Assembly: GCA_017938425.1 (NCBI GenBank)
Contig: JAGBBQ010000124.1
Coordinates: 1 to 40,841 of the forward strand
Origin: Clostridia bacterium
GTDB lineage: Bacteria; Bacillota; Clostridia; Oscillospirales; CAG-272
Reading direction: 5' to 3'
DNA length: 40,841 bases
Shown: positions 1 through 40,841 of the stretch, one piece after another
Position numbering within the stretch: the first letter of the stretch is position 1
Layout: each line of letters starts with the position of its first letter
Translations under genes and position numbers: made by a program
The notes under the pieces: model-generated
The model's input: the letters and a program-made list of their open reading frames with translations, nothing else
Told to the model about the DNA's origin: nothing
The model's database searches: none

Positions 1-150
1 AATAGGCGTTTTTATCATTCGCAAGTGCGAATTGTATTACCGTTCGCTTTCGCGTAGTATATTATACACTATTTTCCGCCGTTTGTCAATCGGTCAGAAC
101 AAATCTTAATCAAAAAGGCATCGGATATTTCACCGATGCCCGATTGACTG
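1..150. other. Non-coding edge region
   Basis: No gene is seen here. It holds a small palindrome (ATTCGCA/TGCGAAT, about 17-33), an AT-rich stretch around 56-72 and, from 112, the terminator of the leftward genes. It may be the outer part of the tnpV-bearing element, but no clear terminal repeat can be recognised at the window edge. Confidence 0.4.
112..140 (-). terminator. Rho-independent terminator after the tnpV gene pair
   Basis: Perfect 8-bp stem GGCATCGG/CCGATGCC with an 8-nt loop. Read leftward it is followed by TTTTT. It lies 10 nt beyond the stop of the leftward DUF6809-like gene. Confidence 0.8.
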
Positions 151-420
151 TTATTTATCTGTTAGCGTTTCGATAGCAATTTGCATACCGAGTTTGAAAG
201 CGTACTCAAAGATAGCAGCTTCTGCGAGGCTCATATATTCGCTCCAACAATCGTGGAATTTCTCAAACACTTCTTTCTGCTCGTCAGAGAAGCTTTTCTC
301 CAAGTCCTCGTGATGCCTTGCCATATATCCGAGCAATTCTTTCATTTCTTTAGAATTAGTTCGGCTGTCTTCTTGCGGTATGATGTTTCCGTGCCAAAGT
401 TCGTTGATGATAGATTTCAT
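151..420 (-). CDS. DUF6809-like small protein encoded with TnpV
   Basis: An 89-residue, probably alpha-helical, charged protein beginning MKSIINELWHGNI. Its middle is typical of the DUF6809-type proteins that often follow tnpV in Firmicutes mobile elements (recalled family resemblance). An in-frame ATG 69 nt upstream would extend it, but 420 is the better start: its ATG overlaps the tnpV stop in an ATGA junction, indicating translational coupling. Function unknown. A terminator follows directly, so the pair forms the end of a short leftward transcript. Confidence 0.7.
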   Translation of the reverse strand: MKSIINELWHGNIIPQEDSRTNSKEMKELLGYMARHHEDLEKSFSDEQKEVFEKFHDCWSEYMSLAEAAIFEYAFKLGMQIAIETLTDK

Positions 421-788
421 ACCAACACCACCTCCCGCAAAACGATTTCTTCCGCGCTTGCTTTGATATTGTTCATTTCGGCAACCCAACAGAGCATATC
501 GCGAGCTTTCAAGTTCTCGTCAATACCTCTTTCGGTGGCAAGGCGGGTAATGATGGTGTCAAGCATTTGGTTGGCTTCAAGGTCGATTTCGTGCAGCCGA
601 GCGTTCAACTTGCCTTCGGTCAGCAAGGTTGTGTACCTTCCGCGACGATGGTTCTTGATGTAATCAAGGTGCATCCGTCCATACTTGCCGATCTGAAAGT
701 CGGTCTGTTCGGGAAGGGTTATGTTAGGAATAAGGTGTCCGCTTTCTTCGTGATAAGTCCCACCAAGGTTTTCATACAAAGTTTTCAT
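417..788 (-). CDS. tnpV: TnpV-like transposon-encoded protein
   Basis: A 123-residue protein starting MKTLYENLGGTY and containing IGKYGRMHLDYIK and EIDLEANQMLD. These are the conserved blocks of the TnpV family carried by Tn4451-like and related Clostridia elements. The start at 788 is chosen over the in-frame ATG at 806 because GGAG lies 8 nt ahead of it and the family begins at this Met. No recombinase (TnpX or serine/tyrosine type) is visible in the window, so the element is either partial or extends beyond position 1. It lies directly downstream of a broken glycyl-radical enzyme gene on the same strand, which suggests that the element's insertion truncated that gene. The role of TnpV itself is not established. 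Confidence 0.85.
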   Translation of the reverse strand: MKTLYENLGGTYHEESGHLIPNITLPEQTDFQIGKYGRMHLDYIKNHRRGRYTTLLTEGKLNARLHEIDLEANQMLDTIITRLATERGIDENLKARDMLCWVAEMNNIKASAEEIVLREVVLV

Positions 789-845
789 TACAGTATCTCC
801 ATTCAAATAAATATTTGCGATATACTGTATCGATTGTCTTTACCA

Positions 846-1319
846 CTATTTTTTGAAACCTTCGTTATGGGACATCAAGAGAAGAGCAAGCACTGTTTTC
901 TTCATGGCTTGCAGGGTGCAGCTGCGGTCTTTGTCCCCCCGATGCGTCTCGAGCGATGCATCCAGCGCCGAGAGAAGCCCGCCGATTCCGCCCGAGAGGA
1001 TGCGCCGGTAATTCGGCGCGAAGTGATCCTTATTCGTTGTAAAGCGGCGCTCGGAAAAGCCCTCTGTGATGCGCCTTGCATAATCCAGTGTCAGCTCGGA
1101 TTCTTTACAAAACAAAGATTTCAGGTTGCCTGCGATCCATTCGCTCTTCAGTATGACGGGGGTGGGCTCCGAAAAAAGCGAGGCGATGCCTGCGGCGCGC
1201 AGCGTGGCGGGCCTTTGTGCAAGGGCTTCTCTGTATCCGAGATAGCGGTAATAATACGGCGCGTACGCGCCCTCGGTCTCGCTTTCCAGCTCGGCCTCCA
1301 GCAACTTGAATAGATGCAT
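846..1319 (-). pseudogene. Truncated glycyl-radical enzyme (pyruvate formate-lyase family), N-terminal fragment
   Basis: 157 codons with a strong Shine-Dalgarno (AGGAGG, 8 nt) and a good promoter. Residues 55-125 resemble the N-terminal PFL domain (ILKSEWIAGNLKSLF, KDHFAPNYRRIL, GGIGGLL). Full enzymes of this family have roughly 750-850 residues and carry a catalytic Cys and a C-terminal glycyl-radical motif. All of that is missing here. The family-like sequence fades after about residue 145 and a TAG follows at 846. The tnpV unit begins 58 bp further on, so insertion or deletion is the likely cause. Which member (formate lyase, diol dehydratase, other lyase) cannot be told from this fragment. 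The divergent AraC gene may once have regulated it. Confidence 0.75.
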
Positions 1320-1350
1320 AAGGTGTCCTCCTTTGGAATCTTATGCTTTT

Positions 1351-1379
1351 ATTGTACGGATTTGGATTCCGCTTGTCAA
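1351..1379 (-). promoter_or_regulatory. Sigma-A-type promoter of the truncated glycyl-radical enzyme gene
   Basis: On the minus strand: -35 TTGACA (1374-1379), a 17-nt spacer and -10 TACAAT (1351-1356), 32 nt before the ATG at 1319. Confidence 0.8.
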
Positions 1380-1397
1380 CGAACATAGTTAATAATC

Positions 1398-1426
1398 TTG
1401 ACAAAATTAAGATGATATGATAGAAT
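1398..1426 (+). promoter_or_regulatory. Sigma-A-type promoter of the AraC-family gene
   Basis: TTGACA (1398-1403), 17-nt spacer, TAGAAT (1421-1426). It is back-to-back with the leftward promoter at 1351-1379, so one bound regulator could control both directions. Confidence 0.8.
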
Positions 1427-1463
1427 GATCGCGTAGAATTCAAAGAAAAAAGAGAGGGATAAT

Positions 1464-2264
1464 ATGCAGAGCTTTGAGATCGAAACCTTGCCGAAGGTGC
1501 GTTTTGCGCACGTATACAGCGTTGCAAGCTATGCGCATCCCCTACCGCCCACGAAGGACTGCATCGAGATTTCGCTGATTTCGGAGGGGGAGATTTGCCG
1601 CATCGGAGAGGACGGTAGCGAGACGGTTGCTCGCAAGGGAGATATCATTTTCATTCCGTATGACGTGCCCTGTGCCGTGCGCGCGGATGCCTTTCACGAG
1701 CATCGAACGGTGTGCGCCACGGTGAAGTGGCGCGCACTTTCCGAGGATGCGGACGGACTTTCTATCCCTCCCGTCACGCCCTCGCATCTTGTCAGCAGAA
1801 CGGCACAGCAGATCATTGACCGGTTGATTCGTAATCAACTGTACTGGAAGGAATCTCCGATCAAGGGAGCGTCGATGTTTCTTTCGCTTTTATGCGAGCT
1901 GGATCGGTGCAACCGCGGAGAAAGGGCGGGGAAATTGCCGAGCGAGGTGCTGTACACGCGGCGTGCAAAGGAATATATTCACGCGCATCTCTACGAGCCG
2001 ATCACGCAGGGAGCGGTGGCACGGTGGCTTTCGATCTCACCTGAGTATCTTTGCGCGGTGTTCAGGAAAACCGAGGGGACGACGCTGATGCGATATTGCA
2101 ACGAGGCGAAGCTCGGCGCGATCCGTGAGCTGATGGAGATCAAGCATCTGCGTCTTTACGAGGCGGCGGCGCTTCTCGGGTACAGCGATCCGAACTACGT
2201 CAGCCGTCTGTTCAAAAAATACTACGGCTATAATATTACGGATAAGCCGCACAAGGTGAAATAG
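1464..2264 (+). CDS. AraC-family transcriptional regulator with cupin-like sensor domain
   Basis: A 266-residue protein. Residues about 1-110 look like an AraC-type cupin ligand-binding domain (GDIIFIPYDVPCAV at about 59-72 is the usual beta-strand turn). Residues about 170-262 form the double helix-turn-helix (AVARWLSISPEYLCAVFRKT, then AALLGYSDPNYVSRLFKKYYG). A Shine-Dalgarno GAGAGGG precedes the ATG. It is divergent from the truncated glycyl-radical gene and ahead of the 2395-5561 operon. Either may be its target. The effector is probably a sugar or sugar acid, but this is an inference. It ends with TAG. Confidence 0.9.
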   Translation: MQSFEIETLPKVRFAHVYSVASYAHPLPPTKDCIEISLISEGEICRIGEDGSETVARKGDIIFIPYDVPCAVRADAFHEHRTVCATVKWRALSEDADGLSIPPVTPSHLVSRTAQQIIDRLIRNQLYWKESPIKGASMFLSLLCELDRCNRGERAGKLPSEVLYTRRAKEYIHAHLYEPITQGAVARWLSISPEYLCAVFRKTEGTTLMRYCNEAKLGAIRELMEIKHLRLYEAAALLGYSDPNYVSRLFKKYYGYNITDKPHKVK

Positions 2265-2327
2265 CGCCGCGCAGAGGTCGAAAGACAGGAAAAGTCAATA
2301 TAATACAAGCATTGGAAAAAATTTCGG

Positions 2328-2357
2328 TTGTAAAGGCGGAGCGCCTTGTGCTATAAT
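2328..2357 (+). promoter_or_regulatory. Promoter with palindromic operator candidate
   Basis: -10 TATAAT at 2352-2357 and -35 TTGTAA at 2328-2333 (18-nt spacer). A perfect 6-bp-arm inverted repeat AAGGCG-GAG-CGCCTT (2333-2347) fills the spacer, where bound protein would block RNA polymerase. It serves the operon starting at 2395. Confidence 0.6.
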
Positions 2358-2394
2358 AGAAGCGAAAAAAGATTACCGAAAGGATGAAAAAGCA

Positions 2395-3120
2395 ATGAGA
2401 GAATACGGCATTCAGCTTTACAGCGTGCGCGACGCGATGAAAGAGGACGTGCGCGGCACGCTGAAGAAAATTGCGGATATGGGCTATACCTCGGTGGAAT
2501 TTGCGGGCTTTTTCGGCCATAGCGCGGAAGAGATCCGAGGAATGCTCGAGGAGACCGGGCTTCGCATCTCGGGCACGCATTCCTCCTTCGAGGATCTGCG
2601 CCCCTCCAAGATCGCGGAAACGCTTGCTTATCACAGGGCGATTAAAAACACCGATTATATCGTTCCCGGCGCGGATCTTTCCACACTTGAAAAAGTTGAG
2701 GATTTCTGCCGCGTGATGAATTTTGCGCAGCCGATCCTTGCCGCCGAGGGCATCCGTCTCGGCTATCATAACCATTCGCACGAGTTCGCGGTGCAGCCCT
2801 ACGGCACGACGGTCCACGCACAGCTCGAGAGGCGGCTTTCGGTGCATTTCGAGATCGATACCTTCTGGGCGTTCAACGCGGGCTGCGATCCCGTTGCGGT
2901 GATGGAGCGCCTCTCGGAGCGCATCCACGTCATCCACGTGAAGGACGGCTTTTTGGGCGGCAAGGGAATGCCGCTCGGTCAGGGCGAGGCGCCCGTGCGT
3001 GCGGTCGTTGACTATGCGGTGAAAAACGGCATCCAAATGGTGGTGGAGAGCGAAACGCTTTCTCCCTCCGGGCTTGCCGAGGCAGAGGCCTGCATTGCGT
3101 ATCTTAGGAGCATTGAGTAA
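2395..3120 (+). CDS. Sugar phosphate isomerase/epimerase family TIM-barrel protein (xylose-isomerase-like, AP endonuclease family 2)
   Basis: A 241-residue soluble protein with the hallmarks of the xylose-isomerase-like TIM barrel: YGIQLYSVRD at 4-13, a metal/substrate motif YHNHSHEF at 124-131, EIDTFW at 153-158, HVIHVKD at 178-184, GQGE at 195-198 and VVESE at 216-220. The acidic and His residues fit divalent-metal binding. Members isomerise or epimerise free or phosphorylated sugars or inositols. The substrate cannot be read from sequence. It is the first gene of an operon with a deacetylase-like, an AAC(3)-like and a PHP gene. AAGGA lies about 10 nt before the ATG. Confidence 0.85.
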   Translation: MREYGIQLYSVRDAMKEDVRGTLKKIADMGYTSVEFAGFFGHSAEEIRGMLEETGLRISGTHSSFEDLRPSKIAETLAYHRAIKNTDYIVPGADLSTLEKVEDFCRVMNFAQPILAAEGIRLGYHNHSHEFAVQPYGTTVHAQLERRLSVHFEIDTFWAFNAGCDPVAVMERLSERIHVIHVKDGFLGGKGMPLGQGEAPVRAVVDYAVKNGIQMVVESETLSPSGLAEAEACIAYLRSIE

Positions 3121-3146
3121 ATAAATATTTGCATTCGGGAGAGAAA

Positions 3147-3929
3147 ATGAATTTCTGTTTTACGGTGGACGACAATATCCGCGCCTTCCGCGACGTGGCA
3201 AAAAATATGCCCGAGAGCATCTTCGCGCATCCGTATTTTGCGATGTTAGGGCGCTTGCACGAGCGCTTTTCGCTGAAGGTGCAGCTGAATATGTTTTATA
3301 CCCTTGGTGGCTTCTCGCTTACCGAGATGCCCGATCGGTACAAAAAGGAATTTGCGGAGAACGCCGACTGGCTGCGTATGTCCTTCCATTCGAAGGACGA
3401 GACGCGATGGCCGTACAGAGAGGCGGGCTACGCAGAGGTGCTTTCCGATTGCCTTGCGGTGCAAAGACAGATCCTTCGCTTTGCGGGGGAAAAAAGCCTT
3501 GCGAAAACCACCACGGTCCATTTCTGCGAGCTGACCGAGGACGGCGTGCGCGCGATGGCGGATGCGGGCGTTCTGGGGCTTCTCGGGCTTTACGGCAAGC
3601 GGGGCGCGGAGCGCGTGTCCTACAGCATCCGTGACAGAGCGGTAGGCGATCGCCTGCGCGACGGCGAGATCCTTATGCTTGACGGTATGCACCACGCGGG
3701 CATCGATATCGTTCTGAATAATTTCGATGCCGAAGGGATCCTCTCGCAGCTGCCTGCGCTTTCGGGCAGAGAGAGCGTGCGCGTGATGATCCACGAGCAA
3801 TATTTTTATAAGGACTACGAGCGCTACCAGGCGGATTTTGAGGAAAAGCTCGCAAGCACCTTTGCGGCACTGTGTGCGCAGGGAAGAGAAAGTAAATTTT
3901 TCGAAGAGCTGATAGGAGAAACGGTATGA
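3147..3929 (+). CDS. Polysaccharide-deacetylase-like (NodB-fold) protein
   Basis: A 260-residue protein. It opens with MNFCFTVDDN, where the DD pair at 8-9 matches the first metal/acid motif of carbohydrate esterase 4-like folds. WLRMSFHSKDE (75-85) resembles the histidine motif, and the later VHFCELTEDGVRAMADAG pattern occurs in distant NodB-like proteins. The start at 3147 is chosen because GGGAG precedes this ATG. The TTG at 3129 lacks a site. No signal peptide, so it probably acts on a cytosolic sugar. The stop overlaps the next start (ATGA), so the two are coupled. The exact reaction is unknown, and the family call is of medium certainty. Confidence 0.65.
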   Translation: MNFCFTVDDNIRAFRDVAKNMPESIFAHPYFAMLGRLHERFSLKVQLNMFYTLGGFSLTEMPDRYKKEFAENADWLRMSFHSKDETRWPYREAGYAEVLSDCLAVQRQILRFAGEKSLAKTTTVHFCELTEDGVRAMADAGVLGLLGLYGKRGAERVSYSIRDRAVGDRLRDGEILMLDGMHHAGIDIVLNNFDAEGILSQLPALSGRESVRVMIHEQYFYKDYERYQADFEEKLASTFAALCAQGRESKFFEELIGETV

Positions 3930-4726
3930 ATGCATCGTTTGAAAGAATCGTTTTGGATCTTCGCGCCCTTGGCGTGAAGGCGGGAGACGTGCTGATGGTG
4001 CATTCCTCCCTAAAATCCATGGGTCGGGTGGAGGGCGGCGCCGAGACCGTGATTGCCGCTTTGCGCGCGGTGTTGACCGAGGAAGGCACACTGATGCTTC
4101 CCACGCTGAGCTATGCGACCTCTTGCGAGGATTTTTATTTTAACAATCTGCACACGCCGTCCTGCGTGGGCCTCATCACCGAGACCTTCCGTAAGACGGA
4201 GGGCGTGCGCCGCACGAACCATCCCACGCACTCGGTGGCTGCCATTGGCAAGCTGCGCGATTTTGTTTGCGAGGGCGTAGAGCAGGATGAGACACCCATT
4301 GGGCCGCATTCCCCCTTCCGTAAGCTCGCGGATCTTGGCGGAAAGATCCTGCTTCTCGGCTGTCCCTTTGCGCGCAACACCTTTATGCACGGCGTGGAGG
4401 AGATCGCGGGTGCGCCCTATGCCTTAAAGGACACCTATACCGATTTTGAGATCGTGGACGAGAACGGTATCAGCAGAAAAAAGGGCTACCGCTGTCATTA
4501 TTTCCACCGCCCCGAGGGCGAGATCATTCAAAGATACGATAGAGCTACCGATGTGCTTTCGGAGGGCGAATTTTCGCTTGGCAGGGTGCACGGCGCAGAG
4601 TCACTTCTGCTGGATGCCACCGCCCTGCGCGATAAGGCGGTCGCCAAAATGAAGGAGGATCCCTTCTATTTTATCGATGATCCGAACGGGATCTTCAAAA
4701 AGGAGAAACGAGATGATACAGTCTGA
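3926..4726 (+). CDS. AAC(3)-family N-acetyltransferase
   Basis: A 266-residue protein of the antibiotic (aminoglycoside 3-N-) acetyltransferase family. HSSLKSMG (26-33), GGAETVIAAL, EGTLMLPTL, RRTNHPTHSVAAIG (95-108), SPFRKLADLGGKILLLG and TFMHGVEE (His155) are all family blocks. The family transfers acetyl from acetyl-CoA to amino groups. Clinical members inactivate aminoglycosides, but many chromosomal ones act on metabolites. Its place inside a sugar-modifying operon, coupled to its neighbours on both sides, argues for acetylation of an amino sugar or intermediate rather than dedicated resistance. That is an inference. Confidence 0.85.
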   Translation: MNASFERIVLDLRALGVKAGDVLMVHSSLKSMGRVEGGAETVIAALRAVLTEEGTLMLPTLSYATSCEDFYFNNLHTPSCVGLITETFRKTEGVRRTNHPTHSVAAIGKLRDFVCEGVEQDETPIGPHSPFRKLADLGGKILLLGCPFARNTFMHGVEEIAGAPYALKDTYTDFEIVDENGISRKKGYRCHYFHRPEGEIIQRYDRATDVLSEGEFSLGRVHGAESLLLDATALRDKAVAKMKEDPFYFIDDPNGIFKKEKRDDTV

Positions 4727-5561
4727 TTTTCATATTCACAGTGAATATTCCTACGATGCCACGCTGAAGCTCTCCGAGATCGCAGAGGGCGCGGCGGCCT
4801 GCGGCTTTACGCGCATCGGTATCACCGACCACGCAAACTACAACGATCCGCCCTTCCTCTCGGATGCGCGCCGCTCGGCGGCGGCCGTAAAGGAGGCGCA
4901 GAAGAAATATCCCTTTATGCTATCCGGCGTGGAGCTGACGCCGATCCAGAAAACGCAGTTTGATTATATCGCAAAGCACGGCACGCGCGAGGGCTACGTT
5001 CTGCCTACGGGTGCTGACCGCTACGGCCTCGAGCTCGCTATGACGAAGGAGGAGATGGTCTCGCTCGGTATGCGCTACGCCATCGGTGCCTCGCATTGGC
5101 GCACCGATACGATCGGCACGGGCGAGGGGGACGGCGATACAGAGAGCCTGATGCGCGAGCTGTTCCGCCAGCAGCTGTGGCTTGCACAGGACGAGCGCGT
5201 GACGATCCTCGGCCACCCCTGGTTTCACGGCAGAGCGCCCTGGTATCAAGACTTTTCGATGATCCCGCGCACAATGCAAAACGAGCTTTGCGCGGCACTT
5301 CTGGAGAACGGCAAGTGCGCGGAGTGCAACACGGGCGTGATGCTGCGGTTCGAGGAGAGGGAGCGCTATCAGTACGCCGAGTATCTGCGCGAAATGCTTG
5401 AATCGGGCATCCGCATCACCTTTGGATCGGATTCGCATAAGGCGTATAACGATAATCGCAAGGGCACGGGGCGCGGCGATATCGAGATCGAAAAATATCT
5501 TCTTGCCGCAGGCTTTAAGGATGGGGATTTTTATACCCTTCGGGATGAGGATCTTTGGTAA
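4713..5561 (+). CDS. PHP-domain phosphoesterase (histidinol-phosphatase-like)
   Basis: A 282-residue protein with the four PHP metal motifs: HIHSEYS (His7, His9), GITDHANY (Asp39-His40), SGVELTP (Glu74), then GASHW, LGHPWF and FGSDSHK towards the C-terminus. PHP proteins hydrolyse phosphate esters with a multi-metal centre. The start at 4713 has GGAGA ahead and overlaps the upstream gene by 14 nt, so an upstream ATG at 4677 is rejected. It is the last gene of the operon and a terminator follows. Its 3' end has a diverged duplicate at 7181-7264. Confidence 0.85.
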   Translation: MIQSDFHIHSEYSYDATLKLSEIAEGAAACGFTRIGITDHANYNDPPFLSDARRSAAAVKEAQKKYPFMLSGVELTPIQKTQFDYIAKHGTREGYVLPTGADRYGLELAMTKEEMVSLGMRYAIGASHWRTDTIGTGEGDGDTESLMRELFRQQLWLAQDERVTILGHPWFHGRAPWYQDFSMIPRTMQNELCAALLENGKCAECNTGVMLRFEERERYQYAEYLREMLESGIRITFGSDSHKAYNDNRKGTGRGDIEIEKYLLAAGFKDGDFYTLRDEDLW

Positions 5562-5577
5562 TACGAGATAAAATGTA

Positions 5578-5617
5578 AAGAACGGTTTGCAAAATCAATG
5601 CAAACCGTTCTTTTTTT
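5578..5617 (+). terminator. Rho-independent terminator of the 2395-5561 operon
   Basis: A strong 14-bp stem (AAGAACGGTTTGCA paired with TGCAAACCGTTCTT) with loop AAATCAA, followed by a T run. Confidence 0.92.
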
Positions 5618-5758
5618 AAAAAAATGCTCTTACAAGGCGAGGTGATCCGAGAAAAGGATTGGGATCAGGAATCCTTTGGCAGGATCGCGCCGCCGACGGC
5701 GCTATCCTATGCCGCTTTTGCAAGGCTTTCCGTACGAATGGCAAATTTTCGCGAGGGG

Positions 5759-7048
5759 TTAATTCCAATCGTAATACATAGCGCGAAGATCCATATGCCG
5801 CTCGGTAAGCGCCGCGTCTCCCATAGTATAAACGCAGTTATCCCACGGAATCGTGAAGGAATGGGTTTTGTTCTGGTAAAATTCGATGTATTTCGGCGTA
5901 TGGATTGCATTGAAAAGTGCCAGCTGTGTGCTCGGAAAGCAGGTGCTGTCGCCAAGTCCCGAAATGATGAAGGCCGGGCATTTTAAAAATTCTGCCGCCA
6001 GGGCGGTATCGAAATATCCGATGCCGTCTCCCTTCGGCATACTGCTTTTCCGTTTGCCCTCTGCCACGTCACCGTAGATATCCGCAAAGCCCGGCACGTT
6101 CATGATCACGGCGGTGGCGCGGTCAAAGAGTGCCGCCACGTTGCAGGCCTGCATGCCGCCTTGACTGCTTCCCAAAAAGAAATAATCTCTTTGATTTAAA
6201 AGCGGATGCTCACGGAAGAAGTGAAGCGCCTGCAGATCGCGAAGGATCATTTTCGTCCAATATGAGGTGCTTGTGCTTTTGTTTTCCTCGGCGTGAAAGC
6301 CGTAGCCCTTCAGCGCTTCCTCGCGCAGGGCGTCGTAATACTCATGGCTTTCGCCGTTTCTTATGCAATGGGCGTTGACGTGCACGGAAAGATAGCCCGC
6401 GCGCGGTATCGGATCGGCGGAGCACACGCCATAGCCCTGAAAGAACATGGCAAGCGCAAGGCTTCCGTTTTGCGCCCCCTTCGGATAGGAGACGGAGACC
6501 GAGACGTATTCGCTCCCCGGTGCGGCGATGCGCATATTGTAGGTCTCAAAATCGGGAAAACGCTCGCTTTCGATCCTTTTGGAATAGAGAACCCTTGGCT
6601 CGCAGTCCTCCACCGCCTTACAAAGACTTTCTCGGAACGCCGCGTAATCCTCGGGAATCTTGCTTGCTCGCAGGATCTCTTCCGCATTCGCGCAGGCGCT
6701 TCCGTTAAATTCATCGATTTCCCCGATCGGGCGCTTTTCCTCGTCACAGGCCTTGGCCTTCAGATAGGCGAAGCCGCTTTTTTTCAGGGTGGTCTCTATA
6801 TAAAACCATCCGTCCTCGGCGGGCTCTGCAAAGCCGTCATAGACCTGCCCGTCGTCACAGGTGAGAAAAAAGCGGAGGTAGGGAACAGATAAAAATGCAT
6901 CCTCGTGCTTTGCGCGGATCTTGAATACGATCCTTTCTCCGACCCTATATTCCAAGGGATTTTTTTCGGTCGTGCCGATGAAATATTTGTATACTTCCTT
7001 CTTATGATTCGTCTTTCTTTGCAGCTCGAGCTTGCGGTAATCGTTCAT
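5759..7048 (-). CDS. Acetyl xylan esterase / cephalosporin-C deacetylase family (AXE1) alpha/beta-hydrolase
   Basis: A 429-residue protein. Residues about 1-130 are a beta-rich N-terminal extension and 150-425 the AXE1 hydrolase. The nucleophile elbow GSSQGG (293-298, Ser295), Asp367 in SGLGDSTCFPS and His396 in KTHSF form the catalytic triad. GYGVCSADPIPRAGYLSVHVNAHCI corresponds to the family's oxyanion region. It removes acetyl groups from sugars or oligosaccharides. No signal peptide, so imported acetylated sugars are the likely substrate. It has its own promoter (7083-7111) and lies downstream of a PocR-AraC regulator on the same strand and a divergent sugar-catabolic operon. Confidence 0.9.
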   Translation of the reverse strand: MNDYRKLELQRKTNHKKEVYKYFIGTTEKNPLEYRVGERIVFKIRAKHEDAFLSVPYLRFFLTCDDGQVYDGFAEPAEDGWFYIETTLKKSGFAYLKAKACDEEKRPIGEIDEFNGSACANAEEILRASKIPEDYAAFRESLCKAVEDCEPRVLYSKRIESERFPDFETYNMRIAAPGSEYVSVSVSYPKGAQNGSLALAMFFQGYGVCSADPIPRAGYLSVHVNAHCIRNGESHEYYDALREEALKGYGFHAEENKSTSTSYWTKMILRDLQALHFFREHPLLNQRDYFFLGSSQGGMQACNVAALFDRATAVIMNVPGFADIYGDVAEGKRKSSMPKGDGIGYFDTALAAEFLKCPAFIISGLGDSTCFPSTQLALFNAIHTPKYIEFYQNKTHSFTIPWDNCVYTMGDAALTERHMDLRAMYYDWN

Positions 7049-7082
7049 TTTCTTTTCTCCTTGTATCGGATGATCACTTATT

Positions 7083-7111
7083 ATAATACACGGAAAATTT
7101 GATTATTTCAA
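7083..7111 (-). promoter_or_regulatory. Promoter of the acetyl-esterase gene
   Basis: Minus strand: -35 TTGAAA (7106-7111), 17-nt spacer, -10 TATTAT (7083-7088). Confidence 0.7.
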
Positions 7112-7180
7112 GGGAGTTTTTCAAAAAGGCATAAACTTTTTCGAGCGACTTTTCTATAAAGCTCTTGACTTATTTTTAGC

Positions 7181-7264
7181 GATCTTGCGATCGGTAAATA
7201 CCTTTCCGCCGCAGGCTTTAAGGACGGGGATTTTTATACCCTTCGGGATGAGGATCTTTGGTAA
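7181..7264 (+). pseudogene. Remnant of a second PHP gene (3' end only)
   Basis: The last 57 nt (7208-7264) match 5505-5561, the end of the PHP gene, with a single difference (GAC for GAT, both Asp, at 7225). The 27 nt upstream still match in codon frame: this copy gives DLAIGKYLS where the gene has DIEIEKYLL. Further upstream the similarity disappears. It is therefore a relic of a paralogue rather than a random repeat. It is squeezed between the esterase promoter and the end of the leftward regulator gene and can encode nothing complete. Confidence 0.8.
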
Positions 7265-7271
7265 ACGCGTC

Positions 7272-8096
7272 TTACACTCTTTCCCCTTGCCGCTTGCGGT
7301 AGGCCGTTGGGCTTTCCGAAAAGGCGGCCTTAAAAACCTTGGAAAAATAATTATAATCGGGAATACCGCATCGGATGGCGATCTCCCCGATCGGCAGATC
7401 GCTTTCGGCGAGGAGCCGCTTTGCATAGGCAAGGCGGCTCTTTTTTATATACTCGGCAGGCGTGGATGCAAAGTATTCTTTGCAAACGGTGTATATTTCG
7501 TTGTGGGAAAGGCGCAGCCTTGCGCAGAGGAAGGGAACCGAGAGCGCGCCCGAAAGGTTCTCCTGCACGAGGTGCTCCAGCTCACGGTCAATGCGCGGGG
7601 CGTTGAAGGTGGCGAGCGATTTCAATAGCTCGTAGCTTGCGCAGGCATCTAAGATACGGAAGGCGGAGGTAAGCTTCTCGCTTTCTATGGAGGGCAGCGC
7701 CTCGTAGGCCGCAAGAAGGCTTTCTTCCGCTTTTTGAATGAGATCCCTCGTCTGCCGCGAGGGCAGCTCGCCCTCCTTGATCTGCCCGATCATAATAAAG
7801 CCGATGATCCTTCCCTCAAAGGTGATGGGAGAGATGCACTCGCGCAGCCCTGCGTGGCAGATATAAGAATGCTGGGCGCGAAGCGCGCGGCAGGCGGCAA
7901 AGCCCTCGCGGTCGCACCTCTCGCACCGCGCATTCATTTCCGCGTCACGGCGCAGATACGCGCAAAAGCTGCTGTGCTTTTGCGGATAGTAGCAAAGCTC
8001 ATTGCCCTGCGCATCGAAAAGGCAGGTCTTGATGCCCGTCAAATTGTAAAAATCCTTAAGGAGGGATCGCAAGGCGACGCCGACTGTTTGCTTCAT
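7272..8096 (-). CDS. PocR-domain AraC-family transcriptional regulator
   Basis: A 274-residue protein. Residues about 5-150 are a PocR-type ligand sensor: a Cys series (45, 58, 61, 69, 80) with RCERCDREG and YICHAGLREC, then ISPITFEGRIIGFIMIGQI. Residues about 180-272 are AraC-type helix-turn-helices ending PTAYRKRQG. The start at 8096 is favoured by GAGGA 8 nt upstream over the in-frame ATG at 8132. PocR sensors bind small metabolites, and the prototype controls propanediol use. Divergent promoters with the kinase operon make that operon the probable target. Confidence 0.9.
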   Translation of the reverse strand: MKQTVGVALRSLLKDFYNLTGIKTCLFDAQGNELCYYPQKHSSFCAYLRRDAEMNARCERCDREGFAACRALRAQHSYICHAGLRECISPITFEGRIIGFIMIGQIKEGELPSRQTRDLIQKAEESLLAAYEALPSIESEKLTSAFRILDACASYELLKSLATFNAPRIDRELEHLVQENLSGALSVPFLCARLRLSHNEIYTVCKEYFASTPAEYIKKSRLAYAKRLLAESDLPIGEIAIRCGIPDYNYFSKVFKAAFSESPTAYRKRQGERV

Positions 8097-8118
8097 ATTC
8101 GTATTCCTCGGTACAAAA

Positions 8119-8166
8119 TTACCATACGGCAATAGAAATTATACTATATTCGGCGCAAAAAATCAA
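8119..8166. promoter_or_regulatory. Overlapping divergent promoters for the PocR-AraC gene and the kinase operon
   Basis: Leftward: TTGATT (8161-8166), 17 nt, TATAAT (8138-8143). Rightward: TTACCA (8119-8124), 17 nt, TACTAT (8142-8147). The -10 boxes overlap, so the two transcripts should compete. The leftward pair is the stronger. Confidence 0.65.
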
Positions 8167-8205
8167 GTAGAATTCTAACAGAGACAAACGATGAGGGGGG
8201 TACGT

Positions 8206-9657
8206 ATGAATTATCTTTCGGTCGATATCGGAACGACCGCCTGCAAATACCAGCTCTTTTCCGAAAAGGGGGAGATCCTTGCATACCGTACGGAGGAATA
8301 TCCTTTTCTTTTCCGAGAGGGCGCGAAATACGTCGATCTTGCCGCGATCGAGGCCTGCCTTCGGCGTATGCTCGGCGAGGCCGCACGGGCGCATCGCATC
8401 GATTCGGTCGCTATCTCCTCGATCGGCGAATCCTTCGTCCTGCTTGACGGCGAGGACAACGTGCTGTTTCATCCGATGCTGTACACCGATGAAAGAGGCG
8501 CGGAGGAGGCAGAGGCGCTGAAGAAATGCTTTTCCGAGGAGGAGATATTCTCTCTGACGGGCACGGTGCCGCACAGTATGTATTCGGTCTCGAAGCTTCT
8601 CTGGATCAAAAGCAACGAGCCCGCGCTGTTTGAAAGGGCGGAGAAGGTGATGCTGATCGCGGATTATTTCGGCTATCTTCTGACGGGCGAGCGCGCGATC
8701 GATCATTCGCTTGCGGCGCGTACGGGCGTTTTTGATATAAGGAAAAAGGAATTCTCGGGAGAGCTGCTTTCATCCCTTGGGATCCCGCGTGCGTGGTTTT
8801 CAAGCCCGATGCCCGCAGGCTCGGTCGTCGGCCGCATAAGGCCCGCATTCGGCGTGGATGCCGTGCTGGTGCTCGGCTCGCACGATCAGATCGCGGCGGC
8901 GCTCGGTGCGGGGGCGCTGTGCGAGGGAGACGCCGTGGACGGTATGGGAACGGTGGAATGCATCACCGCGCTCTTTTCGGCGGTCGACGGGGGCATCCGT
9001 ATGGGACGGCAGGGCTATCCCATCGTGCCGTACGCCGTGGAGGGGCTTTTCTGCACGTATATTCTGAATTATTCCTGCGGCAGCGCGGTGCGCCTTGTGC
9101 GGGAAAATCTGATGCACGGTTATAAGGGCGGCGAGGCGAGCTTCTTTGCCTATATGGAAAAGGAGATGGCGGATGCCCCTTCGGGGCTGCTTTGCTTGCC
9201 GTATTTCGGCGGTGCATCCACGCCGCATCAGGATCTTTCGGCGCGCGGCGCGATCCTGGGGCTCGGCACGCAGACGCGCGATGCCGAGATATACCGCGCG
9301 GTGCTTGAGGGCACGGCGATGGAGATGCGGTACAATATGGACACCATGAAGGAATACGGCATCGAGGTCCGCTCCGCCGTGGCAACCGGCGGCGGCGCAA
9401 ACTCGGCGGCCTGGCTTCGCATCAAGGCGGATATCGAGGGCATTCCTTATAAGACGCTGCGCTCCTCGGAGGGCGGGCTTTGCGGTCTTGCTATGCTCCA
9501 GGCGGTGGCAATGGGTGGCGCGAAGGACCTTTTCTCGGCTAAAGAGACCTTCGTGCGCTATCGGGATAGCTTCCTGCCGAGGGGCGGCGCGGAATACGTG
9601 CCTTACTATGAAAAATATAAAAAGCTATATAAGACGATAAAGGAGATAGAAAAATGA
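8206..9657 (+). CDS. FGGY-family carbohydrate kinase
   Basis: A 483-residue protein with the actin-fold ATPase phosphate loop VDIGTTACK at residues 6-14, the substrate-region GSHDQIAAALGAG and the second phosphate loop AVATGGGANSAAWL near the C-terminus. These are the FGGY signatures (family of glycerol, xylulose, ribulose, rhamnulose and fuculose kinases). The start at 8206 follows GAGGGGGG by 5 nt. An upstream ATG at 8191 lies inside that site and is rejected. It overlaps the isomerase gene by 4 nt. Together with the next two genes it fits phosphorylation of a ketose at O-1, but the sugar is unidentified. Confidence 0.9.
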   Translation: MNYLSVDIGTTACKYQLFSEKGEILAYRTEEYPFLFREGAKYVDLAAIEACLRRMLGEAARAHRIDSVAISSIGESFVLLDGEDNVLFHPMLYTDERGAEEAEALKKCFSEEEIFSLTGTVPHSMYSVSKLLWIKSNEPALFERAEKVMLIADYFGYLLTGERAIDHSLAARTGVFDIRKKEFSGELLSSLGIPRAWFSSPMPAGSVVGRIRPAFGVDAVLVLGSHDQIAAALGAGALCEGDAVDGMGTVECITALFSAVDGGIRMGRQGYPIVPYAVEGLFCTYILNYSCGSAVRLVRENLMHGYKGGEASFFAYMEKEMADAPSGLLCLPYFGGASTPHQDLSARGAILGLGTQTRDAEIYRAVLEGTAMEMRYNMDTMKEYGIEVRSAVATGGGANSAAWLRIKADIEGIPYKTLRSSEGGLCGLAMLQAVAMGGAKDLFSAKETFVRYRDSFLPRGGAEYVPYYEKYKKLYKTIKEIEK

Positions 9658-11057
9658 CTTTTGCTTTGTATTTCGGAAACCGCGGCTTTATGCCCGGCGA
9701 GCTGATCACGGGCGCAAGAGAGGATATGATCCGCGCCGTCACCGATGCGGGCTATGATTATATCGCAATGGACCCCGCTCTGACGCGCTACGGCGCGGTG
9801 GAGACCCGCGACGAGGGACGGCTCTATCACGATTGGCTGAAGGCACACGAGGGGGAGTACGACGGTGTGATCCTTTGTATGCCGATCTTCGTGGACGAGA
9901 ACGGCGCGATCGCCGCTTTGCAGGATGCGGGCGTTCCGATCCTGATGCAGGCCTATCCCGACGAGATAGGGAAGATGGATTTCAAGCATCGCCGCGACGC
10001 CTTTTGCGGTAAATTCTCGGTGACCGACGTCTTTTATCAGTACGAGATCCCCTTCACGGTAATGAAGCCGCACGTGGTGCATCCTCTCTCGGAGGCCTTC
10101 AGAAAAAATCTTGACGACTTTGCTGCCGTCTGCCGCGTGGTCAAGGGAATGCGCCGCTTCAATCTCGGCTGCATCGGCGCGCGGACGACCGCCTTCAAGA
10201 CGGTGCGCTTCGACGAGGTCACTCTGCAAAGATACGGCATCAACGTGGAGAGCTTCGATCTTTCCGAGCTGATCTTCAAGGTGCAGGGCAAGGCGGATGA
10301 CGAGGCTGCCGTGGTGCAAAAGAAGGAGCGCCTTTGCGCTTATACGGACTTCTCCCTCGTTCCCGAGGATAAGAAAAATATGCTGGCGAAGATCTCCGTC
10401 GTGATCGACGAATACATTGCGGAGTATCATCTGGATGCGGTCACGCTCCGCTGCTGGAACGAGATGGAGACCATTCTCCGCGTTTGCCCCTGCGTTCTGA
10501 TCTCCGAGCTGAATGACCGAGGCATCACCTGCTCCTGCGAGATCGACCTGACGAGCGCGATCACGATGCGCGCGCTTTCGCTCGCAAGCGAGGGGCCTGC
10601 GGCCTGCCTCGACTGGAACAACAATTACGGCGAGGAGGAAAACAAGGCGATCCTCTTCCACTGCGGCCCCGTGGCGCAGAGCCTGATGGCGGGGAAGGGA
10701 AAGGTGACCTCGCATAAGATGTTTGACAAGGGGGATCCCGGCAGCGGCTGGGGAACCAACGAGGGCAGGATCGGCGCGTTCGATATGACCTTCTCCAACG
10801 GCTTCACCGAAAACGGCAGGCTGAAGGTGTATTTCAGCGAGGCGAAAATGACGGATGCACCCATCGAGAAGCCCTTCTTCGGCTGCGGCGGCGTTGCCGA
10901 AATTCCGGATCTGGAGAATAAGCTTCTTCGCCTGGCAAGGGGTGGCTTCAAGCATCATACCACCATTGCGCGCGGCCATATGAAGGCGGTGCTGGAGGAA
11001 GCACTCGGCAACTATCTCGGATACGAAATCGTGGATATAGAGGAGGCAAGGAGATGA
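9654..11057 (+). CDS. L-fucose/L-arabinose isomerase-family protein
   Basis: A 467-residue protein of the FucI/AraA fold: an N-terminal Rossmann-like part (DGVILCMPIFVDENGAIAAL), a central part with TLRCWNEME and TCSCEIDL (acidic residues placed like the family's metal ligands) and a C-terminal barrel region (LDWNNNY, FHCGP, GRIGAFDMTFSN). Members interconvert aldoses and ketoses with a divalent metal. It is shorter than E. coli FucI and close to the size of generic fucose-isomerase-like proteins in Clostridia. The ATGA overlap with the kinase and a 4-nt overlap with the aldolase indicate a tight operon. Confidence 0.85.
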   Translation: MTFALYFGNRGFMPGELITGAREDMIRAVTDAGYDYIAMDPALTRYGAVETRDEGRLYHDWLKAHEGEYDGVILCMPIFVDENGAIAALQDAGVPILMQAYPDEIGKMDFKHRRDAFCGKFSVTDVFYQYEIPFTVMKPHVVHPLSEAFRKNLDDFAAVCRVVKGMRRFNLGCIGARTTAFKTVRFDEVTLQRYGINVESFDLSELIFKVQGKADDEAAVVQKKERLCAYTDFSLVPEDKKNMLAKISVVIDEYIAEYHLDAVTLRCWNEMETILRVCPCVLISELNDRGITCSCEIDLTSAITMRALSLASEGPAACLDWNNNYGEEENKAILFHCGPVAQSLMAGKGKVTSHKMFDKGDPGSGWGTNEGRIGAFDMTFSNGFTENGRLKVYFSEAKMTDAPIEKPFFGCGGVAEIPDLENKLLRLARGGFKHHTTIARGHMKAVLEEALGNYLGYEIVDIEEARR

Positions 11058-11902
11058 TCGTTGGCTTGAAGGAGGTCCTTGCAGAGGGCAAGGCGCGCGG
11101 CATTGCCGTCGGCGCGTTCAATACGCCGAATCTCGAATGTCTGACGGCGGTGCTGGAGGCGGCACAGACGCTGGACGTGCCCGTGATCGTTGCGCACGTG
11201 CAGCTGCACGAGGCGGTCGCACCGCTTGCATATATCGGCCCGACGATGCTGGCGCTGGCCGAAAGAAGCCGCGTGAAGGTCTGCGTGCATCTCGATCACG
11301 GCGAGGATATTGAATACCTGAAGCGCGCGATCGATATGGGCTTTTCCTCGGTTATGATCGATTGCTCCACGCTTCCCTATGAGGAAAACGCAGCGTATAC
11401 GAGGACGGTCGTGGACTATGCGCACGCGCACGGCGTGGACGTGGAAGCGGAGCTCGGTGCGTTGCCCCAAAGAGAGGGCGGCACCGGCAGCGTCGCGGCA
11501 GATCCCACCGCGCTTTATACAAAGCCCGCGCTGGCCGCGGATTTCGTTGCACGAACGGGCGTGGATGCGCTCGCCATCGCCTTCGGAACGGCGCACGGCA
11601 TTTATAAGACCGCGCCGATTTTGAATATGGATATCATCAGCGCGGTGCGCGAGAGGGTGGACGTGCCGCTCGTTATGCACGGCGGCAGCGGTATCTCGGA
11701 CGCAGAGTATCGCGAGGTGATCCGCCGCGGCATCGGAAAGATCAACTATTTTTCGTATATGTCGGCTGCGGGCTATGCGGCCGCCAAGAGGGTCGTCGCA
11801 TCGGGAGAGGGAACGTTTTTCCACGACCTTACCCGTGCCGCAAAAGATGCGATGAAGGAGAACGCGATGCGGACGCTGCGCGTGTTCTCGGGGCTTGACT
11901 GA
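11054..11902 (+). CDS. Class II (zinc-dependent) ketose-phosphate aldolase, FbaA/GatY/KbaY-like
   Basis: A 282-residue protein with the class II aldolase signatures: AFNTPNLECLTAVLEAA (21-37), zinc ligands in HLDHGE (His82) and in GTAHG (His181) and MHGGSG (His209), EAELG (131-135) and KINYFS for phosphate and substrate binding. It splits a ketose 1-phosphate or 1,6-bisphosphate to DHAP plus an aldehyde. Third gene of the kinase-isomerase-aldolase operon. The pairing with an FGGY kinase favours a ketose 1-phosphate. It is followed by a terminator. Confidence 0.92.
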   Translation: MIVGLKEVLAEGKARGIAVGAFNTPNLECLTAVLEAAQTLDVPVIVAHVQLHEAVAPLAYIGPTMLALAERSRVKVCVHLDHGEDIEYLKRAIDMGFSSVMIDCSTLPYEENAAYTRTVVDYAHAHGVDVEAELGALPQREGGTGSVAADPTALYTKPALAADFVARTGVDALAIAFGTAHGIYKTAPILNMDIISAVRERVDVPLVMHGGSGISDAEYREVIRRGIGKINYFSYMSAAGYAAAKRVVASGEGTFFHDLTRAAKDAMKENAMRTLRVFSGLD

Positions 11903-11946
11903 GCTCCGTCGGCAAAAAAACGGCTCCTTTATCCCCGAACGGAGCG

Positions 11947-11993
11947 AGAGGCTGTCCCGGGTGCATTTTGCATCCGGGGCGGCCTCTTTTTTT
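11947..11993 (+). terminator. Terminator of the kinase-isomerase-aldolase operon
   Basis: Long GC-rich stem: GAGGC paired with GCCTC and CCGGGTGC with GCATCCGG, loop ATTTT, then seven T. Confidence 0.85.
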
Positions 11994-12114
11994 ATCAAGT
12001 GCGGTTGGCAAAAAAAGAGAAAAAAAGGAGAAAAACAGATAAAAACCGTGACGGAGCAGAGGAGAATACCCAAAAACGCACTCTGCGGTTGCGAAAATTT
12101 GCAAGCGCGGTTGC

Positions 12115-12143
12115 TTGTAAGCGGCGTGCGGATTTGGTATAAT
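12115..12143 (+). promoter_or_regulatory. Promoter of the HTH-glmM operon
   Basis: TTGTAA (12115-12120), 17-nt spacer, TATAAT (12138-12143). It leaves a leader of about 60 nt before the ATG at 12213. Confidence 0.75.
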
Positions 12144-12212
12144 AGATAACGTAATTTGAATTTTCGGTTAAAAAACTGTACGGTCGCCGCAGGCGACAGA
12201 ATGGAGAAGGTT

Positions 12213-13835
12213 ATGACGATTGGGCAAAAGATCGTGAAGCTGCGCTTGGGGATGGATATTTCGCAGGAGCAGCTGGCGGAGAGACTTGGGGTTTCGCGAC
12301 AGTCGGTCTCCAAATGGGAGATGGACCAGGCGCTTCCGCAGATCGATAAGGTGCTGCAGCTCGCCGCGCTTTTTTCGGTGACGACGGATGCGCTGCTGCA
12401 GGATAAGATCGAGCTTGCGGGCGGGGCGTCCCGCACCCGTAAGGGCGGCAAATATTTCGGAACGGACGGCTTTCGCGGCGAGGCAAATCTCGGGCTGACC
12501 TCGATGCAGGCCTATCGCGTGGGGCGCTTCCTCGGCTGGTATTACGCCTCGGCGCTCTCGGGCAGCACGAAGGCGGGCTACCGCCCTCGTATCGTGATCG
12601 GCAAGGACACGCGCCGCTCGAGCTATATGCTGGAGTATTCCATCGTGGCGGGTATTACGGCGAGCGGCGCGGATGCGTATATGCTCCACGTTACCACCAC
12701 GCCGAGCGTTTCGTACGTGACACGGCAGGACGGCTTTGACTGCGGCATTATGATCACCGCCTCGCACAATCCCTATTATGATAACGGCATCAAGATCGTC
12801 AATTCCTACGGCGAGAAGCTGGACGATGAGGCGACGGCGCTGATCGAGGCGTATATCGACGGCGATATGGGAGCGCTTGGCGTGGAGGAGGCGGATCTGC
12901 CGCTGGCGCAGAGAGCACGCATCGGCTGCATTTACGATTATGCCTCGGGCAGAAACCGCTACATCGGCTATCTGATCTCGGTCGCCTCCAACTCCTTTAA
13001 AAATCTGAAGATCGGTCTCGACTGTGCCAACGGCGCCTCCTGGAATATCGCGAACGCCGTATTCAGTGCGCTTGGGGCAAAGACCTTCGTGATCGGCAAC
13101 GAGCCCGACGGACTGAATATCAACGACGGCTGCGGCTCGACCTCGATCGAAAGGCTCAGAGAGCAGGTGCTGCAGCAGCATCTGGATCTCGGCTTTGCCT
13201 TCGACGGCGACGCCGATCGCTGCCTTGCCATCGACGAGAAGGGCAACGTGATCGACGGCGATGCGATCATCTATATCCTTGCAAGGCGTATGAAGCTGCG
13301 CGGCACGCTCAACGACGATACCGCCGTCACCACGGTGATGTCCAACAGCGGCTTCGTGAAGAGCCTCGAAAGGATCGGTATCCGTTGCGTGCAGACCCAG
13401 GTGGGCGATCGCTTCGTGTACGAATGCATGCAGAAAAACGGCTACGCCATCGGCGGCGAGCAGTCGGGACATATCATTATGAAGAAATACGCCACCACGG
13501 GAGACGGCATCCTCACGGCGCTGATGCTGACCGAGGAGGTGCTCGATTCCAAGACCTCGCTCTCCGCGCTCGCCGAGCCGATCGAGCGCTATCCGCAGTA
13601 TCTTGAAAACGTGCGCGTCAAGGACAAGGCGGCGGTGCTTGCGGATAAGAACGTCCTTTTGGCGAAGGAGGCAGTGGAGAGAAGGATCGGCGGAGAGGGC
13701 AGAGTGCTGCTGCGCAAGAGCGGTACCGAGCCTGTCATCCGCGTGATGGCGGAATGCGTGAGCGCACGGCGGTGCGAGGAATACGTAAAGGAGGTCGTGC
13801 AGGCGATCCGAGAGGGAGGACATACGCTTGGATAA
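12213..13835 (+). CDS. glmM: XRE-type helix-turn-helix fused to phosphoglucosamine mutase
   Basis: A 540-residue protein in a single unbroken frame. Residues 3-62 are a Cro/CI (XRE) DNA-binding domain (GQKIVKLRLGMDISQEQLAERLGV, SRQSVSKWEM). Residues about 80-536 are a complete alpha-D-phosphohexomutase closest in motifs to GlmM: FGTDGFRG (82-89), the phospho-serine loop TASHNP (Ser184), metal loop DGDADR (331-336), sugar loop GGEQSGH (414-420) and phosphate loop RKSGTEP (501-507). GlmM makes glucosamine 1-phosphate for UDP-GlcNAc and peptidoglycan. GGAG lies 6 nt before 12213, so the in-frame upstream starts are rejected. A GlmU-like acyltransferase gene overlaps its end. The regulator-enzyme fusion is unusual. 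Confidence 0.88.
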   Translation: MTIGQKIVKLRLGMDISQEQLAERLGVSRQSVSKWEMDQALPQIDKVLQLAALFSVTTDALLQDKIELAGGASRTRKGGKYFGTDGFRGEANLGLTSMQAYRVGRFLGWYYASALSGSTKAGYRPRIVIGKDTRRSSYMLEYSIVAGITASGADAYMLHVTTTPSVSYVTRQDGFDCGIMITASHNPYYDNGIKIVNSYGEKLDDEATALIEAYIDGDMGALGVEEADLPLAQRARIGCIYDYASGRNRYIGYLISVASNSFKNLKIGLDCANGASWNIANAVFSALGAKTFVIGNEPDGLNINDGCGSTSIERLREQVLQQHLDLGFAFDGDADRCLAIDEKGNVIDGDAIIYILARRMKLRGTLNDDTAVTTVMSNSGFVKSLERIGIRCVQTQVGDRFVYECMQKNGYAIGGEQSGHIIMKKYATTGDGILTALMLTEEVLDSKTSLSALAEPIERYPQYLENVRVKDKAAVLADKNVLLAKEAVERRIGGEGRVLLRKSGTEPVIRVMAECVSARRCEEYVKEVVQAIREGGHTLG

Positions 13836-14490
13836 AAGAGTAAAAACGAAGGAGCTCTTCTCCTCGGTGCCCGCGTTTCTTTTGCCGCTTTTCGAGGGCG
13901 CGGAGTATCCGTGGCAGATGCTGCCGAGGATCAAGGAATATGCGTGGGCACTGATCGAGCGCGGCATCGAGGGCTATCACGAGATCGCAGAGGGCGTGCT
14001 CGTCGGCGAGGGGGTGCGCATCCATCCGACGGCGACGGTCGAGCCGCCCGCGATCCTCGGCGCGCATAGCGAGCTGCGCCCCGGGGCATTCATCCGCGGC
14101 AGCGTGATCACGGGCGAGGGCTGCGTGATCGGAAACTCAACCGAGCTGAAGAACTGCATCCTTCTCGACGGCGTGCAGGTGCCGCATTATAATTACGTCG
14201 GCGATTCGGTGCTTGGACACCATGCGCATATGGGTGCGGGCGCGGTCTGCTCCAATCTGAAGTCGGGCGGCGGCACGGTGACCGTGCACGGCGATACCGA
14301 TCACGAGACGGGGCTTCGCAAGCTGGGCGGCATTTTGGCGGACGGCGCGGACATCGGCTGCGGCGCGGTCGTCAATCCCGGCACGGTGGTGGGAAAAAAC
14401 ACCTCGGTCTACCCCCTGACCGCGCTGCGCGGCGTGTATCCTGCAAACTGTATCGTTAAGGCAACGGACACCGTTGTGAAGCGGAAATAA
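13828..14490 (+). CDS. Left-handed beta-helix (hexapeptide) acyltransferase, GlmU C-terminal-like
   Basis: A 220-residue protein. After an N-terminal helical part (about 1-50) comes a hexapeptide-repeat helix (IHPTATVEPPAILGAHSEL, IRGSVITGEGCVIGNSTEL) and PHYNYVGDSVLGHHAHMGAG. The latter resembles the active-site region of GlmU and archaeal GlmU-like acetyltransferases. No uridylyltransferase domain is present. It starts with TTG overlapping the glmM stop by 8 nt, and GGAGG precedes it. Acetylation of the GlmM product glucosamine 1-phosphate is the natural guess. A sugar-nucleotide pyrophosphorylase partner would have to be elsewhere. Confidence 0.8.
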   Translation: MDKRVKTKELFSSVPAFLLPLFEGAEYPWQMLPRIKEYAWALIERGIEGYHEIAEGVLVGEGVRIHPTATVEPPAILGAHSELRPGAFIRGSVITGEGCVIGNSTELKNCILLDGVQVPHYNYVGDSVLGHHAHMGAGAVCSNLKSGGGTVTVHGDTDHETGLRKLGGILADGADIGCGAVVNPGTVVGKNTSVYPLTALRGVYPANCIVKATDTVVKRK

Positions 14491-14513
14491 GAAAATAATT
14501 ATTTACATAAAGA

Positions 14514-14544
14514 AAAAAAGAGCGAGTTTTTTTCGCTCTTTTTT
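14514..14544 (+). terminator. Terminator between converging transcripts
   Basis: AAAAGAGCGA/TCGCTCTTTT stem with a T-rich loop, followed by T. It can act on both strands because the complement also ends in a T run, serving the GlmU-like gene and the leftward acyltransferase gene. Confidence 0.8.
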
Positions 14545-15352
14545 ATATTTTCGCTTTTGCCTCTTCCGTCCTCTCTGTCTGCCTGTACGCATAGACCTCG
14601 TAGGTGGAGAGCTGCGATTTTTCCTGCATAAAGGCGTGGACCCTTTCGCAAAGGTCTTTTCGCGCCTCGCGCTCGGGGAGCGTCCTGTCGGGGTAGATCG
14701 GATCGCTTACGTAGACCGTCATATTCGCCTTGCGCAAGCAGGATAGAAAGCCCTTCGGCGGCGTATATGCCGTGAAGAAGGCGATCACGGGCGCCCCCTG
14801 TCTGACAGGGTAGGAGAAGGATACGTCCGAGAAGCGGCGCACGCCCGTGTAGTACGGCCAGATATGCGCCTCGGGATAGACCGTGATATTGGAGTCCTTG
14901 TGATGCAGATCAACGGCCTCGCCAAAGCGCTTCATTGCGTGCACCGTGGTCGGGATCGGGATCGCGCCGAGCATCTGCACCACGGTGCGCAGCCCCTTGA
15001 TGGAAACGGTGTCCTTCGATACGATGATGCGGCAGCGCTCTGGCACCGAGATGAGGTTGGGGGTGAAGGCGTCGTACCAGCCCGTGTGGTTGCCGTAGAG
15101 ATAATAATGCTGCCCTCTGCATTTTTTCACCGCTTTTTTGTTTACGAACCGCATTCTCAGAATGACCCTTTCAAAGAACCAGACGAGAGGGAAGGCGACG
15201 AAATAATAGAGGAAAAAGGACGCGGCGCGAAAGAGGGGGCTTTCGCGGATATAGGGAAAGCTCTCGTCCACCGCGCAGCCCTTTATGTGCGTGCCCGCAA
15301 AATCGTCGTTTTTCTCATCCGCGTAATATATCGTTTTTGCTTCTTTTTTCAT
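14543..15352 (-). CDS. 1-acyl-glycerol-3-phosphate acyltransferase (PlsC) family
   Basis: A 269-residue protein with one membrane segment (about 42-62) followed by the acyltransferase motif NHTGWYD (88-94; HX4D catalytic pair) and YPEAHIWPY (159-167; replaces the usual glycerolipid-binding EGTR-type motif). It probably transfers fatty acyl groups to a lipid or lipid-linked acceptor at the inner face of the membrane. It overlaps the upstream glycosyltransferase gene by 38 nt, so the two probably act on the same glycolipid or membrane lipid. Acceptor unknown. Confidence 0.85.
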   Translation of the reverse strand: MKKEAKTIYYADEKNDDFAGTHIKGCAVDESFPYIRESPLFRAASFFLYYFVAFPLVWFFERVILRMRFVNKKAVKKCRGQHYYLYGNHTGWYDAFTPNLISVPERCRIIVSKDTVSIKGLRTVVQMLGAIPIPTTVHAMKRFGEAVDLHHKDSNITVYPEAHIWPYYTGVRRFSDVSFSYPVRQGAPVIAFFTAYTPPKGFLSCLRKANMTVYVSDPIYPDRTLPEREARKDLCERVHAFMQEKSQLSTYEVYAYRQTERTEEAKAKI

Positions 15353-16478
15353 TTACGGTCTCCTGCATCATTTCTTCCATCCTCAGCATACACGCGTCCT
15401 GACGGAACGCCACCGCGCTTTCGAGGTATTTTTTCTCATATTCCGCCCGTTTTTCGGGGTGCTCGATCCAATAGTCGATCACCCTTGCCAGCGAGCGCGG
15501 ATCTCTGTTTTTGAAAATACAGCTTTCGTCTATGGCAAAATCCTTGGTCGCGGCGCGCTTCGAGTCGGAAACGACGGTCAGCTTACCGCAGACCACCGCC
15601 TCCAGGCAGGAGATGCCCTCCAGCTCCGCCTCTGCGGGATGCACGTAGATATCCGCATAGTTCAGCACGTCGATGATCTCCTCTCTGGAATAGAACTTGA
15701 AGATCGGGGGGATGGGAAGCCTCTTCGCAAGCCTTCGGTAATAGCCCTCCTTCACGCCCTGGCCGCCGAGGATCAGCTGAATATTATCGCGGTGCCTTGA
15801 ATAGCCGACCGCCTTTATAAGGGTATCCTGCGATTTTTCACGTGCGTATCTTCCCGTGGTGAGGATCACGGTCTTATCCCACAGCGCGTCCGGCTTCTCG
15901 CAGCGCCTGCGCGCCACGTAGCTGTGCACGCCGTTGGAGATCACGTAGCCGTTCGTCGTATGGCCGACGGTGCTCTCGAATATGTCGCGGATGAAGGCGG
16001 TGGGATAGTGTATACCGTCAACGTATTTGTAAAAATGCTTGTAAATATACCTGTAGATGCCTCTGTTGAGCGGCTCGCATTTATTCAGCTTGATGTAGGA
16101 GGTGAAGTTCTCCGCCTGCATATGGAAGCCGGCAGTGACGGGGAGCGCCGCCTCCCTTGCCAGACGGAGGGCTTTCTTCCCCAGCGGGAAGGGAAGCATG
16201 ATATGCACGTGGTCAACGCCCGCGAGCGCGGCGCGGATCACGCCCTCGTCCGCCTTCGCCAGCGTAACGCCGACCCTCGCCACGTAGGCGTTCAGGAGCC
16301 TGCCGAGCGAGAGATTCGGCACGACGAATACGTTTTCCGTCCCCTTTTTATCTTGATCTGCGCAAAGGATGCGCACCTCGTGCCCTCTTTGCTTCAAAAA
16401 ACGGATCAGATTCATTGCGGCGATCGTGGTGCCGTTGTTTTCTTCTCCGAGAACGTCGCAAACTATCAATATTTTCAT
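15315..16478 (-). CDS. GT4-family glycosyltransferase (diacylglycerol-glucosyltransferase-like)
   Basis: A 387-residue GT-B fold protein. N-terminal Rossmann start MKILIVCDVLGEENNGTTIAAMNL, domain link VISNGVH, then the nucleotide-sugar half TTGRYAREKSQDTLIKAV and the acidic EX7E-like motif EAELEGISCLEAV. It is most like Firmicutes enzymes that glucosylate diacylglycerol. AGGTGA lies ahead of the ATG. Paired by overlap with a PlsC-like acyltransferase, it suggests cell-membrane glycolipid synthesis. Specificity is inferred, not shown. Confidence 0.85.
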   Translation of the reverse strand: MKILIVCDVLGEENNGTTIAAMNLIRFLKQRGHEVRILCADQDKKGTENVFVVPNLSLGRLLNAYVARVGVTLAKADEGVIRAALAGVDHVHIMLPFPLGKKALRLAREAALPVTAGFHMQAENFTSYIKLNKCEPLNRGIYRYIYKHFYKYVDGIHYPTAFIRDIFESTVGHTTNGYVISNGVHSYVARRRCEKPDALWDKTVILTTGRYAREKSQDTLIKAVGYSRHRDNIQLILGGQGVKEGYYRRLAKRLPIPPIFKFYSREEIIDVLNYADIYVHPAEAELEGISCLEAVVCGKLTVVSDSKRAATKDFAIDESCIFKNRDPRSLARVIDYWIEHPEKRAEYEKKYLESAVAFRQDACMLRMEEMMQETVNEKRSKNDILRG

Positions 16479-16557
16479 AAGTCATCACCTGTCGGAATTT
16501 GTAAAAGCCGATCGGCCTTGGCTGTATTTTAGCAAGCGAGCATAAACTGAAACTAAA

Positions 16558-16582
16558 TAAAAAAGCCGCCCTTTCGCGGCTG
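16558..16582 (-). terminator. Terminator after the ECF S-component gene
   Basis: Read leftward: AGCCGC, loop GAAAGG, GCGGCT, then TTTTT. Confidence 0.8.
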
Positions 16583-16613
16583 TGCCGCGATCGGGTGGCT
16601 GGGGGCGCTTCTA

Positions 16614-17141
16614 TTATTTCTTTTTCTCCAGCCGCAAAAGCAGCGAGGAGAGCGGCAGGATCAGAAGCCCTGCGAAGAGATTGCCGATGCCGTGCATCAC
16701 GTCGAAGGGCAGGCCCGCGGCGATCCAGGCGAGCATTCCGTCAAGATCGAGGCCGAAGATAAGCGCCTGCGCGGGGGCGTAAAGCACGCCGTAGAGCAGG
16801 CCGTGGAGGCAGCAGACGGCGGGATATACCGCCATCCCGACCGCGCGCGGCATCTTGCGCGGCAAGAGCATCGTCACCCCCCAGAGGATCGCCCAGATAT
16901 AAAGGTAGGGGATCCACCAGAGGCCGAAGCCGCCGTAGAGTCCTGTCATAAAAATAAATATGTAAATGGGGATCAGTGCTTTGGTGCGGTAAACGAGGGT
17001 ATACACCATAACGAGCGTGCCGATCAGATGGATGTTGGGCAGCGCATCCATAATGACCTTGGAGCAGAAGGTCAGCGCCCCGAGCATGGAAAAGATCGCC
17101 ATATCGCGCACAGAGATGCGCCGCTTTTTGCTTTTTGCCAT
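16614..17141 (-). CDS. ECF transporter S component, probably for corrinoids
   Basis: A 175-residue, very hydrophobic protein with about six membrane segments. MAIFSMLGALTFCSKVIMDALPNIHLIG is the typical first helix and loop of energy-coupling-factor substrate-binding (S) subunits. It lies 3 nt behind a DUF4430 lipoprotein gene, and both are under a cobalamin riboswitch, so vitamin B12 or another corrinoid is the likely cargo. The shared EcfA/A'/T energising module is not in the window, as usual for group II systems. Cargo assignment is an inference from the riboswitch. Confidence 0.82.
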   Translation of the reverse strand: MAKSKKRRISVRDMAIFSMLGALTFCSKVIMDALPNIHLIGTLVMVYTLVYRTKALIPIYIFIFMTGLYGGFGLWWIPYLYIWAILWGVTMLLPRKMPRAVGMAVYPAVCCLHGLLYGVLYAPAQALIFGLDLDGMLAWIAAGLPFDVMHGIGNLFAGLLILPLSSLLLRLEKKK

Positions 17142-17144
17142 CGG

Positions 17145-17564
17145 TTATCCCTTGTCCCTGGAAAGACGGTAGGTCCTGCCTGCCTCGATCGGCGTCGTAT
17201 CCACGCCGCTCACCGCGTATTTGCCGTCGATATAAAGCGCCCAATAGGTGCCGTCGGTATCGTAGTCTGCAAAAATGCCGTTGACGGTCTTGACGTAGAG
17301 GCCGTAGGGACCGTCCTCACCCGTGATCAGCCCCTCGGCAAGAAGGGCATCTCCCAGGATGGTCTTATCGGTCCTCAGGGTGATGGCGATCTCGCTGTCG
17401 CCTGCGGCGACCTCCACGGTCACCTCGGTGCTGCCCGTGCCGACGGTGGCATCCGTCTTGTGGATCGCATCCTTCCATAGATCCTCCCCCGCGCCGCAGG
17501 CGGCGAGGCAGAGAAGGGTGAGAAGTGCGAGAAGAGAGAGAAGTGCGGATCTTGTTCGTTTCAT
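17145..17564 (-). CDS. DUF4430-domain lipoprotein, probable corrinoid-binding partner
   Basis: A 139-residue protein with a lipoprotein signal peptide (MKRTRSALLSLLALL, lipobox LAAC, Cys23). The mature part holds a DUF4430-type domain (TILGDALLAEGLI, YGLYVKTVNGIFADYDTDGTYWALYIDG). This domain is related to the beta-domain of eukaryotic cobalamin carriers. The protein would sit on the outer face of the membrane and pass substrate to the S component encoded next. Expression is under the riboswitch at 17609-17850. Confidence 0.85.
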   Translation of the reverse strand: MKRTRSALLSLLALLTLLCLAACGAGEDLWKDAIHKTDATVGTGSTEVTVEVAAGDSEIAITLRTDKTILGDALLAEGLITGEDGPYGLYVKTVNGIFADYDTDGTYWALYIDGKYAVSGVDTTPIEAGRTYRLSRDKG

Positions 17565-17608
17565 TTTTTATCCTTTCATTATATAAACAAATTGCAAAAG
17601 GATAAAGC

Positions 17609-17632
17609 AAAAAGCGCTCCCCACGGAGCGCC
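17609..17632 (-). terminator. Riboswitch-controlled intrinsic terminator
   Basis: Read leftward: GGCGCTCC, loop GTGG, GGAGCGCT, then TTTTT. It lies between the cobalamin aptamer and the lipoprotein start, and is the expected expression platform. A second hairpin (GCTCTC/GAGAGC, about 17683-17705) between aptamer and terminator could be part of the switching structure. Confidence 0.8.
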
Positions 17633-17713
17633 TCCAAGCGAAAAGCGCGGCCTTCTGCCCTGCCGCCTTTTTCTTCGGAAAAGCGCTCTCCCTTGCCCGA
17701 GAGCCTTCTGCCT

Positions 17714-17850
17714 GCACGAGCCGATAAGCATTCCGACTTGACTCATTTCTGAGAGTTACGGTAATGGCTGTTGCCGCGGATTTGCACCGCGATTTCCTTA
17801 ACCCTGCGCCGTTTTCTGCGCAGTGGCGGCAGATCTGCCGCCCGCTCGTG
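17714..17850 (-). promoter_or_regulatory. Cobalamin (B12) riboswitch aptamer
   Basis: On the minus strand the RNA carries the conserved core in order: GGTTAAGGAAATCGC, GGTGCAAATCC, GCAACAGCC, TTACCGTAA and, near the 3' end, a B12-box-like segment GTCAAGTCGGAATGCT. The ends close as stem P1 (CACGAGC at 17844-17850 with GCTCGTG at 17714-17720). It senses adenosylcobalamin or a related corrinoid and would turn off the downstream lipoprotein/ECF genes by termination. Confidence 0.9.
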
Positions 17851-17868
17851 TTATTCTTTTGTGTTCTT

Positions 17869-17897
17869 AGTGTAGCACAAAGCGCATGTCTTGTCAA
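17869..17897 (-). promoter_or_regulatory. Promoter of the cobalamin riboswitch transcript
   Basis: Minus strand: TTGACA (17892-17897), 17-nt spacer, TACACT (17869-17874), just ahead of the aptamer. Confidence 0.85.
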
Positions 17898-17911
17898 GAT
17901 GTAAGCTGCTA

Positions 17912-17955
17912 TGTTCGCTTGGCGTACAATACTATTGTTCGCTCGGCGTATAATA
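17912..17955. repeat. Two tandem 20-bp repeats
   Basis: TGTTCGCTTGGCGTACAATA (17912-17931) and TGTTCGCTCGGCGTATAATA (17936-17955): 18 of 20 positions are equal and the period is 24 bp. They lie upstream of both the riboswitch promoter and the rightward genes. The rest of 17956-18180 is A-rich and holds a possible -10 (TATACT, about 18115) and a hairpin GCAGCC/GGCTGC (about 18139-18160) ahead of the next gene. Confidence 0.6.
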
Positions 17956-18180
17956 GATCCGATGAAAAAATATAAGTTTTGAGGGAAAACAAGGAAAAAA
18001 CGAAAAAAAGCCCGACCGTCTTATATCCGTTTTCCGCAAAAAGGATATATGCACCGCCCGAAAAAAGAGCCGAAAAATTCGTTTTTGGGTAATACCGAGA
18101 ATAAGAAAAGTCTGCTATACTGTTGAATGTAAACGGTTGGCAGCCTTTTTTATTGGCTGCAAACGGGAAAGGAGGCATCA

Positions 18181-18516
18181 ATGCAGATCGACGAAAAAAG
18201 CAAGGAAGCACCGAAGGAGGGTGCGCTTTATAAGACTCTTGAGATCGAGGGGCGGCGCTTTTCGCTTTACTACGGATATTACGAGGAGAGCGACAGATAC
18301 AATCCCTTCTGCGACCCGATCCCCATTTATCCCGACTTTCTGAAGGAGCCGATCTATACGGACGGCGGGCATCCCTTCGCAACGGATATGCAGGATGCCT
18401 GCGAGCATTACCGAGGGCAGAGCGCCGAGGACGGGTGCTTTTGCTGCCTGCACTACAAAAAATGCGAGGACTTCTTCGGCATCTGCCTCTGCGACGAACG
18501 CAGAAGGAATGAGTAG
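18181..18516 (+). CDS. Conserved hypothetical cysteine-rich protein
   Basis: A 111-residue soluble protein with AGGAGG well placed before the ATG. Visible blocks are YYGYYEE, NPFCDPIPIYPDF, GHPFATDMQDACEHY and a Cys cluster near the end (CFCCLHYKKC and CICLC-like region), suggesting metal (zinc or iron) binding. I recall similar short proteins in Clostridia without known role. It ends with TAG, 55 nt before the giant surface-protein gene, and may be cotranscribed with it. No function is proposed. Confidence 0.7.
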   Translation: MQIDEKSKEAPKEGALYKTLEIEGRRFSLYYGYYEESDRYNPFCDPIPIYPDFLKEPIYTDGGHPFATDMQDACEHYRGQSAEDGCFCCLHYKKCEDFFGICLCDERRRNE

Positions 18517-18571
18517 CCGCGAAAACGAAAAACACATACGATAAAACGAAAACGAATCAAGGAGAAGATCT

Positions 18572-21500
18572 ATGAAAAAACAACTTTACGTGCTTATCGT
18601 CGCCATTCTGGCGGCTTGCCTTCTGCTCGCGGGGGCTCTCGTGACCTCTGCCGCACCCGAGGAGGTATATACCGAGGTGGGCGATGAGACGGCATTGCAT
18701 ACCGCGGTCTCTGCGGGCGGAAACGTGCGGCTTACGGCAAACGTGACTCTGACGCAGCAGATACAGATCGAACAGGACGTGACTCTGGACCTGAACGGCT
18801 ATACGGTCACGGCAAATGAATGCATTGCCATTTACGTAGTCGATACGAATGCAAATCTTTGCCTTCGCGACTCCACGGAGGAAAAGAACGGCGGCATTGT
18901 GAGCAGCTACGCAGACCACCCCACGATATGGATCGCAAGCGGCCGCGCAACGATCGAGAGCGGCAATTATCAGATTTCCGGTGCGATCCAGGTGGATCCG
19001 CAGAGCGGCCTGACGGTGACGGGTGGACGCTTTTCTACGACCGACGTGCAGCTCATCGTCAACTCCGGTACGCTCAGCATCAGCGGCGGTGCATTTGACG
19101 ACTTTCCCGACGGCGCGATCGTATACGTCGGCTCGGGGGCCGTTGAAGGCATCGAGACCTATATCAGCGGCGGCAGCTTCGGCGCGGGGGGCTCTCTCGG
19201 GCACTTTATGGTCATCGGTACGCTGGATCTTTCCGCGCATCCAAACCCCTTGGGACTGACCTTTGCCGTCCTTGACGAAGCGTATCGGTACACTCTGCCC
19301 GCAGACTTCCGCGCCGAGATCACGATGGGTGTTGCGCGTGTGACGGCCGAGGCGGAGTGGAAAAAGAACGGCGAGACCGTCGGCGCGGGCTCGCTTCAGA
19401 AAGCGATCAATGCGGCGACGGAGGGAGAAGCCGACAGAGTGGTGCTCCTCTCCTCGATCGATAATATTACGGTCCCGTATCACATCGGTAAGGGAAGCTT
19501 CACCCTGGATCTTGCGGGAAAGACGCTGAGGGCCTATCAGTCGAGCATTTTTACGGTCTATCCCCTCGACGAACAGCAGGTGCAGATCACCTTCACGGAC
19601 AGCGCCCTCGGCGGCGGCCTCCTCAGTATAAGAGACGGCTCCCCGTGGAACTGCGCACCGATCGAGATTCTCGGCGGTAACGTAGAGGCGGTGATCGAAG
19701 GCGGTAGATACGAGGGCTATCACGCGGTCCACTTTGATTCGGATGGGGAACAGACGTCTTCACTTACGGTCAAGGGCGGCGAGCTTCATGCCGCCGAGGA
19801 CGGCGTGGTGCTTTATACCGACGGAACGACCGTGGTGGAGGGCGGTAATTTTTTCAGTCTGCCCGGGCATAACATTTTCCGTCTTGAGGGCGGCACGCTC
19901 ACGCTGAAGGGCGGTACGCTCCCTACGCTCGATGAGAATGAAAGCCGCGTGTATATGCGCGGCGGCGTGCTGGCGCTTGCCGACACCTTTTCCGGCGTGG
20001 AGGGATTCTGCATTGAAAACGGTGCAGACAACGCGCTGGACCTTTCCTCGGTGATCTATCCCGAGGGCTATGGGCTTGTGAATGCCTTCGACCGTACCGA
20101 GCCCGACGTGATCGAGGCGGGCGAGCGCTATATCGTTTGCCCCTTCCATACGGTCACCTTTGCGCCCGGAGACGGCGTGGGAGAGGCGCAGCAGATCACC
20201 GTCCCGGAGGGGACGTATATCACGCTTCCCGAATGCTCCTTCGTTCCGAATCGGGAAGGGGAGATCTTCTACTACTGGCTGGACGGCGACTTCGAGCTCG
20301 ATCCGGGCGATCTCTATCTCGTGAATACGGATACCGTGTTTACCGCTGATTACAGCGAAGCGGCGCTTTTCGTCCTGGAGCCCGGCAACGGCGCGGGTGA
20401 GCCGATCACAGAGCTTGTGCGTCTTCAGTCACGGATCACGCTTCCCGAATTCCCCTTCACGGCCCCCGAGGGTTATCTGTTCTCTCATTGGGCGAACCAG
20501 GGCGGCCATATCTATTACCCGGGCAATGAGGTGAATATTTCGAACGGAATGACCTTCAGAGCGATCTACGAGAAGGCCGTGGTCTTCACCTTCGTTGCGA
20601 ACAACGGTACGGCAGAGACCCTTGATAACGCATACGTTAAGCAGCACACGTACTACTACCTTCCCGAGAATCCCTTCACCGTACCCGAGGGCAAGGTCTT
20701 CGGCGGCTGGGAGATCGACGGCGGTCTGTATCCTGCGGAAGGCGGCTATTATGCGGAGCGCGATGTCACCGTGACGGCGGTATGGAAAAATCTTTATACT
20801 GTGACCCTCGTTTCTGACAACGGCACCGGGGAATCGGTGACCGTGAACGCCTTGGAGGAGGATACCCGATATGAGCTTCCCGCGTGCACCTTCACCGTAC
20901 CCGAGGGCAAGGTCTTTGGCGGCTGGGAGATCGACGGCGTTTTATACAGCGCGGGAGAAGCGATCTGGATGGCATCCGACCTTACGGTGACGGCAATATG
21001 GATAGATACCTATTCGTTGATCTTCGATCCCGGTAACGGTACCGCGGAATCCATGAGCGTGGCCGATCTTCCCGCGGGCACCCGATATCCCCTTCCCGAG
21101 AATCCCTTCACCGTACCCACGGACAAGGGCTTTGGCGGCTGGGTGATTGGCGGCGTTCTGTACGCGCCGGGCACGGATTATTACGTAAACGCCGATACCG
21201 TCATAACGGTGGCATGGCTGGATCTCTACACCGTGACCTTCATTGCCGATAACGGCACCGAGGAAACGATGGACCCCATCCTTCGGATGGACGGCGATGT
21301 GTACGCACTGCCTGCGCCCACCTTCACCGCGCCCGAGGGCTACGGCTTTTACGGCTGGCTTGTCGGCACGGAGGAGTATATCGTCGGAGAAGTCATAACG
21401 ATCCAGGGTGACACCTCGGTCCGCGCGCTCTGGAAGCCGATCGTCACCATCAGCTTTGACCCCGGCGAGGGAGAGGGAACGATGTCTTCCGCGACCGCTA

Positions 21501-24500
21501 TACAGGACAATTATTACGTTCTTCCCGCATGCGGCTTCACCGCGCCCGAGGGCAAGGCGTTTGACGGCTGGCTGGTTTCGGACGGTGTGAATACCTATCT
21601 TTACGGCGAGGGCAGAGCGATCCGCATCGTCGGTCCGACGACGGTGACGGCGCGCTACAAGACAATATCCATCGTTACCTTTCTTCCCGGCTATGAGACC
21701 GAAGCGGGCTTTGAGCCTGCCTCCTTCCCGCTCGAGGGATGGGTAGAGCTTCCGCCGGTGGCGTTGTATCCCGTGCCCGATGGCAAGGTCCTCGCGGGCT
21801 TTGAGATCGACGGCGTGCTCTATGCGCTCGGAGAGGAGATCTATATCCGCGAGAGCACGACGGTCACGCACGTATGGCAGGAGATACCCGATCCAAAGAA
21901 TGCACCTCTGATCCTCGGCGGCATCGCGATGGCGGACGGCGATTACCTCGCAGTCGGCGCGACGGAGACCGTAAGAACGAAGCCTGAGGGCGGCTATGCA
22001 TATTACAAGAGCGGCACTCTGACGCTTTGTGACTATACTTACGAGGGCTTCGGCTTTTTCGATGGAGAGTTTAGCCTCGGGCTTCTTGCGAACGAGACGC
22101 TGACGGTCAAGCTCGTCGGTGAGAACCTGATTTCCGTTCCGCCCCTTAGCTATGCGGTCGTGGCACCGTCGCTTTCCTTCGAGGGCGAGGGAGCGCTGAC
22201 GCTTCGCGCCTTTATGGGCATTAGCACGGATATCTTGAATTTTTCGGGCGGCACGGTGACCGTTGAGGGTGAGATGCTCGCGATCGAAGCAACGCACATG
22301 CGCCTTTGCGGCGGTACGCTGCACATCATCTCCGATGCCGGCATATATGCCGAGGAGCTTATGATCGAGGAAGGATCGCTCCTTGCCGAAACGCAGGAGT
22401 TCTGTATCCGTGCCGTGAATCTTTTGATATACGGCGGCACGGTCAGCGTTACGTCTCTGGATAGCTTCGCGATCGGGGCGGATGACGCGGCGTACCTCTA
22501 CGGCGGCGCGGTTACGGTACGCGCAGCATCGGCGGGTATGAGCGCATATTCCCTTTACGTCTACGGCGGCACGCTTGACGTGCGGAGCTTTAGCGGCATC
22601 GAGGGAGAGCTGCTTCTGTTTGAGGACGGCCGCATCACCGTGACGGCAGAGGCGTATGCGATCTATTGCGCCGATCTTGAGATCGGCGGCAGAGCCGAGC
22701 TTTCTCTCGAATCCCTGTATGAGTGTGCGTTGTGCGTCAGTGAGAACCTCTATATTGATTCTGATGCGCTTTCCATTGAGACGCCCTATGACGGCTACGT
22801 CAGCGAATATGAGATCGAATCGGAGGTCTTTATACTGACGGTCGTGGACGATACCGGCGTTCCTGCTTGCGAGATCGTCATCGGCAGGAATAAAAGAGTG
22901 CCGCGCACCGTTTTTGTCGGCGGCATCGAGCTTTCCGAGGGCGAATATCTGGCGAACGGCTCCTTTGTTCCCACGAGAGAGAAGCCCGAGGGTGGCTACG
23001 CGCACCTTGCGGGCAACGTGCTCACTCTGAATCACTACACCTACGAGGGCATCGGCTATCTGAGCACCGATCGCGGCTATGCGGCTATGATCGCCTTCTT
23101 CTCCGATCTTGAGATCCGCCTCGTCGGAGATAACGCTCTGACGGCGCCCGCGTGCAGAGAGAACCCTTACGGCATCTATGCGAAAGACAGCGGGGTTCTG
23201 ACGCTTTCCGGTGACGGCAGCCTTTCGCTGACGGCGTATGAGGGCGTTTGTGTCGATACGCTCGTGATCCGCGGCGGCACCTACACCGTGAACGCGGAGG
23301 ATGACGGCTTCTATGCAACGAATACCATCACGGTCGAGGGCGGCAGCCTTACCGTAAATGCGGGCGGTGACGGACTGGATGCCGCGCGCATCGAGATCCT
23401 TGACGGTAGCATCACGGTCGTGGCGGATGACAATGCGATCGAGGCAACGTCGGGCACGGTCCGTGGCGGTCGCTTCCATCTGACGGGTGCGGACGATGCG
23501 TTCGAGGTCGATTATCTGAGGATCTATGACGGAAGCTTTACTCTGATTTCGGAGGATGACGGCGTGGAGTCGGATCTTCTCGAGATCCTTGGCGGCGTTT
23601 TCGATATCACGGCGGATGAGGACGGCATCACCTCGGAGCAGATCATGATCCGCGGCGGCAAGCTTAAGATCTCGGCAGCGTGCTGCGGTCTGTACGGCTC
23701 GGCTGCATATATCTTTGGCGGCGAGCTTGCGATCACCTCGTCGGGTGACGGTATCAGCGTGAGCGATCTCACGGTATCCGGCGGCAATCTTTATATCCTT
23801 GTGACAGAAGAGGGCTGCGCTGTGGTTTCTATGGAGATCTATCTTCACGGTGTGAAGATCTATCTGCCCGCGGAGGGTAAGATCTCCGAGAGCGAGGAGG
23901 GATACGAGATCATCGCGGATGCGAGCGGCGAAGCGGCAAAGGCCGTGTTCCTCTCGGCAAGCACGCACGTGTTCGGCGATCGCTTCGTGCATACCGATAC
24001 GCATCACTTTAAGGCCTGCACCGAGGAGAGCTGCAGCCTTCCCGCAGACGGAAGATTGCACGCATATATCGCGGCGGCGGCTTACGGTACGCATACGCAC
24101 GGTGCGGCGGCTACCTGCACCGAGGCACAGAGGTGCACCGTCTGTGAGGCGGAGCTTGCACCCGCCTTGGGACATACCGCAGGCGCGGCGGCTACCTGCA
24201 CCGAGGCACAGAAGTGCACCGTCTGCGAGGCGGAGCTTGCGGCGGCGCTCGGACATAAGTACGACAATGCCTGCGATAAGGACTGCAACGTCTGCGCGGC
24301 AGAAAGAGCACCCGCGGCACACGTGGATGCGGATGAAAACGAGCTTTGCGACGTATGCGGCGCCACCGTCAAAAAGAAGGGGCTTTCCGCAGGTGCGATC
24401 GTCGGTATCGCGGCAGGCTCGGCGGCTGTGGCAGGCGTCGGTGGCTTCTCCCTTGTTTGGTTCGTGATCAAGAAGAAGAGCTTCGCGGATCTGCTGGGTG

Positions 24501-24514
24501 TCTTCAAAAAATGA
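18572..24514 (+). CDS. Giant cell-surface protein with beta-helix, InlB-like repeats and Cthe_2159-like domains
   Basis: A 1980-residue protein. Signal peptide 1-27 (MKKQLYVLIVAILAACLLLAGA, cleavage near TSA-A). About 30-520: beta-helix-like repeats (GGxxxVxGG...). About 525-1105: eight InlB/Listeria-Bacteroides-type modules of about 70 residues (nt 20150-21880; TFxxGxG, FTVPEGKVFGGW). About 1110-1750: two modules resembling the Cthe_2159-type carbohydrate-binding beta-helix (start VFVGGIELSEGEYLANG), with acidic AEDDGFYA/ADDNAIEA turns likely to bind calcium. About 1800-1930: Cys-pair repeats (CTVCEAEL), two of them an 81-bp tandem duplication. A C-terminal membrane helix (about 1940-1966) and KKK tail anchor it. 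No LPXTG. Probably binds host or plant glycans. Confidence 0.88.
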   Translation: MKKQLYVLIVAILAACLLLAGALVTSAAPEEVYTEVGDETALHTAVSAGGNVRLTANVTLTQQIQIEQDVTLDLNGYTVTANECIAIYVVDTNANLCLRDSTEEKNGGIVSSYADHPTIWIASGRATIESGNYQISGAIQVDPQSGLTVTGGRFSTTDVQLIVNSGTLSISGGAFDDFPDGAIVYVGSGAVEGIETYISGGSFGAGGSLGHFMVIGTLDLSAHPNPLGLTFAVLDEAYRYTLPADFRAEITMGVARVTAEAEWKKNGETVGAGSLQKAINAATEGEADRVVLLSSIDNITVPYHIGKGSFTLDLAGKTLRAYQSSIFTVYPLDEQQVQITFTDSALGGGLLSIRDGSPWNCAPIEILGGNVEAVIEGGRYEGYHAVHFDSDGEQTSSLTVKGGELHAAEDGVVLYTDGTTVVEGGNFFSLPGHNIFRLEGGTLTLKGGTLPTLDENESRVYMRGGVLALADTFSGVEGFCIENGADNALDLSSVIYPEGYGLVNAFDRTEPDVIEAGERYIVCPFHTVTFAPGDGVGEAQQITVPEGTYITLPECSFVPNREGEIFYYWLDGDFELDPGDLYLVNTDTVFTADYSEAALFVLEPGNGAGEPITELVRLQSRITLPEFPFTAPEGYLFSHWANQGGHIYYPGNEVNISNGMTFRAIYEKAVVFTFVANNGTAETLDNAYVKQHTYYYLPENPFTVPEGKVFGGWEIDGGLYPAEGGYYAERDVTVTAVWKNLYTVTLVSDNGTGESVTVNALEEDTRYELPACTFTVPEGKVFGGWEIDGVLYSAGEAIWMASDLTVTAIWIDTYSLIFDPGNGTAESMSVADLPAGTRYPLPENPFTVPTDKGFGGWVIGGVLYAPGTDYYVNADTVITVAWLDLYTVTFIADNGTEETMDPILRMDGDVYALPAPTFTAPEGYGFYGWLVGTEEYIVGEVITIQGDTSVRALWKPIVTISFDPGEGEGTMSSATAIQDNYYVLPACGFTAPEGKAFDGWLVSDGVNTYLYGEGRAIRIVGPTTVTARYKTISIVTFLPGYETEAGFEPASFPLEGWVELPPVALYPVPDGKVLAGFEIDGVLYALGEEIYIRESTTVTHVWQEIPDPKNAPLILGGIAMADGDYLAVGATETVRTKPEGGYAYYKSGTLTLCDYTYEGFGFFDGEFSLGLLANETLTVKLVGENLISVPPLSYAVVAPSLSFEGEGALTLRAFMGISTDILNFSGGTVTVEGEMLAIEATHMRLCGGTLHIISDAGIYAEELMIEEGSLLAETQEFCIRAVNLLIYGGTVSVTSLDSFAIGADDAAYLYGGAVTVRAASAGMSAYSLYVYGGTLDVRSFSGIEGELLLFEDGRITVTAEAYAIYCADLEIGGRAELSLESLYECALCVSENLYIDSDALSIETPYDGYVSEYEIESEVFILTVVDDTGVPACEIVIGRNKRVPRTVFVGGIELSEGEYLANGSFVPTREKPEGGYAHLAGNVLTLNHYTYEGIGYLSTDRGYAAMIAFFSDLEIRLVGDNALTAPACRENPYGIYAKDSGVLTLSGDGSLSLTAYEGVCVDTLVIRGGTYTVNAEDDGFYATNTITVEGGSLTVNAGGDGLDAARIEILDGSITVVADDNAIEATSGTVRGGRFHLTGADDAFEVDYLRIYDGSFTLISEDDGVESDLLEILGGVFDITADEDGITSEQIMIRGGKLKISAACCGLYGSAAYIFGGELAITSSGDGISVSDLTVSGGNLYILVTEEGCAVVSMEIYLHGVKIYLPAEGKISESEEGYEIIADASGEAAKAVFLSASTHVFGDRFVHTDTHHFKACTEESCSLPADGRLHAYIAAAAYGTHTHGAAATCTEAQRCTVCEAELAPALGHTAGAAATCTEAQKCTVCEAELAAALGHKYDNACDKDCNVCAAERAPAAHVDADENELCDVCGATVKKKGLSAGAIVGIAAGSAAVAGVGGFSLVWFVIKKKSFADLLGVFKK
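24104..24240 (+). repeat. 81-bp period tandem repeat inside the giant surface-protein gene
   Basis: 24104-24159 and 24185-24240 are nearly identical (two or so changes). Each encodes AAATCTEAQ(R/K)CTVCEAELA within a 27-residue unit. This is a recent duplication of a Cys-pair module and could vary in copy number. Confidence 0.75.
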
Positions 24515-24549
24515 GAAATAAGTAAATAATTATTGGCAAAAAGAAAAGA

Positions 24550-24578
24550 GCGAGGTCGGTTTTTCCGACCTCGCTTTA
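24550..24578 (+). terminator. Bidirectional terminator
   Basis: GCGAGGTCGG/CCGACCTCGC stem with loop TTTTT, A-rich on the left and T-rich on the right. It serves the giant surface-protein gene and the converging oxidoreductase gene. Confidence 0.9.
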
Positions 24579-24604
24579 TCATCATAAAGGGACGGGATCT
24601 TCGA

Positions 24605-25879
24605 TCAAATCACAAATCCCTTGGTGCGAAGGATGGCTTGCACGTCTTTTACGTTCACGGTGCGCGCATTCCTCCCGCTCCTTTTTGCGACCGCAACGGC
24701 GCAGCCCGCCGCCTGGCCGAGCTCGGCGCAGAAGGGCATAATGCGGTAGGAGGCCTGCGCCTCGTGTGTGGAGGAGATGCAGCGGCCTGCCACGAGAAGG
24801 TTGTCAAAGCCTTTGGGCAGAAGTGCACGGTAGGGGATCTCGTACCACTCGCCGTCGGAGAATTCCTGGAAGCGCGTGCCGCTTCCGTCGGGGCTGTGGA
24901 TATCGATGGCGTAGTTTGCCGCGGCGATCGCGTCCTCAAAGCGCCGAAGCGCGATAAGATCCTCCTCGCAGAGCACGTATTCGCCCATCACGCGGCGGCT
25001 CTCACGGATGCCGATGTGCAGGGCGGTGGAGAGAAGCCTTGCGTTTTCGCAGCCCTCCACGGCGCTGCGCAAAAAATGCATCATTTCATAGGTCTGCTCC
25101 CTTGCCTCGATCTCCGCCTCGGTGAGCGCGAAGGGATCGACGGGGCTCTTTTTGATTACGCGCGTGGTGTTGAAGTGCATCACGCCCTCGTTATAGTTGC
25201 GGAAGACCAGCACGTTCTCGCGCGGATTTTTGATCCTTCCATCGGCCTGCCATTGCTTGTAAAGCGCCTGCATCCTCGCGCGGTCGGCGGTGAATTTTTC
25301 CTTGTCGATACCGCCGACGCGGAAGCAGAGCGTCATCGGCTGGCATTGCCCGTCCCCCTCGCGGCCGACCTCGCACGTGCAGCCCGCGAGGTAGGAAAGC
25401 TCGGCGTCTCCCGTCGCGTCGATAAAGTGATCGGCAAAGAATTCCATATCGATCGCCTTGCAGATCGCCTTCACAGAGCGCAGGGTGCCCTTTTCTCTCG
25501 TCACGGCGGTCACGGCGGTGTTGAAGAGCAGGGTAACACCCGCTTTTCTCGCCATACGGAGCATCGCGAGCTTCATGCTCTCCTCGTCGAAGAGCGCGTC
25601 GCGGATCATCGGGGTATCCTCGCTGCGTGCGGTGAGCTTCATTGCCTCATCCACGATCTCGAGGAAGAGATCGCCCGCGAGGTTCTGTCTTTTTTTATCC
25701 TCGCCGATATGCGTCCAGAACGCCATGAAGGGGGAAACGAGGGCGTACGCCGCCGCACCGCCGAGGCAGTTGTATTTTTCGATCAGAAGCACGTCCGTGC
25801 CCTGTCTTGCCGCCTCGATGGCGGCCGCCGTGCCGGCAAATCCGCCGCCGACGACGATCAGATCGTATTTTGTTTTCAT
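24605..25879 (-). CDS. FAD-dependent oxidoreductase (FAD_oxidored family)
   Basis: A 424-residue protein with the dinucleotide-binding motif VVGGGFAGTAAAIEAARQG at residues 9-27, ending LIEKYNCLGGAA, the second FAD motif FIDATGDAELSY and the C-terminal FAD motif LLVAGRCISSTHEAQ. These mark the PF12831-type flavoproteins. The start is 25879 because AAAGGAG precedes this Met. An apparent 50-residue extension is not supported. It lies 11 nt after the 664-residue protein gene in the same transcript. It probably oxidises or reduces a sugar-derived substrate. The reaction is unknown. Confidence 0.85.
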   Translation of the reverse strand: MKTKYDLIVVGGGFAGTAAAIEAARQGTDVLLIEKYNCLGGAAAYALVSPFMAFWTHIGEDKKRQNLAGDLFLEIVDEAMKLTARSEDTPMIRDALFDEESMKLAMLRMARKAGVTLLFNTAVTAVTREKGTLRSVKAICKAIDMEFFADHFIDATGDAELSYLAGCTCEVGREGDGQCQPMTLCFRVGGIDKEKFTADRARMQALYKQWQADGRIKNPRENVLVFRNYNEGVMHFNTTRVIKKSPVDPFALTEAEIEAREQTYEMMHFLRSAVEGCENARLLSTALHIGIRESRRVMGEYVLCEEDLIALRRFEDAIAAANYAIDIHSPDGSGTRFQEFSDGEWYEIPYRALLPKGFDNLLVAGRCISSTHEAQASYRIMPFCAELGQAAGCAVAVAKRSGRNARTVNVKDVQAILRTKGFVI

Positions 25880-25890
25880 ATGCGTCTCCT

Positions 25891-27885
25891 TTATTTTTCT
25901 ATAATAACGTAGAGGGATGCAAGCGGCGAAAGCGGCTCCGTAAGGGTGAAGCCGTCCGCGTCGCGCGTTGCCTGCAGGGGGCGAAGGCTGCCATCCTCGG
26001 CGATATAGGACAGCCTGCCTGCGCTGCACAGCAGAGGAGGAAGATGGATGTGCAGCCCCTCTGCCTCGTCCTCGCAGAGATTGATCAGCGTGAGCATTCC
26101 GAGAAGCGGCGTATCCTCTTTTTTCGGTACGGCGGCGATCAGATAGACGTCGGGTGCGTTCGTCACCGTCGGAAACTCGTCCGCCATACGGCGAAGAAGC
26201 CTCCCGATCAGCCGCTGCCTTCGGTGGTTATAGAGCGCTTGGGAGGGATTCTCCCTTACGGTCAGGCTCATCACCGCCACGCGGCCGCCGAGCTCGTTTT
26301 CAAAGTATGTCATGGTGGGGAAGAGCACATTGCCGCGGAAGTCGATCCCTTCGGTGACGGTCTCGGTTTTTTCGTCGGTGATCTCTATCTCCATCCACTG
26401 CCCGTTGCCCTTGGGACAATAGGCGTGCGCGCACCACATTTCCTTGCCCTCGCCCGCGGCGAGGAAGCCGTCTCTTATCACCTCGAGCGCGCCGAGGTCG
26501 TAGCGAAGCGAGGGGCGGCTCTTCAGAACGTCATCGCCGACGCGGACGCCGAGGTATTTTCCGAAGCCGCGCGCGCAAAGCACCCTTGCCGCCTCGCCGT
26601 CAAGGAATACGCCGCCCGAAAGATAGCGAAGGAGCGTCTGCTCGCTTTCGTATTTTGCTTGCCTTGCATCCAGGAATACAACGCGGCTCTCCCTCGTTGA
26701 GACGGGAATGCCGAAGCGGCCGAGCGGCTCGGCAAAGTATGGATCGGGATCCTCCGGGGTGAGGCCGTTCCGGTAGGGATCGTAGGGGAGTGTCACGCCG
26801 ATGGGGCGGCATTCCCTTGCGTATGCGGCGAGCGTCTTGTGCCTTGCCTCCTCCTTCACATAGGCCTTGCCGTAGGCATCCTCCTCGAAGGGGCGGTCAA
26901 AATACTGCTGCGCGAAGTGGATCGAGCCGACCATACCGAGGGCGTACGCCGCGCCGCGCAGGGCGCTCATCTGCTTGCCCGTGCTGTAGAAGCGGTTATG
27001 CGGATAGCTGTCCGATTCGTGGTAGCGGAGGATATCCTCGGGCAGCTGCTCGGTATAGTAGAGCGCGTGATAAAGCACCTTCGGCAGCTTTTTCGTCTCA
27101 AAGCCGCAATAAAAGGTGCCGTAAAGACGGACGAAGGGGGTGTGGCCTTCGCCTGCCAGCGCACGCGCGACCTCCGCGGTGAAGTCTCCGTCTCTGTCCT
27201 GCGCGCCCGACTGCATCAATCCGATCGGGATCTCGGGCGCGACCTTATCCATCGCGGCACGGATCGCCTTCGCGAGCGAGACGAGGGTATCCTTTTTCAG
27301 CGCCTGCCAGGCGCGGTGCAGGGCGTGCGCCTCTGCGGTATCCTGCCGTATGGCGGAGAGAAGCTCTTCACGGCTATAGCGCTTGCCCTGCCGCCTTGCA
27401 AATTCGGCAAGGTGGTATTCGCAGAAGCAGCCGTTTGCCGCCGTGATCGAGAAATCGTCCTCCAAAAAGATAAAGGAGGGGCGTGCCACCGCGGCAAAGG
27501 CGGCGATATCCTCCGCAAGCATCGACGAAAAGCGCGTATCGAGCGGGCAGGAGGCAAAGGGGTGGGGCGTGCCGTCGGCGCGGAGAATGGGCGTGAGGTC
27601 CGTCGGTCCGCTCTTCACGGTCAGATTGCAGAACCAGCCGCAGCTGCAGCCGATGCTCTCGGTGTATTCACGGACGGCGGCGAAGCGCTCGGCCTCCTCC
27701 CTGTATTCCTCCCTTGTGGGATAGCGCTCGGCGCGGTGCCCCTTCGTCGGCCCGTCGGGGCAGAAGCGCGTAAAGCCAAAGCGCTCGTGCAGCCAGCGGA
27801 TCTTTTCGATGCTTTCCTTCGGCGCATCGAGGCGGATGGGAACGAGCACGTCGGGCGCGCCGTATCTTTTCAGTTGTTCTTTCAT
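25891..27885 (-). CDS. Putative glycoside-hydrolase-like TIM-barrel protein, family not recognised
   Basis: A 664-residue cytosolic protein. The N-terminal half looks like a TIM barrel (VPIRLDAPKESIEKIRWLHERFGFTRFCPDGP, then CGWFCNLTV and FIFLEDDFSI with candidate acidic catalytic residues). The middle (GVTLPYDPYRNGL, FGIPVSTRE) resembles the glutamine-amidotransferase-like domain that follows the barrel in GH42-type enzymes, and the C-terminal part is beta-rich. I do not recognise a named family. GGGGAG precedes the ATG at 27885, and an upstream extension is rejected. First gene of an operon with an FAD oxidoreductase, divergent from a PocR-AraC regulator. Confidence 0.6.
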   Translation of the reverse strand: MKEQLKRYGAPDVLVPIRLDAPKESIEKIRWLHERFGFTRFCPDGPTKGHRAERYPTREEYREEAERFAAVREYTESIGCSCGWFCNLTVKSGPTDLTPILRADGTPHPFASCPLDTRFSSMLAEDIAAFAAVARPSFIFLEDDFSITAANGCFCEYHLAEFARRQGKRYSREELLSAIRQDTAEAHALHRAWQALKKDTLVSLAKAIRAAMDKVAPEIPIGLMQSGAQDRDGDFTAEVARALAGEGHTPFVRLYGTFYCGFETKKLPKVLYHALYYTEQLPEDILRYHESDSYPHNRFYSTGKQMSALRGAAYALGMVGSIHFAQQYFDRPFEEDAYGKAYVKEEARHKTLAAYARECRPIGVTLPYDPYRNGLTPEDPDPYFAEPLGRFGIPVSTRESRVVFLDARQAKYESEQTLLRYLSGGVFLDGEAARVLCARGFGKYLGVRVGDDVLKSRPSLRYDLGALEVIRDGFLAAGEGKEMWCAHAYCPKGNGQWMEIEITDEKTETVTEGIDFRGNVLFPTMTYFENELGGRVAVMSLTVRENPSQALYNHRRQRLIGRLLRRMADEFPTVTNAPDVYLIAAVPKKEDTPLLGMLTLINLCEDEAEGLHIHLPPLLCSAGRLSYIAEDGSLRPLQATRDADGFTLTEPLSPLASLYVIIEK

Positions 27886-27912
27886 ATGCAGCTCCCCAAG
27901 GTCTTTTTTTCT

Positions 27913-27941
27913 ATTATCGCATATCCCTATAAAAAATTCAA
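27913..27941 (-). promoter_or_regulatory. Promoter of the putative hydrolase/FAD-oxidoreductase operon
   Basis: Minus strand: TTGAAT (27936-27941), 17-nt spacer, GATAAT (27913-27918). Confidence 0.75.
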
Positions 27942-27960
27942 TGAAAAATATGAGAAGAAC

Positions 27961-27989
27961 TTGCACAAACGGTACTTTTATGTTAGAAT
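27961..27989 (+). promoter_or_regulatory. Promoter of the second PocR-AraC gene
   Basis: TTGCAC (27961-27966), 17-nt spacer, TAGAAT (27984-27989). Its -35 lies only 20 nt from that of the leftward operon, a typical arrangement for a divergent regulator. Confidence 0.75.
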
Positions 27990-28016
27990 AAAGAAAAAAT
28001 GTGCGGAGGTGTTACA

Positions 28017-28844
28017 GTGGCGCAGAGAGGGCTTTACGAATTGATACAGTATTTGCAGCGGGGAACGCATCTGCACATCGGCGTTCTCTTCTTCGGCAGC
28101 TTCGGCAACGAGCTTTGCCGCCTGCCCCACGCCGCAACGATCCATAACGCACCCGTTTGCACCCTTCTGAAGAGCGGTGCCTCGGGCTTTCGCCGCTGCT
28201 TTCGCTGCCGCAATATGGCGATCCGCAAGGCACTGGAAACGAAGGTGGCGTTCGGCGGTCTCTGCTCCAACGGTGTGTACGAATATATGCATCCCGTGGT
28301 GATCGGGGGGGAGGTCGCGGCTCTGATCTTCGTCGGCAATATGATCGAGGGCGGAGAGGAGAATGCGCGCCTCTCGGCGCATCTCGGCACGCATACCCAC
28401 CTTCTTTCCACGATGGAGCGGGGCTATAGCGAGACCGATGCGGCGGCACTCGCCGAGATCCTCGATACCTACATCCGCGCGCTCCTGCGCGAGGGCGAGC
28501 CGCTTGCGGGCGAGAAGAAGGACTCGCTGATCGAGAACGTCAAGACCTATATCCGAGAGAGCATGGAGTTCGATCTCGGGTGCGCCCACGTGGCGGCGGT
28601 GTTTCATTATAACCGCAATTATCTCGGGCGCATCTTTAAGCAGCAGGTCGGGATGAGCATCGCGCAATATCTGATGCGCGTGCGGCTTTCCAGGGCGAGG
28701 GAGCTTCTCTCGGGGACCTGCCTGCCCGTGATCGAGATCGCGGCGCGCTGCGGCTTCGGGGGTGTTTCGTACTTCAACCGTGCCTTTAAGGCAGAGATGC
28801 GTGTGACGCCGTCCGAATATCGGAAGGGGTGCGCACGGGACTGA
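28017..28844 (+). CDS. PocR-domain AraC-family transcriptional regulator (second copy)
   Basis: A 275-residue protein. The N-terminal PocR-type sensor is diverged (CRLPHAATIHNAPVCTLL, RRCFRCRNMAI, FGGLCSNGVYEYMHPVVIGGEVAALIFVGNM). The C-terminal AraC HTH pair is clear (VAAVFHYNRNYLGRIFKQQVG, AARCGFGGVSYFNRAFKAEMRVTPSEYRK). The GTG at 28017 is taken as start because GGAGGTG lies 5 nt ahead. The ATG at 27999 sits before that site. It probably controls the divergent operon and perhaps the deacetylase gene downstream. Confidence 0.88.
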   Translation: MAQRGLYELIQYLQRGTHLHIGVLFFGSFGNELCRLPHAATIHNAPVCTLLKSGASGFRRCFRCRNMAIRKALETKVAFGGLCSNGVYEYMHPVVIGGEVAALIFVGNMIEGGEENARLSAHLGTHTHLLSTMERGYSETDAAALAEILDTYIRALLREGEPLAGEKKDSLIENVKTYIRESMEFDLGCAHVAAVFHYNRNYLGRIFKQQVGMSIAQYLMRVRLSRARELLSGTCLPVIEIAARCGFGGVSYFNRAFKAEMRVTPSEYRKGCARD

Positions 28845-28850
28845 ATTCTC

Positions 28851-28879
28851 TTGACAACGCAAGCCTTACGTGCTAAAAT
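28851..28879 (+). promoter_or_regulatory. Promoter of the NodB-like deacetylase gene
   Basis: TTGACA (28851-28856), 17-nt spacer, TAAAAT (28874-28879), 37 nt before the ATG. Confidence 0.8.
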
Positions 28880-28915
28880 TAGGAAGGAATAAGAATAACA
28901 TAGGGGGAGTCTTTT

Positions 28916-29773
28916 ATGAGATATCAATTTATGCGCTGGCCCGAGGGGCGCAGCAAGGCACTCACGCTCAGCTATGACGACGGCGCGGCGGCCGACAAGC
29001 GCCTTGCCGAAACGCTCAACCGCTACGGGATCAAATGCACCTTCAATCTGCTTTCCTCGCGCGTGGAGATGGAAGAGGGGCTGACGAAGGAATTTATTCA
29101 TAGCGAGATCCTCGGCAAGGGGCACGAGATCGCCACGCACGGTGCGTACCACCGCGGGCTTGACGTGGCAAGACCGATCGAGGGCATCCGCGATACGCTG
29201 GATTGCCGCTTGGGGCTGGAGAAGGCGTTCGGCATCATCGTGCGCGGTATGGCGTTTCCCGACCGTACGGTGAACAAGGCGAAGGTCCCCGAGGCGTATG
29301 CACGCATCCGCCCCTTCCTTGAGGAGCTGGAGATCGCCTACGCACGTACCACGGGCGGAGATAACGATAGCTTCGGCCTGCCCGAGGATTTTCTGAACTG
29401 GGTTCCCACGGCGCATCACAAGAATCCAAAGCTGATGGAATATATCGATTCCTTTCTGAATCTGGATCTCTCGGCGGGAAAGTGCTATTGCGCCGCGCGC
29501 GGCGCGCGTCTCTTCTATCTCTGGGGGCACGCCTTTGAGTTTGAAAACAACAAGAACTGGGATCTGCTTGAAAGAATTTGCGAGCGCTTTGCGGGCAGAG
29601 AGGATATCTACTATGCGACCAATATGGAGATCTACGAGTACGTTACGGCGTACCGCTCGCTGATCCACAGCGCGGACAATGCGATCGTTTATAACCCTAC
29701 GCTGAAAACACTTTGGTTTGACCGCGACGGCAAGGAATATAAGATCGCACCCGGTGAGACCCTGCATATCTGA
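28916..29773 (+). CDS. Polysaccharide deacetylase (NodB-fold) family protein
   Basis: A 285-residue protein. LTLSYDDGAAADKRLAETLNRYGIKCTFNL (17-46) contains the CE4 motif 1 DD pair, and HEIATHGAYHRGL carries the H-x-x-x-H metal motif. RGMAFPDRTVN corresponds to motif 3, and LFYLWGHAFEFE carries the late catalytic His. There is no signal peptide, so the substrate is a cytosolic acetylated sugar, or the fold has been reused. GGGGGAG precedes the ATG. It is the natural partner of the divergent operon for use of an acetylated glycan. Confidence 0.85.
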   Translation: MRYQFMRWPEGRSKALTLSYDDGAAADKRLAETLNRYGIKCTFNLLSSRVEMEEGLTKEFIHSEILGKGHEIATHGAYHRGLDVARPIEGIRDTLDCRLGLEKAFGIIVRGMAFPDRTVNKAKVPEAYARIRPFLEELEIAYARTTGGDNDSFGLPEDFLNWVPTAHHKNPKLMEYIDSFLNLDLSAGKCYCAARGARLFYLWGHAFEFENNKNWDLLERICERFAGREDIYYATNMEIYEYVTAYRSLIHSADNAIVYNPTLKTLWFDRDGKEYKIAPGETLHI

Positions 29774-29811
29774 CAAAATGCAAAGAATTATTTGCATATT
29801 GAGTGATTTTT

Positions 29812-29871
29812 ATGAAAAACAACTTCGGAGCGAAGAATTATAAGGACTATATTCCGCATCCTATCAAGTAA
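29812..29871 (+). other. Possible 19-codon micro-ORF
   Basis: ATG...TAA encoding MKNNFGAKNYKDYIPHPIK, between the deacetylase gene and its terminator. The ribosome site (GAGTG) is weak. It could be a relic of another gene's end or a short leader-type peptide. Nothing firm can be said. A small hairpin TGCAAA/TTTGCA lies just upstream (29779-29796). Confidence 0.2.
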
Positions 29872-29909
29872 AAAAACAGATCCTTGCCGCGCAAGGATCT
29901 GTTTTTTAT
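29871..29909 (+). terminator. Bidirectional terminator
   Basis: AAAAACAGATCCTTG paired with CAAGGATCTGTTTTT around a CCGCG loop, with A and T runs on the two sides. Between the deacetylase gene and the leftward membrane-protein gene. Confidence 0.92.
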
Positions 29910-29910
29910 T

Positions 29911-30813
29911 TCAGGTGATCTTTATATTCTGCGTATAGCCGTCTACGGTGACGGTCAGGGTAAAGGCGGCTTCCCCGGTGATCTCGATCTCATAGAGCGG
30001 CTCGCCTTCCGGCTCTGCGATATAGCGCAGCTCGCACGCACCCGCGGGGTAGGTAAAGCGCGCGCAGTCCCCGGTATAGACGGCGGCTTGACTGCCCTTA
30101 AAGCTCGGTCGGAGTGCAAGGGTGTAGGTCTTTGCGCTTTCGAGCGCGATCTGCTTTTCCTCGGTCATATGCGTGCTGAAAACGCCGATGGCATCTGCCG
30201 TTTCGCTATATTCGTCGTAAATATAGAGAATGCTGCCCGTGATCTCGGCGCGCGTGCCGCCCGTGCGCCCCGTGCCGAGGCAGCCGAAGAGCGAGAGCGT
30301 GCACGAAAGGCAGAGAAGGAAAAATACAGCTCTTTTCATAGCTTGATCCGGAACCGTGGGTTCTTTCCTTTCGGTTTTATTTACTTTTATATGAGTCATC
30401 CCTGTGTCCGCACATTTCACAAACGATTTGAGAATCTCGCCGCAATACACGCATCTCCTTCGTTCTTGCGGAGGATTTTCGTGAGATATGCTTTGCGAAA
30501 GAACGTTGTCTACGGGCTTCGGGGGTGTGCTCGCTCTCTTACTGGCGGCGAACGGTTCGCTTGCGGATACGCCGCTCGTTTGAAGAAGCTGCTTCTGCAT
30601 TGCTACCATTCTGTCCGAGTTTTCAACAAGCTGCCCGAAGCCGTACAGAGCGATAGACGATGCCCAGGAAATAAGGCTTCCCAGCAGGGCGATCACGATA
30701 CCGATGCCGTTATACCGCAGAGTGAGAATACCGGCAACGATCGATACGATAATGCCGGAAACGGTGATAATACGGGCTACGGATTTGAGCTTTTCTCCAA
30801 TGTTATTAAACAT
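29911..30813 (-). CDS. Membrane protein with zinc-ribbon-like segment joined to a lipoprotein-like domain
   Basis: 300 codons in one frame but apparently two proteins. Residues 1-150: two membrane helices (about 15-32 and 36-60, ending LYGFGQLVENSDR, a block common in small Clostridia membrane proteins), then a Cys motif CVYCGEIL (121-128) with a further Cys134. Residues 159-300: MKRAVFFLLCLSCTLSLFGC reads as a lipoprotein signal with lipobox, followed by a beta-rich extracellular-type domain. A separate start at 30339 is possible but lacks a good ribosome site. Either a genuine fusion or a lost stop codon. Function unknown. Confidence 0.65.
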   Translation of the reverse strand: MFNNIGEKLKSVARIITVSGIIVSIVAGILTLRYNGIGIVIALLGSLISWASSIALYGFGQLVENSDRMVAMQKQLLQTSGVSASEPFAASKRASTPPKPVDNVLSQSISHENPPQERRRCVYCGEILKSFVKCADTGMTHIKVNKTERKEPTVPDQAMKRAVFFLLCLSCTLSLFGCLGTGRTGGTRAEITGSILYIYDEYSETADAIGVFSTHMTEEKQIALESAKTYTLALRPSFKGSQAAVYTGDCARFTYPAGACELRYIAEPEGEPLYEIEITGEAAFTLTVTVDGYTQNIKIT

Positions 30814-30828
30814 AAGTCAGGTCCTCTC

Positions 30829-31173
30829 TTAATCCAGCACCACGGATTTTTTCTTTCCGTTTTTGTTTTTCGGATATTCGCGGATGCGGATCACGAAATC
30901 GAGGTTGATCACCTCGAGACCGCTTGCGGTCTGTAGCAGGAGCGCCCCCTCGGTCACCTCTTTTATGATACCCGAAAACTGGTGTCCGCTGTCGAAGGCG
31001 TAGATCAGGCAATCCTTGCCCAAAAAGTTTTTAGCAAGCTCGAACATTTCTTTGTTTCCCTTCGTTTTTTTGTTTTGAATGAATTTTTTTGCGATGATGG
31101 CGCGGTTTCTCTGTCTGAGAACGAACAGGACGAGAAACAGAACCATAAAGAGAGAATAAAATGCGGGGTTCAA
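30829..31173 (-). CDS. Membrane-anchored small protein with LSM/SH3-like domain (DUF6897-like)
   Basis: A 114-residue protein: one N-terminal membrane helix (about 4-22, FYSLFMVLFLVLFVL), a basic linker, then a beta-barrel-like part (NFLGKDCLIYAFDSGHQFSGIIKEVTEG, LQTASGLEVINLDFVIRIREYP) resembling Sm-like small domains. TTG at 31173 is taken as start: GGGGG lies 8 nt upstream. The longer GTG start would place the promoter's TATAAT inside the gene. It is followed after 15 nt by the two-part membrane gene in the same transcript. Confidence 0.7.
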   Translation of the reverse strand: MNPAFYSLFMVLFLVLFVLRQRNRAIIAKKFIQNKKTKGNKEMFELAKNFLGKDCLIYAFDSGHQFSGIIKEVTEGALLLQTASGLEVINLDFVIRIREYPKNKNGKKKSVVLD

Positions 31174-31206
31174 AAAAACAGCCCCCTTTCCTTTTCTATC
31201 ATGCTC

Positions 31207-31235
31207 ATTATAGCACACCGAGAGGAGAAAAGCAA
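31207..31235 (-). promoter_or_regulatory. Promoter of the two small membrane-protein genes
   Basis: Minus strand: TTGCTT (31230-31235), 17-nt spacer, TATAAT (31207-31212). It fixes the start of the downstream gene as TTG at 31173. Confidence 0.8.
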
Positions 31236-31395
31236 GAAAAATTTATGCGATACCGAGATAAAATGCTTGCCCGGTGCCGAGAGAATCAAAGCGGCCGTGA
31301 TACGTTTTTTTGTGAATAAAAAATCGAATGTTACAAATAGAGAAGCCAAAGCTCGGCTCTGCCCTTCGGATGCGCAAAAAAAGGGGGAAAACGTA

Positions 31396-31424
31396 TTGAC
31401 TTATTGATTTTTATGTGCTATGAT
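31396..31424 (+). promoter_or_regulatory. Promoter of the SipW/TasA-like cluster
   Basis: TTGACT (31396-31401), 17-nt spacer, TATGAT (31419-31424), 80 nt before the signal peptidase start. The segment 31219-31503 holds no gene. Confidence 0.75.
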
Positions 31425-31503
31425 AAATCTACTATAAAGAAATATTTAATATTTTATTAAGAAAAAGAGCATCGGTCAACCGAGAGAAAGGGAGGGCGGG
31501 AAA

Positions 31504-32217
31504 ATGAATACGGTAAAGAAGATCATGAACATTTTTTCGGGCATCGTCCTGGGCGCCTTTATCCTTCTCGTTTTGCTTTTGGTCGGCGTTCGCCTTTTCG
31601 GGATCGAGCCGCATATCGTGCTTTCGGGCTCGATGGAGCCGCAGATCATGACGGGCTCGCTGGCTTACGTCACGCGCCTTTCGCCCGAGGAGGCCTGCGC
31701 GCTGAAGGAGGGAGACACTGTCACCTATCTCGTTGACCGTCGGGGCACGAAGGTGACGCATAAGATATACGAGGTCGTCGGTCCCCTGTACGTAAAGGAT
31801 CAGCACGGAGACTACGTGCTCGACGAGAACGGAGAGCGGACCGTGGCGAAGGATGACAGGGGCTACCCGATCATTATGTACACCACGTACGGCATCAACA
31901 ATAAAAATGAAAACGACCCCTCGGGGTATACGCTGGACGGCAAGCGCGGGGAGGGAAATCTCGCCTCGTCAAACGTGGTCGGAAAGCCGCTGTTTTCCAT
32001 TCCGCTGCTCGGCTACGTGGCGCATTTCGTGCAAAATCCTCCCGGAAAATATATCGCTTTTGCGTTTTGCATCTTCCTGATCGCTCACACGTTTTTGCTC
32101 GGGGGAGATAAGAAGAGGACCGATGAGGCACGCCCCGATGCGGACGCGGCGTGCGAGGAAAACGGAAATACCGCACCCGGGGGCGGCACGGACGGTGCGC
32201 CCCGGTCTCCACAGTAG
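31504..32217 (+). CDS. sipW: SipW-type (ER-type) signal peptidase I
   Basis: A 237-residue membrane protease. N-terminal helix at about 10-30, catalytic Ser43 in SGSMEP, catalytic His86 in KVTHKIYEV (Ser/His dyad of the SipW and eukaryotic type, rather than the Ser/Lys bacterial type), a GYTLDGKRGEGNLASSNVVGKPLF region and a C-terminal helix (about 180-198) with a hydrophilic tail. SipW enzymes process TasA-type matrix proteins and CalY. Five such substrates follow directly. AGGGAGGG precedes the ATG, and the stop is TAG. Confidence 0.92.
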   Translation: MNTVKKIMNIFSGIVLGAFILLVLLLVGVRLFGIEPHIVLSGSMEPQIMTGSLAYVTRLSPEEACALKEGDTVTYLVDRRGTKVTHKIYEVVGPLYVKDQHGDYVLDENGERTVAKDDRGYPIIMYTTYGINNKNENDPSGYTLDGKRGEGNLASSNVVGKPLFSIPLLGYVAHFVQNPPGKYIAFAFCIFLIAHTFLLGGDKKRTDEARPDADAACEENGNTAPGGGTDGAPRSPQ

Positions 32218-32324
32218 AAAGGCCGTAAGGCTTCTCTATAGACGTGAATAAGCGCATACGAAAATGCGCTTTGCAAACGCCGAAATAAAGATCCCAACAA
32301 AAATCTGACGAAAGGAGAAACCAT
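32218..32324 (+). other. Intergenic segment with hairpin
   Basis: Between sipW and the first substrate gene. It contains AGCGCAT/ATGCGCT (about 32253-32272). It is not followed by a T run, so it could be an RNA processing or stability element that lets the abundant secreted proteins be made at a different level from the protease. Confidence 0.4.
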
Positions 32325-32921
32325 ATGAAAAAATTTGTGAAGCCCCTTGTGATCGCTATTTGCGCGGTCCTTCTCGTTGCAGGCTCCGTTGCGGGCACTC
32401 TCGCTTATCTGACGGCAACCTCCGAGGTTACCAACACGTTTACCGTAGGTAATATCACCATTGCTCTGGATGAAGCGCAGGTGGATGAATACGGTGCGGA
32501 GGTAACGCTCGCTGCCCGCGTGACGGATAACTCGTATAAGCTCGTTCCCGGACGTATGTACAAAAAGGATCCCACGATCCACGTGACGGAGGGAAGCGAA
32601 GCGTGCTATCTCTTCGTAAGGATCGAAAACAACATCTCTGCGGTGGTAACGGGTTCCGTCGCGGCGCAGCTGACTGCAAACGGCTGGACGCTTCTTGCAG
32701 ATGCAGATAACGTGTATTATTATCACGAGGTCGTGGATGCAAGCGGCGCCGACAAGGACGTTGCCGTGTTCGAGAGCTTTACCGTGAAAGCCGATGCAAC
32801 AAACGAACAAATTGCAGCCTGCAACGGTCAGACCATCGTGGTGACCGCATATGCCGTTCAGTCTCACGGCTTTAACAATGCGGCCGATGCCTGGAGCGCG
32901 GGCGCGTTCGAAAACCCCTGA
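32325..32921 (+). CDS. TasA/CalY-like secreted protein 1
   Basis: A 198-residue protein. Signal segment MKKFVKPLVIAICAVLLVAGSVAGTLAYLTA is the SipW-cognate type, followed by EVTNTFTVGNITIALDE, the hallmark start of TasA/camelysin-like mature proteins. The body is beta-rich and ends with TAYAVQSHGF near the C-terminus. It probably folds as a jelly-roll that can assemble into extracellular fibres. First of five such genes behind sipW. AAAGGAG precedes the ATG. Confidence 0.88.
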   Translation: MKKFVKPLVIAICAVLLVAGSVAGTLAYLTATSEVTNTFTVGNITIALDEAQVDEYGAEVTLAARVTDNSYKLVPGRMYKKDPTIHVTEGSEACYLFVRIENNISAVVTGSVAAQLTANGWTLLADADNVYYYHEVVDASGADKDVAVFESFTVKADATNEQIAACNGQTIVVTAYAVQSHGFNNAADAWSAGAFENP

Positions 32922-32936
32922 GAGAGGTTTTGACCG

Positions 32937-33488
32937 GTGAAGAAAACGATAATTACAGTACTCGTGACGGCGCTCGTTTGCTTCGGCATAACGGGTGCGA
33001 CCTACGCCTGGCTTATGGCGGAGACCGCGCCTGTCACAAATACCTTTACGGTAGGTGACGTAGTTATCAGGCTCTCGGAGTCAGCCCCGAGAAATAATAA
33101 GCTCGTTCCCGATACGTATCTCGTAGAGGACCCGAGGGTCACCGTGAAGGCGGGAAGCGAGGATTGCTGGCTTTTTCTGAAGGTGGAGAAGTCGGAAAAC
33201 TTCGATACCTTTCTGGACTATCTGACCGATGAAAGCTGGCTTCCGCTCGCGGGGAACGAGGGCGTTTATTATCGGGAGGTTGATTCAAGTGCTGATGATC
33301 AAACCTTTCTTATCCTGAAAAATGATAAGGTCCACGTCAAGAGCACTCCGACGAAGGCGCAGCTTGCTCTGCTCACCGAGGAGAACTATCCGTCCCTTTC
33401 CTTTACGGCTTACGCCGTGCAGAGGGTCGGCTTTGATACGCCTTTCGTTGCTTGGGATGAAGTAAAAGATCTTGCATACATTCATTGA
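32937..33488 (+). CDS. TasA/CalY-like secreted protein 2
   Basis: A 183-residue protein starting with GTG (GAGAGG upstream). Signal MKKTIITVLVTALVCFGITGATYAWL, then APVTNTFTVGDVVIRLSE, and VTVKAGSEDCWLFLKVE with SFTAYAVQRVGF near the end. These three blocks align with its upstream neighbour (TIHVTEGSEACYLFVRIE), so the two arose by duplication. It follows the previous gene by 15 nt. Confidence 0.87.
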   Translation: MKKTIITVLVTALVCFGITGATYAWLMAETAPVTNTFTVGDVVIRLSESAPRNNKLVPDTYLVEDPRVTVKAGSEDCWLFLKVEKSENFDTFLDYLTDESWLPLAGNEGVYYREVDSSADDQTFLILKNDKVHVKSTPTKAQLALLTEENYPSLSFTAYAVQRVGFDTPFVAWDEVKDLAYIH

Positions 33489-33515
33489 TGTATTTGAACT
33501 ACGGAGGAAAAACTT

Positions 33516-34133
33516 ATGAAAAAGAAAATTTTCAGCATTGCTTTGTTGGCTTGCGTTATCGTGCTTTCGATCGCAGGCGCATCCGTGGCTTATTTTACCG
33601 ACACGGATGAGAAGACTAACGTCTTTACGGCAGGAAACGTTGATATCGAATTAGATGACAACGTTTTCACCACCCTGAGCGATGAGGATGAGACCGTATA
33701 TCCCGGTCAGCAGCTCGGCGGTGCCGCTACGATCCGGAACGTGGGAAGTGAGGATGCATTTATCGGTGCCATCATCTCCTTCACCAAGAATATCGGCGAA
33801 GAAGCTAAGGTGAAGGCTCTGTTTACGGGTCTTGTTGCGAACGGCACGGACTACACCGTAAAATACGACAGTACCGAATACAAGCTCTATATCGTCAAGA
33901 CCGCAAAGCTGAATGGAAAGAACGACGCAGTGACCGACGAAGCAACGCTCTTTAACGGCATCGCGATCCCCGCAGCCTGGGGTAACACGGAAATGAGCGC
34001 GTTCAACGGCGTGCAGATCTCGGTGAAGGCGTATGCGACCCAGACCGTCGGATTCGGCGAAAATAATACGGCTGCGAATGCGCTTGTTACCGCCTTTGCT
34101 ACCGATTGGGCGGACTTTGCAAGCCTGTCCTGA
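33516..34133 (+). CDS. TasA/CalY-like secreted protein 3
   Basis: A 205-residue protein. Signal MKKKIFSIALLACVIVLSIAGASVAYF, then EKTNVFTAGNVDIELDD. It contains YPGQQLGGAATIRNVGSEDAFIGAI and ends with VKAYATQTVGFGE. Of the five it looks most like classical TasA/CalY proteins (YPG..., NVGSEDAF). GGAGG precedes the ATG. A long structured spacer follows it. Confidence 0.88.
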   Translation: MKKKIFSIALLACVIVLSIAGASVAYFTDTDEKTNVFTAGNVDIELDDNVFTTLSDEDETVYPGQQLGGAATIRNVGSEDAFIGAIISFTKNIGEEAKVKALFTGLVANGTDYTVKYDSTEYKLYIVKTAKLNGKNDAVTDEATLFNGIAIPAAWGNTEMSAFNGVQISVKAYATQTVGFGENNTAANALVTAFATDWADFASLS

Positions 34134-34347
34134 CCCCACGGTCTTATGACCGACAGCAAGCTTTTTCGGCTTCTGTGAAGCTGCCACAGAGAGGGCCGCG
34201 CGGCTCTCTCTGGCGCAAAACGATCTTACGGTCGGAGCGCCTTTGCGCGGCGTTGGGATCTCGCATCACGCCCCGCCGTAAGAAAAAATATTTGAGATCC
34301 GCTCGGAATGCGAGCATATAAACCTGTAGAAAAGGAGGGCCGAGTGA
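34134..34347 (+). promoter_or_regulatory. Structured intergenic leader
   Basis: 214 nt with no gene. Hairpins: CGGTC/GACCG (34138-34151), AGAGAG...CTCTCT (about 34179-34204) and a closing stem TCTTACGG (34224-34231) with CCGTAAGA (34276-34283) around a GC-rich interior, followed by A-rich then T sequence. It may attenuate or process the transcript between substrates 3 and 4. Confidence 0.45.
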
Positions 34348-34992
34348 ATGGAAAGAAGCGCGAGATCTGAAAGCGAAAGAAAAAGAGAAAGGCAGCTCAG
34401 AAGATCTGTGATCTCCATCGGCTTGTTTACACTCTTCTTAGTCACTACGTTTTCGGCCCAGACCTATTCGTATTTTTCCAAAAGCGTTACCTCATCTCCC
34501 AATCAGATCGTATCGGAGAACCTTGATATTGAAATGATCGAGATGGATGGCACGGGGATCGGACAGACCGTGCATACGGGTCCGTTCAAGCTGCTGCCCG
34601 CCACAAGCGTCAGCAAGACGGTCGGCGTAAAAAACATAGGCTCGCTGCCTGTTTACGTAAGAATAAAAATTGTTAAAACAACGAATAAGGATGAAAATGA
34701 TCTGCCTGCGGGATGGGAGTCGCTGATCGGCTGCAACTTCAAGCTTGACGATGAGACGACGCCGGGGGTGACCGAGGGACCCTGGATCCTTCACGACGGC
34801 TATTACTACTATAATACCTCTCTTGCTTCGGGAAGCGTGACCGCGCCGCTTTTTGATACGGTATCCTTCTCCGAGCAGATGGGAAGTGCATTTGAAAACA
34901 GTGAGATAAGCTTAAGGATCATTTGCCAGGCGGCACAGACGGTGGGAAATACGGACAGTCCCATCACGGCGGTCGGATGGCCGATCGAGTAG
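34348..34992 (+). CDS. TasA-like secreted protein 4
   Basis: A 214-residue protein. An unusually long charged N-terminus (about 20 residues, ERSARSESERKRERQLRR) precedes the membrane/signal segment SVISIGLFTLFLVTTFSAQTYSYF. The mature part begins SVTSSPNQIVSENLDIEM and contains VGVKNIGSLPVYVRIKIV. The end IICQAAQTVGN matches the other copies' AxQxxGF position. TAG stop. AGGAGGG lies before the ATG. A more diverged member, perhaps staying anchored or capping a fibre. Confidence 0.78.
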   Translation: MERSARSESERKRERQLRRSVISIGLFTLFLVTTFSAQTYSYFSKSVTSSPNQIVSENLDIEMIEMDGTGIGQTVHTGPFKLLPATSVSKTVGVKNIGSLPVYVRIKIVKTTNKDENDLPAGWESLIGCNFKLDDETTPGVTEGPWILHDGYYYYNTSLASGSVTAPLFDTVSFSEQMGSAFENSEISLRIICQAAQTVGNTDSPITAVGWPIE

Positions 34993-35068
34993 AACGGCAC
35001 GGCAAATGCATCCGAGGGCGCAAGGTAGCACACGCTGCCGCGCGCAAAATTGAATGAAAGGCTAAAAA

Positions 35069-35623
35069 ATGCAAAAGACGTTTCGCTTTTTCAGATGGTC
35101 GGGCAAAAAGGCCGTTCTGGCGCTCGCTCTGACCGTGGTTATCGCCGTTCTGACGGTCAACGTTACGGTGGCGGCGATCGTTATGAGAACACAAACCATA
35201 AGAAATAAATTTTCTCCCGCGGCGCTTGAAATATCGACCTGGAGCGGAAATGACGTTATCAATTCGGGTGATACGCCGGTCTACGTGCGCGCGATCGTTA
35301 TCGCGACCTGGACCTCGGACGATGCCGAAAAAACGGTTCACGCATTTGCACCCGACGAGGGCGTCGATTATGAAATAGTGACGAGCGCAGACTGGTTTAA
35401 GGCATCCGACGGATTCTATTATTATAAGAACGTGCTCGCGCCCGCACAAACCTCGACGCTGATCACCAAGGCGACCCAGCTTCGCTCGATCGAGGGGCAC
35501 ACGCTCCGTGTATTCGTGATCTCGTCCGCCATACAGACAGCGCCGACCGATGAGGCGGTAGAAGCCAGCTGGCCTGCGATCCGGGTGGCGGCAGACGGTA
35601 CGCTGGAAGAAAAAACAGCTTAA
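35069..35623 (+). CDS. TasA-like secreted protein 5 (diverged)
   Basis: A 184-residue protein with a basic N-terminus, membrane/signal segment KAVLALALTVVIAVLTVNVTVAAIVM, then NKFSPAALEISTW, SGDTPVYVRAIVIATW and FVISSAIQTA, weakly matching the blocks of the upstream four (TNTFTVG, VYVRIK, AxQ). YYYKNVLAP fits the YYYN(T/K) block of copy 4, so 4 and 5 are the closest pair. AAAGG precedes the ATG. Confidence 0.72.
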   Translation: MQKTFRFFRWSGKKAVLALALTVVIAVLTVNVTVAAIVMRTQTIRNKFSPAALEISTWSGNDVINSGDTPVYVRAIVIATWTSDDAEKTVHAFAPDEGVDYEIVTSADWFKASDGFYYYKNVLAPAQTSTLITKATQLRSIEGHTLRVFVISSAIQTAPTDEAVEASWPAIRVAADGTLEEKTA

Positions 35624-35661
35624 TTGATTTTGGAAATTTTGAGAAAGGAGGTCACCGTTTT

Positions 35662-38600
35662 ATGAAATTGAAAAGGTTTATAGCGATGCTGCTGACGGTG
35701 ATCACCGTTTTAAATATAGTGCAGCCCTATTCCTTCCTTGCGCTCACCGAGAGCGTGATGAATGCTTCGGATGCGGGCAGCACGCCAAAGACGGAGGCGC
35801 CCGGCGAGACGGGCGGCGAGACCGACGAGGATTACGTCAAGGATATGGTATTCATTGATTGCGAGAGCGCCGTCGGTAACAGAGTCACGCTTAGGCCGGG
35901 GGAGACCCCCTTCGTTTTCGCCACGCTTGACGCATCGATCGAGGCCTCGGCTACCTACCGTTGGCAGTTTAAGATATCCGAGGACAGATGGGCATTTATC
36001 GACGGATACGTTTCTCCCTACGCTTTTCTGACGGCGGCTCTGGTCGCCAGCGCCACGCAGGAGGGCGGCAGCGCGTTCTTGCGCTGTATCGTTACGAGCA
36101 ACGGTCAAAAATACGCAAGCGAGGCGATGGAGCTCGTGCTGGCCGAGGATGCACCTCTGACGGCATTTGCGGCCTCTAAGGTGGCGCTGCTGCAGGATAG
36201 CGTCTCGGAGGCACAGACGCTTGCGGAGGATTCCTCCGGCGCATTCCAGCTTGTCATTGACTATAAATTCCGACACGCCAGTGCCGCAGAAACAACGCCG
36301 ATCGACGGCGAGACGGTGGCAAATACCTTTACCGTTACGATCCCGAACGGCGGCTACTATTCGGGAACCATTGCAAGCCCCTCCGAGATCGGATATCTGC
36401 CTTACGTCAAGGCGGGAGACGGCGATTGGGAGAAGAATTTCGTTATGGGCACGCCCGCAGAGAGCGATTATATCGAATACGACGGCCAAAGATACGTGCT
36501 CGCTCGCAGTATAGAGTTCTATAAGATATCCGAGGCAACCCATATCACCGTATATTACATTCCTCAGATGGTTGACTACATCGTCAAGTATCACGAGCAG
36601 AAGCTTTACAGCGACGAGTACGTCGTTGCCTCCACCGAGATCCGCTCCGCAAGAGCAAACGAGGCGGTCGGCGCCGGTCTGAATCAGAAGAGAAGGGGCT
36701 TCTACGCCAATCCCTACGAGGTGACCGAGTCGATCTCCGAGGACGGCTCGTACGTATTGGATATCTATTACGACAGGCTTTATTATCTGGTTGACTTCAA
36801 TACGGAGGATAACAACCACTACGTTCGCTACAATACGCAGATCATGCTTCCTTCTCCGTATCTTAAGGGCTACGCCTTTGAGAGCTGGCGCTTGCACGCG
36901 GTAACGGACGAGGACGGTGCGGACGTTTCCTCGCACGGCTATGCCGCATCGGAGTCTGCCGGCGCGCTGATCACCGTGCAGTACAACCTGAGCTACACCG
37001 CGTCCTGGCAAGCGGCAACCACCTCTTATACGGTGGTATATTGGCTCGAGAATGCGGACGAGGCCGATACGTATGACGTCTGGTACACGCATAAGATGTC
37101 GGGAACCACCGGTGATAAGACGATTGCCGGTGCGGATAATATCTCGCAGTACATCACGCGCGACAACGGATATACGAGCGGCGAGGTGAATGACGTTGCC
37201 GCCACCTATCCTTATCTGATCTATAACAGCGACCGCACGGATAAGGAGCAAAAGGTCCTGCAGGGCGACGGAACCACGACGGTCAATATTTACTATGCAA
37301 GAAAAGAATATACCCTGAAGTTCTATTATGCGATAGAGAAGACGTCGGGCGCGAGCAGCACGTATCACGTGATCGGCGGCTCCACCTATTACTTCGGCGG
37401 CAACGCCGCCACGAGTGCAAGAGCCGATGCGAAGGCGGCGATGCGCCAATACGCCTCCGGAAGCTACGTGGGTCAGACGGGACAGGTCGAGGCGCTGCCG
37501 ACGCTGAATGAAAAGGGCGCCGCACGCACGGCCTACAGCGTATCCTTTGATACGGACAACAACAATAAGTACCATTATATATCGTTCTCGGCAAAATACG
37601 GCGCCGATATTACCGAGCTCTGGCCCTGCGACGTCTTCAACCCGGTGGAAAGAACGTCCAAAAACACGCACGGACAGTGGTCGGGCTCAAAGGCGTTCGT
37701 GAGTGCCTGGAACGGAGAATACCGCGTAAGATACACGCAGGATCCGTCGGTCAACAACGGAAACCAGACCATCAAGGGTAAATATACCCAGCTGGATGCC
37801 AACCTTCTCTGGAACAACCCCGCGAGCGTGAGCGAGACCACCGTTTCGTACGCTTGCTTCTGGGAGAACGGGGCGAACATCAACTGGAGCGTCCCCGAGC
37901 TTTACCGTTACAAGATATATCTTCCTCTCTTGCCGAACCAGGAGGTTCCCGAGGAGAAGAAGAGAACGTATAACGGCGTTACCTATTACCTTGCCGACGA
38001 GTACGATACCTGTGATGACTCGAGCACCTCGGCGCAGACCCAGCCCGGTCTCGTGGGCTTCACCTCGAACGGCCGCGATTGGAGGGCGATAAGCGAGTAC
38101 GATACCTCTCTGTACAGAGAAGCGTACGAAATGTATTTCTATTATTCGAGAAATATCTATTACCTTTCGTTCAACGATCAGCACGGCAATATCGTTAGGC
38201 TTTCGGTTCCTTACGATACGCCTCTGGACGATCACGAGGAGGCAGACCACGTGCCCGCATACCCCTCCGATTTCGAGGAGGGCGAGAGCGTGTTTGAGGG
38301 CTGGTATTACGATGAGGCCTGCACGAATCGGTTCAGCCACAGCGTCACGATGCCGGCGAAAAACATTCAGCTCTATGCGAATTGGCAGACCCTGTCCTAT
38401 ACCGTAAGCGTGTACTTTGATACGGAGAAGACGATCGCGCTCTGCGAAAACCAAACCGCTCTGTTCGGCACGCTTTTTGCCGAGCCTGATTACAGAGCGA
38501 TGCAGCAGCTGCTCGAGGAGTATAAGAATCAGCTCTTTATCGGATGGTATTATATGGATGGCGCGGAGGAAAAGCGCTTCGATTTCAATACCATGCTTAT

Positions 38601-40176
38601 CAAGAAGGATATGGAGATCTACGCCAGATGGACCTCCGAGGTCCTCGTTGATTTCCTGATCCGTTACGTCGTTATGGAGAACGGGGAATACGTGGACGTG
38701 GCAAAGCCGAGCGATGGTACCTCTCTGGTAGGATTTACGAAGACCTTCGTGCCTCTGACGGCCGCGGAGCTGTATCCGGCGTATCGGGAGGGCTATTTCC
38801 CCGAGGTGCGCTCGCACTCTATCACGATGAGCGTCAATGAGACCGAGAATACCTATCTATTCGTTTACAGTGTTTCGGAATCGATGACCTACAAGGTCAT
38901 TCATGAATTTGAAAGCAACAGCCTCAACCAATATCTTGGCACAAAGACCCTGACCGCTACGCTGTATTATACCCTTTCGGGTGAGTCGATCCAAGACACG
39001 GCGGCCTCTGTTTACGTGCTGTTCCGTGAGGGTATCAGCAAGAGCGTAATCATCCAGGCGGCAGAGCAGCAGGCGGGCAAAACGCTGGATGCCACACAGA
39101 GAGAGGAGCTCTGGAAGATCGTAACCAGTATGTCTCCCAGCAACTTCCAGCAAAAGCTGACGCTTACCACAAGCCAGGAGAACGTGATACACTTTGAATG
39201 GGAGATCCACCAGGACGGCGCCGTGCCGTATCAGACGGTCTACTATTATCAGGATTCCACGGGCGAATATATTCCGGACGATACGATCGTAATGAGCTCC
39301 GGCGCGGTCGGCACTGCGGTCAATGCGCACCTGCCTGCCGCCGGAGAATACGATACCAACGTATACAGCTTGAATACGGAGCTTTCGACGCTGGACGGCA
39401 CGCTTCCCGGGCTTTTCAATGCCGACGGCACGCTCTCCAAGGGCTTGATAATGCCTGTGTATTTTTCGCGTACGTCGTATCCGTATACCGTCCGCTTCTA
39501 TAAGAATGACACAACGCAGGAGCTGGCAGAGGCTGTTACAGGAACGGCGCTTTACGGCGCGCAGCTGAACGTGAGTGACTTCGCCGTGCATGTGGACGGC
39601 TATTATCTTTCCAACAGCGATCACTCGATCGTTGTGGGCAGCAACCCCGAAATGAACGTGCTCAAGTGCTTCTATTCCGGTCTCGGCGTTTATTATCGCT
39701 ATCAGATCATCGGCGCAGGCGCTGCCTTTGATTTTTATGCGGACGATAACGCAGAGGTAGGGCAGCAGCCGCAGGAGAACACGCTGACCGTCGCGACCGG
39801 ACATTTCGTAAAGCCGGACAGCTGGTATTACGAGGTTGACGATACGTCGGCGAGCGTTCCCGAGGCATGGCTCTCGCAGATCGACGCCAAGACCTTCAGC
39901 GTCCGCCCGGATGAGCCGCCGAAGGAATGGGCGGGTAAGACGGTATATATCTACGTTGAGATCCTGCCCGAAACGAGAAGGTTTGCGGTTACGAACGCCG
40001 CTGTGCTGGCGGATCCGCAGGCATTCATTTTCTACCTGAAGGGTAAGGAGGGAACGAATACCCAAAGCGTGGACGTTACCTTCGTTATCGTCGGAAACGA
40101 TTATATTGACGTTTGCGAGCTGCCCTACGGAGACTACACGATCTCTATGCTGGGCTGGTCCTGGCGATACGGATAG
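35662..40176 (+). CDS. Giant InlB/MucBP-like secreted surface protein, interrupted by an in-frame TAG
   Basis: 1504 codons. Signal peptide 1-28 (MKLKRFIAMLLTVITVLNIVQPYSF). The body is beta-rich with many InlB/MucBP-like modules: YYDRLYYLVDFNTEDNN, YTVVYWLENADEADTYDVW, VNIYYARKEYTLKFYYAIEK, FEGWYYDEACTNRF, IYARWTSE, TYKVIHEFES. A near-consensus AAAGGAGGTCACC precedes the ATG. No LPXTG or C-terminal membrane helix is seen. The frame stops at TAG (40174) in GWSWRYG, yet the same frame stays open for 54 more codons to TGA (40339-40341) with protein-like content (PTVQFRDQSIDFVTDSIS...). It probably is the large partner of the TasA-like proteins at the cell surface. Confidence 0.85.
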   Translation: MKLKRFIAMLLTVITVLNIVQPYSFLALTESVMNASDAGSTPKTEAPGETGGETDEDYVKDMVFIDCESAVGNRVTLRPGETPFVFATLDASIEASATYRWQFKISEDRWAFIDGYVSPYAFLTAALVASATQEGGSAFLRCIVTSNGQKYASEAMELVLAEDAPLTAFAASKVALLQDSVSEAQTLAEDSSGAFQLVIDYKFRHASAAETTPIDGETVANTFTVTIPNGGYYSGTIASPSEIGYLPYVKAGDGDWEKNFVMGTPAESDYIEYDGQRYVLARSIEFYKISEATHITVYYIPQMVDYIVKYHEQKLYSDEYVVASTEIRSARANEAVGAGLNQKRRGFYANPYEVTESISEDGSYVLDIYYDRLYYLVDFNTEDNNHYVRYNTQIMLPSPYLKGYAFESWRLHAVTDEDGADVSSHGYAASESAGALITVQYNLSYTASWQAATTSYTVVYWLENADEADTYDVWYTHKMSGTTGDKTIAGADNISQYITRDNGYTSGEVNDVAATYPYLIYNSDRTDKEQKVLQGDGTTTVNIYYARKEYTLKFYYAIEKTSGASSTYHVIGGSTYYFGGNAATSARADAKAAMRQYASGSYVGQTGQVEALPTLNEKGAARTAYSVSFDTDNNNKYHYISFSAKYGADITELWPCDVFNPVERTSKNTHGQWSGSKAFVSAWNGEYRVRYTQDPSVNNGNQTIKGKYTQLDANLLWNNPASVSETTVSYACFWENGANINWSVPELYRYKIYLPLLPNQEVPEEKKRTYNGVTYYLADEYDTCDDSSTSAQTQPGLVGFTSNGRDWRAISEYDTSLYREAYEMYFYYSRNIYYLSFNDQHGNIVRLSVPYDTPLDDHEEADHVPAYPSDFEEGESVFEGWYYDEACTNRFSHSVTMPAKNIQLYANWQTLSYTVSVYFDTEKTIALCENQTALFGTLFAEPDYRAMQQLLEEYKNQLFIGWYYMDGAEEKRFDFNTMLIKKDMEIYARWTSEVLVDFLIRYVVMENGEYVDVAKPSDGTSLVGFTKTFVPLTAAELYPAYREGYFPEVRSHSITMSVNETENTYLFVYSVSESMTYKVIHEFESNSLNQYLGTKTLTATLYYTLSGESIQDTAASVYVLFREGISKSVIIQAAEQQAGKTLDATQREELWKIVTSMSPSNFQQKLTLTTSQENVIHFEWEIHQDGAVPYQTVYYYQDSTGEYIPDDTIVMSSGAVGTAVNAHLPAAGEYDTNVYSLNTELSTLDGTLPGLFNADGTLSKGLIMPVYFSRTSYPYTVRFYKNDTTQELAEAVTGTALYGAQLNVSDFAVHVDGYYLSNSDHSIVVGSNPEMNVLKCFYSGLGVYYRYQIIGAGAAFDFYADDNAEVGQQPQENTLTVATGHFVKPDSWYYEVDDTSASVPEAWLSQIDAKTFSVRPDEPPKEWAGKTVYIYVEILPETRRFAVTNAAVLADPQAFIFYLKGKEGTNTQSVDVTFVIVGNDYIDVCELPYGDYTISMLGWSWRYG

Positions 40177-40341
40177 CCGACCGTGCAATTCCGCGATCAG
40201 AGCATTGATTTCGTCACGGATTCGATCTCGATCTCTCTGACAGAGGTAGGCGACGTGATCTTCAATTATCCCACCGCCCCGAACAATCAGTGGCTGACGG
40301 ATGAGACGGCGAAATACATCACGCTGACCCCCGCAAATTGA
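40177..40341 (+). pseudogene. In-frame 3' continuation of the giant gene behind the TAG
   Basis: 54 codons in the same frame with normal composition (PTVQFRDQSIDF..., SLTEVGDVIFNY..., WLTDETAKYITL...), ending TGA at 40339-40341. There is no start codon or ribosome site of its own. It is best read as the true C-terminus of the preceding protein, cut off by a nonsense change (for example GAG or CAG to TAG) or a sequencing error. Confidence 0.7.
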
Positions 40342-40379
40342 CGCGCTAGGGATCTGAAAAAAGAAAAGGAAGAGGCACA

Positions 40380-40414
40380 TTAGCGTGATACTCCAAGCGG
40401 AGTATTCACGCTAA
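40380..40414. repeat. Imperfect palindrome at the border of the hairpin array
   Basis: TTAGCGTGATACTCC, loop AAGC, then GGAGTATTCACGCTAA: 15 pairs with one bulged T. It could also terminate transcription weakly, but there is no T run behind it. Confidence 0.8.
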
Positions 40415-40416
40415 AC

Positions 40417-40514
40417 TATGATTGCCCTTGCTGGCAAGTTATGAGCGCCTACGGCGCGTGATGAGAGGTAAACCTCGTGATGAGAGGCTTCGCCTCGTTT
40501 GAGGTTAGATGGGC
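40417..40514 (+). repeat. 98-bp direct repeat, copy 1
   Basis: Matches 40620-40717 with one difference (T at 40432, G at 40635). The period is 203 bp. Confidence 0.92.
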
Positions 40515-40619
40515 AATCATATCATCACGTTTGGCCAAGCCAAACTCATCACATTGCGTAGCAATTCATCACGCCGACTTGTCGGCTCATCACTTTTAAC
40601 TCTTGCGAGTCAAAAAAGT

Positions 40620-40717
40620 TATGATTGCCCTTGCGGGCAAGTTATGAGCGCCTACGGCGCGTGATGAGAGGTAAACCTCGTGATGAGAGGCTTCGCCTCG
40701 TTTGAGGTTAGATGGGC
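40620..40717 (+). repeat. 98-bp direct repeat, copy 2
   Basis: Second copy. Its G at 40635 makes the first hairpin a perfect 6-bp stem (TTGCCC/GGGCAA). The flank after it (GGGCGAGTCTATCATA) no longer matches the outer-stem partner found after copy 1. Confidence 0.92.
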
Positions 40718-40841
40718 GAGTCTATCATACGCCTTGCGAGCCTAAAAGTCTTACGACTTTGGCGCGTTGCGCCCTGCTTCGGCTTTCACCGAAGCGCTCG
40801 CGGCGCAATCTGCGCTCGCGTGCTTGCAAGCGAGCTTGCAG

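Follow-up and report, generated by a model that had tools for sequence, protein, structure and literature searches.

A dispersed, two-sided hairpin array of gut Clostridia with links to IVP genes and the Gut-1 RNA

Introduction

The Gut-1 RNA (Rfam: RF01706) was rated in 2010 as a certain RNA, probably not cis-regulatory, and was found in human gut sequences only, according to the sections of the original report available to us (Weinberg et al. 2010, PMC2864571). In the literature that we searched, RF01706 is named in one paper only, from 2010 and without a function, and no paper joining Gut-1 to an intervening-sequence protein (IVP) was found. The intervening sequences (IVSs) of 23S rRNA that carry an IVP/S23 open reading frame (ORF) are structured inserts with complementary ends that encode a PF05635-type protein; the available parts of the source discuss them as selfish or mobile elements and treat the mechanism of the IVP as not settled (PMC4990558). 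A further comparison is offered by the REP, BIME, and REPIN sequences associated with RAYT proteins, which the accessible text of one study describes as numerous short palindromic sequences that share a conserved foot (GTAG or GTGG) on their 5′ side and lie between genes in both orientations (PMC6006769).

Here we analyze a stretch of 40,841 bases (hereafter the window), the contig C117 of a draft clostridial genome of 2.10 Mb in 132 contigs (68.6% complete), the 3′ end of which is formed by a block of small hairpins. A first-pass annotation, made from the sequence alone, had described these hairpins as an array of unrelated stems on constant linkers and set it apart from terminators, standard REP/BIME elements, and CRISPR arrays.

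Results

Anatomy of the hairpin block

The block and the gene in front of it comprise the following features, all given on the forward strand.

35662–40341, +: upstream host gene, an ORF to the in-frame TAG at 40174–40176, the same frame being reopened to the TGA at 40339–40341
40380–40414, +: 5′ end hairpin of 35 nt, TTAGCGTGATACTC...GAGTATTCACGCTAA, kept in family A (see below)
40417–40427, +: 5′ strand of the outer stem, TATGATTGCCC, an alternative to hairpin 1
40427–40496, +: left array of copy 1, four hairpins with the linkers GTTATGA (40438–40444), GTGATGA (40458–40464), and GTGATGA (40477–40483)
40511–40521, +: 3′ (closing) strand of the outer stem, GGGCAATCATA
40522–40593, +: right array, three hairpins framed by four TCATCAC (40522–40528, 40546–40552, 40566–40572, 40587–40593)
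40594–40617, +: centre hairpin (40599–40610) leading from the right array to the next left array, TTTTAACTCTTGCGAGTCAAAAAA
40618–40699, +: second left array (copy 2), in the order GTTATGA, hairpin, GTTATGA, hairpin, GTGATGA, hairpin, GTGATGA, hairpin
40700–40729, +: decayed closing strand of copy 2, GGGCGAGTC..., which no longer matches
40745–40840, +: five further hairpins reaching the contig end; on contig C94 a right array comes after the same run

The element begins with its 5′ hairpin, 39 nt behind the TGA at 40339–40341; this hairpin lies 5′ of the originally reported start and is nevertheless part of the element, being conserved in 40 aligned relatives. The host ORF itself encodes 1504 amino acids (35662–40176) up to its TAG, after which the frame is open for 54 further codons, and a nonsense change, an assembly error, and recoding are the alternatives for this stop codon.

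Within 40427–40610 we find the eight small hairpins previously counted, with stems of 4–7 bp and loops of 2–4 nt. The linkers had been called constant, which is true of the right side with its four TCATCAC and not of the left array of copy 1, where GTTATGA occurs once and GTGATGA twice. Counted on both strands, the window contains 15 matches to GTGATGA, of which 8 fall in the hairpin block; 3.33 would be expected, and none of 100 shuffles reached the observed count. The 11-bp stem, thought at first to close the whole of copy 1, pairs 40417–40427 with 40511–40521 and therefore encloses the left half only; this stem and the local hairpin 1 are mutually exclusive. The copies stand in tandem, so ordered that a right array faces the next left array, and copy 2 (40618–40699) consists of a left half only. 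In agreement with the first-pass annotation, the block is not a CRISPR array, given that variable self-complementary segments lie between the 7-nt words and there are no equal repeats or spacers of fixed length. As a k-turn/box C candidate, GTGATGA is identical to the box C consensus; an Rfam search of the window gave C/D-box snoRNA matches below threshold only.

A repeated family with shared ends

A DNA search of the draft genome returned 11 matches, two in the window and nine elsewhere, of which six have E ≤ 1.4e-9 (two each on C94 and C80, and one each on C25 and C31) and three are weaker (C94, C132, and C64); on C31 and C64 the word is GTTATGA/TCATAAC. In GTDB genomes, a specific pattern for the element occurs in at least 117 stretches, all from metagenome-assembled genomes labeled Clostridia, Clostridiales, Oscillospiraceae, or Eubacteriales with the exception of one labeled "uncultured bacterium". 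The search of related genomes suggested by the first-pass annotation was thus positive, and the block is not the single occurrence that a chance or local accident would have produced. A generic pattern (GTGATGA-N8-24-GTGATGA), searched in 146 genomes of the bacterial family, gave mostly chance-like matches in coding DNA as judged by eye, and hairpin-bearing matches alone were followed. The exact element pattern had no match in IMG/VR, and positions 40380–40620 of the window had none in the phage and plasmid collections.

Forty copies, which we call family A, align over about 355 bp (extent judged by eye) in the order 5′ hairpin, left array, closing strand, right array, terminator-like hairpin, end module, and end. 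The end module contains GGGCTTAGCCC and TTTG..CAAA hairpins, and the right end is TTCTCCGCTAAGAACATCACCCATT, the reverse complement of which resembles the 5′ end by eye. Several similar copies can lie at unrelated sites within one genome. In the isolate SIG626 we observed ten copies of one left-array element (L065, L087, L095, L104, L109, L120, L124, L128, L129), all in one genome, the left end (AAATTGCAATTTATGAG) being almost fixed and the right-hand modules variable.

Miniature inverted-repeat transposable elements (MITEs) are short, have many copies and inverted end likeness, and have coding relatives. Family A resembles them in its dispersed short copies with inverted terminal repeats (40 copies of about 355 bp, ends judged by eye); it differs in that the inner part is made of two opposed hairpin arrays, no target-site duplication (TSD) was read in three copies, and there is no known transposase. 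Neither a transposase nor a reverse transcriptase tied to the element was found. Both earlier suggestions of a miniature mobile element and of a structured RNA are compatible with these data.

Structure is conserved while stem sequences change

Folded as DNA, positions 40380–40841 are far more stable than expected (z = −10.2; 0 of 100 shuffles as low), and positions 40380–40530 folded as RNA give z = −5.75. For 40522–40700 the predicted RNA fold has −76.8 kcal/mol and pairs TCATCAC with GTGATGA or GTTATGA, the hairpins being side arms, so that the predicted structure is a linker-paired rod, a stack of four-way junctions.

In 42 distinct aligned copies, standard pairs fill 92.2% of 1329 cells versus 81.4% after shuffling, and both sides change in 21 of 34 pairs versus 10.7 in shuffles. 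On none of five measures of covariation did any of 500 shuffles of these copies reach the observed value, with the caveat that related sequences may beat such shuffles even without structure; when the partners are slid by 1 to 3 columns, pairing in the same copies falls to 27–39%. The pairs of the outer stem and helix 1 are invariant in this set and show no covariation because the copies were picked by an exact pattern spanning that stem. In other genomes the outer stem does vary, with ATCGCC opposite GGCGATCATA (L193) and ATTGGC opposite GCCAATCATA (L199) by eye. These results support the earlier proposal that structure, and not stem sequence, is kept in the family, and they count, like the conserved linkers, against the chance origin that the first-pass annotation had named as the alternative. 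In two loci (L123 and L165), one array hairpin is inserted into the loop of another.

Linker words are specific to each array

The same architecture with other words lies upstream of many PF05635 genes, for example gctaaat/atttagc, gtgatat/atatcac, atgatg/catcat, tgaagc/gcttca, and gtgaag/cttcac. The reverse complement of the commonest word of a region occurs at least twice in that same region in 24 of 38 loci, as compared with 104 of 1406 cross-locus comparisons; the words are array-specific and complementary within an array. Two elements behind tpiA illustrate this, their ends and terminator being similar and their words different: L108 has GTTATGA/TCATAAC (2 and 3 copies) and no GTGAAGT, and L364 has GTGAAGT/ACTTCAC (3 and 4 copies) and no GTTATGA. 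Such a pattern would suit selection on the complementarity of left and right words.

Copies are patchy at the 3′ ends of genes

Position was surveyed for 83 pattern matches in 80 of the 117 loci. Both neighbors were available for 64 matches; the arrangement is same-direction tandem in 23 of them, opposite-direction tandem in 14, convergent in 22, and divergent in 5; two others fall inside ORFs called by a simple script and 17 are without a neighbor. Arrays are seldom found in divergent gaps: in these loci, 6 of the 57 gaps holding at least two foot words are divergent, compared with 26 of the 85 that hold none (p 0.007; the 8 gaps with a single foot word were left out). The copies lie mostly at the 3′ ends of genes, a point that the first-pass annotation had proposed to check. 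In several cases (C80 and, by eye, L057 and L073) the array starts shortly 3′ of the T-run of a terminator.

At these 3′ ends the element is patchy. For hrcA, which has the C80 copy on its upstream side, the 400 nt upstream hold 0 or 1 foot words in 19 of 19 other loci of the genus that were read and 6 in the genome studied here (G000). For tpiA, 30 loci of the genus were fetched of the 63 genomes with a match, one of them (L372) having only 6 nt of flank, and two carry the element or part of it (L364 and L380, the latter truncated where its contig stops); the tpiA query L108, chosen for carrying the element, is not counted in the 30. A clean empty site was not found at hrcA or tpiA, as the loci do not have the gene beyond the element in common; in the case of hrcA, that gene was not found in the other loci of the genus. 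No TSD was read by eye at three similar copies in G081, and an 11-nt direct repeat, TAAGCGCGGTA, was seen by eye at L191. On C64 (L042), the last codons of the upstream gene are repeated in a hairpin that stands between the stop codon of this gene and the array (ATCGAATGGGAATAAGCC/GGCTTATTCCCATTCGAT).

The left half is built like the Gut-1 RNA

The design of the block is not wholly new. Like Gut-1, which has three variable stems on a constant 7-nt linker and comes from gut bacteria, the left half of the window block consists of variable stems on 7-nt linkers, and the two architectures align; the linker is GUGAAAU in Gut-1 and GTTATGA/GTGATGA in the window. Positions 40616–40689 score 16.5 bits against RF01706 (E 2.2), compared with a gathering cut-off of 50 bits, and there is no gathering-level match in the whole window, so that by the curated rule the window copy is not a Gut-1 member. 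Related arrays do pass: among 16 IVP loci scanned, RF01706 is above the cut-off on the arrays upstream of the IVP gene in L251, L258, L266, and L271 and below it in L262, L263, L264, L268, L257, and others, the right arrays being matched on the opposite strand. Gut-1 occurs in 102 of the 146 genomes of the bacterial family versus 2 of 249 across the phylum (the genome studied here and one other), with up to 29 matches per genome where 29 candidates were scored. Among the matches listed, at least nine PF05635 matches have a Gut-1 match 128–185 nt upstream on the same strand by eye, in the genomes G016, G026, G071, G081, G092, G107, G108, G112, and G135. Gut-1 as published is one half of this arrangement; the mirrored right half, the variety of words, and the IVP gene are absent from its description in the parts of the report available to us (PMC2864571).

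The arrays might then be a 3′ UTR element or stand-alone noncoding RNA of the Gut-1 type with a cellular role, such as protection of mRNA 3′ ends or termination, spread by ordinary duplication. The rating of Gut-1 as a certain RNA (PMC2864571), the terminator-like hairpin on the 3′ side of family A, the rarity of arrays in divergent gaps, and the compensatory changes in the stems speak for such an RNA. We consider it distinctly unlikely, however, given the patchy presence at gene 3′ ends, the occurrence of similar copies in unrelated places within a genome, the number of Gut-1 matches that a genome may hold, the conserved shared ends, and the IVP and cargo genes behind related arrays.

RAYT genes as a candidate partner

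A RAYT gene was the first candidate for a linked gene because the only Y1_Tnp (PF01797) gene of the genome adjoins the arrays on C94: it starts about 190 bp from an array block and is flanked by arrays of two linker words. Its protein resembles the REP-associated tyrosine transposase at 75.8 bits, below the 80-bit cut-off. The arrays could accordingly be REP/REPIN-like palindromes moved by a RAYT (Y1 HUH) transposase, with the linker acting as foot or guide and the hairpins recognized in single-stranded DNA. They share with REP/REPIN sequences the many short palindromes with a foot, the position between genes, and the occurrence in both orientations. They differ in that REP stems are conserved within a genome and the hairpin sequences within the window array are not, and in the foot, which is GTTATGA/GTGATGA and not GTAG or GTGG.

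Clusters of at least three hairpins somewhere in a locus proved not to be specific (10 of 31 loci in the RAYT set and 6 of 9 loci with an IS200-type TnpA), and we therefore used an inverted-word score, in which a 6-letter word is followed by its reverse complement upstream of the start, with at least two copies of each and a total of at least 6. As a general linked gene RAYT fails: 0 of 31 RAYT loci score 5 or more, a set that includes C94, whose arrays escape the score since their words are not the same on the left as on the right; three genomes rich in arrays (G060, G118, and G081) lack any PF01797 match at E ≤ 0.001; and 12 further RAYT genes, with 550 nt of flank on each side, have no such array. 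At L223, hairpin clusters lie about 800 nt upstream of the RAYT gene, beside an IVP gene.

We nonetheless keep movement by RAYT as a rival explanation because RAYT loci share an end module with IVP loci. This module is common to the IVP loci L262, L263, and L266 (altered in L264), the RAYT loci L207 and L226, in which it follows the RAYT gene, and the family-A array L132. No TSD was seen in the copies read, and movement as single-stranded DNA is expected to leave none. From their two stop codons on, L226 (RAYT) and L264 (IVP), from two species of one genus, share 549 nt at 78%, including a GNAT gene with 82% protein identity; it is as if RAYT and IVP genes could be exchanged before the shared GNAT module. 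On balance we think it unlikely that RAYT moves the arrays.

Arrays of this class are linked to IVP genes

The linked gene family, for which the first-pass annotation had proposed a search, is PF05635. The lead came from two array loci (L061 and L072) with a PF05635-related gene directly behind the array, and PF05635 is present in 88 of the 146 genomes of the bacterial family. At a score of at least 6, inverted words precede 23 of 38 IVP genes, 0 of 31 RAYT genes, and 1 of 152 other genes; the counts are 26, 0, and 6 at a score of at least 5 and 28, 4, and 21 at the laxest threshold of 4, a total that dinucleotide shuffles of the IVP regions reached in 116 of 1900 cases. The score asks for no hairpins, and at least three loci (L244, L278, and L279) pass with words in tandem and no hairpins in between; 15 of the 38 IVP loci are below 6. 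Many IVP genes without hairpin arrays (L243, L245, L250, L290, and others) are flanked by tandem short words such as taggagt or attagca, which in L245 are inverted on the other side. Outside the bacterial family, in the phylum sample, 0 of 25 readable IVP loci have arrays at a score of 6. Two IVP loci, L264 and L266, contain a hairpin much like the one at the 5′ end of the window family; L264 belongs to the window's own genus. No PF05635 gene was found inside the window element, and the sole PF05635 gene found in this genome lies away from it on contig C88, with tandem TTCACT-type words and no hairpin array of such a word upstream and hairpins with catcat and atgaag downstream.

The IVP protein is a four-helix bundle (TIGR02436) with the solved relatives 2rld and 2gsc. 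In 12 of 39 cases its gene ends in ATGA, reopening a frame of 7 to 203 codons, and the gene that follows differs from locus to locus (GNAT, S51 peptidase, AAA kinase-like, histidine phosphatase, cyclophilin, and others in 23 scanned). Of 39 IVP genes, 15 have a same-strand tRNA or tmRNA gene no more than 600 nt upstream, as compared with 0 of 31 RAYT and 2 of 174 other genes. The present arrays differ from IVS elements in that they sit at gene and tRNA 3′ ends, contain hairpin arrays, and, in the window copy, have no ORF. Outside the bacterial family, some fetched IVP genes do lie in 23S rRNA (RF02541), the classical IVS position (three loci: L293, L298, and L306), or in RNase P RNA (two loci: L300 and L303, from the phylum genomes G193 and G267), where RF00010, a model of 367 positions, is matched over 775 nt; the latter are apparently IVP inserts in a ribozyme gene.

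In some IVP loci (L258 and L269, by eye) the final word of the right array directly adjoins a −35-like box, as would be expected if the arrays were DNA operators whose words are bound near the IVP promoter by the IVP or another protein, their palindromic arrangement being of no consequence. We find this highly improbable, given that IVP-less copies keep the array although they have no IVP promoter and that whole word sets change between arrays with left/right complementarity kept, which pairing of word with word fits better than one binding protein.

Discussion

The window block belongs to a class of dispersed, structure-conserved, two-sided hairpin arrays that is linked to IVP genes. Its members prefer gene 3′ ends, and those with an IVP gene also prefer tRNA 3′ ends. 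The explanation that we favor, and consider reasonably probable, is that the block represents an IVP-less (MITE-like) member of a structured mobile-element family of gut Clostridia, present here as a tandem copy that has partly decayed. The complete element would consist of a strong 5′ hairpin, a left array of repeated linker and hairpin units, a closing strand, and a right array of hairpin and linker units, in which the linkers would be the reverse complement of those on the left. Its 3′ part would be a terminator-like hairpin with the end module in elements of the window type and, in those of the IVP type, a promoter-like sequence, the gene for the four-helix-bundle IVP, and often a small cargo gene. 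In a single strand, either RNA or single-stranded DNA during movement, left and right linkers may pair and the hairpins protrude as arms, giving a rod of four-way junctions to which the IVP would bind. The element would be copied into sites just behind transcription terminators, with IVP-less copies, presumably including that of the window, moving in trans. The class is best filed as joining two known kinds, the Gut-1 RNA and the IVP/IVS elements.

A wider proposal, which we put forward tentatively, is that Gut-1 may be half of the structured end of a mobile element, whose arrays would be held by a word that is fixed per array and switches in concert between homologous elements, selection acting on the complementarity of word with word and not on the word as such. 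The IVP would bind the rod, and IVP elements would insert beside RNA hairpins (terminators, rRNA, and RNase P RNA), carry small cargo genes, and yield IVP-less miniatures like that of the window; together they could constitute a new class of structure-guided mobile element.

The occurrence of Gut-1-type arrays upstream of IVP genes gives a first lead on the puzzling Gut-1 RNA family. If the link holds, the puzzles of Gut-1 and of the IVP are one, that of a structured element and its protein partner common in gut Clostridia, and binding and movement become directly testable. Should linker words indeed switch in concert, this would be an unusual case of coevolution within a nucleic acid.
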